Shown here piece after piece: positions 1 to 64,000 of a stretch of 64,000 nt of DNA. Source of the DNA: an uncultured Prochlorococcus sp. (lineage in GTDB: Bacteria > Cyanobacteriota > Cyanobacteriia > PCC-6307 > Cyanobiaceae); NCBI GenBank assembly GCA_902624785.1, contig CACNYU010000002.1:16007-80006 (forward strand). The letters are read 5' to 3'. How positions within the stretch are numbered: position 1 is the stretch's first letter; every line of letters starts with the position of its first letter. Below the pieces are notes generated by a model, which saw only the letters and a list, made by a program, of their open reading frames with translations, had not been told where the DNA came from and made no database searches. A program made the translations under genes and the position numbers.

Positions 1-1
1 A

Positions 2-769
2 AAAACAAAATTTTTAAAGACAAAAGACAGCAAAATGTTTAATAGTAGATTATTTTGGCATTGTCATTTTATTCAAAAATTAGAAACTCAGCCGGAACTA
101 GAGTTCAAGGAATATCATCCCTATTTTGAAAACATAAGAGTTAAAAATGATTATTTTCTTGAAGCCTGGAGTGAAGGTAAGACTGGATATCCATTCTTAG
201 ATGCTTGCATGAGATCACTAAACCACAATGGTTGGATTAATTTCAGAATGAGAGCAATGTTAATGTCATTTGCATCTTATAATCTTTGGATTCCTTGGCA
301 AGAATCTGGATTAAAATTAGCACAAAAGTTTATTGATTATGAACCGGGTATTCATTGGAATCAATGTCAAATGCAATCTGGCACAACTTCAATAAATACC
401 AATAGGATTTACAACCCCATTAAACAGGGGAAAGATCATGACCCAAAAGGAACTTTCATAAAAGAATGGGTTCCAGAATTAAAAGATTTTTCAGAAGATT
501 TAATACATGAACCATGGTTAATTAAAAATTTTGATAATTATTATTCTTACACTGTAAATTATGTTAAACCAATAGTAGACTTAAAACTTTCTTCCATATA
601 TGCAAGAAGATCATTATTCCAAATATCTCAAAAAGAAGGATATTGGAGTATCTCCAAGTTAATTTATGAAAAACATGGATCAAGAAAATCTACTTATAAG
701 AGTAAAGCAAAAAAAATTAAAAATAAAAAAACTTTAAATAAACAATTTGAATTAGATTTAAATTTATAA
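2..769 (+). CDS. Cryptochrome/deoxyribodipyrimidine photolyase family protein, C-terminal FAD-binding part (5' end outside the window)
   Basis: ORF is open to the window edge (…FLKTKRQQMFNSRLFWHCHFIQKLE); WHCHFIQKLE, GYPFLDACMRSLNHNGWINFRMRAMLMSF and GIHWNQCQMQSGT are photolyase/cryptochrome FAD-domain motifs. Confidence 0.88.
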   Translation, partial: KTKFLKTKDSKMFNSRLFWHCHFIQKLETQPELEFKEYHPYFENIRVKNDYFLEAWSEGKTGYPFLDACMRSLNHNGWINFRMRAMLMSFASYNLWIPWQESGLKLAQKFIDYEPGIHWNQCQMQSGTTSINTNRIYNPIKQGKDHDPKGTFIKEWVPELKDFSEDLIHEPWLIKNFDNYYSYTVNYVKPIVDLKLSSIYARRSLFQISQKEGYWSISKLIYEKHGSRKSTYKSKAKKIKNKKTLNKQFELDLNL

Positions 770-1031
770 AATATATCAAAACTTTCCTTACTAATTTAAT
801 TTCTAAAGAAATTATTGAACTAAAATTTGCCACTATTAAGAGAAATATTTAATAAATTAACAACGGCTATTCTTTATTCTATTAAATATCATTTTTAAAT
901 AATATAAATTCTCTTAATGGTTTTATATAAAAATGTTAACAAGTATTGAACATTTATATTTATTTTTTTATCAAAAGTAACAAGCGATACTTAAGTTTTC
1001 CAATTATATTTATATTATAGAATTTTTTATT

Positions 1032-1235
1032 ATGTCTTACGAAGCAGGGAGTAAAGAGTGCAGAAATTTAATTGATGCAAAAGAAAGTTTACTTTCCGCT
1101 ATGGAGTCTCTTGGTGAAATTAGAGACACTGAAAATCTCCAACTACAAATTAAAGATATTTACAATACTTTAGAAAAGATGCATGACAATAGAAGAGATT
1201 TAGAGTCAACTGCAAACAATTACAATTTAAAATAG
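1032..1235 (+). CDS. small hypothetical protein (67 aa)
   Basis: ORF with ATG start, hydrophilic helical composition. Confidence 0.6.
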   Translation: MSYEAGSKECRNLIDAKESLLSAMESLGEIRDTENLQLQIKDIYNTLEKMHDNRRDLESTANNYNLK

Positions 1236-1243
1236 TTTTAAAG

Positions 1244-1444
1244 TTATTCGAACTGATTTTTTATTTTTTTCTTATTCTTTTCAGATAACAATTGATGTAA
1301 AGCATCCAACTGAGCATGTACTTCTCTAGCTTCACCAGGATCAGGTAATAAACCTTCTTTCAATAACATTTGGTGCATATCTCTAAGTTCTAACCTTATA
1401 TATCGCAGGTGAGAACTTACCTCTTCTCTTTTTGCGGAACTCAT
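1244..1444 (-). CDS. small hypothetical protein (66 aa)
   Basis: ORF, convergent with the preceding gene. Confidence 0.55.
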   Translation of the reverse strand: MSSAKREEVSSHLRYIRLELRDMHQMLLKEGLLPDPGEAREVHAQLDALHQLLSEKNKKKIKNQFE

Positions 1445-1560
1445 ATCATTGAATCAATATAAATATTATACAATATTGTTATAAAGGCGTTCTTTGTTTG
1501 ATTAGATAATAAAAATTTTTCATATCAAACTTGGCTATTATTAGTTATTAACTAAAAAAA

Positions 1561-1734
1561 ATGAAAAAGAAATCAAAGAAAAGAAAAGTCAGATCAAATC
1601 TTACAAATAAGAAAGAATCTGGTGAAAATAAAAATACTGCAAAAATTGTATTATTTATATTTGGAATTGGACCAATAATTGGAATAATTATATTTCTTGC
1701 TAGTAAAGGATTTTTTAATTCACCTCAAATATAA
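1561..1734 (+). CDS. small basic single-TM protein (57 aa; not in ORF track)
   Basis: Read from sequence: MKKKSKKRKVRSNLTNKKESGENKNTAKIVLFIFGIGPIIGIIIFLASKGFFNSPQI*; basic N-terminus followed by one hydrophobic helix. Confidence 0.5.
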   Translation: MKKKSKKRKVRSNLTNKKESGENKNTAKIVLFIFGIGPIIGIIIFLASKGFFNSPQI

Positions 1735-1829
1735 AAATTATTAGCAATTAGACATAATTTATTAAAATATAAATTTAACTAGATTTTTATCAAATTATAG
1801 TTAAGTTAATTTTATAAATTTAAAAATTT

Positions 1830-1985
1830 ATGAGATATTTAAATCCCTCTACAAGGTTAAAATTAAATGATATTATACTTAGAATAAATAATAAACAAAT
1901 TGTTACTCTGTCCGAGAGAATATTTTTAAATAAATATTTGGATAAATTTCCTTACTTAAATACATTATTTAAAAAGATCATCTAA
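1830..1985 (+). CDS. small hypothetical protein (51 aa; not in ORF track)
   Basis: Read from sequence: MRYLNPSTRLKLNDIILRINNKQIVTLSERIFLNKYLDKFPYLNTLFKKII*; tail overlaps the minus-strand ORF by 8 nt. Confidence 0.4.
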   Translation: MRYLNPSTRLKLNDIILRINNKQIVTLSERIFLNKYLDKFPYLNTLFKKII

Positions 1986-2199
1986 ATTTCCTTAATGATT
2001 TAATACGAAAATTTGCTATTTGAAAAGCTGTTTCTGGGTTTGATTTAACAAATGGATGATCTGATAGTAAGTCAATAACCTTATTTATTTTTAAAATTTC
2101 ATTTTCACATTCAAATTTTTGCCACTCTTCATCAAAAGACATAGCAAAACTATCAGCGTTATTAAAAGTTCTCTCCTTCACATTTCTATGAAATTTCAA
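1978..2199 (-). CDS. small hypothetical protein
   Basis: ORF track, 73 aa. Confidence 0.45.
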   Translation of the reverse strand: MKFHRNVKERTFNNADSFAMSFDEEWQKFECENEILKINKVIDLLSDHPFVKSNPETAFQIANFRIKSLRKFR

Positions 2200-2282
2200 A
2201 TTTGATTATATTTTAATTTAAGTTTTGAAGTTTATTGAAAGAACTTAAGAATTGTTAGATATTTGACAAAAGTGTTACAATA

Positions 2283-2669
2283 ATGACAAAAGATTTTTTT
2301 ATGGACAGTAGCGTAAAAAGAATTGGTTATCTTCCAAGAAAAAGAGTCTTAGAGATAATTGATAAAATCTCTCAAACTGAATCTATAAGCAGATCAAAAG
2401 TTGTTGGGATATTAGTAGAGGAAGCTCTAGGAGCGAGGGGAATTGATAACTTTGGTTTTAGCAATAAGATTAGTCAAGATAATAATAAAATTGCAAACAT
2501 TTCAAATAGTGTTAAAACTAATCAAAATATTAATATAGCTGAAGATGAATTTGTTGATGATAGTGGTTATACATTTTCATCAAATAATAATCTAGGAAGA
2601 GATATTTCCTCATCCGATATAGAATTAGCAAACAAAATAAATCTTTTAAAGAAATCAGGCTTAATTTAA
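2283..2669 (+). CDS. hypothetical protein with possible ribbon-helix-helix-like N-terminus
   Basis: KRVLEIIDKISQTESISRSKVVGILVEEAL resembles an RHH/Arc-type DNA-binding segment. Confidence 0.5.
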   Translation: MTKDFFMDSSVKRIGYLPRKRVLEIIDKISQTESISRSKVVGILVEEALGARGIDNFGFSNKISQDNNKIANISNSVKTNQNINIAEDEFVDDSGYTFSSNNNLGRDISSSDIELANKINLLKKSGLI

Positions 2670-2830
2670 AAATTAAACCATTTATAAAAAGTCAATCTGA
2701 TTGTAGCAAGATTAAATTTTTAATAATAAATCAAATAATGAATAAGCAAAAATTAGTAAGCTTTTATCCAGAAATAAAGTAGAAATATTAAAGATAGGAG
2801 ATATAATTCAAATAATAATAAAATTTAAAA

Positions 2831-3118
2831 GTGGATAAAAAACCTATTCATGTTATTGCTAAAGATCTTGGCATAGATGCTAAAAAAGTTATTAACGCAT
2901 GCAACCAGATTGGAATTTATGCAAAGGGAGCATCAAAGAGGCTAGATTATAGAGAGGAAGAAAAAATTAAATATTATTTTAATAATGGAAAAAATGTAGC
3001 TAATGAGGTTATAGATATAAAGATAAATTCTTTAAATGAGAGTAAAAATGATAATGAATTTATTAATAAATCAAATAATAATAAATATTTTCCAAATAGA
3101 TTAATCAAAGCAATGTAA
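2831..3118 (+). CDS. stand-alone IF-2 N-terminal-like domain protein
   Basis: IHVIAKDLGIDAKKVINACNQIGIYAKGASKRLDYREEEKI resembles the IF2_N module; GTG start. Confidence 0.5.
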   Translation: MDKKPIHVIAKDLGIDAKKVINACNQIGIYAKGASKRLDYREEEKIKYYFNNGKNVANEVIDIKINSLNESKNDNEFINKSNNNKYFPNRLIKAM

Positions 3119-3202
3119 AAATTGCGTTTTATAGAATAAATCCCTATTTAATAATCACGCATAAAACATTTTTTTAGATATCATAAGTAAAATTACTTAA
3201 TT

Positions 3203-3613
3203 ATGAATAATAACGAGATTTTAAATACTTTAGATGAATCTTGGTCCAAACAAAGGTTGATCGAAAAGATTAAGAAAGGTCAAAATCCTGAACAAATTGT
3301 GAGGGATTTTATTAATGAGAATAGAAATGATTTAGATATAATAATTAAATTATTAAATCAGCAAGAAAATAATGTTCTTAGTTATATGGAAACGATCGCT
3401 AATTGTGAAATTAATTTAATAAAGGAGTTAAGAAAGAAACAACATGTTCCAAATATTCAAATTGCAAAAAATTTCAATCCTATAAATCCAATAGTAAAAA
3501 TTTACAAAGAATTTCACCTGTCTTTATTTATGAAAAAGTGGAGTAATCAATTTGTAATTGGAATTTTAATCATGATTTCTATAATATCTTTGACCAAACA
3601 AGCTTGGGCATAA
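3203..3613 (+). CDS. hypothetical protein with C-terminal membrane helix
   Basis: ORF with hydrophobic C-terminus FVIGILIMISIISLTKQAWA. Confidence 0.55.
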   Translation: MNNNEILNTLDESWSKQRLIEKIKKGQNPEQIVRDFINENRNDLDIIIKLLNQQENNVLSYMETIANCEINLIKELRKKQHVPNIQIAKNFNPINPIVKIYKEFHLSLFMKKWSNQFVIGILIMISIISLTKQAWA

Positions 3614-3651
3614 TTCGTTAAATTAATTTATATGGATTTCATTTAAATTGA

Positions 3652-4641
3652 TTGGTTAACTCTAAACAAAATTTAATTACCCAAAAAAGTAAAGGATTAT
3701 ATTGCGAATCAGCAAATATCTGGATAGATCCATATAAACCAGTTGAAAAAGCGATAATATCACATGCTCATTCTGATCACTTCAGCAAGGGATGCGGAGA
3801 ATATATTTGTTCAATCGAAACTGGTTTTTTATTAAGAAAAAGATTTGGAAATAATATAAATTTAAAAGTTATTGATTATGATAAAAAATTATTAATTAAT
3901 GGTATAAATTTCTCATTACATCCTTCTGGGCATATTTTAGGTTCTTCTCAAATAAAGATAATGGCAGGTTCTGAGAAATGGTTAATAACAGGTGACCTTA
4001 AAAGACAAAAAGATAATACTTGCGAAAGTTATGAAAGAATAAAATCCGATTTTTTAATATGCGAATCAACATTTGGATTACCTATATTTAATTGGGAATC
4101 AACCGACAAGATTATAGATGACATTACAAATTGGGTTAGTCAATCTGAAGATTCAACATCAATTCTTTTTTGTTATTCCTTAGGTAAAGCTCAAAGATTA
4201 TTAAGTCATCTAAATAGCAAAAACTTTAAAAATATTTATGTACACAAAAGCATTAAGAAAATGAACTTAATATACAAAAAATTCGGTGTCGAACATTTAG
4301 AAGCAAAGATTTTTGATAATGACTTAGAAATAAATAATCTTAAAAATAACTTATTATTACTTCCGCTTTCATTAAATAATAAAAATTTCTTGAAAAAATT
4401 TAAAAAAGTAAAAACTGGTTTTGCAAGTGGTTGGATGTCTATAAGAGCATTAAAAAAAAGATCTGGCTTTGATAAGGGATTTGCTATTTCTGATCATGCA
4501 GATTGGAATGGCTTAATCAAAACCATAAAAGAATCAAAAGCAAAAAATATTTTTCTCAATCATGGAGATGGAGAATCATTAGCTAAATTCCTAAGAGATA
4601 AAGAAGATTTTAATATTAAACAATTAAAAGAAATCAAATGA
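3652..4641 (+). CDS. ligase-associated DNA exonuclease (metallo-beta-lactamase/beta-CASP, mRNA 3'-end processing factor-like)
   Basis: HAHSDH, SGHILGSSQ, TGDLKRQ and SDHADW motifs; first gene of the four-gene repair cassette. Confidence 0.88.
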   Translation: MVNSKQNLITQKSKGLYCESANIWIDPYKPVEKAIISHAHSDHFSKGCGEYICSIETGFLLRKRFGNNINLKVIDYDKKLLINGINFSLHPSGHILGSSQIKIMAGSEKWLITGDLKRQKDNTCESYERIKSDFLICESTFGLPIFNWESTDKIIDDITNWVSQSEDSTSILFCYSLGKAQRLLSHLNSKNFKNIYVHKSIKKMNLIYKKFGVEHLEAKIFDNDLEINNLKNNLLLLPLSLNNKNFLKKFKKVKTGFASGWMSIRALKKRSGFDKGFAISDHADWNGLIKTIKESKAKNIFLNHGDGESLAKFLRDKEDFNIKQLKEIK

Positions 4642-6272
4642 GCCTTAATAAATTTTCTAAATTATTTGAAGAATTAGATTCAAATAATAGTACTAATAAA
4701 AAAGTTAATGCTTTAACTAAATACTTTAAAGAAAATAGTAATTTAGATAATATTTGGACAATATATTTATTAATAGGTAAGAGGAATAAAAGATTTATAA
4801 GTGGTAAATCACTTAGAGAGTATTATGCAGATATTTATAAAATGCCTACATGGTTAATAGAAACTTGTTATGCAAAAGTTGGAGATTCAGCAGAAGTTAT
4901 TTCTTTGCTTTTACAAGATAAATTATTAGAAAAAGATATTAAAGAGGATATATCTCTAGATCAATTAATAAATAAAATCCTTCCAAAATTATACAAATTG
5001 GATGAAAATAAAAAAAAATCCTACATTAAACTTCTATGGGAAAAAAACACAAAAGATAATCAATTAGTTTTTAATAAAATCCTCACAGGTACATTCAGGA
5101 TAGGAGTATCTAAAGGTCTTGTAATAAAAGCCATATCAAATATGATTAAAATCGATGAATCTATAATTCTTCATAGGCTAATGGGTGATTTTGAACCAAA
5201 TGAAGAAACATATATGTTTTTAATTAATCAAAAATTAGAACTAAAAGAACTTGATTATAAACCTTACCCTTTTCAATTAGCCAATACATTTGATGAGAAG
5301 ATTAAAGAAACAACATTAATAAATGAATATCAATTTGAATCAAAATGGGACGGCATTAGAAGTCAAATAATAAAAAGATCTAACAATATATCAATATGGA
5401 CAAGAGGTGAAGAGTTAGTTAATAAAACTTTTCCTGAATTATTAAAGATAATATCAAATTTTAAAAATGACTTTGTTTTAGATGGTGAAATTTTAATTTG
5501 GGATGAAAAAAAAAATTGCCCCAAAGATTTTTCACAATTACAGAAGAGACTTGGAAGAAAATCACCCTCTATAAAAATTCAAAAAGATTTACCGGTAGTT
5601 TTTATTGCATATGATATTTTAGAAATCAATGGAAATGATATAAGAAGTAAAACTTTAAGTGAGAGAAGAAATATTCTTGAAGAAAAATTGTTAAATTCCA
5701 TATCAAAAGATCCATCTATTATTTCTGAAAAGATAAAAATTACGAAATTGCTAAAAATAAATAACTGGGATGATGTAGAAGAAGCAAAAAACTCTTCTAG
5801 GGAAATAAATACTGAAGGTTTAGTTATAAAAAATAAAAATTCTAAATATTTACCTGGGAGGAAGAGAGGTAGTTGGTGGAAATATAAAATAGATCCGATG
5901 CAACTTGATGGGGTTTTAATTTATGCGAGACCTGGAAGCGGAAAAAGGGCTGATTTATATACTGACTATAGTTTTGCTATTTGGAAGAATAATGAACTTA
6001 TAAAATTTGCAAATGCTTATTCAGGACTTAATAATGAAGAAATTAGAGAATTAGATAAATGGATTAGAAAAAATACATTAGAAAGATATGGGCCAGTAAG
6101 ATCTGTTAAGCCTGAATTAGTATTTGAAATATCATTTGATAATATACAAATTTCTAAACGTCATAAAGCAGGAATTGCCTTAAGATTTCCAAGAATAACA
6201 AAATGGAGAAAAGATAAAAACATAATGGATGCAGATAATTTAGAAAATGCAATAAAAATGATAAAAAATTAA
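4638..6272 (+). CDS. ATP-dependent DNA ligase
   Basis: ESKWDGIR nucleotidyl-lysine motif, DGEILIW, EGLVIKN, WWKYK; 4-nt overlap with upstream gene. Confidence 0.93.
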   Translation: MSLNKFSKLFEELDSNNSTNKKVNALTKYFKENSNLDNIWTIYLLIGKRNKRFISGKSLREYYADIYKMPTWLIETCYAKVGDSAEVISLLLQDKLLEKDIKEDISLDQLINKILPKLYKLDENKKKSYIKLLWEKNTKDNQLVFNKILTGTFRIGVSKGLVIKAISNMIKIDESIILHRLMGDFEPNEETYMFLINQKLELKELDYKPYPFQLANTFDEKIKETTLINEYQFESKWDGIRSQIIKRSNNISIWTRGEELVNKTFPELLKIISNFKNDFVLDGEILIWDEKKNCPKDFSQLQKRLGRKSPSIKIQKDLPVVFIAYDILEINGNDIRSKTLSERRNILEEKLLNSISKDPSIISEKIKITKLLKINNWDDVEEAKNSSREINTEGLVIKNKNSKYLPGRKRGSWWKYKIDPMQLDGVLIYARPGSGKRADLYTDYSFAIWKNNELIKFANAYSGLNNEEIRELDKWIRKNTLERYGPVRSVKPELVFEISFDNIQISKRHKAGIALRFPRITKWRKDKNIMDADNLENAIKMIKN

Positions 6273-6274
6273 TT

Positions 6275-8752
6275 ATGAAAAAAATATTTGAAAAGGATCC
6301 AGAGAATCATATTATAAGATTTTTCAAGAAAAACAATTGGCAACCATTAGACTTTCAAATTAAGGCCTGGGAATCTTATTTAAAAGGTGAAAGTGGAATT
6401 ATACAAGTTCCAACAGGTTGCGGCAAAACTTATGCAGCCTTAATGGGACCACTTTTAAAATTAAAAGAACTAAAGTGTTCAAAAGGTATAAATATTTTAT
6501 TAGTTACTCCATTAAAAGCTTTAAGTAGAGATTTAAAAAAATCTATAATTACTGTTACTAAATCTTTCGATGATAATATTAAAGTAGGAATTAGAAATGG
6601 TGATACATCTAATTATGAGAGGAGAAAGCAAATAATTAAACCTCCTAACATTTTAATAACAACTCCTGAATCATTAACTTTATTAATTGCGAGTAAAGAG
6701 TCGAATAAATTATTTACTAATTTATTTTCAATTATTATTGATGAATGGCATGAATTAATGGGTTGCAAAAGAGGTAATCAATGTGAACTAGCTTTAAGTT
6801 GGCTAAGAGGAAATAATCCAAATATTCAAATATGGGCTATGAGCGCAACTATTGGAAATATAAATGATGCCGCTAGTTCAATATTAGGATTAAGCTCTAA
6901 ACAGCCTAAAATAATTAAAAGTAATTTAATTAAAAAAATAGAAATTCAAAGTGTTATTCCAGATGACATTGGTACATTTCCATGGAGTGGTCATTTAGGA
7001 ATTAAAAGTCATAAATCACTTTTAAAAAAAATTGATAAAGATAAAAGCACATTAATATTCACAAATACAAGGAATCAATCTGAAAGATGGTTTCAATGCC
7101 TAAGATATTTTAACCCAGAAATGGAAGATAATATTGCTCTGCATCATGGCTCATTAGATAAAGATGCTAGAAAATCAGTGGAAGAAGGAGTTAAAAAGGG
7201 GTTTATAAAATGGGTAGTTTGTACTAGTTCTCTAGATTTGGGAGTTGATTTTCAACCGGTAGAACAAATCGTTCAAATAGGAAGTGCTAAAAACATAGGT
7301 CGTCTTATTCAAAGGGCTGGCAGAAGCGCGCATAAACCTGGAGGTATATCAAAAATATTATTTATGCCAACAAATGCTCTTGAATTATTAGAAATTAGTG
7401 CTATGCGAAGGTTGATAAATAAAGGGATTACAGAAAAAATAAATATTCCTGAAATGTCATATGATGTACTTCTACAGCATTTAGTGACTTTAGCTTGTGG
7501 GCCTGGTTTTAATCCAAACATAGAAAAAGAAAGAATAAAAAATTGCTTCAGTTATAGAAATTTAAAAGATGAAGATTGGCAATGGTGCTTGGACTTCTTA
7601 GAGTATGGAGGAAGATGTCTTAAAGCCTATCCAAAATACAAAAAGATAGAAAAAAGTTATGAATTTAATAGTAAAAAAAATTTTACATATATAGTAAAAG
7701 ATAAATCATTAATTAGAATTCATAAATTTAATATTGGAACAATTACAAGTGATAAATCAGTTCAGGTTAAATATTTAAAAGGAAAATCACTTGGAAGCTT
7801 GGAAGAGAATTTCGCTTCAAAATTAAAGATTGGTGATACTTTTTTCTTTGCAGGTAAAATGCTTGAATTTATAAAAATTAGAGATATGATTTTGTATGTA
7901 AAAAAGTCGTCCAAAAAAAATTCAAAGATCCCAGCTTGGATTGGAGGACAAATGGTTATATCTGATCTACTAAGTAAAAACATAAGAAAAGAAATAAGTC
8001 TTACCAATCAAATATTTAAATTTAAGGGATTTATTAATGAAGAATTGAAATCTTTATTGCCAATATTGGGTAAGCAGAAGGAGATTTCCAATATCCCAAA
8101 GGAGAACCAATTACTTGCAGAAATTTATTCTTATAAAGGTTTTAAAACACTATTCGTTTTTCCTTTAGAAGGCAAATTTGTCAATGAAGGTATTGCATTC
8201 TTATGGGCATTAAGATTTGCAAATATGAATAAATCTACTTTTAGTATTACTGCAAATGATTTCGGATTTAGTTTAACTTCAAAAGAAAACTATGATTTTT
8301 CATTATTAAAAAGTAATTTATCCTATTTTATGAATAGTAAAAATATTGCGGAAGATTTGGAAAATGCAATAAATTTTTCAGAATTAACGAAAAATAAATT
8401 TAAAAATATTGCTCAAATAAGCGGATTAGTCAATAATAATAATCCATCTAAATTAAAAACATCTAGTCAATTAAGCATTAGCTCAAATTTATTATTTGAA
8501 GTTTTTAATAAGTACGAAAATAATCATTTATTACTTAAACAATCATATTATGAAGTAAAAAAACAACAATTAGAAATTGACCGAATAAATTCCTGTATTC
8601 AAAGAATGAGCAAATTAGATATTATTCTTAATGAAACAAAGTATCCTAGCCCATTTGCATTTCCATTACTTGTAGAAAGGTTAAACAATACATTAAGTAA
8701 TGAAACAATAGAAGAAAGAGTAAATAAATTAATAAAATCTTATGAAAAATAA
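6275..8752 (+). CDS. ligase-associated DEXH-box helicase (Lhr-core type)
   Basis: PTGCGKT Walker A, DEWH box, SATIG, QRAGRSAH motif VI. Confidence 0.92.
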   Translation: MKKIFEKDPENHIIRFFKKNNWQPLDFQIKAWESYLKGESGIIQVPTGCGKTYAALMGPLLKLKELKCSKGINILLVTPLKALSRDLKKSIITVTKSFDDNIKVGIRNGDTSNYERRKQIIKPPNILITTPESLTLLIASKESNKLFTNLFSIIIDEWHELMGCKRGNQCELALSWLRGNNPNIQIWAMSATIGNINDAASSILGLSSKQPKIIKSNLIKKIEIQSVIPDDIGTFPWSGHLGIKSHKSLLKKIDKDKSTLIFTNTRNQSERWFQCLRYFNPEMEDNIALHHGSLDKDARKSVEEGVKKGFIKWVVCTSSLDLGVDFQPVEQIVQIGSAKNIGRLIQRAGRSAHKPGGISKILFMPTNALELLEISAMRRLINKGITEKINIPEMSYDVLLQHLVTLACGPGFNPNIEKERIKNCFSYRNLKDEDWQWCLDFLEYGGRCLKAYPKYKKIEKSYEFNSKKNFTYIVKDKSLIRIHKFNIGTITSDKSVQVKYLKGKSLGSLEENFASKLKIGDTFFFAGKMLEFIKIRDMILYVKKSSKKNSKIPAWIGGQMVISDLLSKNIRKEISLTNQIFKFKGFINEELKSLLPILGKQKEISNIPKENQLLAEIYSYKGFKTLFVFPLEGKFVNEGIAFLWALRFANMNKSTFSITANDFGFSLTSKENYDFSLLKSNLSYFMNSKNIAEDLENAINFSELTKNKFKNIAQISGLVNNNNPSKLKTSSQLSISSNLLFEVFNKYENNHLLLKQSYYEVKKQQLEIDRINSCIQRMSKLDIILNETKYPSPFAFPLLVERLNNTLSNETIEERVNKLIKSYEK

Positions 8753-9401
8753 TAAAACATTCTCTTACATTAATTTTTCTTGGCATGGTACCAAATTAGA
8801 ACTACATGCTAGTCAAGTTCTATTTATACCCATAACAGGGGAATTGCTAATAAGTGACGTACATATTGGGAAAGCAGAGTATTTTCAATTGAATGGTATT
8901 CCTCTAACAAATAATGAAGACGAAAATAATATTAATCGAATTTATAAGTTAATAAATCAATTCAAACCAAGAAAATTAATTATTTTAGGAGATTTATTTC
9001 ATAGTAGGTACTCCCTAAATAAAAATCTTATTTATAAATTGGAAAGACTTTTTAAAATGTTTAAAAATAAAATTGAATTAATAGAAGGAAATCATGATAG
9101 AGGTTGTCAAATAAATTATATTTCTTACTTAAAAGAAAAAAAATCATTAAACCTTATCTTTACTCATGAACCCAGGACTAAAAAAGACAAAAATATATTA
9201 AATATTTGTGGACATTATCACCCAAAATTAATTTTAAAAAACAGCCAAGATAAACTTTCTTTTAAATGTTTTGCTTTTGATTCACTTAACAATAATCTAT
9301 ATCTTCCATCATTTGGTGATTTGACTGGTGGTTTTTTGTGTAAAAAACATTTTAAGAAATGGGCATTAATTTCTGAAAATGACATTGTTGAAATTAATTA
9401 G
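8742..9401 (+). CDS. pdeM: ligase-associated DNA metallophosphoesterase (PdeM-like)
   Basis: SDVHIGK, LGDLFHS, GNHDRG, CGHYHP metallophosphoesterase motifs; overlaps the helicase gene. Confidence 0.85.
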   Translation: MKNNKTFSYINFSWHGTKLELHASQVLFIPITGELLISDVHIGKAEYFQLNGIPLTNNEDENNINRIYKLINQFKPRKLIILGDLFHSRYSLNKNLIYKLERLFKMFKNKIELIEGNHDRGCQINYISYLKEKKSLNLIFTHEPRTKKDKNILNICGHYHPKLILKNSQDKLSFKCFAFDSLNNNLYLPSFGDLTGGFLCKKHFKKWALISENDIVEIN

Positions 9402-9493
9402 ATAAATTTCAAGTGATAAAAAATTGGTACAAACATACCCTTGTTTTTATAAATAAATTTGCGTTATAAAAAAAATAAACTATAAATATTGAC

Positions 9494-9793
9494 ATGAAAA
9501 AGTTATTTTGCTCGATTTTTTCCACATTATTTATATTGCCGTATTACGCCTTAGCCAATGAGTCTTTTTCTGTAGAAATTGAAGCATTAACCTTAATAAT
9601 GAAAGAATATAAGAATAATAATTCAGGGCATAATGAAACAAAATTGATCAGTCCAAGTTATATGGCTTTTAAGCAGGATGAATGTAATGCAAAGGTTGAA
9701 GTAACAGAAAATAGTGGATTACAAATTAAAACCATGCAGTCATTCAATGTAAATGTATGCAAAAAAGAAATTAATAGAGCTCTAAACAATTAA
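9494..9793 (+). CDS. secreted hypothetical protein
   Basis: signal peptide MKKLFCSIFSTLFILPYYALA. Confidence 0.55.
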   Translation: MKKLFCSIFSTLFILPYYALANESFSVEIEALTLIMKEYKNNNSGHNETKLISPSYMAFKQDECNAKVEVTENSGLQIKTMQSFNVNVCKKEINRALNN

Positions 9794-10209
9794 CATTTAT
9801 GTTACATAATTGACAAATAAATTATTAATTTTACCTGTTTTACTAAGTAATTTAACTTAAAGTTATCCATAAGAGCTTTACATAAAAGTCATAATTCCTG
9901 ATTTAAATTAATTTAATTTTTTATATTATTTATAGTCGATTCATTTAAGTTGAAAGACAATAAATAATTATCATAGGAATAATTATTTTTATTTCTAAAA
10001 ATAATTAGTTAAAAAAAAAATAGAATAAATCAAAAAAAAATATTTTTTTTAATGAAAAATATATTTTTTAAAAAATTTTAATAAAATTTGACTTTTGTTA
10101 GTAAGCCTTAAGAAAACAAAGATTTATTTAATTTTTTTCCACAAGTTTTTCCACATTTCAAATTTTTTTTGGAAATGTTTTATTTATCTTAAAAGAATAC
10201 AAAATTTAA

Positions 10210-10362
10210 CTAATATTTCTTTTTTTCTGAAACTTTCTGTAGTTCAGTATTTGACATGAGTGCTTCTATTTGAGCTAATACTTTTTGAAGCTCATCAGTC
10301 TTATTTAGAGATGATTCAGCAACTTTTCTAAGTTTTTCTAACTGTTCCTGAGTTTTGTTCAT
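10210..10362 (-). CDS. small coiled-coil-like hypothetical protein (50 aa; not in ORF track)
   Basis: Read from sequence: MNKTQEQLEKLRKVAESSLNKTDELQKVLAQIEALMSNTELQKVSEKKKY*. Confidence 0.5.
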   Translation of the reverse strand: MNKTQEQLEKLRKVAESSLNKTDELQKVLAQIEALMSNTELQKVSEKKKY

Positions 10363-10520
10363 ATTTAATTTATTAAATTGATCAATTAAAAATGATGTAA
10401 TAAAGAAATTTTCTAGATCACAATAGTATATTTACTCTTTTTTTTTAAAAGTCAAATAAAATTTTTTACATTATAAATATAAAATTGTATAAAATCATGT
10501 AAAAAACAAGAAGCTTATCT

Positions 10521-10631
10521 TTAAGAGTAAAAAACAGGTAATCCAAAAGTAGCAGTTGTTATTAGAGCTCCTGCAAAAATGATGAATGGTAAATAAGGAA
10601 AGTTGGTCAAAGTAAAAAATAAATTTTTCAT
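10521..10631 (-). CDS. 36-aa hydrophobic membrane microprotein (not in ORF track)
   Basis: Read from sequence: MKNLFFTLTNFPYLPFIIFAGALITTATFGLPVFYS*. Confidence 0.45.
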   Translation of the reverse strand: MKNLFFTLTNFPYLPFIIFAGALITTATFGLPVFYS

Positions 10632-10682
10632 ACTATATAGGTATTTATACCAACTGTCTAGTTTACAGGTACATTTTTTACA

Positions 10683-10817
10683 CTAATATTGTATTCCAAA
10701 AAATATTACAAAAAAAAGAATAAGAGAAGTTAAAAAGCCAAAACTAATTAAGGGGCCAATAATACCTGTATTAATAAATTTAAAAAAATTAAACTTAATA
10801 TTTTTGGATTTCTCCAT
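10683..10817 (-). CDS. 44-aa hydrophobic membrane microprotein (not in ORF track)
   Basis: Read from sequence: MEKSKNIKFNFFKFINTGIIGPLISFGFLTSLILFFVIFFGIQY*. Confidence 0.45.
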   Translation of the reverse strand: MEKSKNIKFNFFKFINTGIIGPLISFGFLTSLILFFVIFFGIQY

Positions 10818-10929
10818 TAAATTAATATACTTTTTCTCAGCTTAAATTGATGAATTACATAAAGCAAGAAAAATTGATCTAATTAAATGTAGTTTTTACC
10901 TCAATGTCCTATAAATTATTTTCATGCAA

Positions 10930-11733
10930 TCATCCAAATTTGCCAGATATATACTCTTGAGTAGATTTTTCTTTAGGTGAATTAAATATTTTGCTCGTAG
11001 AGCCATACTCCGCTAAGTAACCAATTTTTCCACCATCTCCCTCTTCATATTCTATTGCATTAAAGAATGCAGTCATATCACTAACTCGAAGTGCTTGTTG
11101 CATATTGTGAGTAACAATAATAATCGTGAAATTCTTTTTCAATTCATGCATTGTCTCTTCAATTTTTAAAGTTGAAATTGGATCTAAAGCTGAACAAGGT
11201 TCATCCATTAATATTACTTGAGGCTCAATTGCAATCGTTCTAGCTATGCATAATCTTTGTTGTTGTCCGCCTGATAATGAATAGCCACTATCATCTAATT
11301 TATCCTTACATTCATCCCATAAAGCTGCCTTGATCAAAGAATTTTCAACAAGCTCATCCATATTTCCTACATAACCATTTATCCTGGCACCAAAAGCAAT
11401 ATTTTCATATATGGATTTTGGAAAAGGGTTAGGCTGTTGAAATACCATTCCTATCCTTCTTCTAACTTCAACAGGATCAATCTTTTTATCATAAATATTA
11501 ATACCATCAAACATTACCGTTCCTTTTAAGGAACAATTAGGAATTAGATCATTCATCCTATTGAGCGAGCGTAATACTGTAGACTTTCCGCATCCAGAAG
11601 GGCCTATTAAAGAGGTAATACAGCCTTTTTTAAAGTCACAAAATATATTTTTAACCACCTCAAAAGAGCCATAACTTATTGAAACATTATCTAAAGAAAT
11701 GATTTTATTTTTTTGTTTTTTATTTTTTATCAT
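10930..11733 (-). CDS. pstB: phosphate ABC transporter ATP-binding protein
   Basis: [49 protein letters not shown]. Confidence 0.97.
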
Positions 11734-12633
11734 TTATATCCTTTTTTCATTAGTTGTTATGTTCGCAAGGATTCTTGCAAATATATTTACAAATAATATC
11801 GATAATACGAGTATAAAGGAAGCTGCCCAAGCTAATTTATTTTGAACATCATAAGGTTCAAGTGCGAAATTATAAATTAAGACAGAAAGAGAACCCATTT
11901 CATAAAATAAATCCTCAAAACCAGATACATAATAATAAGAAAAAAGTGCAGTAAAAATTAAAGGTGCAGTTTCCCCTGCAGCTCTTGCAATCCCAAGCAC
12001 AACTCCTGTAGCGATTGATCTAAATGCTGCTGGAAGAGTTATTCTCAAAATAGTAGTATACATGCTTGCACCAATGCCCAGAGAGGCCTGCCTTAACTCA
12101 TTTGGCACTAATTTTAGACCTTCATCGGTTGTCTTTATAACTGATGGAAGCATCAATATAGATAAAGCGATACCTCCTGCAAGGCCACTGTAAGTACTGC
12201 CAAATATTATTTTAGTTGAAACTATAAGTGCATATATAAATACCCCAGCAATAATTGAAGGAACTCCAGCTAAAACGTTCACTCCAAATCTAATAAATCT
12301 AGCGAATAAACCTCCTTTAGAATACTCAGCAAGATAAATACCTCCTCCCATCCCTATGGGTATAGCAATTAGAGAGGCAATTGAAGTTATTATTAATGTC
12401 CCAACAAGAGCGGGATTTATTCCTCCTGCACTAAATTCATCTCCAGGAGGATTAGGTTCAAGAGTAAATAAATCAAGGTTTATTTGGGACCCTCCTTTAA
12501 ACAAAATATAGGAAACAACTAGAAATAAAGGTAAAATCGCAAAAAGAGCAAAAAGGAAAGATATTGAGGTAAGAAATATATCCGTTATATTTCTCGATGA
12601 TTTGTTTTGATAAAAGAGATTGTGATTTTGCAT
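11734..12633 (-). CDS. pstA: phosphate ABC transporter permease PstA
   Basis: GGIYLAEYSKGG, GVPSIIAGVFIYA, ARAAGETAPL; immediately upstream of pstB. Confidence 0.96.
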   Translation of the reverse strand: MQNHNLFYQNKSSRNITDIFLTSISFLFALFAILPLFLVVSYILFKGGSQINLDLFTLEPNPPGDEFSAGGINPALVGTLIITSIASLIAIPIGMGGGIYLAEYSKGGLFARFIRFGVNVLAGVPSIIAGVFIYALIVSTKIIFGSTYSGLAGGIALSILMLPSVIKTTDEGLKLVPNELRQASLGIGASMYTTILRITLPAAFRSIATGVVLGIARAAGETAPLIFTALFSYYYVSGFEDLFYEMGSLSVLIYNFALEPYDVQNKLAWAASFILVLSILFVNIFARILANITTNEKRI

Positions 12634-12635
12634 TT

Positions 12636-13586
12636 TTATCCGTATTTGAGACTAAATCTTTTAACTAGGAACTGAGCAAATATATTTACCAATAAAGATA
12701 AAATCATTAATATAAAAGCGGCATAAAATAATGATGAGACTTGAGTTCCATCTGCTTCACCAAATTGATTTGCAAGCATAGAGGAGATTGTATAACCGGG
12801 TGATAATAGAGACCAACTAAAAGCATTTGAATTACCAATGATCATAGTTACTGCCATAGTTTCACCCATAGCCCTACCAAGTGCTAGTAAGACTCCTGCC
12901 ATTATTCCTGATAATGCTGCTGGAAGGATTACTGAAAAGATTGTCTTCCACCTACTAGCTCCTATTCCATAAGATGCACTTCTTAACTTCTTAGGTACTT
13001 GATTTAAAGTATCTCTCGAAATTGATGTGACTATTGGTAATAACATAACAACTAAGATTAATATTGCTAATAAAGAATTTCTACCAGTTGGTTCTGAACT
13101 AAATAAAGGTATCCAGCTAAACCAAGAATGAAGCAGAGCAAAGAATCCTCTACAAAAAGGTTCCATAACAAATATTGCCCACAATCCCAAAACAACCGAT
13201 GGTATTGCAGCAAGTAATTCAACAAATGAGCCTATTATCTCTCTTATGATTTTTGGAGCAAAATCTTCTGTAATAAAAATTGCGGTGCCAACTCCAAGTG
13301 GGATGGTTATAAATATTGAAAATAAAGAGGTGATTACGGTTCCATAAATAGCTGCAAAAGCGCCATATTCATCCTTCACTGGATTCCATTCAGAAGTAAA
13401 AAGGAATTTCAACCCATATTTAGAAAATGATTCAAATGATTGAAAAAAAACTACTAAAATAATTCCTAAAAGTATTATTGCTACGAAGCTAGACAAGACT
13501 AAAGTAGTATTCTTGAAGATAATATCTATATTTTTTTCGATACCGAATCTTTTACGATTCTTGAAAAGAGTTAATTTCTCTTCCAT
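12636..13586 (-). CDS. pstC: phosphate ABC transporter permease PstC
   Basis: TIPLGVGTAIFITE, ELLAAIPSVVLGLWA, GRAMGETMAVTMIIGN. Confidence 0.96.
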   Translation of the reverse strand: MEEKLTLFKNRKRFGIEKNIDIIFKNTTLVLSSFVAIILLGIILVVFFQSFESFSKYGLKFLFTSEWNPVKDEYGAFAAIYGTVITSLFSIFITIPLGVGTAIFITEDFAPKIIREIIGSFVELLAAIPSVVLGLWAIFVMEPFCRGFFALLHSWFSWIPLFSSEPTGRNSLLAILILVVMLLPIVTSISRDTLNQVPKKLRSASYGIGASRWKTIFSVILPAALSGIMAGVLLALGRAMGETMAVTMIIGNSNAFSWSLLSPGYTISSMLANQFGEADGTQVSSLFYAAFILMILSLLVNIFAQFLVKRFSLKYG

Positions 13587-13666
13587 TAAAAAAAGAATAT
13601 CTTTATAAATCTACTACTAAATGAGCAAAAAGACTTTCAAAAAAATCAAAAAATTTTAATATTTGA

Positions 13667-13984
13667 TTATTCACAAGCTCTCTTATTCGATGATGACTCA
13701 ATTAAATTACTCATCCAACTTTTAATATCTGATAAAACTTCTAAATCTAGTTTGTAGTAGACCCATCTACCTTCCTGCCTATCAGAAATAAGTCCTGAAT
13801 CTTTTAGTATCTTTATGTGATAAGAGATTTTTGACTGTGACAAACCTGTAACTTTGACTATGTCGCAAACACATATCTCACCACCCATCATTAATTCAAG
13901 AATATTTATTCTAATTGGATCAGAGAGAGACTCCATTATCCCAATAAACTGTTTACTGCTTATTTTTTTAAGTTGCTCTAACAA
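13667..13984 (-). CDS. arsR: ArsR/SmtB-family transcriptional regulator
   Basis: GGEICVCDIVKVTGLSQSKISYHIKILKDSGLISDRQEGRWVYYKL is ArsR wHTH with ELxxCVCD metal(loid)-site-like motif; divergent from gap-arsJ. Confidence 0.9.
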   Translation of the reverse strand: MLEQLKKISSKQFIGIMESLSDPIRINILELMMGGEICVCDIVKVTGLSQSKISYHIKILKDSGLISDRQEGRWVYYKLDLEVLSDIKSWMSNLIESSSNKRACE

Positions 13985-14037
13985 GACCGAAATATTATTA
14001 ACTATTTGAATGGTAACTTAAAAATTTTAATTATACA

Positions 14038-14073
14038 TATCAAGATTTATTGATATATCAATTATTTTTGATA
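14038..14073. promoter_or_regulatory. tandem ArsR-type operators (two adjacent TATCAA-N6-TTGATA palindromes)
   Basis: tATCAAgatttaTTGATa (14038-14055) followed directly by TATCAAttatttTTGATA (14056-14073), between divergent arsR and gap. Confidence 0.75.
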
Positions 14074-14100
14074 TATAATTAATCAGGTTTCGATGTTTTT

Positions 14101-15147
14101 ATGAAAATTGGAATTAACGGACTTGGAAGAATTGGCAGATTAGTTTTAAGAATTTTGTGGGAAAGAAAAGATATAGAAATAACTCATACAAATGAAATTA
14201 GTGGGAATTCTTTAACTGCATCTCATTTACTAGAATTTGATTCTGTTCATGGTAAATGGAATAAAAATATAGCTTCGAATGACAACGAAATAATAATTGA
14301 AGGTAAAACAATTTCCTTTACATCATTAAAGAACTATCTTGATGTTCTATGGAATAAATCTTCGGTTGATCTTGTTTTGGAATGTACAGGGAAAAACAAA
14401 GCTCCCGAAGAATTAAATTCATACTTTGATTCTCTTGGGATTAAAAAAGTAATAGTTGCATGTCCTGTAAAAGGAATTGTTGGAGGAGAACAAGCACTCA
14501 ATATTGTTTATGGAATAAATCAAGCCCTATATGAACCTGAAAAACATAAATTAATTACAGCAGCATCCTGTACTACAAATTGCTTGGCTCCCATAGTAAA
14601 AGTTGTTAATGAAAATTTCTCAATTAAACATGGGGTTATAACAACTATTCATGACGTTACAAATACACAATCTCCAGTAGATTTCTACAAAAGCGAATTA
14701 AGAAGAGCGAGAGGATGTATGCAAAGCTTAATACCTACTACTTCTGGATCAGCTAAAGCGATTGCTGAAATTTTTCCTAAATTACAAGGAAAGCTGAATG
14801 GTCATGCAGTAAGGGTTCCACTTCTAAACGCCTCATTAACTGATGTAGTTTTTGAATTAAATCAAGAAGTAACTGAAGAGCAAGTAAATAATGAATTTAA
14901 AAAAGCATCTGAAACATACTTAAAAGGTATTCTTGGATACGAGGAGAGACCCTTAGTATCTGCTGATTACTTAAATGACAGTAGAAGTTCAATAATTGAT
15001 GGACTTTCAACGATGGTTGTAAATTCAAATTTATTAAAGGTTTATGCTTGGTATGACAATGAGTGGGGTTATAGTTGCAGGCTTGCAGATCTTACTTCTT
15101 ATGTAATTGAAAGAAAAATAAATTTTAGTTTTTATGAAGTTATCTAG
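14101..15147 (+). CDS. gap: glyceraldehyde-3-phosphate dehydrogenase, ArsJ-associated
   Basis: NGLGRIGR, AASCTTNCLAP, WYDNEWGYSCR; overlaps arsJ. Confidence 0.95.
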   Translation: MKIGINGLGRIGRLVLRILWERKDIEITHTNEISGNSLTASHLLEFDSVHGKWNKNIASNDNEIIIEGKTISFTSLKNYLDVLWNKSSVDLVLECTGKNKAPEELNSYFDSLGIKKVIVACPVKGIVGGEQALNIVYGINQALYEPEKHKLITAASCTTNCLAPIVKVVNENFSIKHGVITTIHDVTNTQSPVDFYKSELRRARGCMQSLIPTTSGSAKAIAEIFPKLQGKLNGHAVRVPLLNASLTDVVFELNQEVTEEQVNNEFKKASETYLKGILGYEERPLVSADYLNDSRSSIIDGLSTMVVNSNLLKVYAWYDNEWGYSCRLADLTSYVIERKINFSFYEVI

Positions 15148-16390
15148 CCTTCAACAATATAGTGTAGTTACCGCAAACTATTGGGCATTTACTCTTACTG
15201 ACGGTGCATTGAGAATACTAGTTGTTGGTCATTTTCATGAACTTGGTTATTCAACTCTGCAAATTGCTTTACTTTTTCTTTTCTATGAGTTTTTTGGAAT
15301 AATTACAAATCTTTTTGGAGGCTGGATAGGGGCAAGGTATGGTTTAAGAATTACTTTATGGATAGGAACAATTCTGCAAATTTTTGCTCTTTTCATGCTG
15401 ATTCCAGTCAAAGAGAATTGGTCAGTAATTTTTAGCGTCTCATACGTTATGTTAGCCCAAGCGCTTAGTGGGGTAGCAAAAGATTTAAATAAAATGAGTG
15501 CAAAAAGTGCAGTTAAATCTATAGTTCCAGATTCAGAAGAGAATATTCAAAATAGTCAAAAAAAATTATTTAAGTGGGTTTCAATTTTAACAGGATCTAA
15601 AAATGCACTTAAGGGTGCTGGCTTCTTCTTAGGGGGGCTTCTATATAAGTTACTGGGCTTTAATAATGCAGTTGGGATGATGGGTTTAGGTCTATGCTTC
15701 GCATTCTTTTTAACTTTATGTCTTCCTAAAGATTCAGGGAAAATGAAAAGAAAGCCAATTTTTAAAGACCTTTTGTCAAAGTCTAAAGGTATAAATATTC
15801 TCTCAAGTGCGAGGTTTTTCTTATTTGGAGCAAGAGATGTCTGGTTTGTAGTAGCTCTTCCAGTATTTTTAGACATTTCTTTTGGATGGGATTATTTAAA
15901 AATAGGACTATTCTTAGGTGGATGGATAATAATCTATGGTATCTTTCAAGTTTTAGCTCCATTGCTTAGAAAAGTATGGGGGAAAAATAATAGCCCAACA
16001 AAAACTACCGTTCAATTTTGGGGGCTTATCTTAATGGTTATTCCTTTATTTATTGCTAGCGCTTTAAACGGTGATAAATCATTAGGTCCTGTAATTGTAA
16101 TTGGATTAATAATATTCGGCTTTATTTTTGCAATGAATTCATCCACTCATTCGTACTTGATTTTGGCTTATTCAGATAATGAGAAAGTAAGTTTAAATGT
16201 TGGTTATTACTATATGGCTAATGCAGCGGGAAGATTATTTGGAACCCTACTATCTGGCTTATTATTTATGCTCGGTAAAAATGCAACTATAGGCATGCAG
16301 TATTGTTTATATACTTCATCTATTTTGATTTTTATTGCTTGGCTTACTAGTTCTAAATTACCTTCCTATTCTTCCAACAGCATCAATTGA
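15134..16390 (+). CDS. arsJ: MFS transporter ArsJ (organoarsenical efflux)
   Basis: VVTANYWAFTLTDGALRILVVGHFHELGYSTLQIALLFLFYEFFGI; genetic coupling to GAPDH and ArsR. Confidence 0.92.
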   Translation: MKLSSLQQYSVVTANYWAFTLTDGALRILVVGHFHELGYSTLQIALLFLFYEFFGIITNLFGGWIGARYGLRITLWIGTILQIFALFMLIPVKENWSVIFSVSYVMLAQALSGVAKDLNKMSAKSAVKSIVPDSEENIQNSQKKLFKWVSILTGSKNALKGAGFFLGGLLYKLLGFNNAVGMMGLGLCFAFFLTLCLPKDSGKMKRKPIFKDLLSKSKGINILSSARFFLFGARDVWFVVALPVFLDISFGWDYLKIGLFLGGWIIIYGIFQVLAPLLRKVWGKNNSPTKTTVQFWGLILMVIPLFIASALNGDKSLGPVIVIGLIIFGFIFAMNSSTHSYLILAYSDNEKVSLNVGYYYMANAAGRLFGTLLSGLLFMLGKNATIGMQYCLYTSSILIFIAWLTSSKLPSYSSNSIN

Positions 16391-17329
16391 TTTATTTAAT
16401 ATTTCTCCTTTCAAAGGAACAAAACCTAAGGCAGGAGCTTTTGATTGGTATTCATCGCTGAGCAATTTATAAAATGTATCCTGAATTGCCTTAGTATTTC
16501 TGCCATTACCTTTTTCATAAGCAAGTATCCAAGTTAAAGTTGCTATTGGATAAGCCCCTTTAGCAGTAGGATTTGGATTTTTACCAGCTAAATTTTCATC
16601 GAGGGTTATACCATTTAAAGCTATTGCTCCTGAATCAATATCAGGAGCAACAAACTCTCCAGAAAGATTTTGTAATGCTGCTGCTTTAACATTACCTTTT
16701 ATATATGATTGATTGACATAACCAATTGCTCCGGGAGTGTTTTGTATAACACCCGCGACACCAGAATTACCTTTTGCTCCAACTCCCGAAGGCCATTTAA
16801 CAGATTTACCAGTACCTAAATTCCAAGTCTCAGAAAAAGCCTCCATAGAATTTGTGAAAGCTTTAGTCGTGCCTGAACCATCAGATCGATGGACCCAAGT
16901 TAATTTACCTGAATTACATCCTACTTCCTTCCAATCTTTTATAATTCCCATTGCAACTTGAACAGCTTGCTCTTGTGTTAACTTTAAATTGCAATCGTAA
17001 TTATATCCAAAGGCAATTGTGCCTCCAACCATTGGTATTTGAACAAGACCTCTTTTAACTTTTTTTATATCAGCTTCTTTCATTGGATCGTCAGAAGCAG
17101 CAAAATTTACAGTCTCATCAATAAAGGCCTTCCTTCCAGAACCTGAACCAACTGACTGATAATTAACTTTATGACCTCCTGATTTTGCAAAGTCAATAAA
17201 CCATCTTGTATAAATTTTGGCAGGGAATGAAGCACCTGCACCATTCAATCTTTTTGATGCTATCGCTGAGGGAGAAAAAATTAATGAAATTGCAGAAGAG
17301 AAAATGAGAGCTTTCTTAAAAATGCTCAT
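16358..17329 (-). CDS. pstS: phosphate ABC transporter substrate-binding protein PstS
   Basis: LNGAGASFPAKIYTRWF, YQSVGSGSGRKAF, VHRSDGSGTT, GAIGYVNQSY. Confidence 0.96.
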   Translation of the reverse strand: MSIFKKALIFSSAISLIFSPSAIASKRLNGAGASFPAKIYTRWFIDFAKSGGHKVNYQSVGSGSGRKAFIDETVNFAASDDPMKEADIKKVKRGLVQIPMVGGTIAFGYNYDCNLKLTQEQAVQVAMGIIKDWKEVGCNSGKLTWVHRSDGSGTTKAFTNSMEAFSETWNLGTGKSVKWPSGVGAKGNSGVAGVIQNTPGAIGYVNQSYIKGNVKAAALQNLSGEFVAPDIDSGAIALNGITLDENLAGKNPNPTAKGAYPIATLTWILAYEKGNGRNTKAIQDTFYKLLSDEYQSKAPALGFVPLKGEILNKSIDAVGRIGR

Positions 17330-17401
17330 AACAACCCTTAGATTAAAGACTTCTTATTTATATCATCCGACTAAGGAAGAAAAATTAAAGATTAAGAAAT
17401 A

Positions 17402-17438
17402 CATCAAATTATTTTGATATTATCAAATTTTATTGATA
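17402..17438. promoter_or_regulatory. two ArsR-type operators upstream of pstS (same ATCAA-N6-TTGAT motif as at arsR/gap)
   Basis: ATCAAattattTTGAT (17403-17418) and TATCAAattttaTTGATA (17421-17438). Confidence 0.65.
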
Positions 17439-17442
17439 TAAA

Positions 17443-18498
17443 TTATTTTAGAAGTTCAGAGGAGGTAACAAGATTTCCTAATAATCCTGCAAGGATATCT
17501 AACTGATCTCTGCTGCCAAAAGTGATTAAAATTTGTCCTGGTTGAAGCAAAAATTCACCTCCCGGATTAGTTATTAATTTTTGATCCTCTTTAATAGCTA
17601 AGATTTTTGCACCACTTTTTTTCCCTATCCCCAACTCTAAAAGAGTCCTTTTTCCTGAATGTTCAAAAAGACTTATATCATTACTTAATTCGAATTCCTC
17701 TATCTCACATTCACTTCCTGCTAATAAATCAAGAAAATCAATAGCAATTGGCCTCAAGGCCATTGATGCCATAGCTCTCCCTGCAGCGATATATGGACTT
17801 ACTACAATATTTGCACCTGCCAATCTTAATTTGTTAGCAGACTCCTCTGTACCAGCTCTGGCAATAACTTTCACAGAATTTCTAATACTTTTTGCACTCA
17901 ACACCACATATAAATTTGCAGCATCGTTTGGAAGAGTTACAACCAAACTTTTGCAGGTATTTAAACCAGCTAAATTTAATGTTTCATCAAGTGTTGCATC
18001 TGCGAATAAAACGTCCAAGCCATTTTCTTCAGCAATTTTTTTTCTATCATTATCATTTTCAACAACAACTATTGGTATATTTTGTGTTTTTATTTGCTTA
18101 GATATTTCCTGACCTACCCTTCCATACCCACACAAAATTACATGATCTTTCATTTTTCTAAGAATTCTTTTAAAGCGTAATTCATTTACTCTTTGAAAAT
18201 AACCTAATTCAAATAATCTAACAGCTTTTTGAAAAGTAAATTGAACAAATATAAGCCCAGCGACGATAATTAAAAGTGTTACAATTCTTCCCTCAGGGCT
18301 CAATGGCTGAACTTCTCCAAAACCGATAGTACTAACTGTAATTAGAACCATCCATAAACAATCACCCCAATCCCATCCCTCTGTAAAGCGATATCCGATT
18401 GCTCCTAAAAAAAATAAAAAGAATAGTGAGGAAATAAGCCCTAACCAAGGTTTCAGATATTCTCTTAATAAATAAAATTCAAATAACTTTAATTTCAT
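17443..18498 (-). CDS. potassium channel protein with TrkA-N/RCK domain
   Basis: TVSTIGFGE selectivity filter, CGYGRVGQEI Rossmann motif, TrkA-C-like tail. Confidence 0.93.
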   Translation of the reverse strand: MKLKLFEFYLLREYLKPWLGLISSLFFLFFLGAIGYRFTEGWDWGDCLWMVLITVSTIGFGEVQPLSPEGRIVTLLIIVAGLIFVQFTFQKAVRLFELGYFQRVNELRFKRILRKMKDHVILCGYGRVGQEISKQIKTQNIPIVVVENDNDRKKIAEENGLDVLFADATLDETLNLAGLNTCKSLVVTLPNDAANLYVVLSAKSIRNSVKVIARAGTEESANKLRLAGANIVVSPYIAAGRAMASMALRPIAIDFLDLLAGSECEIEEFELSNDISLFEHSGKRTLLELGIGKKSGAKILAIKEDQKLITNPGGEFLLQPGQILITFGSRDQLDILAGLLGNLVTSSELLK

Positions 18499-18612
18499 AT
18501 TTTGATTATCATCTACTTTTCAAAAATTTCAAAATTTATAACTGAAATTAGTTTTCATTATTTATACAAACCAATCATATGAATAATTTAGAATATTTTT
18601 ATTGATAAATAT

Positions 18613-19686
18613 CTATGCAAATCCTTTTGATGAAAGCTCAGTTCTAACTTTAAAGTTCCATAAATTTATTCCACCTTCAGAATTAACAGCGGCAATTGCG
18701 CAATCGTCTGGTCGCCATGCAATTGCGGAGACAGAATTCCCAGAGAATGCTGCTCCCACAGGGTTACCATTCCCATTTTTCTCTAGAAAACTCACTACAA
18801 CCGAACCATCCCTAGATCCAGAGGCGACAAGCATTCCTTTATTTGAAAAAGAGAGACTTGTTACAGGTTGAGTATGATGGCCTAATTCACCTGGAATGGT
18901 ACCTTCTGGTCCATTCCCTTCAAAACTCCATACTGTAACTCTTTCACTTCCACCTGTAGCTAATAATGTACCAGTATGATCAAAAGAGATATTACTTGGC
19001 TTACAGGGATAACCTGTCATTTCAGCATCATGCCCCGTGGATCGACGCCAGAAATGTACAGAATTATCTTGGCTACCACAAGCAACAATATCTCCATTAG
19101 GACTAATAACCATTGAGATTAACGAGCCTTGCCATTCTAATTTTTGATTAATTTTATTTTTATTAATCTGGTAAAAAGCCACTTGGCCATAACAAGCTGT
19201 AGCCAATTCATTATTTGTTGCCCAAGCTATGGCACTTATAGTACTTGGATGATTTTCTGATCTCCAAATTTCTTGACCTTCTGAATTTAAAACGTATGCA
19301 TTCTTTGAGAGAGCTACTGATAAATATTTACCATCAGGAGAATGCTTGAGATGTTCTACCCATCCTTTACCAATTTCTATTTTTTTTATTTCCTTTCCAT
19401 CTTCACTTCTCCAAAATCTAACGCATCCATCTTGGCCGCCAGTTGAAATAATATCTCCATCTAAATTTATAGATATTGCCAATAATCCTCCCTTGTGAAC
19501 ATTATCATTTTTCCAAATAGTATTTCCTTTCAAATAATCAAAAGCATAAAGACCTCCAGCGGCGTCACCCACGACAAATATTTTTCCTCCCATTGCCCAT
19601 CCACAAACAATAGCGTAATCATCAACCTCAGAGCTCCAACCTTCATGGAGCATTCCTCTTGGTAAAAATGGCTCTACATTAGACAT
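18613..19686 (-). CDS. WD40-repeat protein
   Basis: multiple WD-type repeats (DGCVRFWRSEDG, DNSVHFWRRSTG, SRDGSVVVSF, GGINLWNFK). Confidence 0.88.
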   Translation of the reverse strand: MSNVEPFLPRGMLHEGWSSEVDDYAIVCGWAMGGKIFVVGDAAGGLYAFDYLKGNTIWKNDNVHKGGLLAISINLDGDIISTGGQDGCVRFWRSEDGKEIKKIEIGKGWVEHLKHSPDGKYLSVALSKNAYVLNSEGQEIWRSENHPSTISAIAWATNNELATACYGQVAFYQINKNKINQKLEWQGSLISMVISPNGDIVACGSQDNSVHFWRRSTGHDAEMTGYPCKPSNISFDHTGTLLATGGSERVTVWSFEGNGPEGTIPGELGHHTQPVTSLSFSNKGMLVASGSRDGSVVVSFLEKNGNGNPVGAAFSGNSVSAIAWRPDDCAIAAVNSEGGINLWNFKVRTELSSKGFA

Positions 19687-21053
19687 TTATCAAAATCTTT
19701 CTGCATTTGCTCTTCATCAAGATTTCGACCAATGAAAACCAATTGATTTTTTCGAGGTTCATCACCCCACTCCTTATCTGGTTGAGCTGTAAATAACATA
19801 TGAACACCCTGGAAGACTATACGTTTTGGATTCCCTGCATAACTTATAAAACCTTTTGTTCTAAAAATATCAACTCCTTTTTCAGCAAGTAATTTACCCA
19901 TCCAAGTATTTAATTTCTCAGGATCAACATCCCCATCTCTTTCTATTGCTATTGAACCAACCTCATCATCATGTTCATGCTCTGCCACCCATATTCTTTC
20001 ACTTTCAGGTAATATAATTTTCCCAGAATTTGATTCATTTAAACTCTTCAACTTAATTTCAAATTCTTCTGCAGTATGTTGCGTGAAGAGTCCAACTTTA
20101 GAAGATTTTTTCTGATCTAAGATAAATCTCTTACTGCCTTGACTTTGCAAATTCAAATTAACATGTTTCTCATACGGGATAATGCTATTTGGTGTTAATT
20201 CTTCAGGAGCTTCTGCATAGTATCTAACACAAGATTCAGCACCTTGCTTTAATTCATCTTCAGTACATCCTTGATCCAATATCGCCACTAAAGACATTTC
20301 TGGATCAGGTCCTTCTTCAAGAATTAATTCATACTTGCCTTCCTCCAAAGGAAATACACCACTCCACTCAAAAGGATATTCAGGTTCTAGAAAACTAGGC
20401 CTCCTTTTAAGGACTTCATCAAGATCAAAAGCGCTAAGATTTAAAACTGTTTCTACTGGTACATCTGCTTGCTTTGCTCGAATAATGCGAGTCATACGAT
20501 TCATATCTTTCAGCCTTGATTCAATATTTGTTAGTGCTTCATCGGATACCAAATCAGTCTTATTAAGAACGATCACATCAGCGAAAGCAACTTGCTCAGA
20601 GCTCTCGTTGCTTCGTCCTAGCTGTTGATCAATATGAGCTGCATCTACAAGAGTGACGATCCCATCTAATGTAAATTCTGAACTTATTTCTTCATCCATA
20701 AAGAAAGTTTGAGCCACAGGCCCGGGATCAGCTAAGCCAGTTGTCTCAACTAAAACATAGTCAAATTTATCTCTTCTTTTCATTAAATTACCAAGAACTC
20801 TTATGAGGTCTCCTCGAACAGTACAACAAATACAACCATTTGACATTTCAAAGACTTCTTCATCAGCATCAATTACAAGACCCTGATCTATACCAACTTC
20901 ACCATATTCATTTTCAATGACTGCAATCCTTTTTCCATGCTCCTCTCCTAAAATCCTATTAAGAAGAGTAGTTTTACCAGATCCTAAAAAGCCTGTAAGG
21001 ATAGTAACTGGAACCTTATTCTCCGAATTCATAATTAAATGGTTTTCAAACAA
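19674..21053 (-). CDS. CobW/G3E-family GTPase (COG0523), probable zinc metallochaperone; internal start at 21032 is likely
   Basis: GFLGSGKTTLLNRIL, CICCTVRGDL metal motif, NKTDLV; overlaps the WD40 gene. Confidence 0.9.
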   Translation of the reverse strand: MFENHLIMNSENKVPVTILTGFLGSGKTTLLNRILGEEHGKRIAVIENEYGEVGIDQGLVIDADEEVFEMSNGCICCTVRGDLIRVLGNLMKRRDKFDYVLVETTGLADPGPVAQTFFMDEEISSEFTLDGIVTLVDAAHIDQQLGRSNESSEQVAFADVIVLNKTDLVSDEALTNIESRLKDMNRMTRIIRAKQADVPVETVLNLSAFDLDEVLKRRPSFLEPEYPFEWSGVFPLEEGKYELILEEGPDPEMSLVAILDQGCTEDELKQGAESCVRYYAEAPEELTPNSIIPYEKHVNLNLQSQGSKRFILDQKKSSKVGLFTQHTAEEFEIKLKSLNESNSGKIILPESERIWVAEHEHDDEVGSIAIERDGDVDPEKLNTWMGKLLAEKGVDIFRTKGFISYAGNPKRIVFQGVHMLFTAQPDKEWGDEPRKNQLVFIGRNLDEEQMQKDFDKCLM

Positions 21054-21104
21054 TTAATCTCTTATTAAATATAGTTTAGAAAATTAGAAAATGAAAACCA
21101 TTTC
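21037..21104. promoter_or_regulatory. inverted repeat/Zur-like sites in the CobW leader
   Basis: AAATGGTTTTCA (21037-21048) and TGAAAACCATTT (21092-21103) form a perfect 12-bp inverted repeat; 21088-21104 matches the znuA/znuC palindrome at 14/17 positions. Confidence 0.5.
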
Positions 21105-21115
21105 AATAAACTAAT

Positions 21116-22981
21116 TTAATTAGATAGCGAATTCCACTTATTCTCAAGGTCAACACCCGAGGCCTTATCACATGAGCCCCCTAATGAATCCACAATTGTA
21201 CATGTATTATGTACAGCAACAGATATAGTATTACCTTTAGGCATTAGTCCATCTACAAATATTTGATCTTTAGCAAGAGGTATTGAACTTTGTCTACTCA
21301 AATTATTAAGCAATTTAGAAGCAGGCTTTTGCTCAGGGAAAAGAGCTCTGACATTATCTTCTTTTAATTCATTTAAGACTGAACTTATAGTTTCAGGTCT
21401 TAAACTAGAGGAATCCCCCAAAGTATCTAATAAACTTATAGTTTCAAAACCATATGCTGCACCATAATAATCCATGGCTTTATGCTTGGAGACAATAACT
21501 CTATTTGAGGCGGGAATAGTAGCCACTTGTTCAAATGCCCATTTATTTAAGCTAGTCAATATTGAATTAACTGAATCAATTCTCTCATTTACTAATTTCC
21601 TATCTTTTCTATTGAAAACGGAAATATCTTTTTTAAGACTATTTCCAATCACAGAAGTCATTTTTATGATATTACTAGGATCATGCCATACATGAGGATC
21701 TAAAGAACCATGCCCATGATGATGGTGATGGTGCCCATCTCCCTCGTCAGGAATTTGAGCTATAGGCTCAATATCAATCCTAGAAATATCCTTCAAAAAA
21801 TGTTCATCTGCTTCAAACTCAAAGGGCATATGCTCAGTAAAGAATGTATATTTACCACTCTTTTTAATCTCTAAATTAAATACTGTCGAATCTTTATCCT
21901 GATCAAAATTTAAAGAATATGCTGCCTTACTTGCGACAAGAATATCATTATTAAATTTATTAATGGAGTTATCAGATTCCAATAAATCTGATGCCATTTC
22001 CTCAGATTGTTCAATATCTCCCGATTGAATTATTACCATCTTCATAGCTGGATCAGCATATTCGCCATCAACTTTTGCGAAGGTCCATGTGTAATTTCCC
22101 TTTTGAAGATCAAAAGTTCCTGCCCACTCAAAAGCTTCAGCTCCATGATCAGAATGTCCTGCATGATCATCATGATCATCATGACCTCCAACATCTGGTT
22201 CTTGAACTATAGGCTCAATATCAACTCTTGCAAGATCCTTTAGAAAATGTTCATCTGCTTCAAATTCAAAAGGCATATGCTCAGTAAAAAATGCATATTT
22301 ACCATCTTTTTTAATCTCTAAATTAAAAACAGTTTTATCTTTATTTTGATCAAAGTTAAGAGTGTAAGCCTTATCACTTGGAACTAAAACACCATTATTT
22401 TTTTTATTAATGGATTTACTATTACCAAGTAATTCAGAAGCATAATCTTCTGAAGCTTCTATATCACTAGATTCTAAAATAACCATTCTCATCGCAGGAT
22501 CAGCATATTCTCCATCAACTTTTGCGAAGGTCCAGGTGTAATTTCCTGCTCTTAGATCGAAAACACCAGCCCATTCAAAAGCCCCTGAATCTCCTGAAGG
22601 ATTTTCTACATCAATTGCACTTACACCAACAACAACTGTTTGTGATTTTTCTTCCCAATTTCTCATCGCTGGGGTCATCTCTTTCCCAAGAGTAAAAACT
22701 TTATCAGCGTTACTAAGTGATTGCGTCTGTCTAGGATTGATTTTTAAATCATGTACATCTTCTTTTCTACCGACTAAGCATTTAACTTGATCAGAAGGAA
22801 GAGCTATTGACTTCACAAGATCACAAGCTAGCGGTTCAACAGCAACATATTTTTTATCCTTTGCAAATGCATCTTGGCCAAATGCTGATAGAAAAACCGA
22901 ACCTGCAACAATAGAATTTTTTATCAATGAATATTTTTTGAATGACTTCTTACGAAAAAAAGCTTTTTTAAAAATCGACAT
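21116..22981 (-). CDS. znuA: zinc ABC transporter substrate-binding protein ZnuA with duplicated inserted domain and His-rich loops
   Basis: VEPLACDLVKSIALP, DGHHHHHHGHGSLDPHVWHDPSN, SKHKAMDYYGAAYGFETIS; two copies of EWAGxFDLxxGNYTWTFAKVDGEYADPAM. Confidence 0.9.
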   Translation of the reverse strand: MSIFKKAFFRKKSFKKYSLIKNSIVAGSVFLSAFGQDAFAKDKKYVAVEPLACDLVKSIALPSDQVKCLVGRKEDVHDLKINPRQTQSLSNADKVFTLGKEMTPAMRNWEEKSQTVVVGVSAIDVENPSGDSGAFEWAGVFDLRAGNYTWTFAKVDGEYADPAMRMVILESSDIEASEDYASELLGNSKSINKKNNGVLVPSDKAYTLNFDQNKDKTVFNLEIKKDGKYAFFTEHMPFEFEADEHFLKDLARVDIEPIVQEPDVGGHDDHDDHAGHSDHGAEAFEWAGTFDLQKGNYTWTFAKVDGEYADPAMKMVIIQSGDIEQSEEMASDLLESDNSINKFNNDILVASKAAYSLNFDQDKDSTVFNLEIKKSGKYTFFTEHMPFEFEADEHFLKDISRIDIEPIAQIPDEGDGHHHHHHGHGSLDPHVWHDPSNIIKMTSVIGNSLKKDISVFNRKDRKLVNERIDSVNSILTSLNKWAFEQVATIPASNRVIVSKHKAMDYYGAAYGFETISLLDTLGDSSSLRPETISSVLNELKEDNVRALFPEQKPASKLLNNLSRQSSIPLAKDQIFVDGLMPKGNTISVAVHNTCTIVDSLGGSCDKASGVDLENKWNSLSN

Positions 22982-23000
22982 AGAAATGTTTTAATATCTT

Positions 23001-23017
23001 AAAATGATAATCATTTT
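23001..23017. promoter_or_regulatory. Zur-box palindrome between divergent znuA and znuC
   Basis: AAAATGATAATCATTTT, an essentially perfect palindrome, about 20 bp upstream of znuA. Confidence 0.8.
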
Positions 23018-23118
23018 CATTTAAATTAACAAGCCTTAATGCAAAATGTTTTGAAAATCAAATTTATCTTTCCTATATTGTTATCTTTAATATTGGAGTA
23101 TTAAATGAATAATGATCT

Positions 23119-23889
23119 ATGCAAACACTTAATGCAAAAAATCTTACATATTCATATTCAAAAAAAACACAGCCTGCTATCAGTAAAGTCTCTTTAGAAA
23201 TAAAACCAGGAACACTCACTGCTTTAGTAGGTCCTAACGGAGCTGGCAAATCTACATTATTAAGATTAATGCAAGGTCAAGGTTCACCCGATAAAGGTGA
23301 AATAACTATAGATGGCGAAAAATTATTAAAGGTAAGAAATAAAGTAGCACTAATGCCTCAAAGAAGTTCAATGAATTGGAAATTCCCAATAACGGTAGAA
23401 AGATTAGTTGCTCTTGGACAAATAAAGAAATCAAGATTCAGAAAAGATTCGCCCTTTCAAATAAAAGAATTGATATCAAATCCAAAGACTTGGATAAATA
23501 AATGTTGCGAGATTGAGGCGGCAATGCAGAGAGTAGGTATATCAAATCTTGCGAAAAGAAGACTTGATTCATTATCCGGTGGTCAACAACAAAGAGCACT
23601 TTTAGCAAAAACATTGATGTCACCCTCAAAATTTTTTCTTCTTGATGAACCATGCTCAGCACTAGATCCTCCAGCTAGAGATGAATTTCTAAAAATTATC
23701 CGTCAAATTGCTGATGCGGGTATGGCTGTTTTTATAAGCAGTCATGATTGGGGTTCATCTTTAAATGCTTATGACAAAGTAGTAGTTCTTGATAAAACTG
23801 TTATAGCTATAGGAAATCCTAAAGAGGTTCAAAATAAACTTGATGATATCTGTTGTTTAAAAGAAAAAAATTTATGTGATTGTGATTAA
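23119..23889 (+). CDS. znuC: zinc (metal) ABC transporter ATP-binding protein
   Basis: [42 protein letters not shown]. Confidence 0.92.
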   Translation: MQTLNAKNLTYSYSKKTQPAISKVSLEIKPGTLTALVGPNGAGKSTLLRLMQGQGSPDKGEITIDGEKLLKVRNKVALMPQRSSMNWKFPITVERLVALGQIKKSRFRKDSPFQIKELISNPKTWINKCCEIEAAMQRVGISNLAKRRLDSLSGGQQQRALLAKTLMSPSKFFLLDEPCSALDPPARDEFLKIIRQIADAGMAVFISSHDWGSSLNAYDKVVVLDKTVIAIGNPKEVQNKLDDICCLKEKNLCDCD

Positions 23890-23903
23890 AGTCTTTTATA
23901 AAA

Positions 23904-24335
23904 TTATGCTTTTTTTTGAAAGCACTCTTGGCAAATACCGAAGAACTCGAGAGTATGAAATAAAAATTGAAACTTCTTTGAACTTTCCTTCGGTGCATGA
24001 ATATCTTTCACAGGGCAACCTTCAATTTTTGAAGTTTCTCCACATTGAACACATGTCAAATGGTGTATATCTCTATCTACAGGAGTATATAAAACTTCGC
24101 CAGTTGGGAGATGTCTCGACCTTATTAAACCATGTTTAATCAAAATTTGAAGATTTCTATAAACGGTTGTCAAACCCATAGATTTATTTGCATTAACAAG
24201 TTGCCTATGAAGTTCTTGACCGCTCATTTCATCATCACATCTTTGAAGTTCATCAAGAAGATGTTTTTGCCTTTTAGTGATTTCAAATTCAATTCCAAGC
24301 ATGGAGTTATTTTTCAAACCTTTATTCAAGATCAT
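23904..24335 (-). CDS. zur: Fur-family regulator, probably Zur
   Basis: GLTTVYRNLQILIKHGLI, HHLTCVQCGE and CQEC metal motifs; embedded in zinc transporter locus. Confidence 0.85.
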   Translation of the reverse strand: MILNKGLKNNSMLGIEFEITKRQKHLLDELQRCDDEMSGQELHRQLVNANKSMGLTTVYRNLQILIKHGLIRSRHLPTGEVLYTPVDRDIHHLTCVQCGETSKIEGCPVKDIHAPKESSKKFQFLFHTLEFFGICQECFQKKA

Positions 24336-24352
24336 ACCGAATCATTCCATTA

Positions 24353-25144
24353 ATGTCTTTTTTTTATTCAAATTGGTGGCTATTACCTTTAATAATTACT
24401 ATTTTTACTGGTGTTTTATGCCCCGCGATGGGAACAGTATTGATCACTCACAAAAGATTACTCCAAGTTAATCTTATTTCTCATTGCGTTTTACCGGGAT
24501 TAGCTTTAGCACTGGCTTTAGGTGTTCATCCATCTATTGGTGGTGTAATAAGTGGTCTTACTGGAGCAATTGTCGCTGAAAGTTTAACTAACAAAAAAAG
24601 TGAAAACTATGAAGCTGTTATGAATACTATCCTTGCAGGTATGCTAGGTCTTGGTGTCTTAATTATCCCAATATTAGGTATAAGAATTGACTTAGAGGCG
24701 GTTTTATTTGGAGATTTATTGACAGCAAATTATGGAGATTTAATAAGAACTTTAATTGCATTTTTAATGTTTACATGTCTTATCACATTTGGATATGAAA
24801 AAATTATTTATGTTGGTTTAGATCAAGAGGGGGCTTCTGCAAGCGGAATAAATGTTTCACTATTAAATTTATTACTTAGTTTTACTACTGCCTTAGTAAT
24901 AGTAAGTTCAATGTCAGCTGTTGGAGTAATACTCGTAATAGCTTTACTTTCTACTCCAACACTTTTAGGTGTAAGAAAAGCTCCTAGTCTAAGGATTGCG
25001 ATGATTAGAGCATCAAGTTATGGTTTTTTAATTTCGATCATCGGTTTTACTATTTCTATGATTTTTAATTTGTCACCAGGTCCTGCAATAAGCGTTATTT
25101 GTGTAGTTTCACTTATTTTCATTAAAGGAGAAAATGATAATTAA
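24353..25144 (+). CDS. znuB: zinc (metal) ABC transporter permease
   Basis: ABC-3 family: VLITHKRLLQVNLISHCVLPGLALA, SSMSAVGVILVIALLSTPT. Confidence 0.92.
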   Translation: MSFFYSNWWLLPLIITIFTGVLCPAMGTVLITHKRLLQVNLISHCVLPGLALALALGVHPSIGGVISGLTGAIVAESLTNKKSENYEAVMNTILAGMLGLGVLIIPILGIRIDLEAVLFGDLLTANYGDLIRTLIAFLMFTCLITFGYEKIIYVGLDQEGASASGINVSLLNLLLSFTTALVIVSSMSAVGVILVIALLSTPTLLGVRKAPSLRIAMIRASSYGFLISIIGFTISMIFNLSPGPAISVICVVSLIFIKGENDN

Positions 25145-25162
25145 TTTAAAATTTCAATAAAA

Positions 25163-25291
25163 TTATTTTACTTGTACAGACTCTACTAAAAAATCAGATG
25201 CTGATCTCAACCAATCCGCGACAGTAAGTCTTAAATCCGGTTGCGAATATACCAAAGCTAAAATAATTCCTACAAGAATAATTTTGACCAT
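25163..25291 (-). CDS. 42-aa small membrane-anchored protein (not in ORF track)
   Basis: Read from sequence: MVKIILVGIILALVYSQPDLRLTVADWLRSASDFLVESVQVK*. Confidence 0.55.
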   Translation of the reverse strand: MVKIILVGIILALVYSQPDLRLTVADWLRSASDFLVESVQVK

Positions 25292-25397
25292 AAAGATAAA
25301 GTCTTATTTATTTGAATTAAAGCATAAATATATGTTTTTAAAAGAAAATTTTACATGGGTTTTAAATAATTTTGTAATTAAAAACTTATAAAAGAAA

Positions 25398-25664
25398 TTA
25401 AATGAATTTCTTATTATTAAAAAAGTAAGATGTTAGGAAATAACTAGTAGTTAACCAAGATAGGGAAAAAAATATGGCTATAAAAAAATAATAATTTGAA
25501 TATAAAGTCCATAGGTAGTTAAGCTCCTTATAAATCAGAACAAATTTAACAAACCTAAAGATTAAATCAAAAATAGTAAATAATAAAGTTATGGAGCAAA
25601 TACTGAAACTTACTAAGATAAATCTACCAAGTATTGAGCTTTGAAAATTAACTTTTCTTTCCAT
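25398..25664 (-). CDS. hypothetical membrane protein
   Basis: ORF with hydrophobic segments. Confidence 0.5.
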   Translation of the reverse strand: MERKVNFQSSILGRFILVSFSICSITLLFTIFDLIFRFVKFVLIYKELNYLWTLYSNYYFFIAIFFSLSWLTTSYFLTSYFFNNKKFI

Positions 25665-25696
25665 ATAAATAATATAGCTGAGGTGTCAATAAATAT

Positions 25697-26041
25697 TTAA
25701 CTAAGTTTCTCTAATTCATACAATAAATTTCCTACCCTTTTTTTATTAACACCCAAATCCGATTGACCAATCCTAGATGCAGATCGTATCTGAATTGTAC
25801 CCTCCGAATTTTTTATATTTTTGTTCTTTGGGATTAGTAAGATTTCTAGATCGTCTGGGAACCTAAAAATTAAACTTCTACATACTCCTTTCCAATAATT
25901 ATTTTCTTTTTTTAAAACATCTGTTCTTGGTAAACAGCTTGCAATTTTAATAAGCTTAATAAATTCTTCAGAGGCATTACTAGACATCCTTTCAGTAAAA
26001 TAACTGTTGAATGGATTATAAATAGGTCTTAAAGATTCCAA
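25697..26041 (-). CDS. hypothetical protein
   Basis: 114-aa ORF with plausible composition. Confidence 0.6.
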   Translation of the reverse strand: MESLRPIYNPFNSYFTERMSSNASEEFIKLIKIASCLPRTDVLKKENNYWKGVCRSLIFRFPDDLEILLIPKNKNIKNSEGTIQIRSASRIGQSDLGVNKKRVGNLLYELEKLS

Positions 26042-26330
26042 TATGATTTATTAATTAGATAAAAATCTAGGGAATTTATTGTATTAATGTGAGTACAAAT
26101 ATATCTTATGTTTAGATACTAAATTTAGTAATTCTAATTATTTATTTTAAAAATATTTTGTCTATATTTTAAATTTTTGTGCTTTTATAATAGAAAAACT
26201 TTAAATAAGAAAAATAATTGACTTAATAAATATTATTTATCAGTTCACTAATCACTTTCTTCTTTTTCATTTTACCTTCAATAAATGAAACTATAATATT
26301 AAGAAATCATTTTAAAAGAATTAGTTGAAT

Positions 26331-26711
26331 TCATTTTTTTCTCCATAGACTTCTTCCTCTTATAATATCTTCTATATTAGGCCAAGCAGCAATTAATTCT
26401 TTTAAAGCTTTTCGATTTGGAGTATAAAAAACGCAAGAAAACGCACTTATTACATAAAAAACAAACCATGTTTTATTTTCGGAGTAAACAGAAATAAAGG
26501 AAAAAATAAAACTTCCAATGAATAGAAAAAATAATAATCTGTTAATGACTTCTAAAGGAGTTTTCTTTATTCTCGATAATTTATTTTTTCTTTCAATTTC
26601 TTCATAATTTTTGGATGATTCAATTTCAAGAAAATTTTGTATTTCCTCTTGTAGAACGTCTTTATATTCAACTTTATCTAATGATTCTGAATTACTATTG
26701 TTTACTTCCAT
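26331..26711 (-). CDS. hypothetical membrane protein
   Basis: two hydrophobic helices after charged N-terminus. Confidence 0.55.
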   Translation of the reverse strand: MEVNNSNSESLDKVEYKDVLQEEIQNFLEIESSKNYEEIERKNKLSRIKKTPLEVINRLLFFLFIGSFIFSFISVYSENKTWFVFYVISAFSCVFYTPNRKALKELIAAWPNIEDIIRGRSLWRKK

Positions 26712-26872
26712 TTAAAGCTTGATATATAGACTCAATAATAATTGTTTTAGAAATAAAAGAAAAATTTTTTATAAAAATGACTTTTAATTTTGCCTATGAT
26801 CAAAAATTTGAATTATTTTTTACATCAAATTATTTAAAATTATTGCTATAAATGTATTTTTAAGAATTTATT

Positions 26873-27232
26873 ATGTGGATTAATTTAAGGCTAGCTCTTT
26901 ATGGATTTACATGTTTTGCAGGTTTAGCATGGCCATTTTATTTTATCGTAAAATTTGCGAATCAAGTAAAAGACGGCATTGTGAGTGGTTCACCCTTAGA
27001 AATTGGTCAAGCCTTTTTTAATGGGGCATGGTCAACTCCTACTTCAGGATTTGTCTCTGCAGACACTGCCGTACTCCTAATAGCCATATTTATATTTTAT
27101 TTTGTAGAAGGTAAAAGATTAAAAATGAAATTGTGGGGTTTATATTATCCAATTACTTTTTTGATTTCTTTAGCTTTCTCTTTTGGTGCATTTATGTTTA
27201 TGAGAGAGAAAGCATTAAACTCAGAAAGTTAG
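26873..27232 (+). CDS. DUF2834-like membrane protein
   Basis: multi-TM; AFFNGAWSTPTSGFVSADTAVL…IFYFVEGKRL pattern. Confidence 0.6.
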   Translation: MWINLRLALYGFTCFAGLAWPFYFIVKFANQVKDGIVSGSPLEIGQAFFNGAWSTPTSGFVSADTAVLLIAIFIFYFVEGKRLKMKLWGLYYPITFLISLAFSFGAFMFMREKALNSES

Positions 27233-27281
27233 AATTCATATGTTGAAATTTATCTAAATCAAAATTCATTAAAACTATTAG

Positions 27282-27488
27282 TTATTCTTTAGGCAGAATT
27301 TGCCATCCACTTTTCCAGTTTGTTTTAAGATCTTTCCAGCTTATTTTTATAAGAAGTTCTTTGTCTCTTACAGCGAATAATTCAACCCATCTATTATCTT
27401 TTTTACCACCAAAGGATTTAACTTGAAAATGCCTATTATTATTTTTGGTATATGGAGCTGTCCAGCATAAAGTTGGTGGCCATTTCAT
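27282..27488 (-). CDS. small Trp-rich conserved protein (TIGR02450-like)
   Basis: 68 aa with conserved tryptophans (KWPPTLCWTAPY…WVELFAV…ISWKDLKTNWKSGWQILP). Confidence 0.7.
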   Translation of the reverse strand: MKWPPTLCWTAPYTKNNNRHFQVKSFGGKKDNRWVELFAVRDKELLIKISWKDLKTNWKSGWQILPKE

Positions 27489-27560
27489 ATGAAAATCTGA
27501 ATTAAAAAAACTATGAGTTAGAAACTTTTAAAAAGTTTAGATATTAAAGTATATATAATT

Positions 27561-27800
27561 TTATGAATAAAATAATAAAATTTTTTTTTCATCCAAGATT
27601 ATTAGTTGCTTCTCCTCCTTACTTAAATCTAAATCTAATTCAAAAGCTTCTTTAATAGGATCCAAAGAAGATAAATTTTTAATTTGTTTTTTTAATAAAG
27701 CTGCAATACCGATGTCAGTAATGAACCATTCAAAATTTTTTGATTGACCTATTGGTTTCTGATTTAATGATTCTTTTACTAAAGAATGGAGAGGATCCAT
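27561..27800 (-). CDS. hypothetical protein
   Basis: 79-aa ORF. Confidence 0.5.
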   Translation of the reverse strand: MDPLHSLVKESLNQKPIGQSKNFEWFITDIGIAALLKKQIKNLSSLDPIKEAFELDLDLSKEEKQLIILDEKKILLFYS

Positions 27801-27947
27801 AATTTATAATTATTAGTTAACATTAACTTTTTTATATATAAATATATAAGAGCTAAATAAAATTAAATAGTTATGAGATATATAGAATTAAAGGATTTAA
27901 AAAATATTTGATTTTAACAATAAATGGTTAATTTCAAATAATTTTAA

Positions 27948-28184
27948 TCAATTACCTCCATTACAAAAGTTTACTGCGTCAGAAATCGATGTAGACTGTT
28001 CAACTTTTTCTTCAACACAATTAACAAAATTTTTAGATTCACTCTTTAAACTGCACAAACTCAATGCTATGAGGGCTAAGGAGATCGCAGAGACCAAACT
28101 TGAGCCTAATTGTAATATCCCATAGGTAAACATAACTTTAGATTTACCACTACAAACTTTCTTTTCATTTTTAGTTTCGGTCAT
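27948..28184 (-). CDS. hypothetical membrane protein
   Basis: 78-aa ORF with one hydrophobic helix. Confidence 0.5.
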   Translation of the reverse strand: MTETKNEKKVCSGKSKVMFTYGILQLGSSLVSAISLALIALSLCSLKSESKNFVNCVEEKVEQSTSISDAVNFCNGGN

Positions 28185-28510
28185 AACAAGTATTTTGTAT
28201 TAAAAAAAATATATTAAAAAATCATCGTCATAGTGACAAAAGAATATAGAGAAAACCGGAACGCTTTTAATATTTAATTATGTAACTCAATGATTGTTGT
28301 AAATTTTCTTCATAAAAAAAAGAATTTTTAATTTCCTTCATCAAGGCGTCTTATTATTGTTTAATTTTACATATTTATAAAAAGTGTTGATCCCATTGTT
28401 ATTGCAAGCTTTTTAAATAATTTTAATATTTAATTTTAACTTATAATATTTTATATAAAAAATTAAGTAATTAACGAAAAACCCTTTATTTTCAATGATC
28501 CCCAAAAAAG

Positions 28511-28550
28511 TTATCCACTTTTTAGGAGTTTTTCAACAGTTTTTTCCACA
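28511..28550. promoter_or_regulatory. cluster of DnaA-box-like nonamers
   Basis: TTATCCACT 28511-28519, TTTTCAACA 28530-28538, TTTTCCACA 28542-28550. Confidence 0.35.
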
Positions 28551-28660
28551 GCAATGTACAAAACTTACTAAACAATGTTAATGCAGAAAATAATTTTTCT
28601 TTTGTAAAATTTATCACTCAAATTAAAACTTTTAACTTTTATAATTTTTTTACTTCACAA

Positions 28661-28837
28661 ATGAATATGAATCTCGAATCAAGAAAAAAATATCCTAATA
28701 AAAAATTTTTAAAATCTGCTAAATTTGAAGCCAAAGAACAATTTACACAATCAGCTCTTGAAAATCTAACAAAAGAAAATGATCTCTTAATAAAAAATTT
28801 AAAGAAAGCAGGAGAAATAAATGAGAATCTTGATTGA
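28661..28837 (+). CDS. small hypothetical protein (58 aa; not in ORF track)
   Basis: Read from sequence: MNMNLESRKKYPNKKFLKSAKFEAKEQFTQSALENLTKENDLLIKNLKKAGEINENLD*. Confidence 0.4.
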   Translation: MNMNLESRKKYPNKKFLKSAKFEAKEQFTQSALENLTKENDLLIKNLKKAGEINENLD

Positions 28838-29050
28838 AGGTTATATTTTTAATTTAAAATTAAGTGAACATATTTAAATTAAATATACATTTATATAATT
28901 ATTAAATTTTCATTAAAATAAAATTTTTTGTGATTCAATTCAAACATTTAAAATATTTTTTAGATAGATTCATAATATAAAAAAATAATAACTCTTAAAA
29001 CTCCATATAAAGATTACACTCACAAACATCTTCTGTATTTTAATTTAATA

Positions 29051-29308
29051 ATGAAACAAAAAGTTTTAAAGAATAAATATGAAGAACTCATAAAAGTTGC
29101 AGAATTAGCAACTGGTAGGAAAGAAACTATTTCTTTGTTACATAAGGCAGAGAGTATTCGTTCCAAGATTACAAAAAAAATAAGATATAATTGCAATAAG
29201 TGTAATGGATATGGTTATAGAAGAACTTCAATAGATGGAGCTAAAACATGTTTAAATTGCTTCGGGAAAGGTTATATTCTTAATAATCTTACTAAAAAAT
29301 CTGATTGA
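29051..29308 (+). CDS. small protein with CxxCxGxG…CxxCxGxG zinc-finger-like motif
   Basis: YNCNKCNGYGYRRTSIDGAKTCLNCFGKGYI. Confidence 0.65.
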   Translation: MKQKVLKNKYEELIKVAELATGRKETISLLHKAESIRSKITKKIRYNCNKCNGYGYRRTSIDGAKTCLNCFGKGYILNNLTKKSD

Positions 29309-29400
29309 GACATTTTATTAGATTTGTTGTAAAAAAAATCTAACTCTTTAATTTATTAAACTAAGTTTGTTATTTTCTATCTAATTAACAGAATTTTCAT

Positions 29401-29475
29401 AAAAAAGCACCTAGTTAAATTGTTCCTAAGCGCTTTTTATAATCAGAAATTTATGTGTGAGGAGTTTTCTGATAT
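29401..29475 (-). ncRNA. yfr1-like: Yfr1-like sRNA
   Basis: minus strand has ATCAGAAA-ACTCCTCACAC-ATAAA-TTTCTGAT (8-bp stem 466-473/442-449, 11-mer at 29455-29465 in loop) followed by terminator AAAAAGCGCTTAG…CTAGGTGCTTTTTT. Confidence 0.75.
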
Positions 29476-29590
29476 AAATAATTTACACCCTAGAGAGAAT
29501 TAAATTACACAGTATAAATTCCTATTTTTAAAAAATATTCATAATTAGTGAAGTGAATAATCATAGTTTAAAAAACTGAGAAATATAAAA

Positions 29591-29617
29591 AAAAAGAGGC
29601 AGTATTTGCCTCTTTTT
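29591..29617. terminator. bidirectional rho-independent terminator
   Basis: AAAAAGAGGCA-GTATT-TGCCTCTTTTT perfect 11-bp stem with flanking A/T tracts. Confidence 0.8.
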
Positions 29618-29790
29618 AATATTCTTTTTTATAATAGAATTTAACTAAAATAATTTGTTTTACTTATCATTTGAACAAGCCTTAGTTAATATTAAGAATA
29701 TAAAAATTAGATTAGGGGACAATTATCGTGATTAATCTCCAAATTTAACTTTTTTAAGTATGTCAATCTTATCAGATTAATTGATTGAGA

Positions 29791-29871
29791 TTAATTTAAC
29801 GAATGTCCCATTCTCGGCTTTTCTTTAAATAAGAATCTTTTTCGTAAATACTCAGGTGGGTTGCAAACCAT
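29791..29871 (-). CDS. 26-aa candidate microprotein with strong Shine-Dalgarno
   Basis: AAGGAGGAGCTAATTA-ATG; MVCNPPEYLRKRFLFKEKPRMGHSLN*. Confidence 0.45.
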   Translation of the reverse strand: MVCNPPEYLRKRFLFKEKPRMGHSLN

Positions 29872-30062
29872 TAATTAGCTCCTCCTTACTTACTAAAAAT
29901 ATTCTCTTCTGAAAATTCAACAAAGTAAATCGGTGTTTATACTGATTTATATCTTAAATATAATACTAATAGTTTTTTAATTAATTTTGCAAATTTAAAA
30001 GTTTTATTTATTCAACAAATTTTCAAAAAGTTATTAAAAGTTGTAGTATAAATAAAAACAAT

Positions 30063-30287
30063 ATGCAAATAATAGGTCTGATACTTCTAATTGCCACCAG
30101 TTGGTACATCTTCAAGTTAACCTCTAATTTCTTAGACGATCAAACAAAAAAGGAGTTAGATGAAAATTTTGAGTTATTTAAAAAACAATTTAACGATTTA
30201 AAAAATAGATTTTCTAAAGATAACATAAAATTAATTTGGGAAAAATATAAAGAAGAGAGAAAAACTATTACAACTAAAGATGATTAA
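30063..30287 (+). CDS. hypothetical membrane-anchored protein
   Basis: N-terminal TM then charged helix. Confidence 0.5.
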   Translation: MQIIGLILLIATSWYIFKLTSNFLDDQTKKELDENFELFKKQFNDLKNRFSKDNIKLIWEKYKEERKTITTKDD

Positions 30288-30541
30288 TGGTGATATTTCT
30301 AGTTGTTGAATTTTCAAAAGAAATTTCAAAAATTGATCTGATTGGTATTATTGTTGGGCATATAATATTTGGTTTTGCTCTAACTCAACTTTTAGACTGG
30401 TCTTGGCTCAAAAATCTAATGAGTGAAGAAGATAAAGAAAAAATATTAAAAGGTTACAACTGGAAAGATTTAATTGTCGATATTGCAATTATATCAGTGG
30501 TTTTAGGTTTATTATTTTTAATTATTAGTGCTTTTATTTAA
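30287..30541 (+). CDS. hypothetical membrane protein
   Basis: overlaps previous ORF by 1 nt; multiple hydrophobic segments. Confidence 0.55.
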   Translation: MVIFLVVEFSKEISKIDLIGIIVGHIIFGFALTQLLDWSWLKNLMSEEDKEKILKGYNWKDLIVDIAIISVVLGLLFLIISAFI

Positions 30542-30582
30542 TATAAAATTTATTTATAAATAAAAAAAAGAGGGTCACTTCA

Positions 30583-31320
30583 TTGAAAAAATTATTAGTT
30601 TTACAGAATATAGAAAGAGAAGGACCAGGTTTATTTTTAAAGATTGCTAAGCAGAAGGGATTTCTACCTGAGATATATAATTTGTCGATTGGTAATAAAT
30701 TACCTGAGCCTAATCAAGAAGATTTAATTTTGATAATGGGAGGTCCTATGAGTGTAAGGGATGTAAATAAAGATAAATATTTTTGGTTAAGAGATGAGAT
30801 TGAGTTTATAAATAGAGCGATAGAAAATCAAATTTCTATTATTGGTGTTTGCCTGGGAGCTCAACTATTAGCTTATATTTCAGGAGGAAAAATAGAGCGG
30901 CTAAAAGATGAATTTAATAAAGGATATAAGCCAGAGTTAGGTTGGTCTGAGATTTCATCAATTGATGAAGCTTGTTTAAAGCCAAAAGAACCATTAAAAG
31001 TTTTGCATTGGCATGGAGATCGTATCATACTTCCTCCGAATGCAGAATTGTTAGCAAGCAGTGCTCGATGCAGTGAACAACTATTTAAAATAGGAGAATT
31101 TATATATGGGTTACAATTTCATGTTGAAACTGAAGGCATAATGACTGATGAATGGATTAAAAAAGATAAAAAATTTATACTTTCTGGATTAGGTAAAAAC
31201 GGGCAAGAAATTTTGAAAAATGAATGCAAAGAATTCGAATCAACTAGTCTTAATGCAAGGATTTTATTCATCAAAAAACTAATTGACAAAATAACTAAAC
31301 ATAAAAAAACTTCCTTATAA
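30583..31320 (+). CDS. class I glutamine amidotransferase
   Basis: GVCLGAQLLA nucleophile motif, GLQFHVE histidine motif; TTG start. Confidence 0.9.
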   Translation: MKKLLVLQNIEREGPGLFLKIAKQKGFLPEIYNLSIGNKLPEPNQEDLILIMGGPMSVRDVNKDKYFWLRDEIEFINRAIENQISIIGVCLGAQLLAYISGGKIERLKDEFNKGYKPELGWSEISSIDEACLKPKEPLKVLHWHGDRIILPPNAELLASSARCSEQLFKIGEFIYGLQFHVETEGIMTDEWIKKDKKFILSGLGKNGQEILKNECKEFESTSLNARILFIKKLIDKITKHKKTSL

Positions 31321-31337
31321 AAAATTTATAAAGAAGT
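31303..31337 (-). terminator. rho-independent terminator of a minus-strand transcript
   Basis: minus strand ACTTCTTTATAAA-TTT-TTTATAAGGAAGTTTTTTT. Confidence 0.6.
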
Positions 31338-31383
31338 CTAATTTTGAATTTATATAAAGCGATTAATAATAAAACCTTTTGAC

Positions 31384-31470
31384 TTAATTATAGAATGAGA
31401 GACCAGGGAAATTGTAGATATTGAATTCACGGCCTCTCTTGTAACCGTATTTTTCGGTAGATACGACAAT
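31384..31470 (-). CDS. 28-aa candidate microprotein with ATT start codon and consensus SD
   Basis: minus strand AGGAGG-TGATTC-ATT GTC GTA TCT ACC GAA AAA TAC GGT TAC AAG AGA GGC CGT GAA TTC AAT ATC TAC AAT TTC CCT GGT CTC TCA TTC TAT AAT TAA; C-ending codons suggest high expression. Confidence 0.5.
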   Translation of the reverse strand: MVVSTEKYGYKRGREFNIYNFPGLSFYN

Positions 31471-31580
31471 GAATCACCTCCTTTGTAATAATTTATTTTA
31501 AGATAACTATAAATTAATGGTATGAGAAGTATTTTGAAAAATATTTAAAGTTAATTTAATAAATCAAAACAAGAGATCCC

Positions 31581-32246
31581 CTACCAAGGCAATTCCTCTC
31601 CATTAGCATGCAGGAATTTACCGCTATTACTCGCATTAAGAGAATCTATTCTTTCCAAAATACCCTTAGCAGATTCTTTAGTAGAGATTCCATCCTTTGT
31701 AAAACCAGTCATCCGAGTACTAACTAACCCTGGGTGCAGTATACCTACAAATATTTCTTTTTTAATTAAATCTATTGAAAGGGATTTAGCTGCCATTGAT
31801 AAAGCAACTTTTGACATTCGATAACCATAAGAACTACCAGAAGTATTATCATCAATTGATCCCATACGACTTGTAATAAATACAATTTTTGATTTCTTAT
31901 TTAATAGGTTAATGAGAGATCTAGTCATACATAATGGACTTAAAGCATTAATGTCAAATTGCTTCTTTATGCTTTCAGGATCTAAATCCTCAAAAGAATT
32001 ATATTCAGCAATACCTGCATTATGAATAATGCCATCTAACTTAACATCCTTAAGTTTTATCTTTAATTTTGTTATTGAATGACCTGAAGAAATATCAACA
32101 TCTTCGATTATATTAACTCCTAAATTAACTAAATCTTCAGAGGCATTTCTGCAAGTAGCAATAACATAATTACCTCTTTGATGAAGTTGCCTAGATAATT
32201 CAAGGCCAATTCCTCTGTTAGAACCAGTGATTAAAAATTTTGGCAA
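31581..32246 (-). CDS. short-chain dehydrogenase/reductase
   Basis: ITGSNRGIGLELSRQL, HNAGIAEY, SSYGYRMSKVAL. Confidence 0.92.
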   Translation of the reverse strand: MPKFLITGSNRGIGLELSRQLHQRGNYVIATCRNASEDLVNLGVNIIEDVDISSGHSITKLKIKLKDVKLDGIIHNAGIAEYNSFEDLDPESIKKQFDINALSPLCMTRSLINLLNKKSKIVFITSRMGSIDDNTSGSSYGYRMSKVALSMAAKSLSIDLIKKEIFVGILHPGLVSTRMTGFTKDGISTKESAKGILERIDSLNASNSGKFLHANGEELPW

Positions 32247-32456
32247 GAGACAAAAGCAACTTTAATTATATTAACTATGTAATTATAAATTTAATAATAT
32301 TTACGAAATAATTATTACTACTAAAAATTTTTAATTTAGTTAATATTGAGTAAAGTAATTGTTAAGGATAGTAAATCCAAGGAATGTTTTTATGTATTTA
32401 AAAAATAATGCATTTAATTTAATTCTTCAATTAATTTAAGTAATATTTATAAAATC

Positions 32457-32660
32457 ATGGAATTTTTAGATGAAGATTTAAGATTAAGGATCATACAATT
32501 AACTTGGCGGAATCCAGCTTTTATGGCAATAGCAATAGCATTAATTTGGCTAATACCCCAATTACTTATAAGAAAAATAATGTCTGAACGATATGAAAAA
32601 AATAAACTGGAAAAACAAAAACAAAAAATAAAAAAACTATATCCAGAAACTTTAAAATAG
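32457..32660 (+). CDS. small hypothetical membrane protein
   Basis: 67 aa, one hydrophobic helix. Confidence 0.5.
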   Translation: MEFLDEDLRLRIIQLTWRNPAFMAIAIALIWLIPQLLIRKIMSERYEKNKLEKQKQKIKKLYPETLK

Positions 32661-32707
32661 TTAATAAAATAATTTAAATTTTTATTCAAACAAAATATTT
32701 TTATAAG

Positions 32708-32881
32708 ATGACATTTGTTTTAAAAAGATTGGATGGGAAAGAAGATTTGTATACACTCAAAAAATTCAAAAGTTTTAACGAAGCATATGACTTCTTAGAA
32801 AAGACAATTGGACAGAGTTGTTGTTCCGATACAGATTTTGAAAAATATTTTTATTATGATATTACTGAAGAAAACGAATAA
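32708..32881 (+). CDS. small hypothetical protein (57 aa; not in ORF track)
   Basis: Read from sequence: MTFVLKRLDGKEDLYTLKKFKSFNEAYDFLEKTIGQSCCSDTDFEKYFYYDITEENE*. Confidence 0.55.
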   Translation: MTFVLKRLDGKEDLYTLKKFKSFNEAYDFLEKTIGQSCCSDTDFEKYFYYDITEENE

Positions 32882-32889
32882 ATTTTATA

Positions 32890-33111
32890 ATGAGTGATTT
32901 CAAAATATCTAATTGGGTACCTAGTGAAGAGGATAATTTGGGACCAATAACTCAAAGTTACAACTCTATATCAAAGGAATTAGAGAATCTTCAAAAAAAA
33001 CTAAAGTGCCCTGATGATTTTATTTTTAAATTTTTAGGAGCAATAAAAAAAGAGTGGGATCCTCAAAGTTGCAAAATGAAAGCAAGATCCTTGAAAAATA
33101 AAAATATTTAA
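32890..33111 (+). CDS. small hypothetical protein
   Basis: 73-aa ORF directly after previous one. Confidence 0.5.
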   Translation: MSDFKISNWVPSEEDNLGPITQSYNSISKELENLQKKLKCPDDFIFKFLGAIKKEWDPQSCKMKARSLKNKNI

Positions 33112-33154
33112 ATTAACCTTTATATTAAAATTAATATCTCTTAAAAAATTAAAT

Positions 33155-33190
33155 AAAAAAAGAGAGAATTTATTAAATTCTCTCTTTTTT
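33155..33190. terminator. bidirectional rho-independent terminator
   Basis: AAAAAAAGAGAGAATTT-ATT-AAATTCTCTCTTTTTT hairpin. Confidence 0.75.
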
Positions 33191-33470
33191 AACTTTATTA
33201 TTAGTTTAATCTTAATAACGCACCTAAATCATTGATCCTTGCTATTAAGTAATTTACTTATTTTTTTAAATCATGAAAACCAACTATTCTTAACTGGGGC
33301 TAAGATAACTAGTATTAAACTTGTCTCCTATAGGGCACCTAAACGATGCAGAGGAATTAAGTTTAGACATTAATAAAAAATAATTGGAGCAGTTAATTAA
33401 GTCGGTATTTTCTAAGAAATTTCTGGCAGGCTATCGACCATTTTGGAAGACCTCCTAAAACTCAACACCC
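33155..33470 (-). other. candidate minus-strand transcript (ncRNA or microprotein mRNA, ORFs at 33290-33370 and about 33417-33446)
   Basis: promoter-like TAAATA-TATTAT-G, SD-like TAGGAGG before MVDSLPEIS*, 26-aa ORF MSKLNSSASFRCPIGDKFNTSYLSPS* (33290-33370), higher GC than surroundings, terminator at 33155-33190. Confidence 0.35.
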
Positions 33471-34043
33471 ATAATATATTTATCTAATGATAAAATGTAA
33501 ATCAGTTATTCTACGCATTGCAAATAAATTTTGAAAATAGGATAATGATAATGTTTTGCATTTTTTTAGAAATCCCACAACAGCATAAAATTTAGAATTT
33601 CAACTGTAATAATTACTTTGGTTTAAAATTAAATTAAATTAAAAAAAAAAAGATAATGTTTTAACAAAAGAGAAATTTAAGTGAAAGTTCTTTTGAATAA
33701 TTTAAATATTTAATTAATTATCTTTTATAAGTCATAACAAAATACCTAAACGAAAATACCGATAATTGTCTAAAAGATATATGCTTTTTCTGCTAATAAA
33801 AATATTTTGCGTCTTCATTAAGTATTTGACTTTATTTTTTTAGAGAAATATCATTTATTATTTATTAAGAGTAGATTTAATAGCAATTGATTTTGAATTA
33901 TAAAAATACATGGAATAATTTGAACTATTATTTTTTAATGAAATCATATAAAACAATTAGTCATTGTAAAAATAAATTTTCAATTATTTATGAAATAATA
34001 TATTTGAAATTCCTCTTTTATAAGTTGATTTTTTTATCTAAAT

Positions 34044-34190
34044 TTATTTAAAAGTTAATTTTAAATCCACTTCTCTTTTCCATAAAACACTCAAAAAGCG
34101 ATCTACTACATCATTATTTTTCTTTATTGAGAAATTATTAGAATTTTTAGTTGAATGTTCATGAGAATGATTATCCTTTTTACAAGTCAT
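34044..34190 (-). CDS. 48-aa His-rich small protein (not in ORF track)
   Basis: Read from sequence: MTCKKDNHSHEHSTKNSNNFSIKKNNDVVDRFLSVLWKREVDLKLTFK*; upstream palindrome TTATTGATATCAATAA. Confidence 0.4.
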   Translation of the reverse strand: MTCKKDNHSHEHSTKNSNNFSIKKNNDVVDRFLSVLWKREVDLKLTFK

Positions 34191-34521
34191 AAAATAAAAC
34201 ATCATTATTTAAATAATATTACTTATTATTATTGATATCAATAAGCAAATCTTCTTAAATCTAATAAATATTATATAAAATTATCACAATTAAATATCTT
34301 TAATAAAAATATTAAAAAGATTTAAGTTTCCATAAAAATGCACAAAAAGATAAAATCCTAATCTACTTATTATTCTAAACAAAATAATTTCAAAGAAAGT
34401 GTATTCTTTAAATTACATAATAAAAATAATTAGTCAAAAAATTTTTTTTAAGCACTTTTACTCTTGCATTTTAGTTTACTCTTGAATTAAACCATTATTA
34501 GAACTTATGGAGGAATAAACC

Positions 34522-34623
34522 ATGGCAAACTTAGGACTAGAAATTGTATTTTGGATAATTCTATTAACTTATCTTGGTGCAAGACTAACGCAAACATCAA
34601 AAGGATTTAAACAAAATTATTAA
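34522..34623 (+). CDS. 33-aa membrane microprotein (not in ORF track)
   Basis: GGAGG SD then MANLGLEIVFWIILLTYLGARLTQTSKGFKQNY*. Confidence 0.55.
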   Translation: MANLGLEIVFWIILLTYLGARLTQTSKGFKQNY

Positions 34624-34876
34624 TTAATTTTTCATAATAAACACCTAAAGATCAACTTCTTATTTGCTGAAGAATTAAATTTACAACGTAAAAAATTATT
34701 TCAAAAGATATATTCAAATTTTCTTAAAAGATATAAAAATTTAAAAAACTTACATTTTTATATTTGCTCTAATTTAGACAAAGTTTCTAATATTACTAGA
34801 TACTTTCATAATAAAAATATATTCATAAATCGAAAGTCTGAAGGATAGACATACAAATATTAGAAATTATAATTTA

Positions 34877-35083
34877 TTATCCAGTCCCAACATTTAAACT
34901 AGTCAAATCTACAAGCAAAAGTATCAAACCAATAGCCATGGTAACTGGAGCGGCATAGGGATACTTTGAGAGTTGTCTTTTACTAATAGGTATCCAAGAA
35001 ATTAGTTTATCAAATTCGTTAATTTTGTTTTTTTTTATTCTGGGTGGAATACCAAGATGTTTTCTTCTTTTGGCTTCGCCCAT
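34877..35083 (-). CDS. DUF2839-like protein
   Basis: MGEAKRRKHLGIPPR N-terminus and TM segment. Confidence 0.7.
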   Translation of the reverse strand: MGEAKRRKHLGIPPRIKKNKINEFDKLISWIPISKRQLSKYPYAAPVTMAIGLILLLVDLTSLNVGTG

Positions 35084-35206
35084 ATTTGTATAATTTATTA
35101 AGCTATTTTAGTTCTAAAGAAAAATTATTGTGAATTTAATTAAGTAAATATTTTTCCTTACTAAGCATATAGTTAATAAATCAAATTAAATAATTAAAAT
35201 TTCCAC

Positions 35207-35455
35207 TTGACCGAGATAGAAACGACTGCTATTAATGATAGTACAAATATACTAAGCAACACGGAGGGTCCGCTATCATGGAATTATTTCGAGGCAGGAG
35301 AATTAAAAAGGAAGTATATGAAAATATGTATTACATGCAATCACTTTCGCTTCAGCACAATAGATACTTATGTGACAATACATACATGTCAAATCCAAAG
35401 AAAACTTATCCCTCATGGAGACCACTTATTTAGAGGTTATAAAAATTGGAAATAA
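35207..35455 (+). CDS. hypothetical protein with CxxC motif
   Basis: 82-aa ORF, TTG start, CITCNHFRFS. Confidence 0.55.
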   Translation: MTEIETTAINDSTNILSNTEGPLSWNYFEAGELKRKYMKICITCNHFRFSTIDTYVTIHTCQIQRKLIPHGDHLFRGYKNWK

Positions 35456-36105
35456 CAAAAAAAGGTTATTCGTTCCTTAAGACGCTTAGGAAAGAATTTA
35501 TAAAAATATATATTAGTTAGCTGAATTTAAATCAAAAATGATAATAAATTGATTATTTATCGCAATGCCTTTTAGACATAACAAATTTCAATTATCAAGC
35601 TTTATAAACCTAAAGGTCTGACTAAGAACAAATAAAATTTTAAAAACTTACTTCACTTTTTTAAATTTTTTTTGATACTTAAAAAGATAAAAGATAATTA
35701 GAATGCAAAACGGAATAAGCAACATATCAAAAGACATTGATAAAAAATTAATCACTCGCAATTAAGTTACTTCTCCATTAAATAGCAATTAATTTAATTT
35801 TAAACTTTTATTATTATTAAAAACATAATTTCAACTCTAAACTATTTCTCTAAAACTAAAATTTGACTTTTAGTTTAAAAATTTTCAGAATATCACCTTC
35901 TTTTTAAATTTTTGGATAATTACATACATAATTTTTTAGGCTTTATTTTATTATAGATAAAATAAGCAAAAAATTCTTTTTGAATAAATGATCAGTTAAA
36001 TCTATTTATTAGTTTCTAATGAAATCGGTAGAAAAATTATTATAGAGAGGCATTATCTGAACTAAAAGCTAAACCCTATTAATATTTTTTAAAATTTTGA
36101 GAACT

Positions 36106-36342
36106 TTATAATAGCTGGAGAATTTTACTGTTTTCTCTGATAAGATTAATGAAAATAAAAATTTGGTTCTCAGTAATTTTCTTTAAATCTTTCAAAATAG
36201 GCTTGATTTCCGAATCAAAATCAATATCAAATTTAAACTTCCAAGGAAAAAAGTTTTGAGTCATCTTTATATGAATACATAACTCCCCAATAATAAAAAT
36301 GTTATTAGAGTGTAATGAATGATATCTTCCTCTACTGTTCAT
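36106..36342 (-). CDS. hypothetical protein
   Basis: 78-aa ORF. Confidence 0.35.
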   Translation of the reverse strand: MNSRGRYHSLHSNNIFIIGELCIHIKMTQNFFPWKFKFDIDFDSEIKPILKDLKKITENQIFIFINLIRENSKILQLL

Positions 36343-36634
36343 CCTTCAAATAAATCCTTGAAACTTCCATCTTTTATAACCTTCAAAAAAGATCAGGAGC
36401 AGAATAAATAAGAGCCATATGATTGAAAGTTTCCTTAAAAAAGTATTCATCAATTATTGTTAAAGTTAAGTTTTTATAGAGGAATTATAATATTCATAAA
36501 TTTTACATTGTAAAACAAAAACTAAATAAAGGGTAAAAGAATTTAAACCAAAAAAAATTACCATTTTAAGCAAAAATAGAACTATATTTATTTAATACTT
36601 TTTTAAAAATTTCAATCAATTTAACTTTATTAAA

Positions 36635-36790
36635 TTATGAAGACTTTCTTGTACCACCATAAAAATATTTTTCATGTTTAGATATTGTTTTCCAACAAAC
36701 TTTACAACAAAAGATCCAATTCTTATACTCAATAGATTTAACTCTATATTGAACTTTACCTGATTTGTCGCAAATATCACATTTTTTCAT
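36635..36790 (-). CDS. 51-aa zinc-ribbon-like protein (not in ORF track)
   Basis: Read from sequence: MKKCDICDKSGKVQYRVKSIEYKNWIFCCKVCWKTISKHEKYFYGGTRKSS*; two CxxC pairs. Confidence 0.65.
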   Translation of the reverse strand: MKKCDICDKSGKVQYRVKSIEYKNWIFCCKVCWKTISKHEKYFYGGTRKSS

Positions 36791-37624
36791 TATTGAAATT
36801 TTCTTGAATTTTCAATTTTCTAACTATAGTCTAGATTAAATTAAAAATAAGCTTCTTAATCAATTATTATTATCATGATATATTAAATTATTATTTACAT
36901 AAAATATTTTTTTCAAGAATTACTTTACTTTTAAATTTTATTGTAATTTTTTATAAATACTCGAAATATACTCATTAAATTAAGTTTTCAATATAATGAA
37001 ATAATAAAAATGAGGAAATATAAAATAAAGAAACTTTCAGATTTGAAAGCTGGCAATATATCTAGCATAATTAAGTCCTTTAACAACGATCTAAGTTATT
37101 GAATTAATTAAACGTGAATAAGAAATTGAAAAAAGTAATCTATTTGCTCTAAGCGACTACAGATATATTTCTAATAAATTGCGTTATTAAATGATAAATT
37201 AAATATATAGAAAATACTCAGGATAAATATCAACTTATTTTTACTTGAAATACACATTAAAATTCTATAAATACTTACCTATTATTGTAAAACATTTTTG
37301 ATAAAAGCAACAATTTTAGTGTAAATACTCTTTTATATTATCCTTACAAAAAATTTAAAGAGAAGAAAATTTATGAATAACTAAAACTTATAAAAAAAGA
37401 TATGAAGCAGTTGAGACTGTTTAGTAGAGAATATAACATCAAAGTTTAGAACGCTATAAAGAAATATTTAAGCTTTTTATGATCTTAAGCTTATAAAATA
37501 ATGATTAATTTCTTAAATATTTAACTAATCGAATAAAAGCAGAATATGAACAAAATTATTCAAATCCAGCGAATTTTTATTAATTGAAATTTATAATAAG
37601 TTGGAGATAAATATCTGAAAGTTT

Positions 37625-37702
37625 AAAAGGAACTGTTTTTCCCTTTAAGATTTTTAAAACAAAATAAGTTTTAAAATAACTTAATTAATATCAGTTCCTT
37701 TT
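37625..37702. other. nested inverted repeats (possible structured RNA/terminator)
   Basis: outer AAAAGGAACTG/CAGTTCCTTTT (11 bp), inner TTTTAAAAC-AAAATAA-GTTTTAAAA. Confidence 0.4.
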
Positions 37703-37879
37703 TGAATGACTTTTAAAGAGATAGAAAACCTATTTTGTTGATTTAAATAAATATAAAAATTACAAAAATAAGTTAAAACCAAATGCTTATTCTTTACATA
37801 GCTGTAGATAAGTAATTGACAGTTGATCTAAAATAAGGGGAAATTAGTTAATTATTAATGAATATGAAAATTATCTATA

Positions 37880-38602
37880 ATGGCTACCAGAATAAATAAA
37901 TATTTAAGCGAAGTCGGTTACTGCTCGAGAAGAGAGGCAGATAGATTAATTGAAGAAGGAAAAGTAAAAATTAATGGTAAAACTGCAAAAATCGGTACAA
38001 AGGTAGAAGTAGTAGATCAAGTAGAAGTTAAAGGTCAAAGAATTGAAAAACCAACGAAACAAAAAAACATCTATTTAGCTTTTAATAAACCTGTTGGAAT
38101 TGTATGCACAACAGATAAAAAAGTAGAACCTGACAATATTATAGATTTCATTAAATATCCTAAAAGAATTTTTCCTATTGGAAGATTGGATAAGCCGAGC
38201 GAGGGATTAATTTTTTTAACTAACGATGGCGATATCGTTAATAAAATACTGAGAGCAAGGAATAATCATGAAAAAGAATACATAGTAAGCGTAGATCGTT
38301 TTATTAATGAAGACTTTATTCAAAGCATGAGTAATGGAGTTGAAATATTGAACACCATAACTAAGAGATGTTTCGTGAAACAATTGGGACCTAAAAAATT
38401 TAAAATCATACTCACTCAAGGACTCAACCGACAGATTAGGAGAATGTGTGATTCATTAGGCTACAGAGTACGATCTTTAAAGCGTGTAAGAATTATGAAT
38501 ATTAAGTTAGATATACCCCCAGGAAAATATCGCGAATTTTCCAAAGATGAACTTTTAAAATTAAATAGATTACTTGATAACTCTAAAAAAACAAATGATT
38601 AA
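37880..38602 (+). CDS. rRNA pseudouridine synthase (RsuA/RluB/RluF family)
   Basis: S4 domain MATRINKYLSEVGYCSRREADRLIEEGKVKING, GRLDKPSEGLI, QGLNRQIRRMC. Confidence 0.93.
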   Translation: MATRINKYLSEVGYCSRREADRLIEEGKVKINGKTAKIGTKVEVVDQVEVKGQRIEKPTKQKNIYLAFNKPVGIVCTTDKKVEPDNIIDFIKYPKRIFPIGRLDKPSEGLIFLTNDGDIVNKILRARNNHEKEYIVSVDRFINEDFIQSMSNGVEILNTITKRCFVKQLGPKKFKIILTQGLNRQIRRMCDSLGYRVRSLKRVRIMNIKLDIPPGKYREFSKDELLKLNRLLDNSKKTND

Positions 38603-39020
38603 TAACCCCCTTTTTTTATTTAAGACTTTAAAGGATCAAATTACATTCTAAAGATAAATGATCTAGTAAAAAATATAAATACAATAAAATGAAGAGAGTA
38701 TTTTATGTATGTAGATTAAATCTTTACTATTTATCAGAAAATAAAAAGTATAAAAAAGTTAAAGATTTAAGTTATACATCTTATAAAGTGTAATTTAGAG
38801 ATAGTAAACGAACTTTCCTTGCGACAAGATTTAGATAATTTTCAAATGCAAAAAATAAATACGTAGAGGTTTAAGAGATTATTTGTGATTACATTTTATA
38901 ATTTTAATAATGACAACTTCAAATTAAATTTAAGTTAGATTTTGAAGGTATATCTAACTGTATTTTTGATCAAATATAAAACAACATTATTACAGATTTT
39001 TTTAATTAATTATTCATTAA

Positions 39021-39227
39021 TTATCTAGTTGTTTTCGTATATAAATTCTTTGTATTACCTTTATCTGCTGTAAACATTGCCGCTAATATTACTCCAACTA
39101 AAAATGCAAATACCATTGTTATGCCTACTACTTCAGACATCCCACTAGGAAGGTAATTTAAAAACATAATTAAAGAATAGAATTTAGTTATTATTTCAAA
39201 CGTAGCAATTTTTAAAAGCTCAAACAT
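39021..39227 (-). CDS. small hypothetical membrane protein
   Basis: 68-aa ORF with hydrophobic helices. Confidence 0.5.
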   Translation of the reverse strand: MFELLKIATFEIITKFYSLIMFLNYLPSGMSEVVGITMVFAFLVGVILAAMFTADKGNTKNLYTKTTR

Positions 39228-39430
39228 TAAGAAATAATCATTAATAATATTTCCTCATAATCTTTGGATTACTTTCTAAGTTTCACATATTTTTTTTTGA
39301 GAAATCAAGAGAATTATTAATAAATCCCTAAATTTTTCAATTGATCTAAAAATTATATATGCAAAATCAACAAGCACTAACAAACTAATCCAACTATTAA
39401 AAACTACTATATAAAAAGAAATATATTTAA

Positions 39431-39595
39431 CTAACCGAGAGAATCTAAATCTCTTCTGTAGTGGACGGTATTTGAATCATCTTTTGATACAATTTGTTGG
39501 CTTTTTGATTCAGCAAGAGTTGTATAATCTCCCGAATTATCAAGATTTCTTTTATTCTCTTCTTGTATTTCTAATAACAATCTTTTTAAATTCAT
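39431..39595 (-). CDS. 54-aa hypothetical protein (not in ORF track)
   Basis: Read from sequence: MNLKRLLLEIQEENKRNLDNSGDYTTLAESKSQQIVSKDDSNTVHYRRDLDSLG*. Confidence 0.55.
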   Translation of the reverse strand: MNLKRLLLEIQEENKRNLDNSGDYTTLAESKSQQIVSKDDSNTVHYRRDLDSLG

Positions 39596-39852
39596 AATTG
39601 ATTACCTCAAATTTTTTGTTGAATTCTAACTTTAGAATTTTGATAGTCATGTACGTATAAATTAAATTCTTTTGCATGCTTTTAGGAATATTATGCGTAT
39701 TTCGCATAAAATCCTTTTTATGCATATGATTTGAAGAATCTTTATAACTCAATACATATTTATTACAAGATTGTATTGGTGTTGAAAACACTAGAATTAA
39801 ACCTGTAACTTATATGTTCTAACTAAGCAGACTAGACAATCGACAAGTAAAG

Positions 39853-39990
39853 ATGTACGGTTTGAGGTACAAATATATACGGATAGAGGATCAACAATTG
39901 ATTTTTTATATGGATAAAATAAATGTCTTAAATAGACACAAATTTAAATCCATAAAATTGATAACAACTTTAGTGGATAACGTTAATTAA
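39853..39990 (+). CDS. 45-aa candidate small protein (not in ORF track)
   Basis: MYGLRYKYIRIEDQQLIFYMDKINVLNRHKFKSIKLITTLVDNVN*. Confidence 0.35.
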   Translation: MYGLRYKYIRIEDQQLIFYMDKINVLNRHKFKSIKLITTLVDNVN

Positions 39991-40237
39991 ATAAATAAAT
40001 ACTGCAAAGCTTGAAAAAATCTCTTGATTATTAACAATAAAAGTTTCACACTTATTTAAGAATTCCGATAATAATGCCTTAATAGTTAATATAAAGAAAA
40101 TAATGACAATTTATAAAACCTTTAAATAATTTCTAATAATAAAATTAGAAAGAAACGTTATTACAGAAAGATATTAATCTAAATTAATCAAAAATCATTT
40201 CTATTATTTACAGCAAAATTTAAATAAAACAAATATC

Positions 40238-40430
40238 AAAAAAAGACTCTAAGGCTGTTATGTCAACAGTCTTTGAGTCTAATACCGCCTTACCGTTAAT
40301 CTTCTGTTGCATCGACCTGGAAAAGCCAGAAGAGGAGACAAAGTGAGCATCCATTTCCAACTACTGGGATGGTCTACTTCAACATCACGACAGTCTCCAC
40401 AAGTCGATTAAGAGTCAGATCAGAGCACAG
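40238..40430 (-). ncRNA. ssrS: probable 6S RNA
   Basis: GC-richer rod-like RNA (GGAGAC…GTGA…CATCC/GGATG…TCAC…GTCTCC), terminator GACTCaaAGaCTGTTgacatAACAGcCTtaGAGTC-TTTTTTT, promoter-like TAAATT about 8 nt upstream, directly downstream of purK. Confidence 0.75.
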
Positions 40431-40460
40431 TAAAAGAATTTAACCAATAAGGCAGTTAAA

Positions 40461-41669
40461 TTATATTAACCTATTTTTTGAATCATAAGGTGATGGCCAA
40501 ATATCATTAACTTCTTTTTTTAATGAATCAGCCTTTTCACTCCTCTTCTTATGATTATTTTCATCAAGTAAAAAAGTAATATGACCCATTTTTCTGCCAA
40601 AATTTTCTTTAGACTTACCATACCAATGAATATTTGCGCCATTTATATTAGATAGCTTTTCAATTCTATCTTCAATTTTTAAAGAATAATTCTTTTTAAG
40701 TCCAAGCAAATTGATCATCAAGGCCCCTTCGCTATTCATATTTATATCAGGTGGCTTGATACCTGAAGAAATACAAATTTGTTGATCAAACTGGCTTGAA
40801 TTACATGCTTCAATCGAAAAATGTCCAGAATTATGAGTTCTTGGAGCTATCTCATTAATTAATAGACCACATTTACCAAAAAAGAATTCTATTCCTAAAA
40901 CACCCACATAATTTAAATCATTAACAATCGATGAAAAAATATTATATGCAAAAATATCAACTTCATAAGACGTTTGTGCTGGAGATAATACCCAATGGCA
41001 TATATTATTTAATTGAAAAGTTTCAACTATTGGAAATACTCTTATAACACCATCATTATCTCTAGATCCAATCAAAGCAATTTCCTTCTCATAATCAATC
41101 CACTCTTCAATTATCCATTCTTCAGACATATTCATATTTAGAAAATTGTCTAATTCTTCCTTGCTAGAGATTTTCTTATTCCCTTTACCGTCGTAACCTC
41201 CCTTAAAGGATTTTGCCATTATTGGAAATTTCCATGTTTTTAAATCTTCTTCAGCAAGATTTTCAAAATCTTTTATAGGAAGCCACTTAGGTGATGGCAA
41301 ATTCAATTTATCTATGAATCTTTTTTGAGAAATTCTGTCCACTAATGGATATAATGAATCTAAATTTGGAATAAAGAAAACTTCAGACCCAATTTGTTTT
41401 AATTTTTCAATTTTTACCCATTCATTCTCAAAAATAACTTTTTCACAGTTTTTTAAAAGACTCTTATTTCCTCTAATTTGTAATGGATCAGCATGAATAA
41501 CTTTATCCGCTTTTAATGCCGCTGGATCATCAGATGATTTTGTTTGAATACAAACTTTTATATTTCTCTCCTTTGCCGCTTCTACAAGCATTAAAGCTAA
41601 TTGTCCTCCTCCAATAATGCCTATTGGATAGGGTTTAGAATCCTTATTAATATTTCCTGAAGTAAACAT
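40461..41669 (-). CDS. purK: 5-(carboxyamino)imidazole ribonucleotide synthase
   Basis: IGIIGGGQLALMLVEAA, GYDGKGN, NEIAPRTHNSGHFSIEAC. Confidence 0.96.
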   Translation of the reverse strand: MFTSGNINKDSKPYPIGIIGGGQLALMLVEAAKERNIKVCIQTKSSDDPAALKADKVIHADPLQIRGNKSLLKNCEKVIFENEWVKIEKLKQIGSEVFFIPNLDSLYPLVDRISQKRFIDKLNLPSPKWLPIKDFENLAEEDLKTWKFPIMAKSFKGGYDGKGNKKISSKEELDNFLNMNMSEEWIIEEWIDYEKEIALIGSRDNDGVIRVFPIVETFQLNNICHWVLSPAQTSYEVDIFAYNIFSSIVNDLNYVGVLGIEFFFGKCGLLINEIAPRTHNSGHFSIEACNSSQFDQQICISSGIKPPDINMNSEGALMINLLGLKKNYSLKIEDRIEKLSNINGANIHWYGKSKENFGRKMGHITFLLDENNHKKRSEKADSLKKEVNDIWPSPYDSKNRLI

Positions 41670-41787
41670 ATAGAAATTTTATTACTAATTTTAATTCTTA
41701 ACAACTAAATATTTTGTAGTAATTTTCAAATCAAGTTATGATAAAAATATTTTAAAATAGATACTTTATCAATTTTTTTTAAATGCT

Positions 41788-42879
41788 GTGATTGAAAACA
41801 AAATCCATGTACCGATAGATAAAAACTTTTATGAGGTTACAATAAAAGCTGGATTATTATCTGAAATTGGTCATAGATTAGTTGAATTAGGTATAAAAAA
41901 TACTAGGAAAATACTTATAATAACAAATCAGGAAATTGCTAACTTATTTGGAAACATAGTATTAGATAGCCTAAATAAAAATAATTATTCTGCAAAAATT
42001 TTTATTATTGGAGCGGGCGAAAAATTCAAAAACATTGAAACAATGAATAAGATTTATGATGCTGCTTTTGAATATGGAATGGAAAGAGGTTCACTAATGA
42101 TGGCGCTTGGAGGGGGAATAGTTGGAGATATTACGGGATTTGCATCTGCTACTTGGTTAAGAGGATTAGATTATATTCAAATCCCTACTACTCTTTTATC
42201 AATGGTTGATTCATCAGTAGGAGGTAAGACTGGAGTAAATCATCCAAAAGGCAAGAATTTAATTGGTGCATTTAATCAACCTAAAGCTGTATTTATTGAT
42301 ACTGATACATTAAAAACACTACCATCACGCGAATTTAAGGCCGGGATGGCTGAAATAATTAAATATGGAATTATAAGGGATGAAGAACTTTTTGAATATT
42401 TAGAAGATGAATTTAATTTGAGAAATATAGTTAATCTAGAAAATCAAAGTTTGATAAAAATCATAAAAAACTCTGTGGAAATAAAGTCTGCTATTGTCTC
42501 GGAAGATGAGAAAGAAAGAGGTATTAGAGCCTTCTTAAATTATGGACATTCGTTTGGCCATGTTATTGAAAATTTATGTGGATATGGAGAGTATCTGCAT
42601 GGAGAAGCGATATCAATTGGAATGAGGATCGCTGGAGATATTGCCTTTTCTAAAGGTTTGTGGCGCGAAGATGAAACTATTAGGCAGAATAATTTAATTA
42701 AAAAATATGGATTACCAATAGAAGTACCATCTTTGAATAAATTAGATGTGGTTAGAATTTTAATGGGTGATAAAAAAGTTCAAGAAGGGAAAATGAGATT
42801 CATACTCCCTAACAAGATAGGAAAAGTTAGTATTTATACAGATATTGTTGAAAGTGATTTCCTTAAATATTTTTGTTAA
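41788..42879 (+). CDS. aroB: 3-dehydroquinate synthase
   Basis: [63 protein letters not shown] start. Confidence 0.97.
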
Positions 42880-44071
42880 TGCATTTGGATTTTATTAAAA
42901 AATTTTTACTACTAGATTTTTTAAAAACAAACCATTTGAAATCTCCCAAACAAATTGGATCAACTAATCTAAGCATCGCTTCCCTTCTTATTAAAGCCTG
43001 CGATAAATCATTCTTAAGATTATTCTGAATTTCAAATAGTTTTTGAGCTAAGCCCAATAAAAGTAATGCCTCGCCTTGTTTTACTAATCCAAGTGATTCA
43101 AAACCTGCTAATTTTGCTTGATAAATCAAGAGGTCACTACAAATGTGGCATGTCAAATCAAACTCACCGGGACTATGTAGGATTTCCCTGAATGCCCTTT
43201 GATTTTTGTAAGCTAATATAGTACCTTTATTTTTCTGAGGGGAATAGTACCTTTTTGAGTCTATTGCATAATCAATGATTAGTAATATTCCATTATTAAT
43301 TTTTCTTGATAGATTTTTCAACCAACTTAAATTATCAATATTTAATTCACTAGTCCATTCTTCTGGAGCATCTTCAGGAGGAATATTCACCCCCAATTCA
43401 TTTTTAATGTCTTTAATAAATTTTTTTATTTCTTCAGTAAGTTGCAAATTTATAAAATCTAGAGTTTGGTTCTCTTTATTTAGCTGTACACCTTGTTGAT
43501 AAATTACACCTTTTTTTAATTGAATTCTTTCAACACAAAAAGCATCTAATACTTCATGAGCAATAACTATTCCATTTAAATTATTATCTTCCAAATCACT
43601 TAAAGATACCCACTTTATATCAATGCCTTTTTCAATAAACTTTTTTAAATTTATTTTCTGTATTTCAATCATTCCTTCATTTAAGTCGATTAATTTAAAT
43701 GAAATATCATTAAGAATTTGAGAGTTTTTATTTAGAAAATAATTAATTATTCCTCCTAATAGACAACCCTTACCAGAACCAAATTCAAGGACTGTTACTT
43801 TCTTTTTTAAATTTAACTTATTTTTTATTTGTAATATCCACTCTTCTAGTTGAATAGCTAAAAGGTGAGAGAAATCATCAGATAGAGATGGAGAAGTTAC
43901 AAAATCACCATTTTTGCCTATTTTTGCCTTGCCACTTCCGTAATAACCATTAGTTGGATTATTTAATGCAATATTCATATAATCATAAAAACTTAAAATG
44001 CCTCCTTTTTCCGAAATTATTTCTGTAAACCATCTTGGGCTATTCGCAGGAAGACTATTCATCGGTGACAA
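42863..44071 (-). CDS. SAM-dependent methyltransferase, MidA/NDUFAF7 (DUF185) family
   Basis: [57 protein letters not shown]. Confidence 0.92.
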
Positions 44072-44093
44072 TATACGTAGTTAAAATTTTTTC

Positions 44094-44894
44094 ATGCCTA
44101 CAAAGATTAACTATTTATTAGGAATTTTACTATCTCTAGCAATACTAATTTTTAGTAAACCATCTTTCGCTCTTAATAATCCAGAGCTTTTGCCTGAAGT
44201 AAATTCACCAGTCCTCGATTTAGCTAGAATATTAAGTCCTAAACAAAAAGAAGTGCTAGAAAAGAATTTAAATATATTTGAGAAAGAAAGCGGATGGAAA
44301 ATAAAGTATCTTTCGCAATTTGAAAGTAATCCTGGGCTTGCGATCAAAGATTATTGGAATCTTGATGAATTAAGTCTTCTTATAGTTGCTGATCCCAGAG
44401 GAGGTAATTTATTAAATTTTAATGTAGGAGAAGCATATTTCTCATTTCTACCAAGATTATTTTGGGTTGAACTTCAGACAAGATTTGGGAATCAATATTA
44501 CGTTCGTGATAACGGAGAGGATGGAGCGGTGCTTGATGCTATAAATTCTGTGAAAGTTTGCTTGGAAAGAGGTGGATGTCAAGTGGTTCCTGGATTTACT
44601 AAAGAACAATATATTTGGACATTATGCACCTCTATCCTAGGTGGTTTAGTAGCAGGATTTTCCGCTGCGCCTAGGAAAGACAAAGAATTTATCTCAATTG
44701 GTTTTCTTGCTCTTTTATCACCTCTTTGGGGAATGCTCTTTGGAGTTTTTGGCTTGGCTCCAATTATTACAAGATCATCAGAAATAATGCCTTTATTTAA
44801 AAATAGTCTTGCATTCTCGGCTGCAGCAATTGGTGGATATCTTTTATCCCAAACTCTTTTCTCTCGTTACAGAGAACCTAAAAAATTCGAGTGA
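44094..44894 (+). CDS. TPM-domain thylakoid protein (Psb32-like)
   Basis: signal peptide, DLARILSPKQKEVLEKNLNIFEKESGWKIKYLSQFE, C-terminal membrane helices. Confidence 0.75.
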   Translation: MPTKINYLLGILLSLAILIFSKPSFALNNPELLPEVNSPVLDLARILSPKQKEVLEKNLNIFEKESGWKIKYLSQFESNPGLAIKDYWNLDELSLLIVADPRGGNLLNFNVGEAYFSFLPRLFWVELQTRFGNQYYVRDNGEDGAVLDAINSVKVCLERGGCQVVPGFTKEQYIWTLCTSILGGLVAGFSAAPRKDKEFISIGFLALLSPLWGMLFGVFGLAPIITRSSEIMPLFKNSLAFSAAAIGGYLLSQTLFSRYREPKKFE

Positions 44895-44904
44895 ATAATT
44901 AATA

Positions 44905-45750
44905 TCAATTAGCTTTAAATAACATATTCTCACTAAAAATATCTCCCAATTCCGTATACCATCTTTGAGAAATATAACTTAACTTATTATCTTGAAATTC
45001 AATCCAAGAGAAATTTATGATTATTTCATCATTTTCAATTTTTTTATATCTTGGAACGACAGCACAATTAAGATAAGCAGTTCCTCTTTTATCTACGACA
45101 AACATCTTTCTTTCACCTAGATTTCTTTTTAATTGATTATGAGTATGACCAAAAATCACAAGATCTAACTTCCTTTCTTTTTGAATTCTTGATATTGCCA
45201 AAGATAAATCTCTATCACCCCAATCCATTGCAGGAACTTTCCAGTCTTTTCCACAAATACTTTCTGGTTCAGATCCCAGACCTGAAGGACCAGAATGGGC
45301 AATAATCATAAGAGGAAGCTCTATACGAGCATTTTCATAACAACTAATAATCCTTTTTACTGAATCTTCCTCGGTTAAAGGACCGTAAACTCCTATCATC
45401 TCTTTAGATAAAAAGTAACCTCCTCCTGAACTACATGGTCTTGCTCCAATAATATTTAATTGATTATTAAAAATTTTTAACTTCCACCCACAATATTTAT
45501 CTTGAAGAATCCTAATTTGTTTTAGTAGGATTTCGCCAGATTTATCGCGACCCCTATCATGATTACCGAGAATCACAAATGATGGAATTTCTAAACAATT
45601 AATCTTTTTCAATATTTTTATATTCCCGTCTGAAATATCTCCAACGAATAAAACGATATCAGGCTTGTTTTTTGATAAGATGCTGACATCTACCTCAGAC
45701 CATAGTCCATGACAATCTCCAACAACAGCAATCTTAAAATTTGACAGAAT
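44905..45750 (-). CDS. metallophosphoesterase, TIGR04168-like; N-terminus extended beyond the tracked ORF, start uncertain
   Basis: tracked ORF begins inside the domain; in-frame extension reads …KILSNFKIAVVGDCHGLWSEVDVSILSKNKPDIVLFVGDISDGNIKILKKINCLEIPSFVILGNHDRG. Confidence 0.82.
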   Translation of the reverse strand: MLSNFKIAVVGDCHGLWSEVDVSILSKNKPDIVLFVGDISDGNIKILKKINCLEIPSFVILGNHDRGRDKSGEILLKQIRILQDKYCGWKLKIFNNQLNIIGARPCSSGGGYFLSKEMIGVYGPLTEEDSVKRIISCYENARIELPLMIIAHSGPSGLGSEPESICGKDWKVPAMDWGDRDLSLAISRIQKERKLDLVIFGHTHNQLKRNLGERKMFVVDKRGTAYLNCAVVPRYKKIENDEIIINFSWIEFQDNKLSYISQRWYTELGDIFSENMLFKAN

Positions 45751-45799
45751 TTTTTCTATTTGATCATATAATTAATAAAATACATTTTAAATCCTAACC

Positions 45800-46762
45800 A
45801 TTACAACTTCTACAGCTAATAAAGAATCTACCAGAACTGAAGAAGAATTAATTTCTGAGATAAAGACTTTATGCAAAAATTCAAATGCCATAATTCTTGC
45901 TCACTACTACCAGGCGCCTGAGATTCAAGACATAGCAGATTTTATTGGTGACTCATTAGAGTTATCAAGAAAAGCTGCAAACACTGATGCAGATGTAATT
46001 ATCTTTTGTGGTGTTCACTTTATGGCTGAAACTGCAAAAATACTTTGTCCGGATAAAACAGTTTTATTACCAGATATAGATGCTGGATGTTCATTGGCAA
46101 ATGACTGTCCTGCAGATGAATTTCAGAAATTTAGAGAAGATAATCCAGGACATTTCGTAGTCAGTTATATTAATTGTACAGCTGAAGTAAAGGCTCAAAG
46201 TGATCTTATATGCACTAGTAGTAATGCAGTTGCATTAGTAAATAAACTTCCAAAAGACAAAAAGATAATTTTTGCACCTGATCAAAATTTAGGGAGATGG
46301 GTACAGAAAAACTCAGGAAGAAAACTTAAGCTTTGGCCAGGAAGTTGCATCGTTCACGAAACTTTTAGTGAAGAAGCCCTACTAAAATTAAAAATTGAAA
46401 ATCCTAACGCAAAGGTAGTAGCTCATCCAGAATGCAGTCAGAATTTATTAAATTTAGCTGACTATATAGGCTCTACCAGCAAATTATTAGATTTCATAAG
46501 CAGCGATAATTCAACAACATTTATGGTGCTTACTGAACCAGGAATAATTCATCAAATGAAGAGGAAAGAACCAAAAAAGAATTTTATAGAGGTACCTGAT
46601 TTAGAAGGCTGCAAATGTAATGAATGTCCTTATATGAAATTAAATACACTAGAAAAAATTTTAGATTGCTTAAAAAATAATTATCCTTCTATTGAGTTAC
46701 CACCTGAAATTATAGAAAAGGCATATAAACCCATAAAAAAAATGTTAGATATGAGTTTTTAA
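45800..46762 (+). CDS. nadA: quinolinate synthase A; apparent ATT start
   Basis: ITTSTANKESTRTEEELISEIKTLCKNSNAIILAHYYQAPEIQDIADFIGDSLELSRKAANTDADVIIFCGVHFMAETAKIL; CxxC-type cluster ligands; ORF track starts late at 46022. Confidence 0.93.
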   Translation: MTTSTANKESTRTEEELISEIKTLCKNSNAIILAHYYQAPEIQDIADFIGDSLELSRKAANTDADVIIFCGVHFMAETAKILCPDKTVLLPDIDAGCSLANDCPADEFQKFREDNPGHFVVSYINCTAEVKAQSDLICTSSNAVALVNKLPKDKKIIFAPDQNLGRWVQKNSGRKLKLWPGSCIVHETFSEEALLKLKIENPNAKVVAHPECSQNLLNLADYIGSTSKLLDFISSDNSTTFMVLTEPGIIHQMKRKEPKKNFIEVPDLEGCKCNECPYMKLNTLEKILDCLKNNYPSIELPPEIIEKAYKPIKKMLDMSF

Positions 46763-48097
46763 TAATCTTCTCTTTTTTGGGTTATCCAAAGCAACATTAA
46801 GATTAGTTGAATTAGGGACGAAGCTAATATTTGTGCCTTTATTTTTTATAAGTTTTATTAAAACATTTTCTCCAACTTTATATTGTTTATCTCTTCTTGT
46901 ACCTATCTCATTTTGAAGTATAGGATTTACATTCATATTCACTTGTACATCAGGCGTAATTCCAAATTTATTTATATCAATGCCATTTGGAGTTAAATAT
47001 TTTGCCACTGTAACTGTTAAGCCTGAACCATCTACAAGTGATCTCATTGACTGAACAAGACCTTTTCCAAAAGTTTTTTTACCAACTAGTTTACCTCTAA
47101 AATTATCTCTTATAGCACCCGAAACAATTTCACTAGCACTAGCTGAACCCTCATTAACGAGCACGACTAATGGTTTATTAGTTAAAGCACTACCATTAGC
47201 TTTTTTTACTTCTTTTAAACCATTTTTGGATAATGTAGTCACGATTACGCCCTCATCAATAAATTGCCTAGAAATTTCAACACTTGAATCTAACAAACCA
47301 CCAGGGTTACTCCTTAAATCAAGGATATATCCAGAGACATTTTTAGTTTCGTAATCAAGAAGCACTTTTTTTAAATCTTTTGAAGCATTTGCATTAAATT
47401 GCTTAATACGTACATAACCAATTAAAAAACCTTTTTTTGAAGAATTTATCTTACTTGAAACTGACTTTATCTCGATTTTTTTTCTTACAAGAGTTTTATT
47501 GATAATAGTTCCATTCCTCAAAATCTCTAAATCAACCTTCGTACCTTTCTTACCTCGAATTAATTTAACAGCTCCCTCAATATCTAAACTTTTTGTTGAA
47601 ATATTATCTATAGAAATAATCTTATCTTTTGCTTGGATTCCAGATTCAGAGGCTGGTGAACCCTCAATTGGAGAAATAATAACAAGAAATCCTGATTCAG
47701 AGTCTTTTAGGATTTGAATACCTACACCTGTTAATTCTCCCGCAGTATCTATTCTCATCTCATTAAATTGTTTAGGATCTAAAAATCTTGTATAAGGATC
47801 ATTTAAATTCTCTAACATCTCTCTAATAGCAATATATGCATCATCAGCATTAGGATAATTTTCTTTAAGTAATTTCTTTCTCAATTTAATCCAATTAGAC
47901 TTATTAAATTCACCCTCTGAATCTAAAAAATCTCTATATATAATTTGCCATACATGATCAATGACTTCCTTATTACTATTTTTTAAAATCGAAGATTCAA
48001 TTGAATTTGTGAAGATTATACCTGAGAATATCAATGGCAATAAAAAAAAATTATTTCTTTTAAAGATATTTTTAAATTTCAAATGCGACGTAAACAT
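46745..48097 (-). CDS. ctpA: carboxyl-terminal processing protease (CtpA/Prc, S41)
   Basis: PDZ domain plus GYILDLRSNPGGLLDSSVEISRQF, NEGSASASEIVSGAIRDN, GKKTFGKGLVQ. Confidence 0.95.
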   Translation of the reverse strand: MFTSHLKFKNIFKRNNFFLLPLIFSGIIFTNSIESSILKNSNKEVIDHVWQIIYRDFLDSEGEFNKSNWIKLRKKLLKENYPNADDAYIAIREMLENLNDPYTRFLDPKQFNEMRIDTAGELTGVGIQILKDSESGFLVIISPIEGSPASESGIQAKDKIISIDNISTKSLDIEGAVKLIRGKKGTKVDLEILRNGTIINKTLVRKKIEIKSVSSKINSSKKGFLIGYVRIKQFNANASKDLKKVLLDYETKNVSGYILDLRSNPGGLLDSSVEISRQFIDEGVIVTTLSKNGLKEVKKANGSALTNKPLVVLVNEGSASASEIVSGAIRDNFRGKLVGKKTFGKGLVQSMRSLVDGSGLTVTVAKYLTPNGIDINKFGITPDVQVNMNVNPILQNEIGTRRDKQYKVGENVLIKLIKNKGTNISFVPNSTNLNVALDNPKKRRLLKTHI

Positions 48098-48144
48098 AAT
48101 AATAATAGATTATACTTTTTTTAATAAATTTGTTAGTGAAATAT

Positions 48145-49365
48145 TTACTCAGGATCAATCCATTTCCCATCATCTTTAATAAGTTGAATTAATGCTTTTA
48201 CGCCCTCATCTTCCGGAACTCTTCTAATTTCTTCTTTTCTCCTATATAGAGCAATAGTACCTTTTCCCTTCCCAACGTATCCGTAATCTGCATCTGCCAT
48301 CTCACCTGGTCCATTAACGATACAACCCATTACAGCAATATCAAGTCCAGTTAAGTGAGATGTAGCATTTCTTACTTTATCAACAACTTCTTCGAGATTA
48401 AAAAGAGTTCTACCACAACTGGGGCAACTAATATATTCAACCATTGTCTTTCTGAGCCCCAATGATTGTAAAATTGAGTATCCAACAGGTATCTCTTTCT
48501 CTGGAGCTTCTGTTAAAGAAACTCTTATGGTATCTCCAAGTCCTTCAGCTAGAAGGGTAGCGATTCCAGCTGTACTTTTTATACGGCCATAATCACCATC
48601 TCCTGCTTCAGTCACACCTAAATGAAGTGGATAATTATAGCCTTCACTATCTAATCTATCCGCAATCATTCTATAGGCCGCCATCATAACTGGTGCTCTC
48701 GATGCTTTCATTGAAATTATAATGTTATGAAAATCAAGTTCATCGCAAATCTTCACAAATTCCATCGCAGACTCAGTCATCCCTAAGGGAGTATCACCAT
48801 AAGTGAAAAGCATTCTCTCTGATAAAGATCCATGATTAACTCCAATCCTTAAAGCTTTGTCTTGTGACTTTAAAACTTCTACTAAGGGTGTAAATCTTTT
48901 TAAAATAGTTTTTTTAATTGAGTCAAATTCTTCAAAACTATATTCAGTTCTTGATGGATCTGATTTCTCAAATACAAACAAACCTGGATTAATTCTTACT
49001 TTATCAACATGTTTGGCTACTTCCATAGCTATTTTCATCCCATTATGATGTACATCAGCAACTAGAGGTGTATTAATACCATTATCTCTTAACTTTTTCT
49101 TTATTTCCCCAACAGCTTTTGCATGTGCTATGGATGGTACCGTTAATCTTACTATTTCACAATCTACATCATGCAGTCTTTTGATAGCTAAGGCTGCATT
49201 TTCAACGTCCATAGTATCTTCATTTATCATAGATTGTATCCTTACTGGATGTTCACTACCTATACCTATATCTCCAACCATTACTGTTTTTGTTATCCTT
49301 CTCTCTATCTGAGTAGAATACCTTTTGGATATATTATTAACTTCTTTTGATTTAGTTAAAGACAT
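48145..49365 (-). CDS. ispG: (E)-4-hydroxy-3-methylbut-2-enyl-diphosphate synthase
   Basis: [58 protein letters not shown]. Confidence 0.97.
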
Positions 49366-49399
49366 GAAACTTTAGGTATTCAGGTTGAAACCTACTTAA

Positions 49400-49903
49400 T
49401 TATAAATTATATAATTTATTTCTAACATTCTGAAGATCTTTTAACGTCAATCCGTAAGGATTATTAATTTCATTTTGTGAAAATCTCAATAAGTAAGAAG
49501 GATGAAATATTGGAATATATTCTATTCCTTCTAAATTAAAGCATTTACCTCTAAGTTTAGATATTGGTTTATTCACTTCAAGAATAGTCTTCATAGCAGT
49601 AGAGCCTGCTAAAACAACGACTTTAGGATTAACTAACTTTATTTGTTGAATTAGCCAAGGTTTATGAATAGAAATTTCATTGGGAGTTGGTTTTCTGTTC
49701 CTTGGAGGTCTGCACTTGATTACATTACAGAAATAAACTTCTTCATAAATATTAATTCCAGAAACTTCCAATAAATTCTTCAGAAACTTTCCTGATTTAC
49801 CTACAAAAGGTTTACCTTCCAAATCTTCCTGAGCCCCTGGAGCTTCACCAACGACCACTAAATTACCAAAAATATTTCCAGATCCAACAACTAATCTATT
49901 CAA
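49400..49903 (-). CDS. uracil-DNA glycosylase (type 4/5 family)
   Basis: VVVGEAPGAQEDLEGKPFVGKSGKFL, YFCNVIKCRPPRNRKP, FHPSYLLR; TTG start. Confidence 0.9.
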   Translation of the reverse strand: MNRLVVGSGNIFGNLVVVGEAPGAQEDLEGKPFVGKSGKFLKNLLEVSGINIYEEVYFCNVIKCRPPRNRKPTPNEISIHKPWLIQQIKLVNPKVVVLAGSTAMKTILEVNKPISKLRGKCFNLEGIEYIPIFHPSYLLRFSQNEINNPYGLTLKDLQNVRNKLYNL

Positions 49904-50122
49904 AACCTTACAAGTAATATCTATACAAACTTAATAAATATTTTCTAATTTAGTATAGATAATTAATAGAATTAAAAATTTTTTCTATTCCACCTAAGTT
50001 AATTAATAAAAAATATTGAAAAATTAAGAAAAATTATAAAAAAAGAGCATACAGTCGCAATATTATTTATTCTTTTTAAAGGTAATAAAATTAAAAGGTG
50101 ATTTCAAGTCACTTTATAGAAA

Positions 50123-51301
50123 ATGAGTGAAGAATTACTATCAAAGCGGGCACTTACTATCGAACCTTCACTTACACTTGAAATAAGTGCCAAAGCAAAA
50201 AAACTTGCAGCAGAAGGTAAAGATATATGTAATCTAAGCGCAGGTGAACCAGATTTTGATGCTCCTGAAGAGGTTATTTCGGCGACAAGTAAGGCCATAT
50301 TCGATGGATATACTAAATATGGGCCAGCAGCTGGAAACCTAGAATTGCGAAATGCCATCGCGAATAAAATAGGACTCCAAAACAATATTAAATATGATTT
50401 TGAGAATATCTTGATAACCAATGGTGCAAAACAAGCTATCTATAATTTATTTCAAATTCTTTTAAATGAAGGCGATGAAGTAATTATTCCTTCGCCATAT
50501 TGGCTCAGTTACCCTCAGATTGTAAAGCTAGCTGGAGGTAAACCTATATTCCTAGAAACCTCTCCAAAGAATGGTTTTAAGATTGATGTAGAACAACTCA
50601 AAGATAAAATATGTTCAAAAACAAAATTTATAATAATAAATTCGCCTAATAACCCAACAGGTAAAGTACTTAGTGAGAACGAGTTACTTGAAATAATAGA
50701 AACCATAAGAAATTATGAACAAATTAATATATTATCTGATGAAATTTATGAATTAATTCTAAAAAATAAAGTTAATCATATACCTTTAGTTTCATTAGCG
50801 AAAGATTTAGAAGATAGAATTTATACAGTTAATGGTTTTGCAAAAGGTTGGGCTATGACTGGATGGAGGGTAGGTTATTTAGCTGGAAGAAAAGATGTAA
50901 TAAAAGCAGCCTCATCCTTACAAAGTCAAAGTACTAGTAATGTATGTTCATTTGTGCAGAAAGGTGCAATTGAAGCATTAAAAATTAAAAAAGAATATTT
51001 TGAAAAAATCAATTTGATTTACGATGAAAGGAGACAAGTACTTTCAAAAGGTCTTAAAGATATAGAAAATATTTATTTAAACCCTCCAAATGGAGCATTT
51101 TACGCATTTCCACAACTACCAAATTCAAATATCTCGTCAGTTGATTTTTGTAAAAAAGCTCTCGAAGATTTTGGCTTAGTTGTTGTTCCTGGGAAGGCTT
51201 TTGGTAATGATCAATGTATTAGAATTTCCTGTGCTAGTTCAAAATCTAATATTCTGGACGGGCTAAAAAGATTAAAAAATGCAATTAACACACTTTATTA
51301 A
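50123..51301 (+). CDS. aspC: aspartate aminotransferase-family PLP enzyme
   Basis: NLSAGEPDFDAPE, NSPNNPTGK, SDEIYE, GFAKGWAMTGWRVGYLAG. Confidence 0.95.
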   Translation: MSEELLSKRALTIEPSLTLEISAKAKKLAAEGKDICNLSAGEPDFDAPEEVISATSKAIFDGYTKYGPAAGNLELRNAIANKIGLQNNIKYDFENILITNGAKQAIYNLFQILLNEGDEVIIPSPYWLSYPQIVKLAGGKPIFLETSPKNGFKIDVEQLKDKICSKTKFIIINSPNNPTGKVLSENELLEIIETIRNYEQINILSDEIYELILKNKVNHIPLVSLAKDLEDRIYTVNGFAKGWAMTGWRVGYLAGRKDVIKAASSLQSQSTSNVCSFVQKGAIEALKIKKEYFEKINLIYDERRQVLSKGLKDIENIYLNPPNGAFYAFPQLPNSNISSVDFCKKALEDFGLVVVPGKAFGNDQCIRISCASSKSNILDGLKRLKNAINTLY

Positions 51302-52198
51302 ATGAATAAATTTATTAAAGAATTTATCTTACCAAGTTTTCTTTTCCTTTCAGTTTTTAGTTCATCGATAAAAGCTGAGAATAATATATTAAAAATTGGA
51401 GCTATTCCTGATCAGAATCAAGAGATGTTAGACAGGAGATTTTATACATTATCTAAAGAATTATCAAAGCAATTAAATGTGGAGGTAAAATATGTTCCAG
51501 TTATTAATTATGTTGGAGCAGTAACGGGTTTTAGAACAAAAAATCTAGACTTAGTTTGGTTTGGAGGATTAACTGGAGTTCAAGCAAGATTACAAACAAA
51601 GAATTCAATAGTAATAGCACAGAGAGACATAGACAAAGAATTTAAAAGTGTATTTATAGTCAACAAGAAATTAAACTTGCCCCCCGCTAAAAAATTAAGT
51701 GACCTAAAAAGTTTAAGAAATCTTAGATTCACTTTCGGCTCTGAAAATTCAACTTCAGGGAGATTAATGCCAGAATATTTTTTAAATATTGCAGGTGTAA
51801 AAACTTCCGAATTTAAAAGTAAGAAGCCTGGATTCAGTGGCAGCCATGACGCCACTATAGCTTTAGTAAATAGCGGAGCTTATGAGGCAGGCGCTTTGAA
51901 CAAACAAATTTTTGAAAACAATTTAAAAAATAATCCTAAAAGGACTAAAAATATCGATGTTTTTTTTGTAACGCCAAGTTACGTTGATTATCATTGGCTA
52001 TCACAGGGAGATTTAGATGAGAAATTTTATAAAGGTTTTACAAAAAAAATGAAAAAAGTGATATTAAATTTAAATGAAAACAACCCCAATCATAAAATAA
52101 TATTAGAAATGTTTAATGCTAAAAAGTTTATTAATAGTGATGCTAAACAGTATAAAAATATTGAAGAAATTGGGAGAAAATTAAAAAAAATCAGATGA
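51302..52198 (+). CDS. phnD: phosphonate/phosphite-type ABC transporter substrate-binding protein
   Basis: IGAIPDQN, LVWFGGLTGVQAR, FTFGSENSTSGRLMPEYFL. Confidence 0.88.
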   Translation: MNKFIKEFILPSFLFLSVFSSSIKAENNILKIGAIPDQNQEMLDRRFYTLSKELSKQLNVEVKYVPVINYVGAVTGFRTKNLDLVWFGGLTGVQARLQTKNSIVIAQRDIDKEFKSVFIVNKKLNLPPAKKLSDLKSLRNLRFTFGSENSTSGRLMPEYFLNIAGVKTSEFKSKKPGFSGSHDATIALVNSGAYEAGALNKQIFENNLKNNPKRTKNIDVFFVTPSYVDYHWLSQGDLDEKFYKGFTKKMKKVILNLNENNPNHKIILEMFNAKKFINSDAKQYKNIEEIGRKLKKIR

Positions 52199-52932
52199 AA
52201 AGTCTCATAGAATTGAATAATATTTCGTTTCAATATAATAACAATAATAAAATACTTAAAAATATAAATTTAAAAATAAATGAAGGAGAAAAGATTGCTT
52301 TAATTGGAAAAAGTGGTGCAGGAAAAACGACATTAATTTCAATTTTAAATGGTACGAAAAGGCAAACTAATGGAGACATAAAAATTTATGATAAAGGTTT
52401 TAATAATCTTGATAATTCGAAAAAAAGGAAAATTGGAACAATTTGGCAAGATTTAAGATTAATAGATGATCTTTCTGCTGAGCAAAATGTAAATTGTGGT
52501 TTATTTAGTAATCAAAATCTAATTTTTACTTTAAAAAATTTATTAAATATAAGTACATTTCTTAAAGCTCATAAATGCATGGAATTATGTCAAATAAACT
52601 CAAGTATTTATTCAAGAAATTTAAAAAATTTATCAGGAGGACAGAAACAAAGAGTAGCTATTTCAAGATCAATAATACAAGAACCTGAAATATTATTTGC
52701 TGATGAACCTTTTAATAATCTAGATCCTAGATCATGTAATTACTTAAAAAATCTTTTTATTTCAAGATTAAATAACTATAAAATTAAATTACCAAATACT
52801 ATTTTATTCTCCCTTCATAAGATAGATCTAATAGATGGTTTTACAAGAGTTATTGGTTTAAAAAATGGAGAAATTTATTTTGATATCCCAAGAGATAAAT
52901 TAATCGAATCTGATCTTGAAAATATATATTAA
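52195..52932 (+). CDS. phnC: phosphonate-type ABC transporter ATP-binding protein
   Basis: GKSGAGKTTLISILNG, LSGGQKQRVAISRSIIQEPEILFADEPFNNLDP; 4-nt overlap with phnD. Confidence 0.9.
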   Translation: MKSLIELNNISFQYNNNNKILKNINLKINEGEKIALIGKSGAGKTTLISILNGTKRQTNGDIKIYDKGFNNLDNSKKRKIGTIWQDLRLIDDLSAEQNVNCGLFSNQNLIFTLKNLLNISTFLKAHKCMELCQINSSIYSRNLKNLSGGQKQRVAISRSIIQEPEILFADEPFNNLDPRSCNYLKNLFISRLNNYKIKLPNTILFSLHKIDLIDGFTRVIGLKNGEIYFDIPRDKLIESDLENIY

Positions 52933-52940
52933 ATAATAAA

Positions 52941-54443
52941 TTGCAAAAATTAAAATTAGATCATACCTTAATAAGCTTTATACCAATACTAGTCTTTTTA
53001 CCAATAACCTATCAAATTATAAAGGATTTCCATATTGGTGGATTAGAACTATTTATTGAATTTTTTAAATCAGCTTTTACTCCAAAAATTAGTAGAGAAA
53101 TTTTAGGTATAACAATAACTAGATTAAATGAAACTCTCTTAATTTCTTTTACAAGTTGGTTTATTAGTATTATATTTGGCACTTTTTTGGGGATATTATC
53201 ATCAGATATTTTTTATAGATTAATTAGAATACCAGTTTTTATAAAATATATATTTAGATTTATTTTAAATATAATCAGATCTATACATGAATTAGTATGG
53301 TGCTTAATTCTAATGCAAATATTTGGGATTAATTTCTTAGTAGGAATAATAGCAATTTGTATCCCATTTATTGCAATAAATGCGAAAGTAATAAGTGAGC
53401 AATTAAAACTTATAAGCTCAGAGATAATCGAATCTATTACAGCCTTAAATGGTAATAACTTCTCTTCTTTAATGATACTTATATGGTCTCCAATAATAAA
53501 AATAGTAAGAAATTTTGGTTTTTATAGACTTGAATGTTGTATTAGAAGTACAGCCATACTAGGCTTATTTGGGATTGGAGGAATTGGGACTAGTATTTTC
53601 TTATCTTTTCAATCTTTAAATTTCAATGAAATGTGGACTTATATATTTTCTATTTCTTCTCTATTACTATTTTCCAAAAGGATCTTTAAGCTATTCAAAA
53701 TTAAAGGAGTAAATTCATATTTTATTATAGTGATTATTTTCATTTCAATATTAATAAGTTTTTACTGTATTTATTTTTTAATTAACTTATTAATAAATAA
53801 TTTTTATCTTTCAAATTTATTATTAAGTAAAAATATATTTTTTAATTTTATTAATTTACCTGACAACTATTTAAAATCAATCTTCGATACGATTACTTTA
53901 GGAATTTTTGCAACAGGTATTGCCATAAGTGTTCCTCCATTCCTTTTATTAATTTCACAAAACAGATATTTCATAATTACTTTAAGGTTTTTCGCTTTTA
54001 TTATTCGCGTAATACCTCCAACAATAATTATTTTAATTTTATTGATGTTTAATGAACCCTCGTTATCTTTAGCTTCAATAACTTTAGGTTTTTATAATGC
54101 TGGAATTACTTTTAAATTATTAAACGATAATTTATCTGAAATAGATAAAAATAATTATGTTGCATTTAAAGCTATTGGTATTTCAGATCGATCTAGTTGG
54201 TTAATTGGATTATTTATAAATCAATCAAAAAGTTACTTATCTTATTGTGCTTATAGGTCTGATATAATTATTAGAGAAACAGCAATAGTTAGTATAGTTG
54301 GAAGTATAGGACTTGGGTGGCAACTAAAAGAATCACTAAGTTCCTTTGCTTGGAATGAAGTGGTTATAATTATATTTACTTATAGTTTAATAGCTATTAT
54401 CGGTGAATTATTAAATGATAAAATAAAATCTAAACTAATTTAG
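52941..54443 (+). CDS. phnE: phosphonate-type ABC transporter permease, two fused PhnE-like permease units; TTG start
   Basis: two halves each with RLxE/RxxxIRxTAI-G-GxGGxG-type segments (ECCIRSTAILGLFGIGGIGTS and DIIIRETAIVSIVGSIGLGW). Confidence 0.88.
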   Translation: MQKLKLDHTLISFIPILVFLPITYQIIKDFHIGGLELFIEFFKSAFTPKISREILGITITRLNETLLISFTSWFISIIFGTFLGILSSDIFYRLIRIPVFIKYIFRFILNIIRSIHELVWCLILMQIFGINFLVGIIAICIPFIAINAKVISEQLKLISSEIIESITALNGNNFSSLMILIWSPIIKIVRNFGFYRLECCIRSTAILGLFGIGGIGTSIFLSFQSLNFNEMWTYIFSISSLLLFSKRIFKLFKIKGVNSYFIIVIIFISILISFYCIYFLINLLINNFYLSNLLLSKNIFFNFINLPDNYLKSIFDTITLGIFATGIAISVPPFLLLISQNRYFIITLRFFAFIIRVIPPTIIILILLMFNEPSLSLASITLGFYNAGITFKLLNDNLSEIDKNNYVAFKAIGISDRSSWLIGLFINQSKSYLSYCAYRSDIIIRETAIVSIVGSIGLGWQLKESLSSFAWNEVVIIIFTYSLIAIIGELLNDKIKSKLI

Positions 54444-54467
54444 ATTGCATACTAACCTTAATAAATA

Positions 54468-55115
54468 GTGGCTAAATTACCAAAACAGTTAATAGTGATA
54501 GGAGATAGTTCTGTTTATGGTTGGGGTGATGCAGATGGAGGGGGATGGTGTGAGAGGCTTAAAAAAGATTGGTTAAAACAAAAAAATAGTCCAATAATTT
54601 ATCAATTAGGAGTCAGGGGTGATGGAATTGAAAAAGTTGCTTATCGATGGGAGAAAGAATGGTTATCTAGAGGAGAAACCAGAAGAAATAAACCAAAAGG
54701 AATTTTGTTAAATGTAGGTTTAAATGATACTGCCAGAATTGGTCAAATAAATGGTAGGCCTCAAATTGAAATAGATGGATTCGAATATGGATTTGAGAGA
54801 TTAATTAATGAAATGAGATCAAAAACAGAAGTATTTGTAATGGGATTATCTCCAGTAGATGAGAGAAAAATGCCATTTGGAGGATGTCTATGGTACTCAA
54901 ATGAATATTGTGATGCATATGAGAAAAGGATGGAAGAAGTTTGTATAAATCAAAACGTTCCTTTCCTTTCTACTTTTAAAGAAATGAAATCCGATAGAAG
55001 AAGTATTAATTGGACCTCAAATGACGGAATTCATTTAAACGCAAATGGGCATTTATACATATATCAAAGATTAAGGAGTTGGGAAGTTCTCCAGAAATGG
55101 AGAGAATTAGATTGA
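54468..55115 (+). CDS. GDSL/SGNH-family lipase-esterase-like protein; GTG start
   Basis: VIGDSSVYGWGDADGGGW, LLNVGLNDTARIG, DGIHLNANGHLYIYQRL. Confidence 0.9.
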   Translation: MAKLPKQLIVIGDSSVYGWGDADGGGWCERLKKDWLKQKNSPIIYQLGVRGDGIEKVAYRWEKEWLSRGETRRNKPKGILLNVGLNDTARIGQINGRPQIEIDGFEYGFERLINEMRSKTEVFVMGLSPVDERKMPFGGCLWYSNEYCDAYEKRMEEVCINQNVPFLSTFKEMKSDRRSINWTSNDGIHLNANGHLYIYQRLRSWEVLQKWRELD

Positions 55116-55131
55116 AAAATTAAATGCTTTT

Positions 55132-55863
55132 TTAAAAAATAAATTTATAAAATAATATTGCTAAAGTTGCTGAAATACTTGTTTGAATCGAATTAACAAC
55201 CTCATTACTTAAATTAAATTTATCTTGAAATGTTGCACCAATAAAACTTTCAAAAATTGTAGACACAAATCCTGTAAAACTAACTATTAAAAATCCTTTT
55301 TCTATTGTAATGAATCCTAAAATGAACATTACAAATGACATAAGAATTGCACCAAATAAACTAGCTATTGTTCCTTCTAAACTAATAGCACCTTCAGTAC
55401 CTTGTCGAACCTTTTTGAATGTGGTTATTAGAAAAGTATTCCTACCATATCTTTTTCCAATTTCACTTCCAAAAGTATCTGCTAACTTTGCAGCAAAACT
55501 TGCTGCAAAACCTACTTTTAATAATACTATATTTGCTAAATTTAATTTAATCATCAATGCTAAAAATAAGCCTGTAGAAGCTGATCCCAAAACATTTTCG
55601 GGACCTCTGCGGCCTCCTCTTTTTTCTGCAATTCCTAAATTATTTTTGTATTTGAATCCAATTTTAGTAACTAAAGAACCCAAGACTAGATATAGAACTA
55701 CACTTATCCAACCCGTACAGCCCAAAGATCCCCAAAGTAATGTACCTAAAATTCCTGCACTTACCCATCCACTTCTTGTCATAATTGGATATCGCCTAAA
55801 TACAAAAATCAGGAGAAAATTAATTATGAATCCAGTAATAAAGGAATTTAAAAATATTTTCAT
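55132..55863 (-). CDS. DUF92/TIGR00297 membrane protein (VTE6-like phytyl-phosphate kinase family)
   Basis: GWVSAGILGTLLWGSLGCTGW, KRGGRRGPENVLGSASTGLF, FAASFAAKLADTFGSEIGKRYG. Confidence 0.88.
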   Translation of the reverse strand: MKIFLNSFITGFIINFLLIFVFRRYPIMTRSGWVSAGILGTLLWGSLGCTGWISVVLYLVLGSLVTKIGFKYKNNLGIAEKRGGRRGPENVLGSASTGLFLALMIKLNLANIVLLKVGFAASFAAKLADTFGSEIGKRYGRNTFLITTFKKVRQGTEGAISLEGTIASLFGAILMSFVMFILGFITIEKGFLIVSFTGFVSTIFESFIGATFQDKFNLSNEVVNSIQTSISATLAILFYKFIF

Positions 55864-56645
55864 AATTTTTTTGAATATTTTGATTCAATATCAAAACTTC
55901 TCCAATGAGCAAGTATTGATGAAGCAGTAACAGAAGCAGTAGAGGTCCTCAAAATACTTTCTGATAATTTAATAAATTGAATTTTTTTTTCTTTAAAGAA
56001 ACAAATTTCTTTCTTAGACCAACCTCCTTCTGGCCCTATTACATTCCATAAAACATTTGTTTCCTGGAAAGTTGAATTTTGCATTTTCAGCCATTGATTT
56101 AAACTTAAACAATTTTCATCTCTGGTTAAAGATATTGAAATAATATCTTTTGCTTTTAAAGATATTATCCATTCATAAATATCTACAATATTTAATATTT
56201 TTGGTTTCCATAATCTTTCACATTGTTCAACTGCTTCATTAATAATTGTATTCCATCTATCCATTTTTAATGATTGATTTGACATCCTTTTTATCTGGTG
56301 TTCGGAATACAAAGGTTGTATAATATCAATTCCAATTTCTGTACACATTTTTAAAATATCCTCAAAACCATTTTTAGGCAAAGCAACCGCAATACCTAAA
56401 GATACCTTTTTTTTATCCTGAAATAAAATTGGTTTATTTATATTAGGAATCTCTATACAATTATTTTTATTTTTAATACCTCTCCATAAATAACCCTCTC
56501 CATTTACTATTTGTATTTCTTCACCAATTTTTATTCTCATAACTTTATTAAGATAATGAGACTCATCATTGGAGAGTTTCAATTGATTATTTTCCAAATT
56601 TTTGATTCTTTTATCTTGGATTATTAGTCTCACTACATTTTTCAT
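55860..56645 (-). CDS. rsmE: 16S rRNA (uracil1498-N3)-methyltransferase
   Basis: GPEGGWSKKEI, LSESILRTSTASVTASSIL. Confidence 0.93.
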   Translation of the reverse strand: MKNVVRLIIQDKRIKNLENNQLKLSNDESHYLNKVMRIKIGEEIQIVNGEGYLWRGIKNKNNCIEIPNINKPILFQDKKKVSLGIAVALPKNGFEDILKMCTEIGIDIIQPLYSEHQIKRMSNQSLKMDRWNTIINEAVEQCERLWKPKILNIVDIYEWIISLKAKDIISISLTRDENCLSLNQWLKMQNSTFQETNVLWNVIGPEGGWSKKEICFFKEKKIQFIKLSESILRTSTASVTASSILAHWRSFDIESKYSKKL

Positions 56646-56655
56646 AATTTAAATA

Positions 56656-57099
56656 TTAATTATTAAAAATAGAATCTGGATGATCTTCTACTTGCCAATT
56701 ACTATTTTCTCCTCCAATTATTAATTCATCAATTTTTACATAATCAACTGAAACTTGATGTAATGCATTTATAAGTATATCAATAGAAATTGGGTCAGCA
56801 GTCCCAAAATCGACCCAACATCTTGACCATAAGTTTTGATATTCCAACTGACCTAAATTATGCATTAATGAAGGCAATGAGGATTTAGATAATTCGTTAT
56901 CATATGACATCCAACTTAGTTCTGCTCCCTCTTCATGGGTTTGAAGATTTTCCGAGTTAAAACCTCCTAATCTCCCTAATACATACCAACTATCAAAAAG
57001 ACCATCAAGATAATTTCTCTCTTCCTGGTTAGGTAGTTCAAAAAACTTTATCCATATCCAACAATTAAAAGGATCAACCTCTCTAAAACTAACATTCAT
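56656..57099 (-). CDS. DUF3531-like cyanobacterial conserved protein
   Basis: MNVSFREVDPFNCWIWIKFFELPNQEERNYLDGLFDSWYVLGRLGGFN. Confidence 0.75.
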   Translation of the reverse strand: MNVSFREVDPFNCWIWIKFFELPNQEERNYLDGLFDSWYVLGRLGGFNSENLQTHEEGAELSWMSYDNELSKSSLPSLMHNLGQLEYQNLWSRCWVDFGTADPISIDILINALHQVSVDYVKIDELIIGGENSNWQVEDHPDSIFNN

Positions 57100-57177
57100 T
57101 TTTAATATTATTTTTTATATTATTTACTATTATATGATTGTTAATCAAAGAAACAAAATTAATAGATTTCTCAAGTA

Positions 57178-57810
57178 ATGTTAGAGCTTAAAAATATCAC
57201 TTATCAACCACAAACAGGCAGAAAAATAATTCTTGATGATGTTAATCTTACAATTAAAGATAATGAAATCATATTAATATGTGGGAAAAGTGGTTCAGGT
57301 AAAACAACTCTTATAGAGATCATAAGCGGTTTAACAGATCCGCAAAGAGGTCAAATTATTTGGAAAGATAAAGTAATTAGTTCTAGACAGAGAAGATGGC
57401 TTTGTGGTTTAGTATTTCAATTCCCAGAAAGATTTTTTCTTGGAGCAACGATAGGCAAGGAATTAAAATTTGGACATAAATCTATTAAAGAAATCAAAAT
57501 TAGAAACATATTAAACAAAGTTGGACTATCGAACATTAATTTAACTACTCCTCCAGAGAAACTAAGTGGTGGACAACAAAGAAGATTAGCAGTCGCGGTT
57601 CAATTACTAAGAAATCCAAATATAATTTTACTAGATGAACCAACTGCTGGACTTGATTGGTCAATGAAAAATGATGTCAAAGACTTAATACTCAGACTTA
57701 GCGATGAAAATTCCATTATTGTTGTTACTCACGAACCTGAATTATTTAAAGACTTAACATCTAGGAAATTTTTACTGACTACGGGTAAACTTAAAAAATT
57801 TGGAGGTTAA
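57178..57810 (+). CDS. ABC transporter ATP-binding protein (CbiO/ECF-like)
   Basis: CGKSGSGKTTLIEIISGL, VFQFPERFFLG, LSGGQQRRLAVAVQLL, DEPTAGLD. Confidence 0.9.
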   Translation: MLELKNITYQPQTGRKIILDDVNLTIKDNEIILICGKSGSGKTTLIEIISGLTDPQRGQIIWKDKVISSRQRRWLCGLVFQFPERFFLGATIGKELKFGHKSIKEIKIRNILNKVGLSNINLTTPPEKLSGGQQRRLAVAVQLLRNPNIILLDEPTAGLDWSMKNDVKDLILRLSDENSIIVVTHEPELFKDLTSRKFLLTTGKLKKFGG

Positions 57811-57813
57811 ATA

Positions 57814-58713
57814 TTGGTAGATAAAATTGTAAGAGCTACTGCTGCCAATGGTGGGATTAGATTAATTGCTTTAACGGTGACTGAATCCTTAAAAGAAGCA
57901 AAAGAAAGACATCGATTATCATTTATAACTACAGCGATTCTTGGAAGATCTTTTAGTGCTGCATTATTATTGGCAAGTTCTATGAAAATAATGCACGGGA
58001 GGGTTACTTTTAGAATCAGATCAGATGGACCTTTAAAAGGTCTATTAGTAGATGCTGGGAGAGATGGAAAAGTAAGAGGCTATGTTGGCAACCCCGATTT
58101 AGAATTAGAACTTATCAGAAACAAAGATAATAAATTTAATTTTAATTTTAAAGAAGCAGTTGGAACAGGTTATCTTAATGTAATAAGAGATAATGGCACT
58201 GGTGATCCTTTTACAAGCACTGTAGAATTGATTAATGGGACAGTTGCAGAAGATTTAGCTTCGTATTTACTTCATTCAGAACAAACTCCCTCAGTTGTTT
58301 TTATAGGAGAAAAATTTCAAAAGAGTAATATAATTTGTAGTGGTGGATTGTTAGCACAAGTTCTCCCAAGAAAAGAAACTGACCCACTCCTAATTTCATT
58401 ACTAGAGGAAAGATGCAAAGAAATAAAATCATTTAGTGAGGAACTTCATAAAACTAACAATTTATTATCACTAATTAAAAAAATTTTTCCGGATATCGAT
58501 GATTTTTCAATTAGCGAAAAAGCTCGCTCCCAAAAAATTGAATTTAAATGCAGATGCTCTAGAGAGAGAAGTATTGGAGCATTGAAGATGTTGGGCAAAA
58601 AAGAACTTAAAGATATTCTTGAAAAAGATAAAAAAGCAGAACTAATATGTGAATTCTGCAAAGATAAATATGTAATAAATTTTGATGAAATTAAATCTTT
58701 GATTGATAGTTAA
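57814..58713 (+). CDS. hslO: Hsp33 redox-regulated chaperonin; TTG start
   Basis: [43 protein letters not shown] and CEFCKDKY zinc motif. Confidence 0.95.
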
Positions 58714-58723
58714 TTTAATTATT

Positions 58724-59401
58724 TTACAGAAAAATGATGCCTAACCATAAGATTAGTATTGCAGGGAGACTTTGAATTTTCTCAACTGAGATGGAACTAT
58801 TAGATACTTCTTGTATAAGTGAATTTGTTTCTATTAAACCACCAAAAATAAGTCCCAAAGAAAGGAAAGCAATGCTCCATCCCAATGAACTGAAAAATTT
58901 TTTTCCAGATCTAAGTTGGGAATAAACGAGAATCAAAGTAGATATTGATAAAAGAAGCCTGTTATATGAATCTGGACTTACAAAAAGGATAATAAGAAAT
59001 AATAATCCAATCGCTAGTTTGGAGGATAATTGCTCATTGGATCCTGAGGATATATTTGATAGGTTGAATTTCTGAGAATTATTAGAACTATTTTTAGCTA
59101 AATTCCTAATTTTTGATAGTAGTGGGAACTGGCTATTAATTGTTTTAATATTTTGATTTTCTTTTAATGAAGCATTTTGCGCTTCAAAACTTATATTCCC
59201 AGATTGTCTAGCTTTTAGACTACCCATAAGTAATTGATCATATGATGATTCTATCTTTGCTTTAGCTATTAAATCATCACCAGCTTCCTTTACTTTTTCA
59301 TCTCTCGCCCTTTGAATATCTTCAAAACTTGCACCTTGATTAACACCTAAAACTTCAAAAGGTGTTTTTTCAGGTTTGTTACTATTTTGATTGATTTCCA
59401 A
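58724..59401 (-). CDS. CPP1-like (DUF3353) J-like membrane protein
   Basis: KTPFEVLGVNQGASFEDIQRARDEKVKEAGDD plus C-terminal TM helices. Confidence 0.82.
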   Translation of the reverse strand: MEINQNSNKPEKTPFEVLGVNQGASFEDIQRARDEKVKEAGDDLIAKAKIESSYDQLLMGSLKARQSGNISFEAQNASLKENQNIKTINSQFPLLSKIRNLAKNSSNNSQKFNLSNISSGSNEQLSSKLAIGLLFLIILFVSPDSYNRLLLSISTLILVYSQLRSGKKFFSSLGWSIAFLSLGLIFGGLIETNSLIQEVSNSSISVEKIQSLPAILILWLGIIFL

Positions 59402-59454
59402 AATTCTTTTTTGATTTTTATTAGCCTAACTAATTTTAGTATCCATTTGGTAAT

Positions 59455-61095
59455 TTATAAATCAATTGGTTGTACACCACTAACAACTGGTGCAACTTTA
59501 CTCAAATTTAATTTTGGATAATCTTCGATTATCTGATTGAGATTCCATTCATTTTTAAAAAGAATAACCGGTCTATTCCAGCAGTCCTTAACAATTTTGC
59601 AATTAAAAATTCTTCCTACATCATCCAAAGCTGTCCAGCCATCCGTAATCCATCTTGCTAATTGAAATGCCATCGTTTCTAAGTTGGAATCAACACCATA
59701 TTCATTTTTCAACCTATGTTTAACTACATCTAGTTGTAATTGGCCAACGGCTGCAAGAATAGGATCTCTTTTACTTTCATCTATATCATAGAGAATTTGA
59801 ACAGCACCTTCCTCTCTTAATTCATTTACACCTTTTCTAAAATTTTTAAAAGCTGATGGATTTGGATTCCTTAACCAACTAAATATTTCTGGACTGAAGC
59901 ATGGGATTCCTTCATATTCTAAATGAGAACCTGTATACAAAGTATCACCTATCGAAAACATTCCTGGATTATTTAAACCAATAACATCTCCAGCATAGGC
60001 ATCATCAACAACTTCCCGATCTTGTCCAAATATTTTTTGTGGACGAGATAATCGAATAACTTTTCCAGTCCTTGAATGCTTTACTGACATATCTTTTTCA
60101 AATCTTCCACTACATACTCTAATAAAAGCAATTCTATCTCTATGTTTTGGGTCCATATTTGCTTGAAGTTTAAACACAAAGCCACTAAATTTATCTTTTG
60201 TAGGTTCAATATCTCCTTGATTGCTGCTTCTCGAAGAAGGTTTCTTCGCTAAATTTAAAAAGCTATCAAGAAATGGTCGCACCCCAAAATTAGTCATTGC
60301 AGAACCAAAGAATACTGGCGTCAAATCACCTTTAAAAACCTTATCTTTTTCATATTTTGCACCGGCTTCATTGAGTAACTCAAGCTCTTCAAGAGTATTG
60401 CTTAATAATTCTTTTTCAATAAAATTTGTAAGATTTTTATCATTTAAGCTTATCCTCTTTTCTTGGGATTGTGCCCCTCTTTTTGCTTTATCAAACAATA
60501 TTACCTCTTTGTTAATTCTATCGACAACTCCTCTAAATTGATCACCACTACCAATAGGCCAATTAATAGGCAGTGTTACTAGCTTGAGTTCAGATTCAAT
60601 CTCATCTAATAGAGATAAAGGATCTCTACCTGGTCGATCCATCTTATTTATAAATGTAAATATTGGTATCTTTCTAAGCTTACAAACTTCAAATAACTTT
60701 CTTGTTTGAGGTTCTAAACCTTTTGCAGCATCTTCAAGCATAACTGCATTATCTGCAGCAGCAAGAGTTCTGTATGTATCCTCAGAAAAATCTTGATGTC
60801 CAGGAGTATCTAATAAATTTACTACTGATTCTTCATATTCGAATTGTAAGACTGTTGACGTTATTGAGATACCTCTTTGCTTTTCAATTTCCATCCAATC
60901 AGAAGTCGCTTTTCTTTGATTGCCTCTAGCTTTAACAGCTCCAGCTTGTTGTATCGCTCCACCATACAAGAGTAGTTTTTCTGTAAGAGTTGTTTTGCCA
61001 GCATCAGGATGTGAAATTATTGCAAAATTTCTCCTCTTATCAACCTCACGGAAAATCTTATCATTATTTAACTTTTTATCATTTGTAATCATCAA
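59455..61095 (-). CDS. prfC: peptide chain release factor 3
   Basis: [50 protein letters not shown]. Confidence 0.97.
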
Positions 61096-61129
61096 AACAT
61101 CTTAATACAATTGAGACTTTCTTTATAAT

Positions 61130-61858
61130 TTAAACCTTACCATATACAATTAAATACTCTTCGCTTTCTTCAACTACATTCATGGAGTTAAGGTTTAAAT
61201 CTAATATTTTTTTCTGAACTTCATTTTTTCTATACGATGCTTTTAGAGAGGCATAATAATCATTTGTAAGAATAGCACTATATTTTTGAGAGCACTTATC
61301 TTTTAACTTTAAAGCCGTTTCTTCATCTTTTGGTCTTATTAAATCTTTATGAAAATTTATTGTTTCTTTGTTTGAGAGAGTAATTATAAATTTAAAGAAA
61401 TTATCTATATCATTAATATGATGGATAAAGCTATTACTTACTAATAAAGTAATTTCATTTCTAGAAAAATTTTTGAGTGAACTTATTTTTCGAATATCTG
61501 AACATAGATAATTTAGATTTCTATATTTATTCATAATTTTATTTTTAAACATTCTCGATTCTGCCTCTCTAATCATTTCCTGAGATCCATCAATGCCCAA
61601 TACATTTACATCAGGCCATCTTTCAGATAACTTCTCAGAAATATTCCCAGGGCCGCAACCTAAATCTAAGATTAAATCATTTCTAGTTAATTTAATATTG
61701 TTAATATCTAAATAATTGCTTATAAATTTAATCAAATTCTCTTCACCTAAAGAGAAATCTGCAGCACAATAAGCCTTTACCTGACTCTTTTTATTCATTA
61801 ATTCAGGCTCAGGTTCTCTATCCATATTTAAACATTTTAGTAAACATATTTTACACAA
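61130..61858 (-). CDS. class I SAM-dependent methyltransferase
   Basis: LILDLGCGPGNISEKLSERWPDVNVLGIDGSQEMI. Confidence 0.88.
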   Translation of the reverse strand: MCKICLLKCLNMDREPEPELMNKKSQVKAYCAADFSLGEENLIKFISNYLDINNIKLTRNDLILDLGCGPGNISEKLSERWPDVNVLGIDGSQEMIREAESRMFKNKIMNKYRNLNYLCSDIRKISSLKNFSRNEITLLVSNSFIHHINDIDNFFKFIITLSNKETINFHKDLIRPKDEETALKLKDKCSQKYSAILTNDYYASLKASYRKNEVQKKILDLNLNSMNVVEESEEYLIVYGKV

Positions 61859-61945
61859 ACCGTTAAATAGTGATAAGAATGGTTGCAGACACCACAGGTA
61901 GAGTTAGTCTTCCCATACGGACCATTTACAAATTAAGAATTAACT

Positions 61946-64000
61946 GTGACAATTGCATCCCATAAATCTTCCTCTGAGAACAACTCTAACAATCTTAAAA
62001 AAGATGAATTCCCATCAACAGCCCCTGCTGCGTATCCTGTTTTTTTCAGATCTTACAGCAGAAAAAAAACTAACGGGAAAAGAGAAAATTGGAGTGAAGT
62101 AGGAGAAAGGAACTTATCTGGTCTTCAAAAATTAGGAAATTTAACAGAAGAAGAACTAATTCTAATGAAGGAGATGCAAAAGAATCAAAAAGCTCAACCT
62201 TCTGGGAGATGGTTATGGATAGGAGGCACTCCTTGGATAATTAAGAATGAGAATTTCTCAGGAGCCTATAACTGCACTTCGACAAACTTAATTGACTGGG
62301 AGGCATTTGCCTTAATGATGGATTTAGCGATGATGGGCTGTGGAACTGGAGCAATAATTGAACCTCGCTTCATAGAAAAACTCCCCTTAATCCGCAATAA
62401 ACTTAATGTAAAGTCAATTAGCGAAGTTGGTACAACTCCCAAGGGTGAAAGGCAGGAGAAATCAACTATTGAAGTTAAAAATAATAATATTTTTATTAAA
62501 GTTGGAGATAGTAGAAGAGGTTGGGTAGATAGCTATAAATATCTTCTTGAAGCATCCAGTAATAAAAAATTTGACAAAGAAATAAACATTCATATTAACT
62601 TAGAAGATGTAAGACCTGCAGGCGAATCTCTTAAGGGATTTGGAGGAATGGCTAACCCTGTAAAGTTAAATGAGCTTTACTCAAGAGTCTCAACGTTACT
62701 AAATAAAGCAGTTGGGAGAAAATTAACTACTGTTGAATGTTGTTTACTAATAGATGAAGCAGCTGTAACTATAGTTGCAGGAAATATAAGAAGAAGTGCG
62801 GGCATGAGACAATTTGCTTCCGAAGATTTGGAGGCGGCTTCAGCTAAAGAAAATTTATGGAGTCAAGATGAAAGTGGTTCTTGGATAATAGATCCTGAAA
62901 AAGCAGCTTTAAAAATGGCTAACCACACCAGGGTATATCACTCTAAACCTTCATATAAAACAATCTTAGATGCTGTTACTAAACAATTTAGTTCTGGAGA
63001 AGGTGCTATTCAATTTGCGCCAGAAGCAATTGCAAGATCTAATGCCGACATTTTAATACATGAGGAACTTCGAAAAGAATTTATAGAAATTTATTCTGAG
63101 CAAGGAAAAGAGGAAGCAAGAAGATGGATAAATGCGAATTACGGACCTTACTCAGATGAAGAACTTGATCATAGGATGACTAGATATGGTTTAAATCCCT
63201 GCGGCGAAATACTAGGAAATGACTTCCATTGTAATTTAGCAGAAGTACACCTAAATCAGATTGACCCTAATGATTTTAATGAGCAGAAAAAGGCATTTAA
63301 GGCTGCAGCACTTTCTGTAGCATGTTTACTTAACCATGAATTTGAAGTTGAGAGATATAGAAAAAGTAGAGAATTTGATCCCATTGTTGGTGTAAGCTTC
63401 ACTGGATTATTTGATTTCTTAGTCCATGCTTTTGGGACACCATGGTTGAAATGGTGGGAAGCAGGGAGGCCAAATACAGAAGAGGGGATGCAGTTTAAAA
63501 GACAAGAAGCTAAATATCTAGATTCCTGGAGATTAATTGTTAAAGAAACAGTCTGGGAATATTGCGATAAACATAAACTTAGGAGACCAAATAGATGTAC
63601 AACAGTTCAACCCGCAGGTACAAAGAGTCTCTTGACAGGAGCTGCTCCTGGTTGGCATCCCCCAAAAGCTCAGAGATTCATCCGTAGAATAACATTTAGA
63701 AAAAATGATCCAATAGCACTTGCTTGCATGGACTATGGTTATTCTGTTGTTCCAGCTCAAGGTGATATTGATGAGAATGGAAAACTATTAGATAATCCAT
63801 TTGATCCAAGATGCAGTGAATGGCTTGTTGAGATTCCAACTGAAGTTAGTTGGGCAAATATAGAAGGTGCTGATCAAATAGACATAAATAATTTCTCAGC
63901 ATTGGCTCAGTTCGATTTCTATATGCAAGTCCAAAGGTTTTATACAGAACATAATACTTCTGCCACGATCGAATTTAGAGAAAACGAAATTGAAGACTTA
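61946..64000 (+). CDS. nrdJ: adenosylcobalamin-dependent (class II) ribonucleotide reductase, 3'-truncated by window edge
   Basis: GTG start: VTIASHKSSSENNSNNLKKDEFPSTAPAAYPVFFRSYSRKK…; GRWLWIGGTPW, NYGPYSDEE, GLNPCGEIL, TTVQPAGTKSLLTGA; open to end of window, absent from ORF track because truncated. Confidence 0.95.
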   Translation, partial: MTIASHKSSSENNSNNLKKDEFPSTAPAAYPVFFRSYSRKKTNGKRENWSEVGERNLSGLQKLGNLTEEELILMKEMQKNQKAQPSGRWLWIGGTPWIIKNENFSGAYNCTSTNLIDWEAFALMMDLAMMGCGTGAIIEPRFIEKLPLIRNKLNVKSISEVGTTPKGERQEKSTIEVKNNNIFIKVGDSRRGWVDSYKYLLEASSNKKFDKEINIHINLEDVRPAGESLKGFGGMANPVKLNELYSRVSTLLNKAVGRKLTTVECCLLIDEAAVTIVAGNIRRSAGMRQFASEDLEAASAKENLWSQDESGSWIIDPEKAALKMANHTRVYHSKPSYKTILDAVTKQFSSGEGAIQFAPEAIARSNADILIHEELRKEFIEIYSEQGKEEARRWINANYGPYSDEELDHRMTRYGLNPCGEILGNDFHCNLAEVHLNQIDPNDFNEQKKAFKAAALSVACLLNHEFEVERYRKSREFDPIVGVSFTGLFDFLVHAFGTPWLKWWEAGRPNTEEGMQFKRQEAKYLDSWRLIVKETVWEYCDKHKLRRPNRCTTVQPAGTKSLLTGAAPGWHPPKAQRFIRRITFRKNDPIALACMDYGYSVVPAQGDIDENGKLLDNPFDPRCSEWLVEIPTEVSWANIEGADQIDINNFSALAQFDFYMQVQRFYTEHNTSATIEFRENEIEDL

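Follow-up and report, generated by a model that had tools for sequence, protein, structure and literature searches.

The feature described here lies on the minus strand of a 64-kb stretch of DNA (the window), which belongs to a Prochlorococcus genome assembled into 63 contigs (1.12 Mb; completeness 56%). Its parts are collected in Table 1. Read from 29473 to 29442, the minus strand gives ATCAGAAA-ACTCCTCACACATAAA-TTTCTGAT, followed by the hairpin of a terminator, which extends to 29402, and by a run of T. The original prediction had placed the exact 11-mer ACTCCTCACAC on this strand, in a 16-nt loop closed by an 8-bp stem and followed by a terminator, with a -10 TAAATT just upstream. We recovered every element: the 11-mer at 29465-29455, the hairpin and terminator in the coordinates as well as in the fold, and TAAATT at 29485-29480, extended by a TG before it and located 6 nt upstream of the 5' end of the stem. 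The 77-nt fold reached -20.2 kcal/mol (z = -5.5), and none of 200 shuffles was equally stable. It is nearly certain that this is a genuine sRNA gene.

Table 1. Features of the solitary Yfr10-type locus and of the adjoining RNA block (window positions)
Feature	Position	Strand	Details and basis
Yfr10-type sRNA	29401..29473	(-)	predicted mature RNA ~73-75 nt; Rfam RF02362, fold
5' hairpin	29442..29473	(-)	8-bp stem ATCAGAAA/TTTCTGAT (29473-29466 with 29449-29442), 16-nt loop
Yfr1/Yfr10 motif ACTCCTCACAC in loop	29455..29465	(-)	exact 11-mer; invariant in 6/6 orthologues
Intrinsic terminator hairpin and T run	29402..29438	(-)	fold; both-sided pair changes across orthologues
Extended -10 TGTAAATT	29480..29487	(-)	TGTA(G/A/T)ATT in 6/6 orthologues
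Yfr10 box TAGGAATTTATACTGTGT, candidate regulator site	29507..29524	(-)	best window site for Yfr10-type profile
Yfr8/Yfr9-like RNA block	29556..30039	(-)	directly upstream of, and separate from, the Yfr10 sRNA; blastn to MED4
26-aa ORF MVCNPPEYLRKRFLFKEKPRMGHSLN after AAGGAGGAG	29871-29791	(-)	conserved, ~22-26 aa in relatives
Terminator in Yfr8/9-like block	29617-29591	(-)	

The only Rfam match at the locus was Yfr10 (RF02362), at 29391-29473 and over the full model length. Its score of 50.5 bits is near the gathering cut-off of 43 bits and below that of the two Yfr2-linked copies in the same genome (73.4 and 61.2 bits). The covariance-model check proposed for Yfr1 went the other way: RF01116 had no match in 29300-29600, up to E = 1. 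In Yfr1 the motif occupies an unpaired stretch between two stem-loops, and in Yfr10 it lies in the loop atop a stem (Lambrecht et al. 2019, PMC6778093). In the window RNA it is the loop of the first stem that holds the motif, not a stretch between two stem-loops; with ACUCCUCACAC in that stem-top loop, an intrinsic terminator at the 3' end and a length of ~78 nt, the RNA has the Yfr10 layout. The loop-on-stem placement first noticed in this sequence is therefore the published trait of Yfr10, and Yfr10 and Yfr18 of strain MED4 carry the identical 11-mer (Steglich et al. 2008, PMC2518516). Thus, the feature is a member of the Yfr10 family, already known from Prochlorococcus.

The 11-mer occurs four times in the genome and its reversed control not once, so its presence is not due to chance. 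Besides the window copy, these are one canonical Yfr1 on contig C14 (54.1 bits), between the IMP dehydrogenase and thioredoxin genes (the guaB-trxA locus), and two Yfr10 genes on contig C12. Each of the C12 genes precedes a Yfr2-family RNA (RF01701) by ~155 nt. This arrangement is typical of high-light strains but not required of a Yfr10, whose synteny is called poor in PMC6778093. At the genus level, 168 of 200 genomes had a Yfr10 match, and in one of them the match at 346661-346738 reproduced the published MED4 coordinates exactly. We also observed a further solitary Yfr10-like hairpin at C1:57925-57933, with the variant motif TCTCCTCACACA, an 11-bp stem, no clear terminator and a score of 36.2 bits (under the RF02362 cut-off); a glutamine-II riboswitch (RF01704, 71 bits) is ~100 nt from it on the other strand.

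The window copy has no Yfr2 partner: GTGTGTAGGAG was absent within one mismatch from the whole 64 kb, and RF01701 had no match there. An exact 30-mer of its hairpin was found in 6 of 267 genus genomes (HNLC1, HNLC2, AH-321-P05, AH-321-J17, AG-418-C09 and the window's own), a count that could miss diverged orthologues because the pattern was exact. In all of them the RNA sits between the orthologues of a CXXCXGXG protein (29051-29308) and a 74-aa protein (30063-30287). The same pair of neighbours is also found side by side in further high-light genomes, among them MED4, with a gap of ~285 nt, and at the matching place no Yfr10-like motif was present within one mismatch in ~28 loci with the neighbour gene. 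Since the neighbours are kept without the RNA elsewhere, the RNA was either gained in a restricted lineage or lost from other genomes, while the place itself is conserved. Neither Yfr18 nor Yfr10 of MED4 is syntenic with it, both being located elsewhere, beside Yfr2-family RNAs. This locus is without an earlier description as a Yfr10 site in the part of the literature accessible to us.

The context is unusual too, with a solitary copy beside a block that resembles the Yfr8/9 region. Block 29556-30039 matched the sense-antisense Yfr8/9 ncRNA region of MED4 one-to-one in blastn (59% identity, E 3e-15); RF02360 matched it weakly, at 28.7 bits against a cut-off of 40, and it is kept in the same genomes as the solitary Yfr10. 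A 16-mer within its small ORF was present in solitary-Yfr10 genomes but absent from the six other genomes checked. Yfr8/9 were proposed as a possible toxin-antitoxin pair (PMC2518516). By eye, HNLC2 and AH-321-J17 have an ORF of ~50 aa on the opposite strand between the block and Yfr10, which seems common to HNLC2-type genomes and MED4 and missing in the window. Elsewhere in the window, a 6S RNA (RF00013, 80.2 bits) is encoded at 40278-40461, minus strand.

Lack of conservation of stem and motif in relatives had been set beforehand as grounds for refutation; both are conserved, at the same locus in six genomes. In the 5' hairpin, 100% of the cells are paired and 7 of the 8 pairs are invariant; the motif itself does not vary and the hairpin and loop hardly do, so they give little covariation evidence. 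In the terminator, three pairs changed on both sides, a number reached by 2 of 500 shuffles in a test on a small set (six sequences) that ignores relatedness, and pairing dropped from 96.5% in register to ~50% when the partners were slid.

Upstream of the Yfr10-type genes, the block TAGTAATTWATACTGTAG recurs at all loci while the flanking DNA differs. Allowing 5 mismatches of 18 (shuffled regions match at 2.6%), 48 of the 52 distinct regions upstream of Yfr10-type genes at other loci had the 18-nt box at a distance of 51 or 52 nt from the stem, and one more had it at another distance; upstream of MED4 yfr10 the box reads TAGTAATTAATACTGTAG. A profile trained only on the other Yfr10-type genes ranked 29524-29507, 52 nt before the stem, at the top of all window positions on both strands. 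The result demonstrates common ancestry and retention of the box but does not yet establish a function, since the training set includes many close relatives and a promoter may have been copied along with its gene. We saw no such box by eye in the Yfr1 promoter or in Yfr2-family promoters, and found no mention of it in the published Yfr10 descriptions within our limited literature coverage. The regulators of yfr10 are stated to be unknown in PMC6778093, and the box may be the site of one. Separately, a box-like site, TAGGTATTTATACTGT, recurs at one conserved non-Yfr10 place in 8 of the 9 genomes considered besides the window's own: MED4 (688599-688614, minus strand) and, at the corresponding position, seven further high-light genomes. 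It has no Rfam match nearby and may drive an unannotated transcript.

The original prediction offered a second copy of Yfr1 or a relocated, structurally altered variant. What stands is that the motif is an extra copy outside the guaB-trxA locus, within an additional sRNA gene; the gene itself is a Yfr10, with no match to RF01116. A relocated or altered Yfr1 would explain the exact 11-mer in common, but the genome-wide search found the canonical Yfr1 at its guaB-trxA locus, on C14. Together with the unmatched Yfr1 model, and with a hairpin sequence, terminator layout and promoter box that fit Yfr10 and not Yfr1, this makes that origin highly improbable.

Nor do we give much weight to the idea of a duplicated Yfr10 that is not expressed and has begun to decay. 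The exact match in only 6 of 267 genomes and an Rfam score below that of the Yfr2-linked copies would suit it; however, in the six genomes the hairpin, motif, -10 and box remained invariant or nearly so although identity between the neighbouring proteins is down to 50-66%, and the terminator kept its pairing through both-sided changes. A remnant is thus very unlikely. Least credible of all, to the point of being negligible, is a chance hairpin holding a chance motif: the region is A/T-rich and short hairpins are common in it, but only 0.01 copies of the 11-mer are expected in the window, and both the fold z-score and the conservation in place speak against coincidence.

Our preferred reading, in which we have high confidence, is a solitary Yfr10 gene of an HNLC1-like Prochlorococcus, with a presumably regulated promoter and a predicted RNA of ~75 nt whose loop would pair with targets and with titrating Yfr2 RNAs. 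By analogy with MED4, the promoter would produce a terminator-ended transcript of ~75 nt, at a level that changes with light or darkness as is characteristic of Yfr10, and the 5' hairpin would present the CU-rich loop ACUCCUCACAC to G-rich complementary stretches in target mRNAs, with ppa, atpA/atpC and csoS1/csoS2 as candidates from the work on MED4. A second predicted partner of the loop is the GUGUGUAGGAG sequence at the 5' end of Yfr2-family RNAs; these RNAs would titrate or compete for Yfr10, as described for MED4 in PMC6778093. The three Yfr2-family RNAs found in the genome carry the complementary 5' motif. Computed duplexes between them and the window RNA, at -16 to -22 kcal/mol, were not more favourable than those with shuffled sequences, and the calculation therefore speaks neither for nor against the pairing. 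Beyond the four sRNA genes, a genome search for the exact complement TGTGAGGAG returned only one Yfr10-like hairpin and one uncharacterised site.

Carbon and energy genes of a very abundant phototroph come under the titration network of Yfr1, Yfr10 and Yfr2. Two aspects of the present locus deserve follow-up, namely the box in common with other Yfr10-type genes and the separation from Yfr2. The box, at a fixed distance across unlinked yfr10-type loci, is a concrete sequence for finding the regulator, and the solitary copy provides natural strains with Yfr10 unlinked from Yfr2. More speculatively, we propose as a possibility rather than an expectation that HNLC-type lineages conserve a solitary Yfr10, uncoupled from Yfr2, under the same box as the Yfr2-linked copies; a single regulator bound to it would control every yfr10-type gene according to light and darkness, and this copy would raise Yfr10 without its antagonist Yfr2.

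Compared with known systems, the window RNA is closest to Yfr10 (RF02362), Yfr18 and Yfr12 of MED4, with which it shares the 11-mer, letter for letter, within a loop closed by an 8-bp ATCAGAAA stem, a 3' terminator hairpin, a length near 78 nt and the upstream box at 51-52 nt. It differs from these in having no adjoining Yfr2-family gene, one extra A in the loop, CACACAU instead of CACACAC in the extension after the motif core, another terminator sequence and a locus that MED4 does not use. Yfr1 (RF01116) has the single-stranded ACUCCUCACAC motif in common, but places it between two stem-loops, at the guaB-trxA locus and without the box. Syr5, Yfr104 and the Nostoc TSS RNAs are likewise additional sRNAs with a Yfr1 motif, described in other cyanobacterial lineages (PMC6778093).
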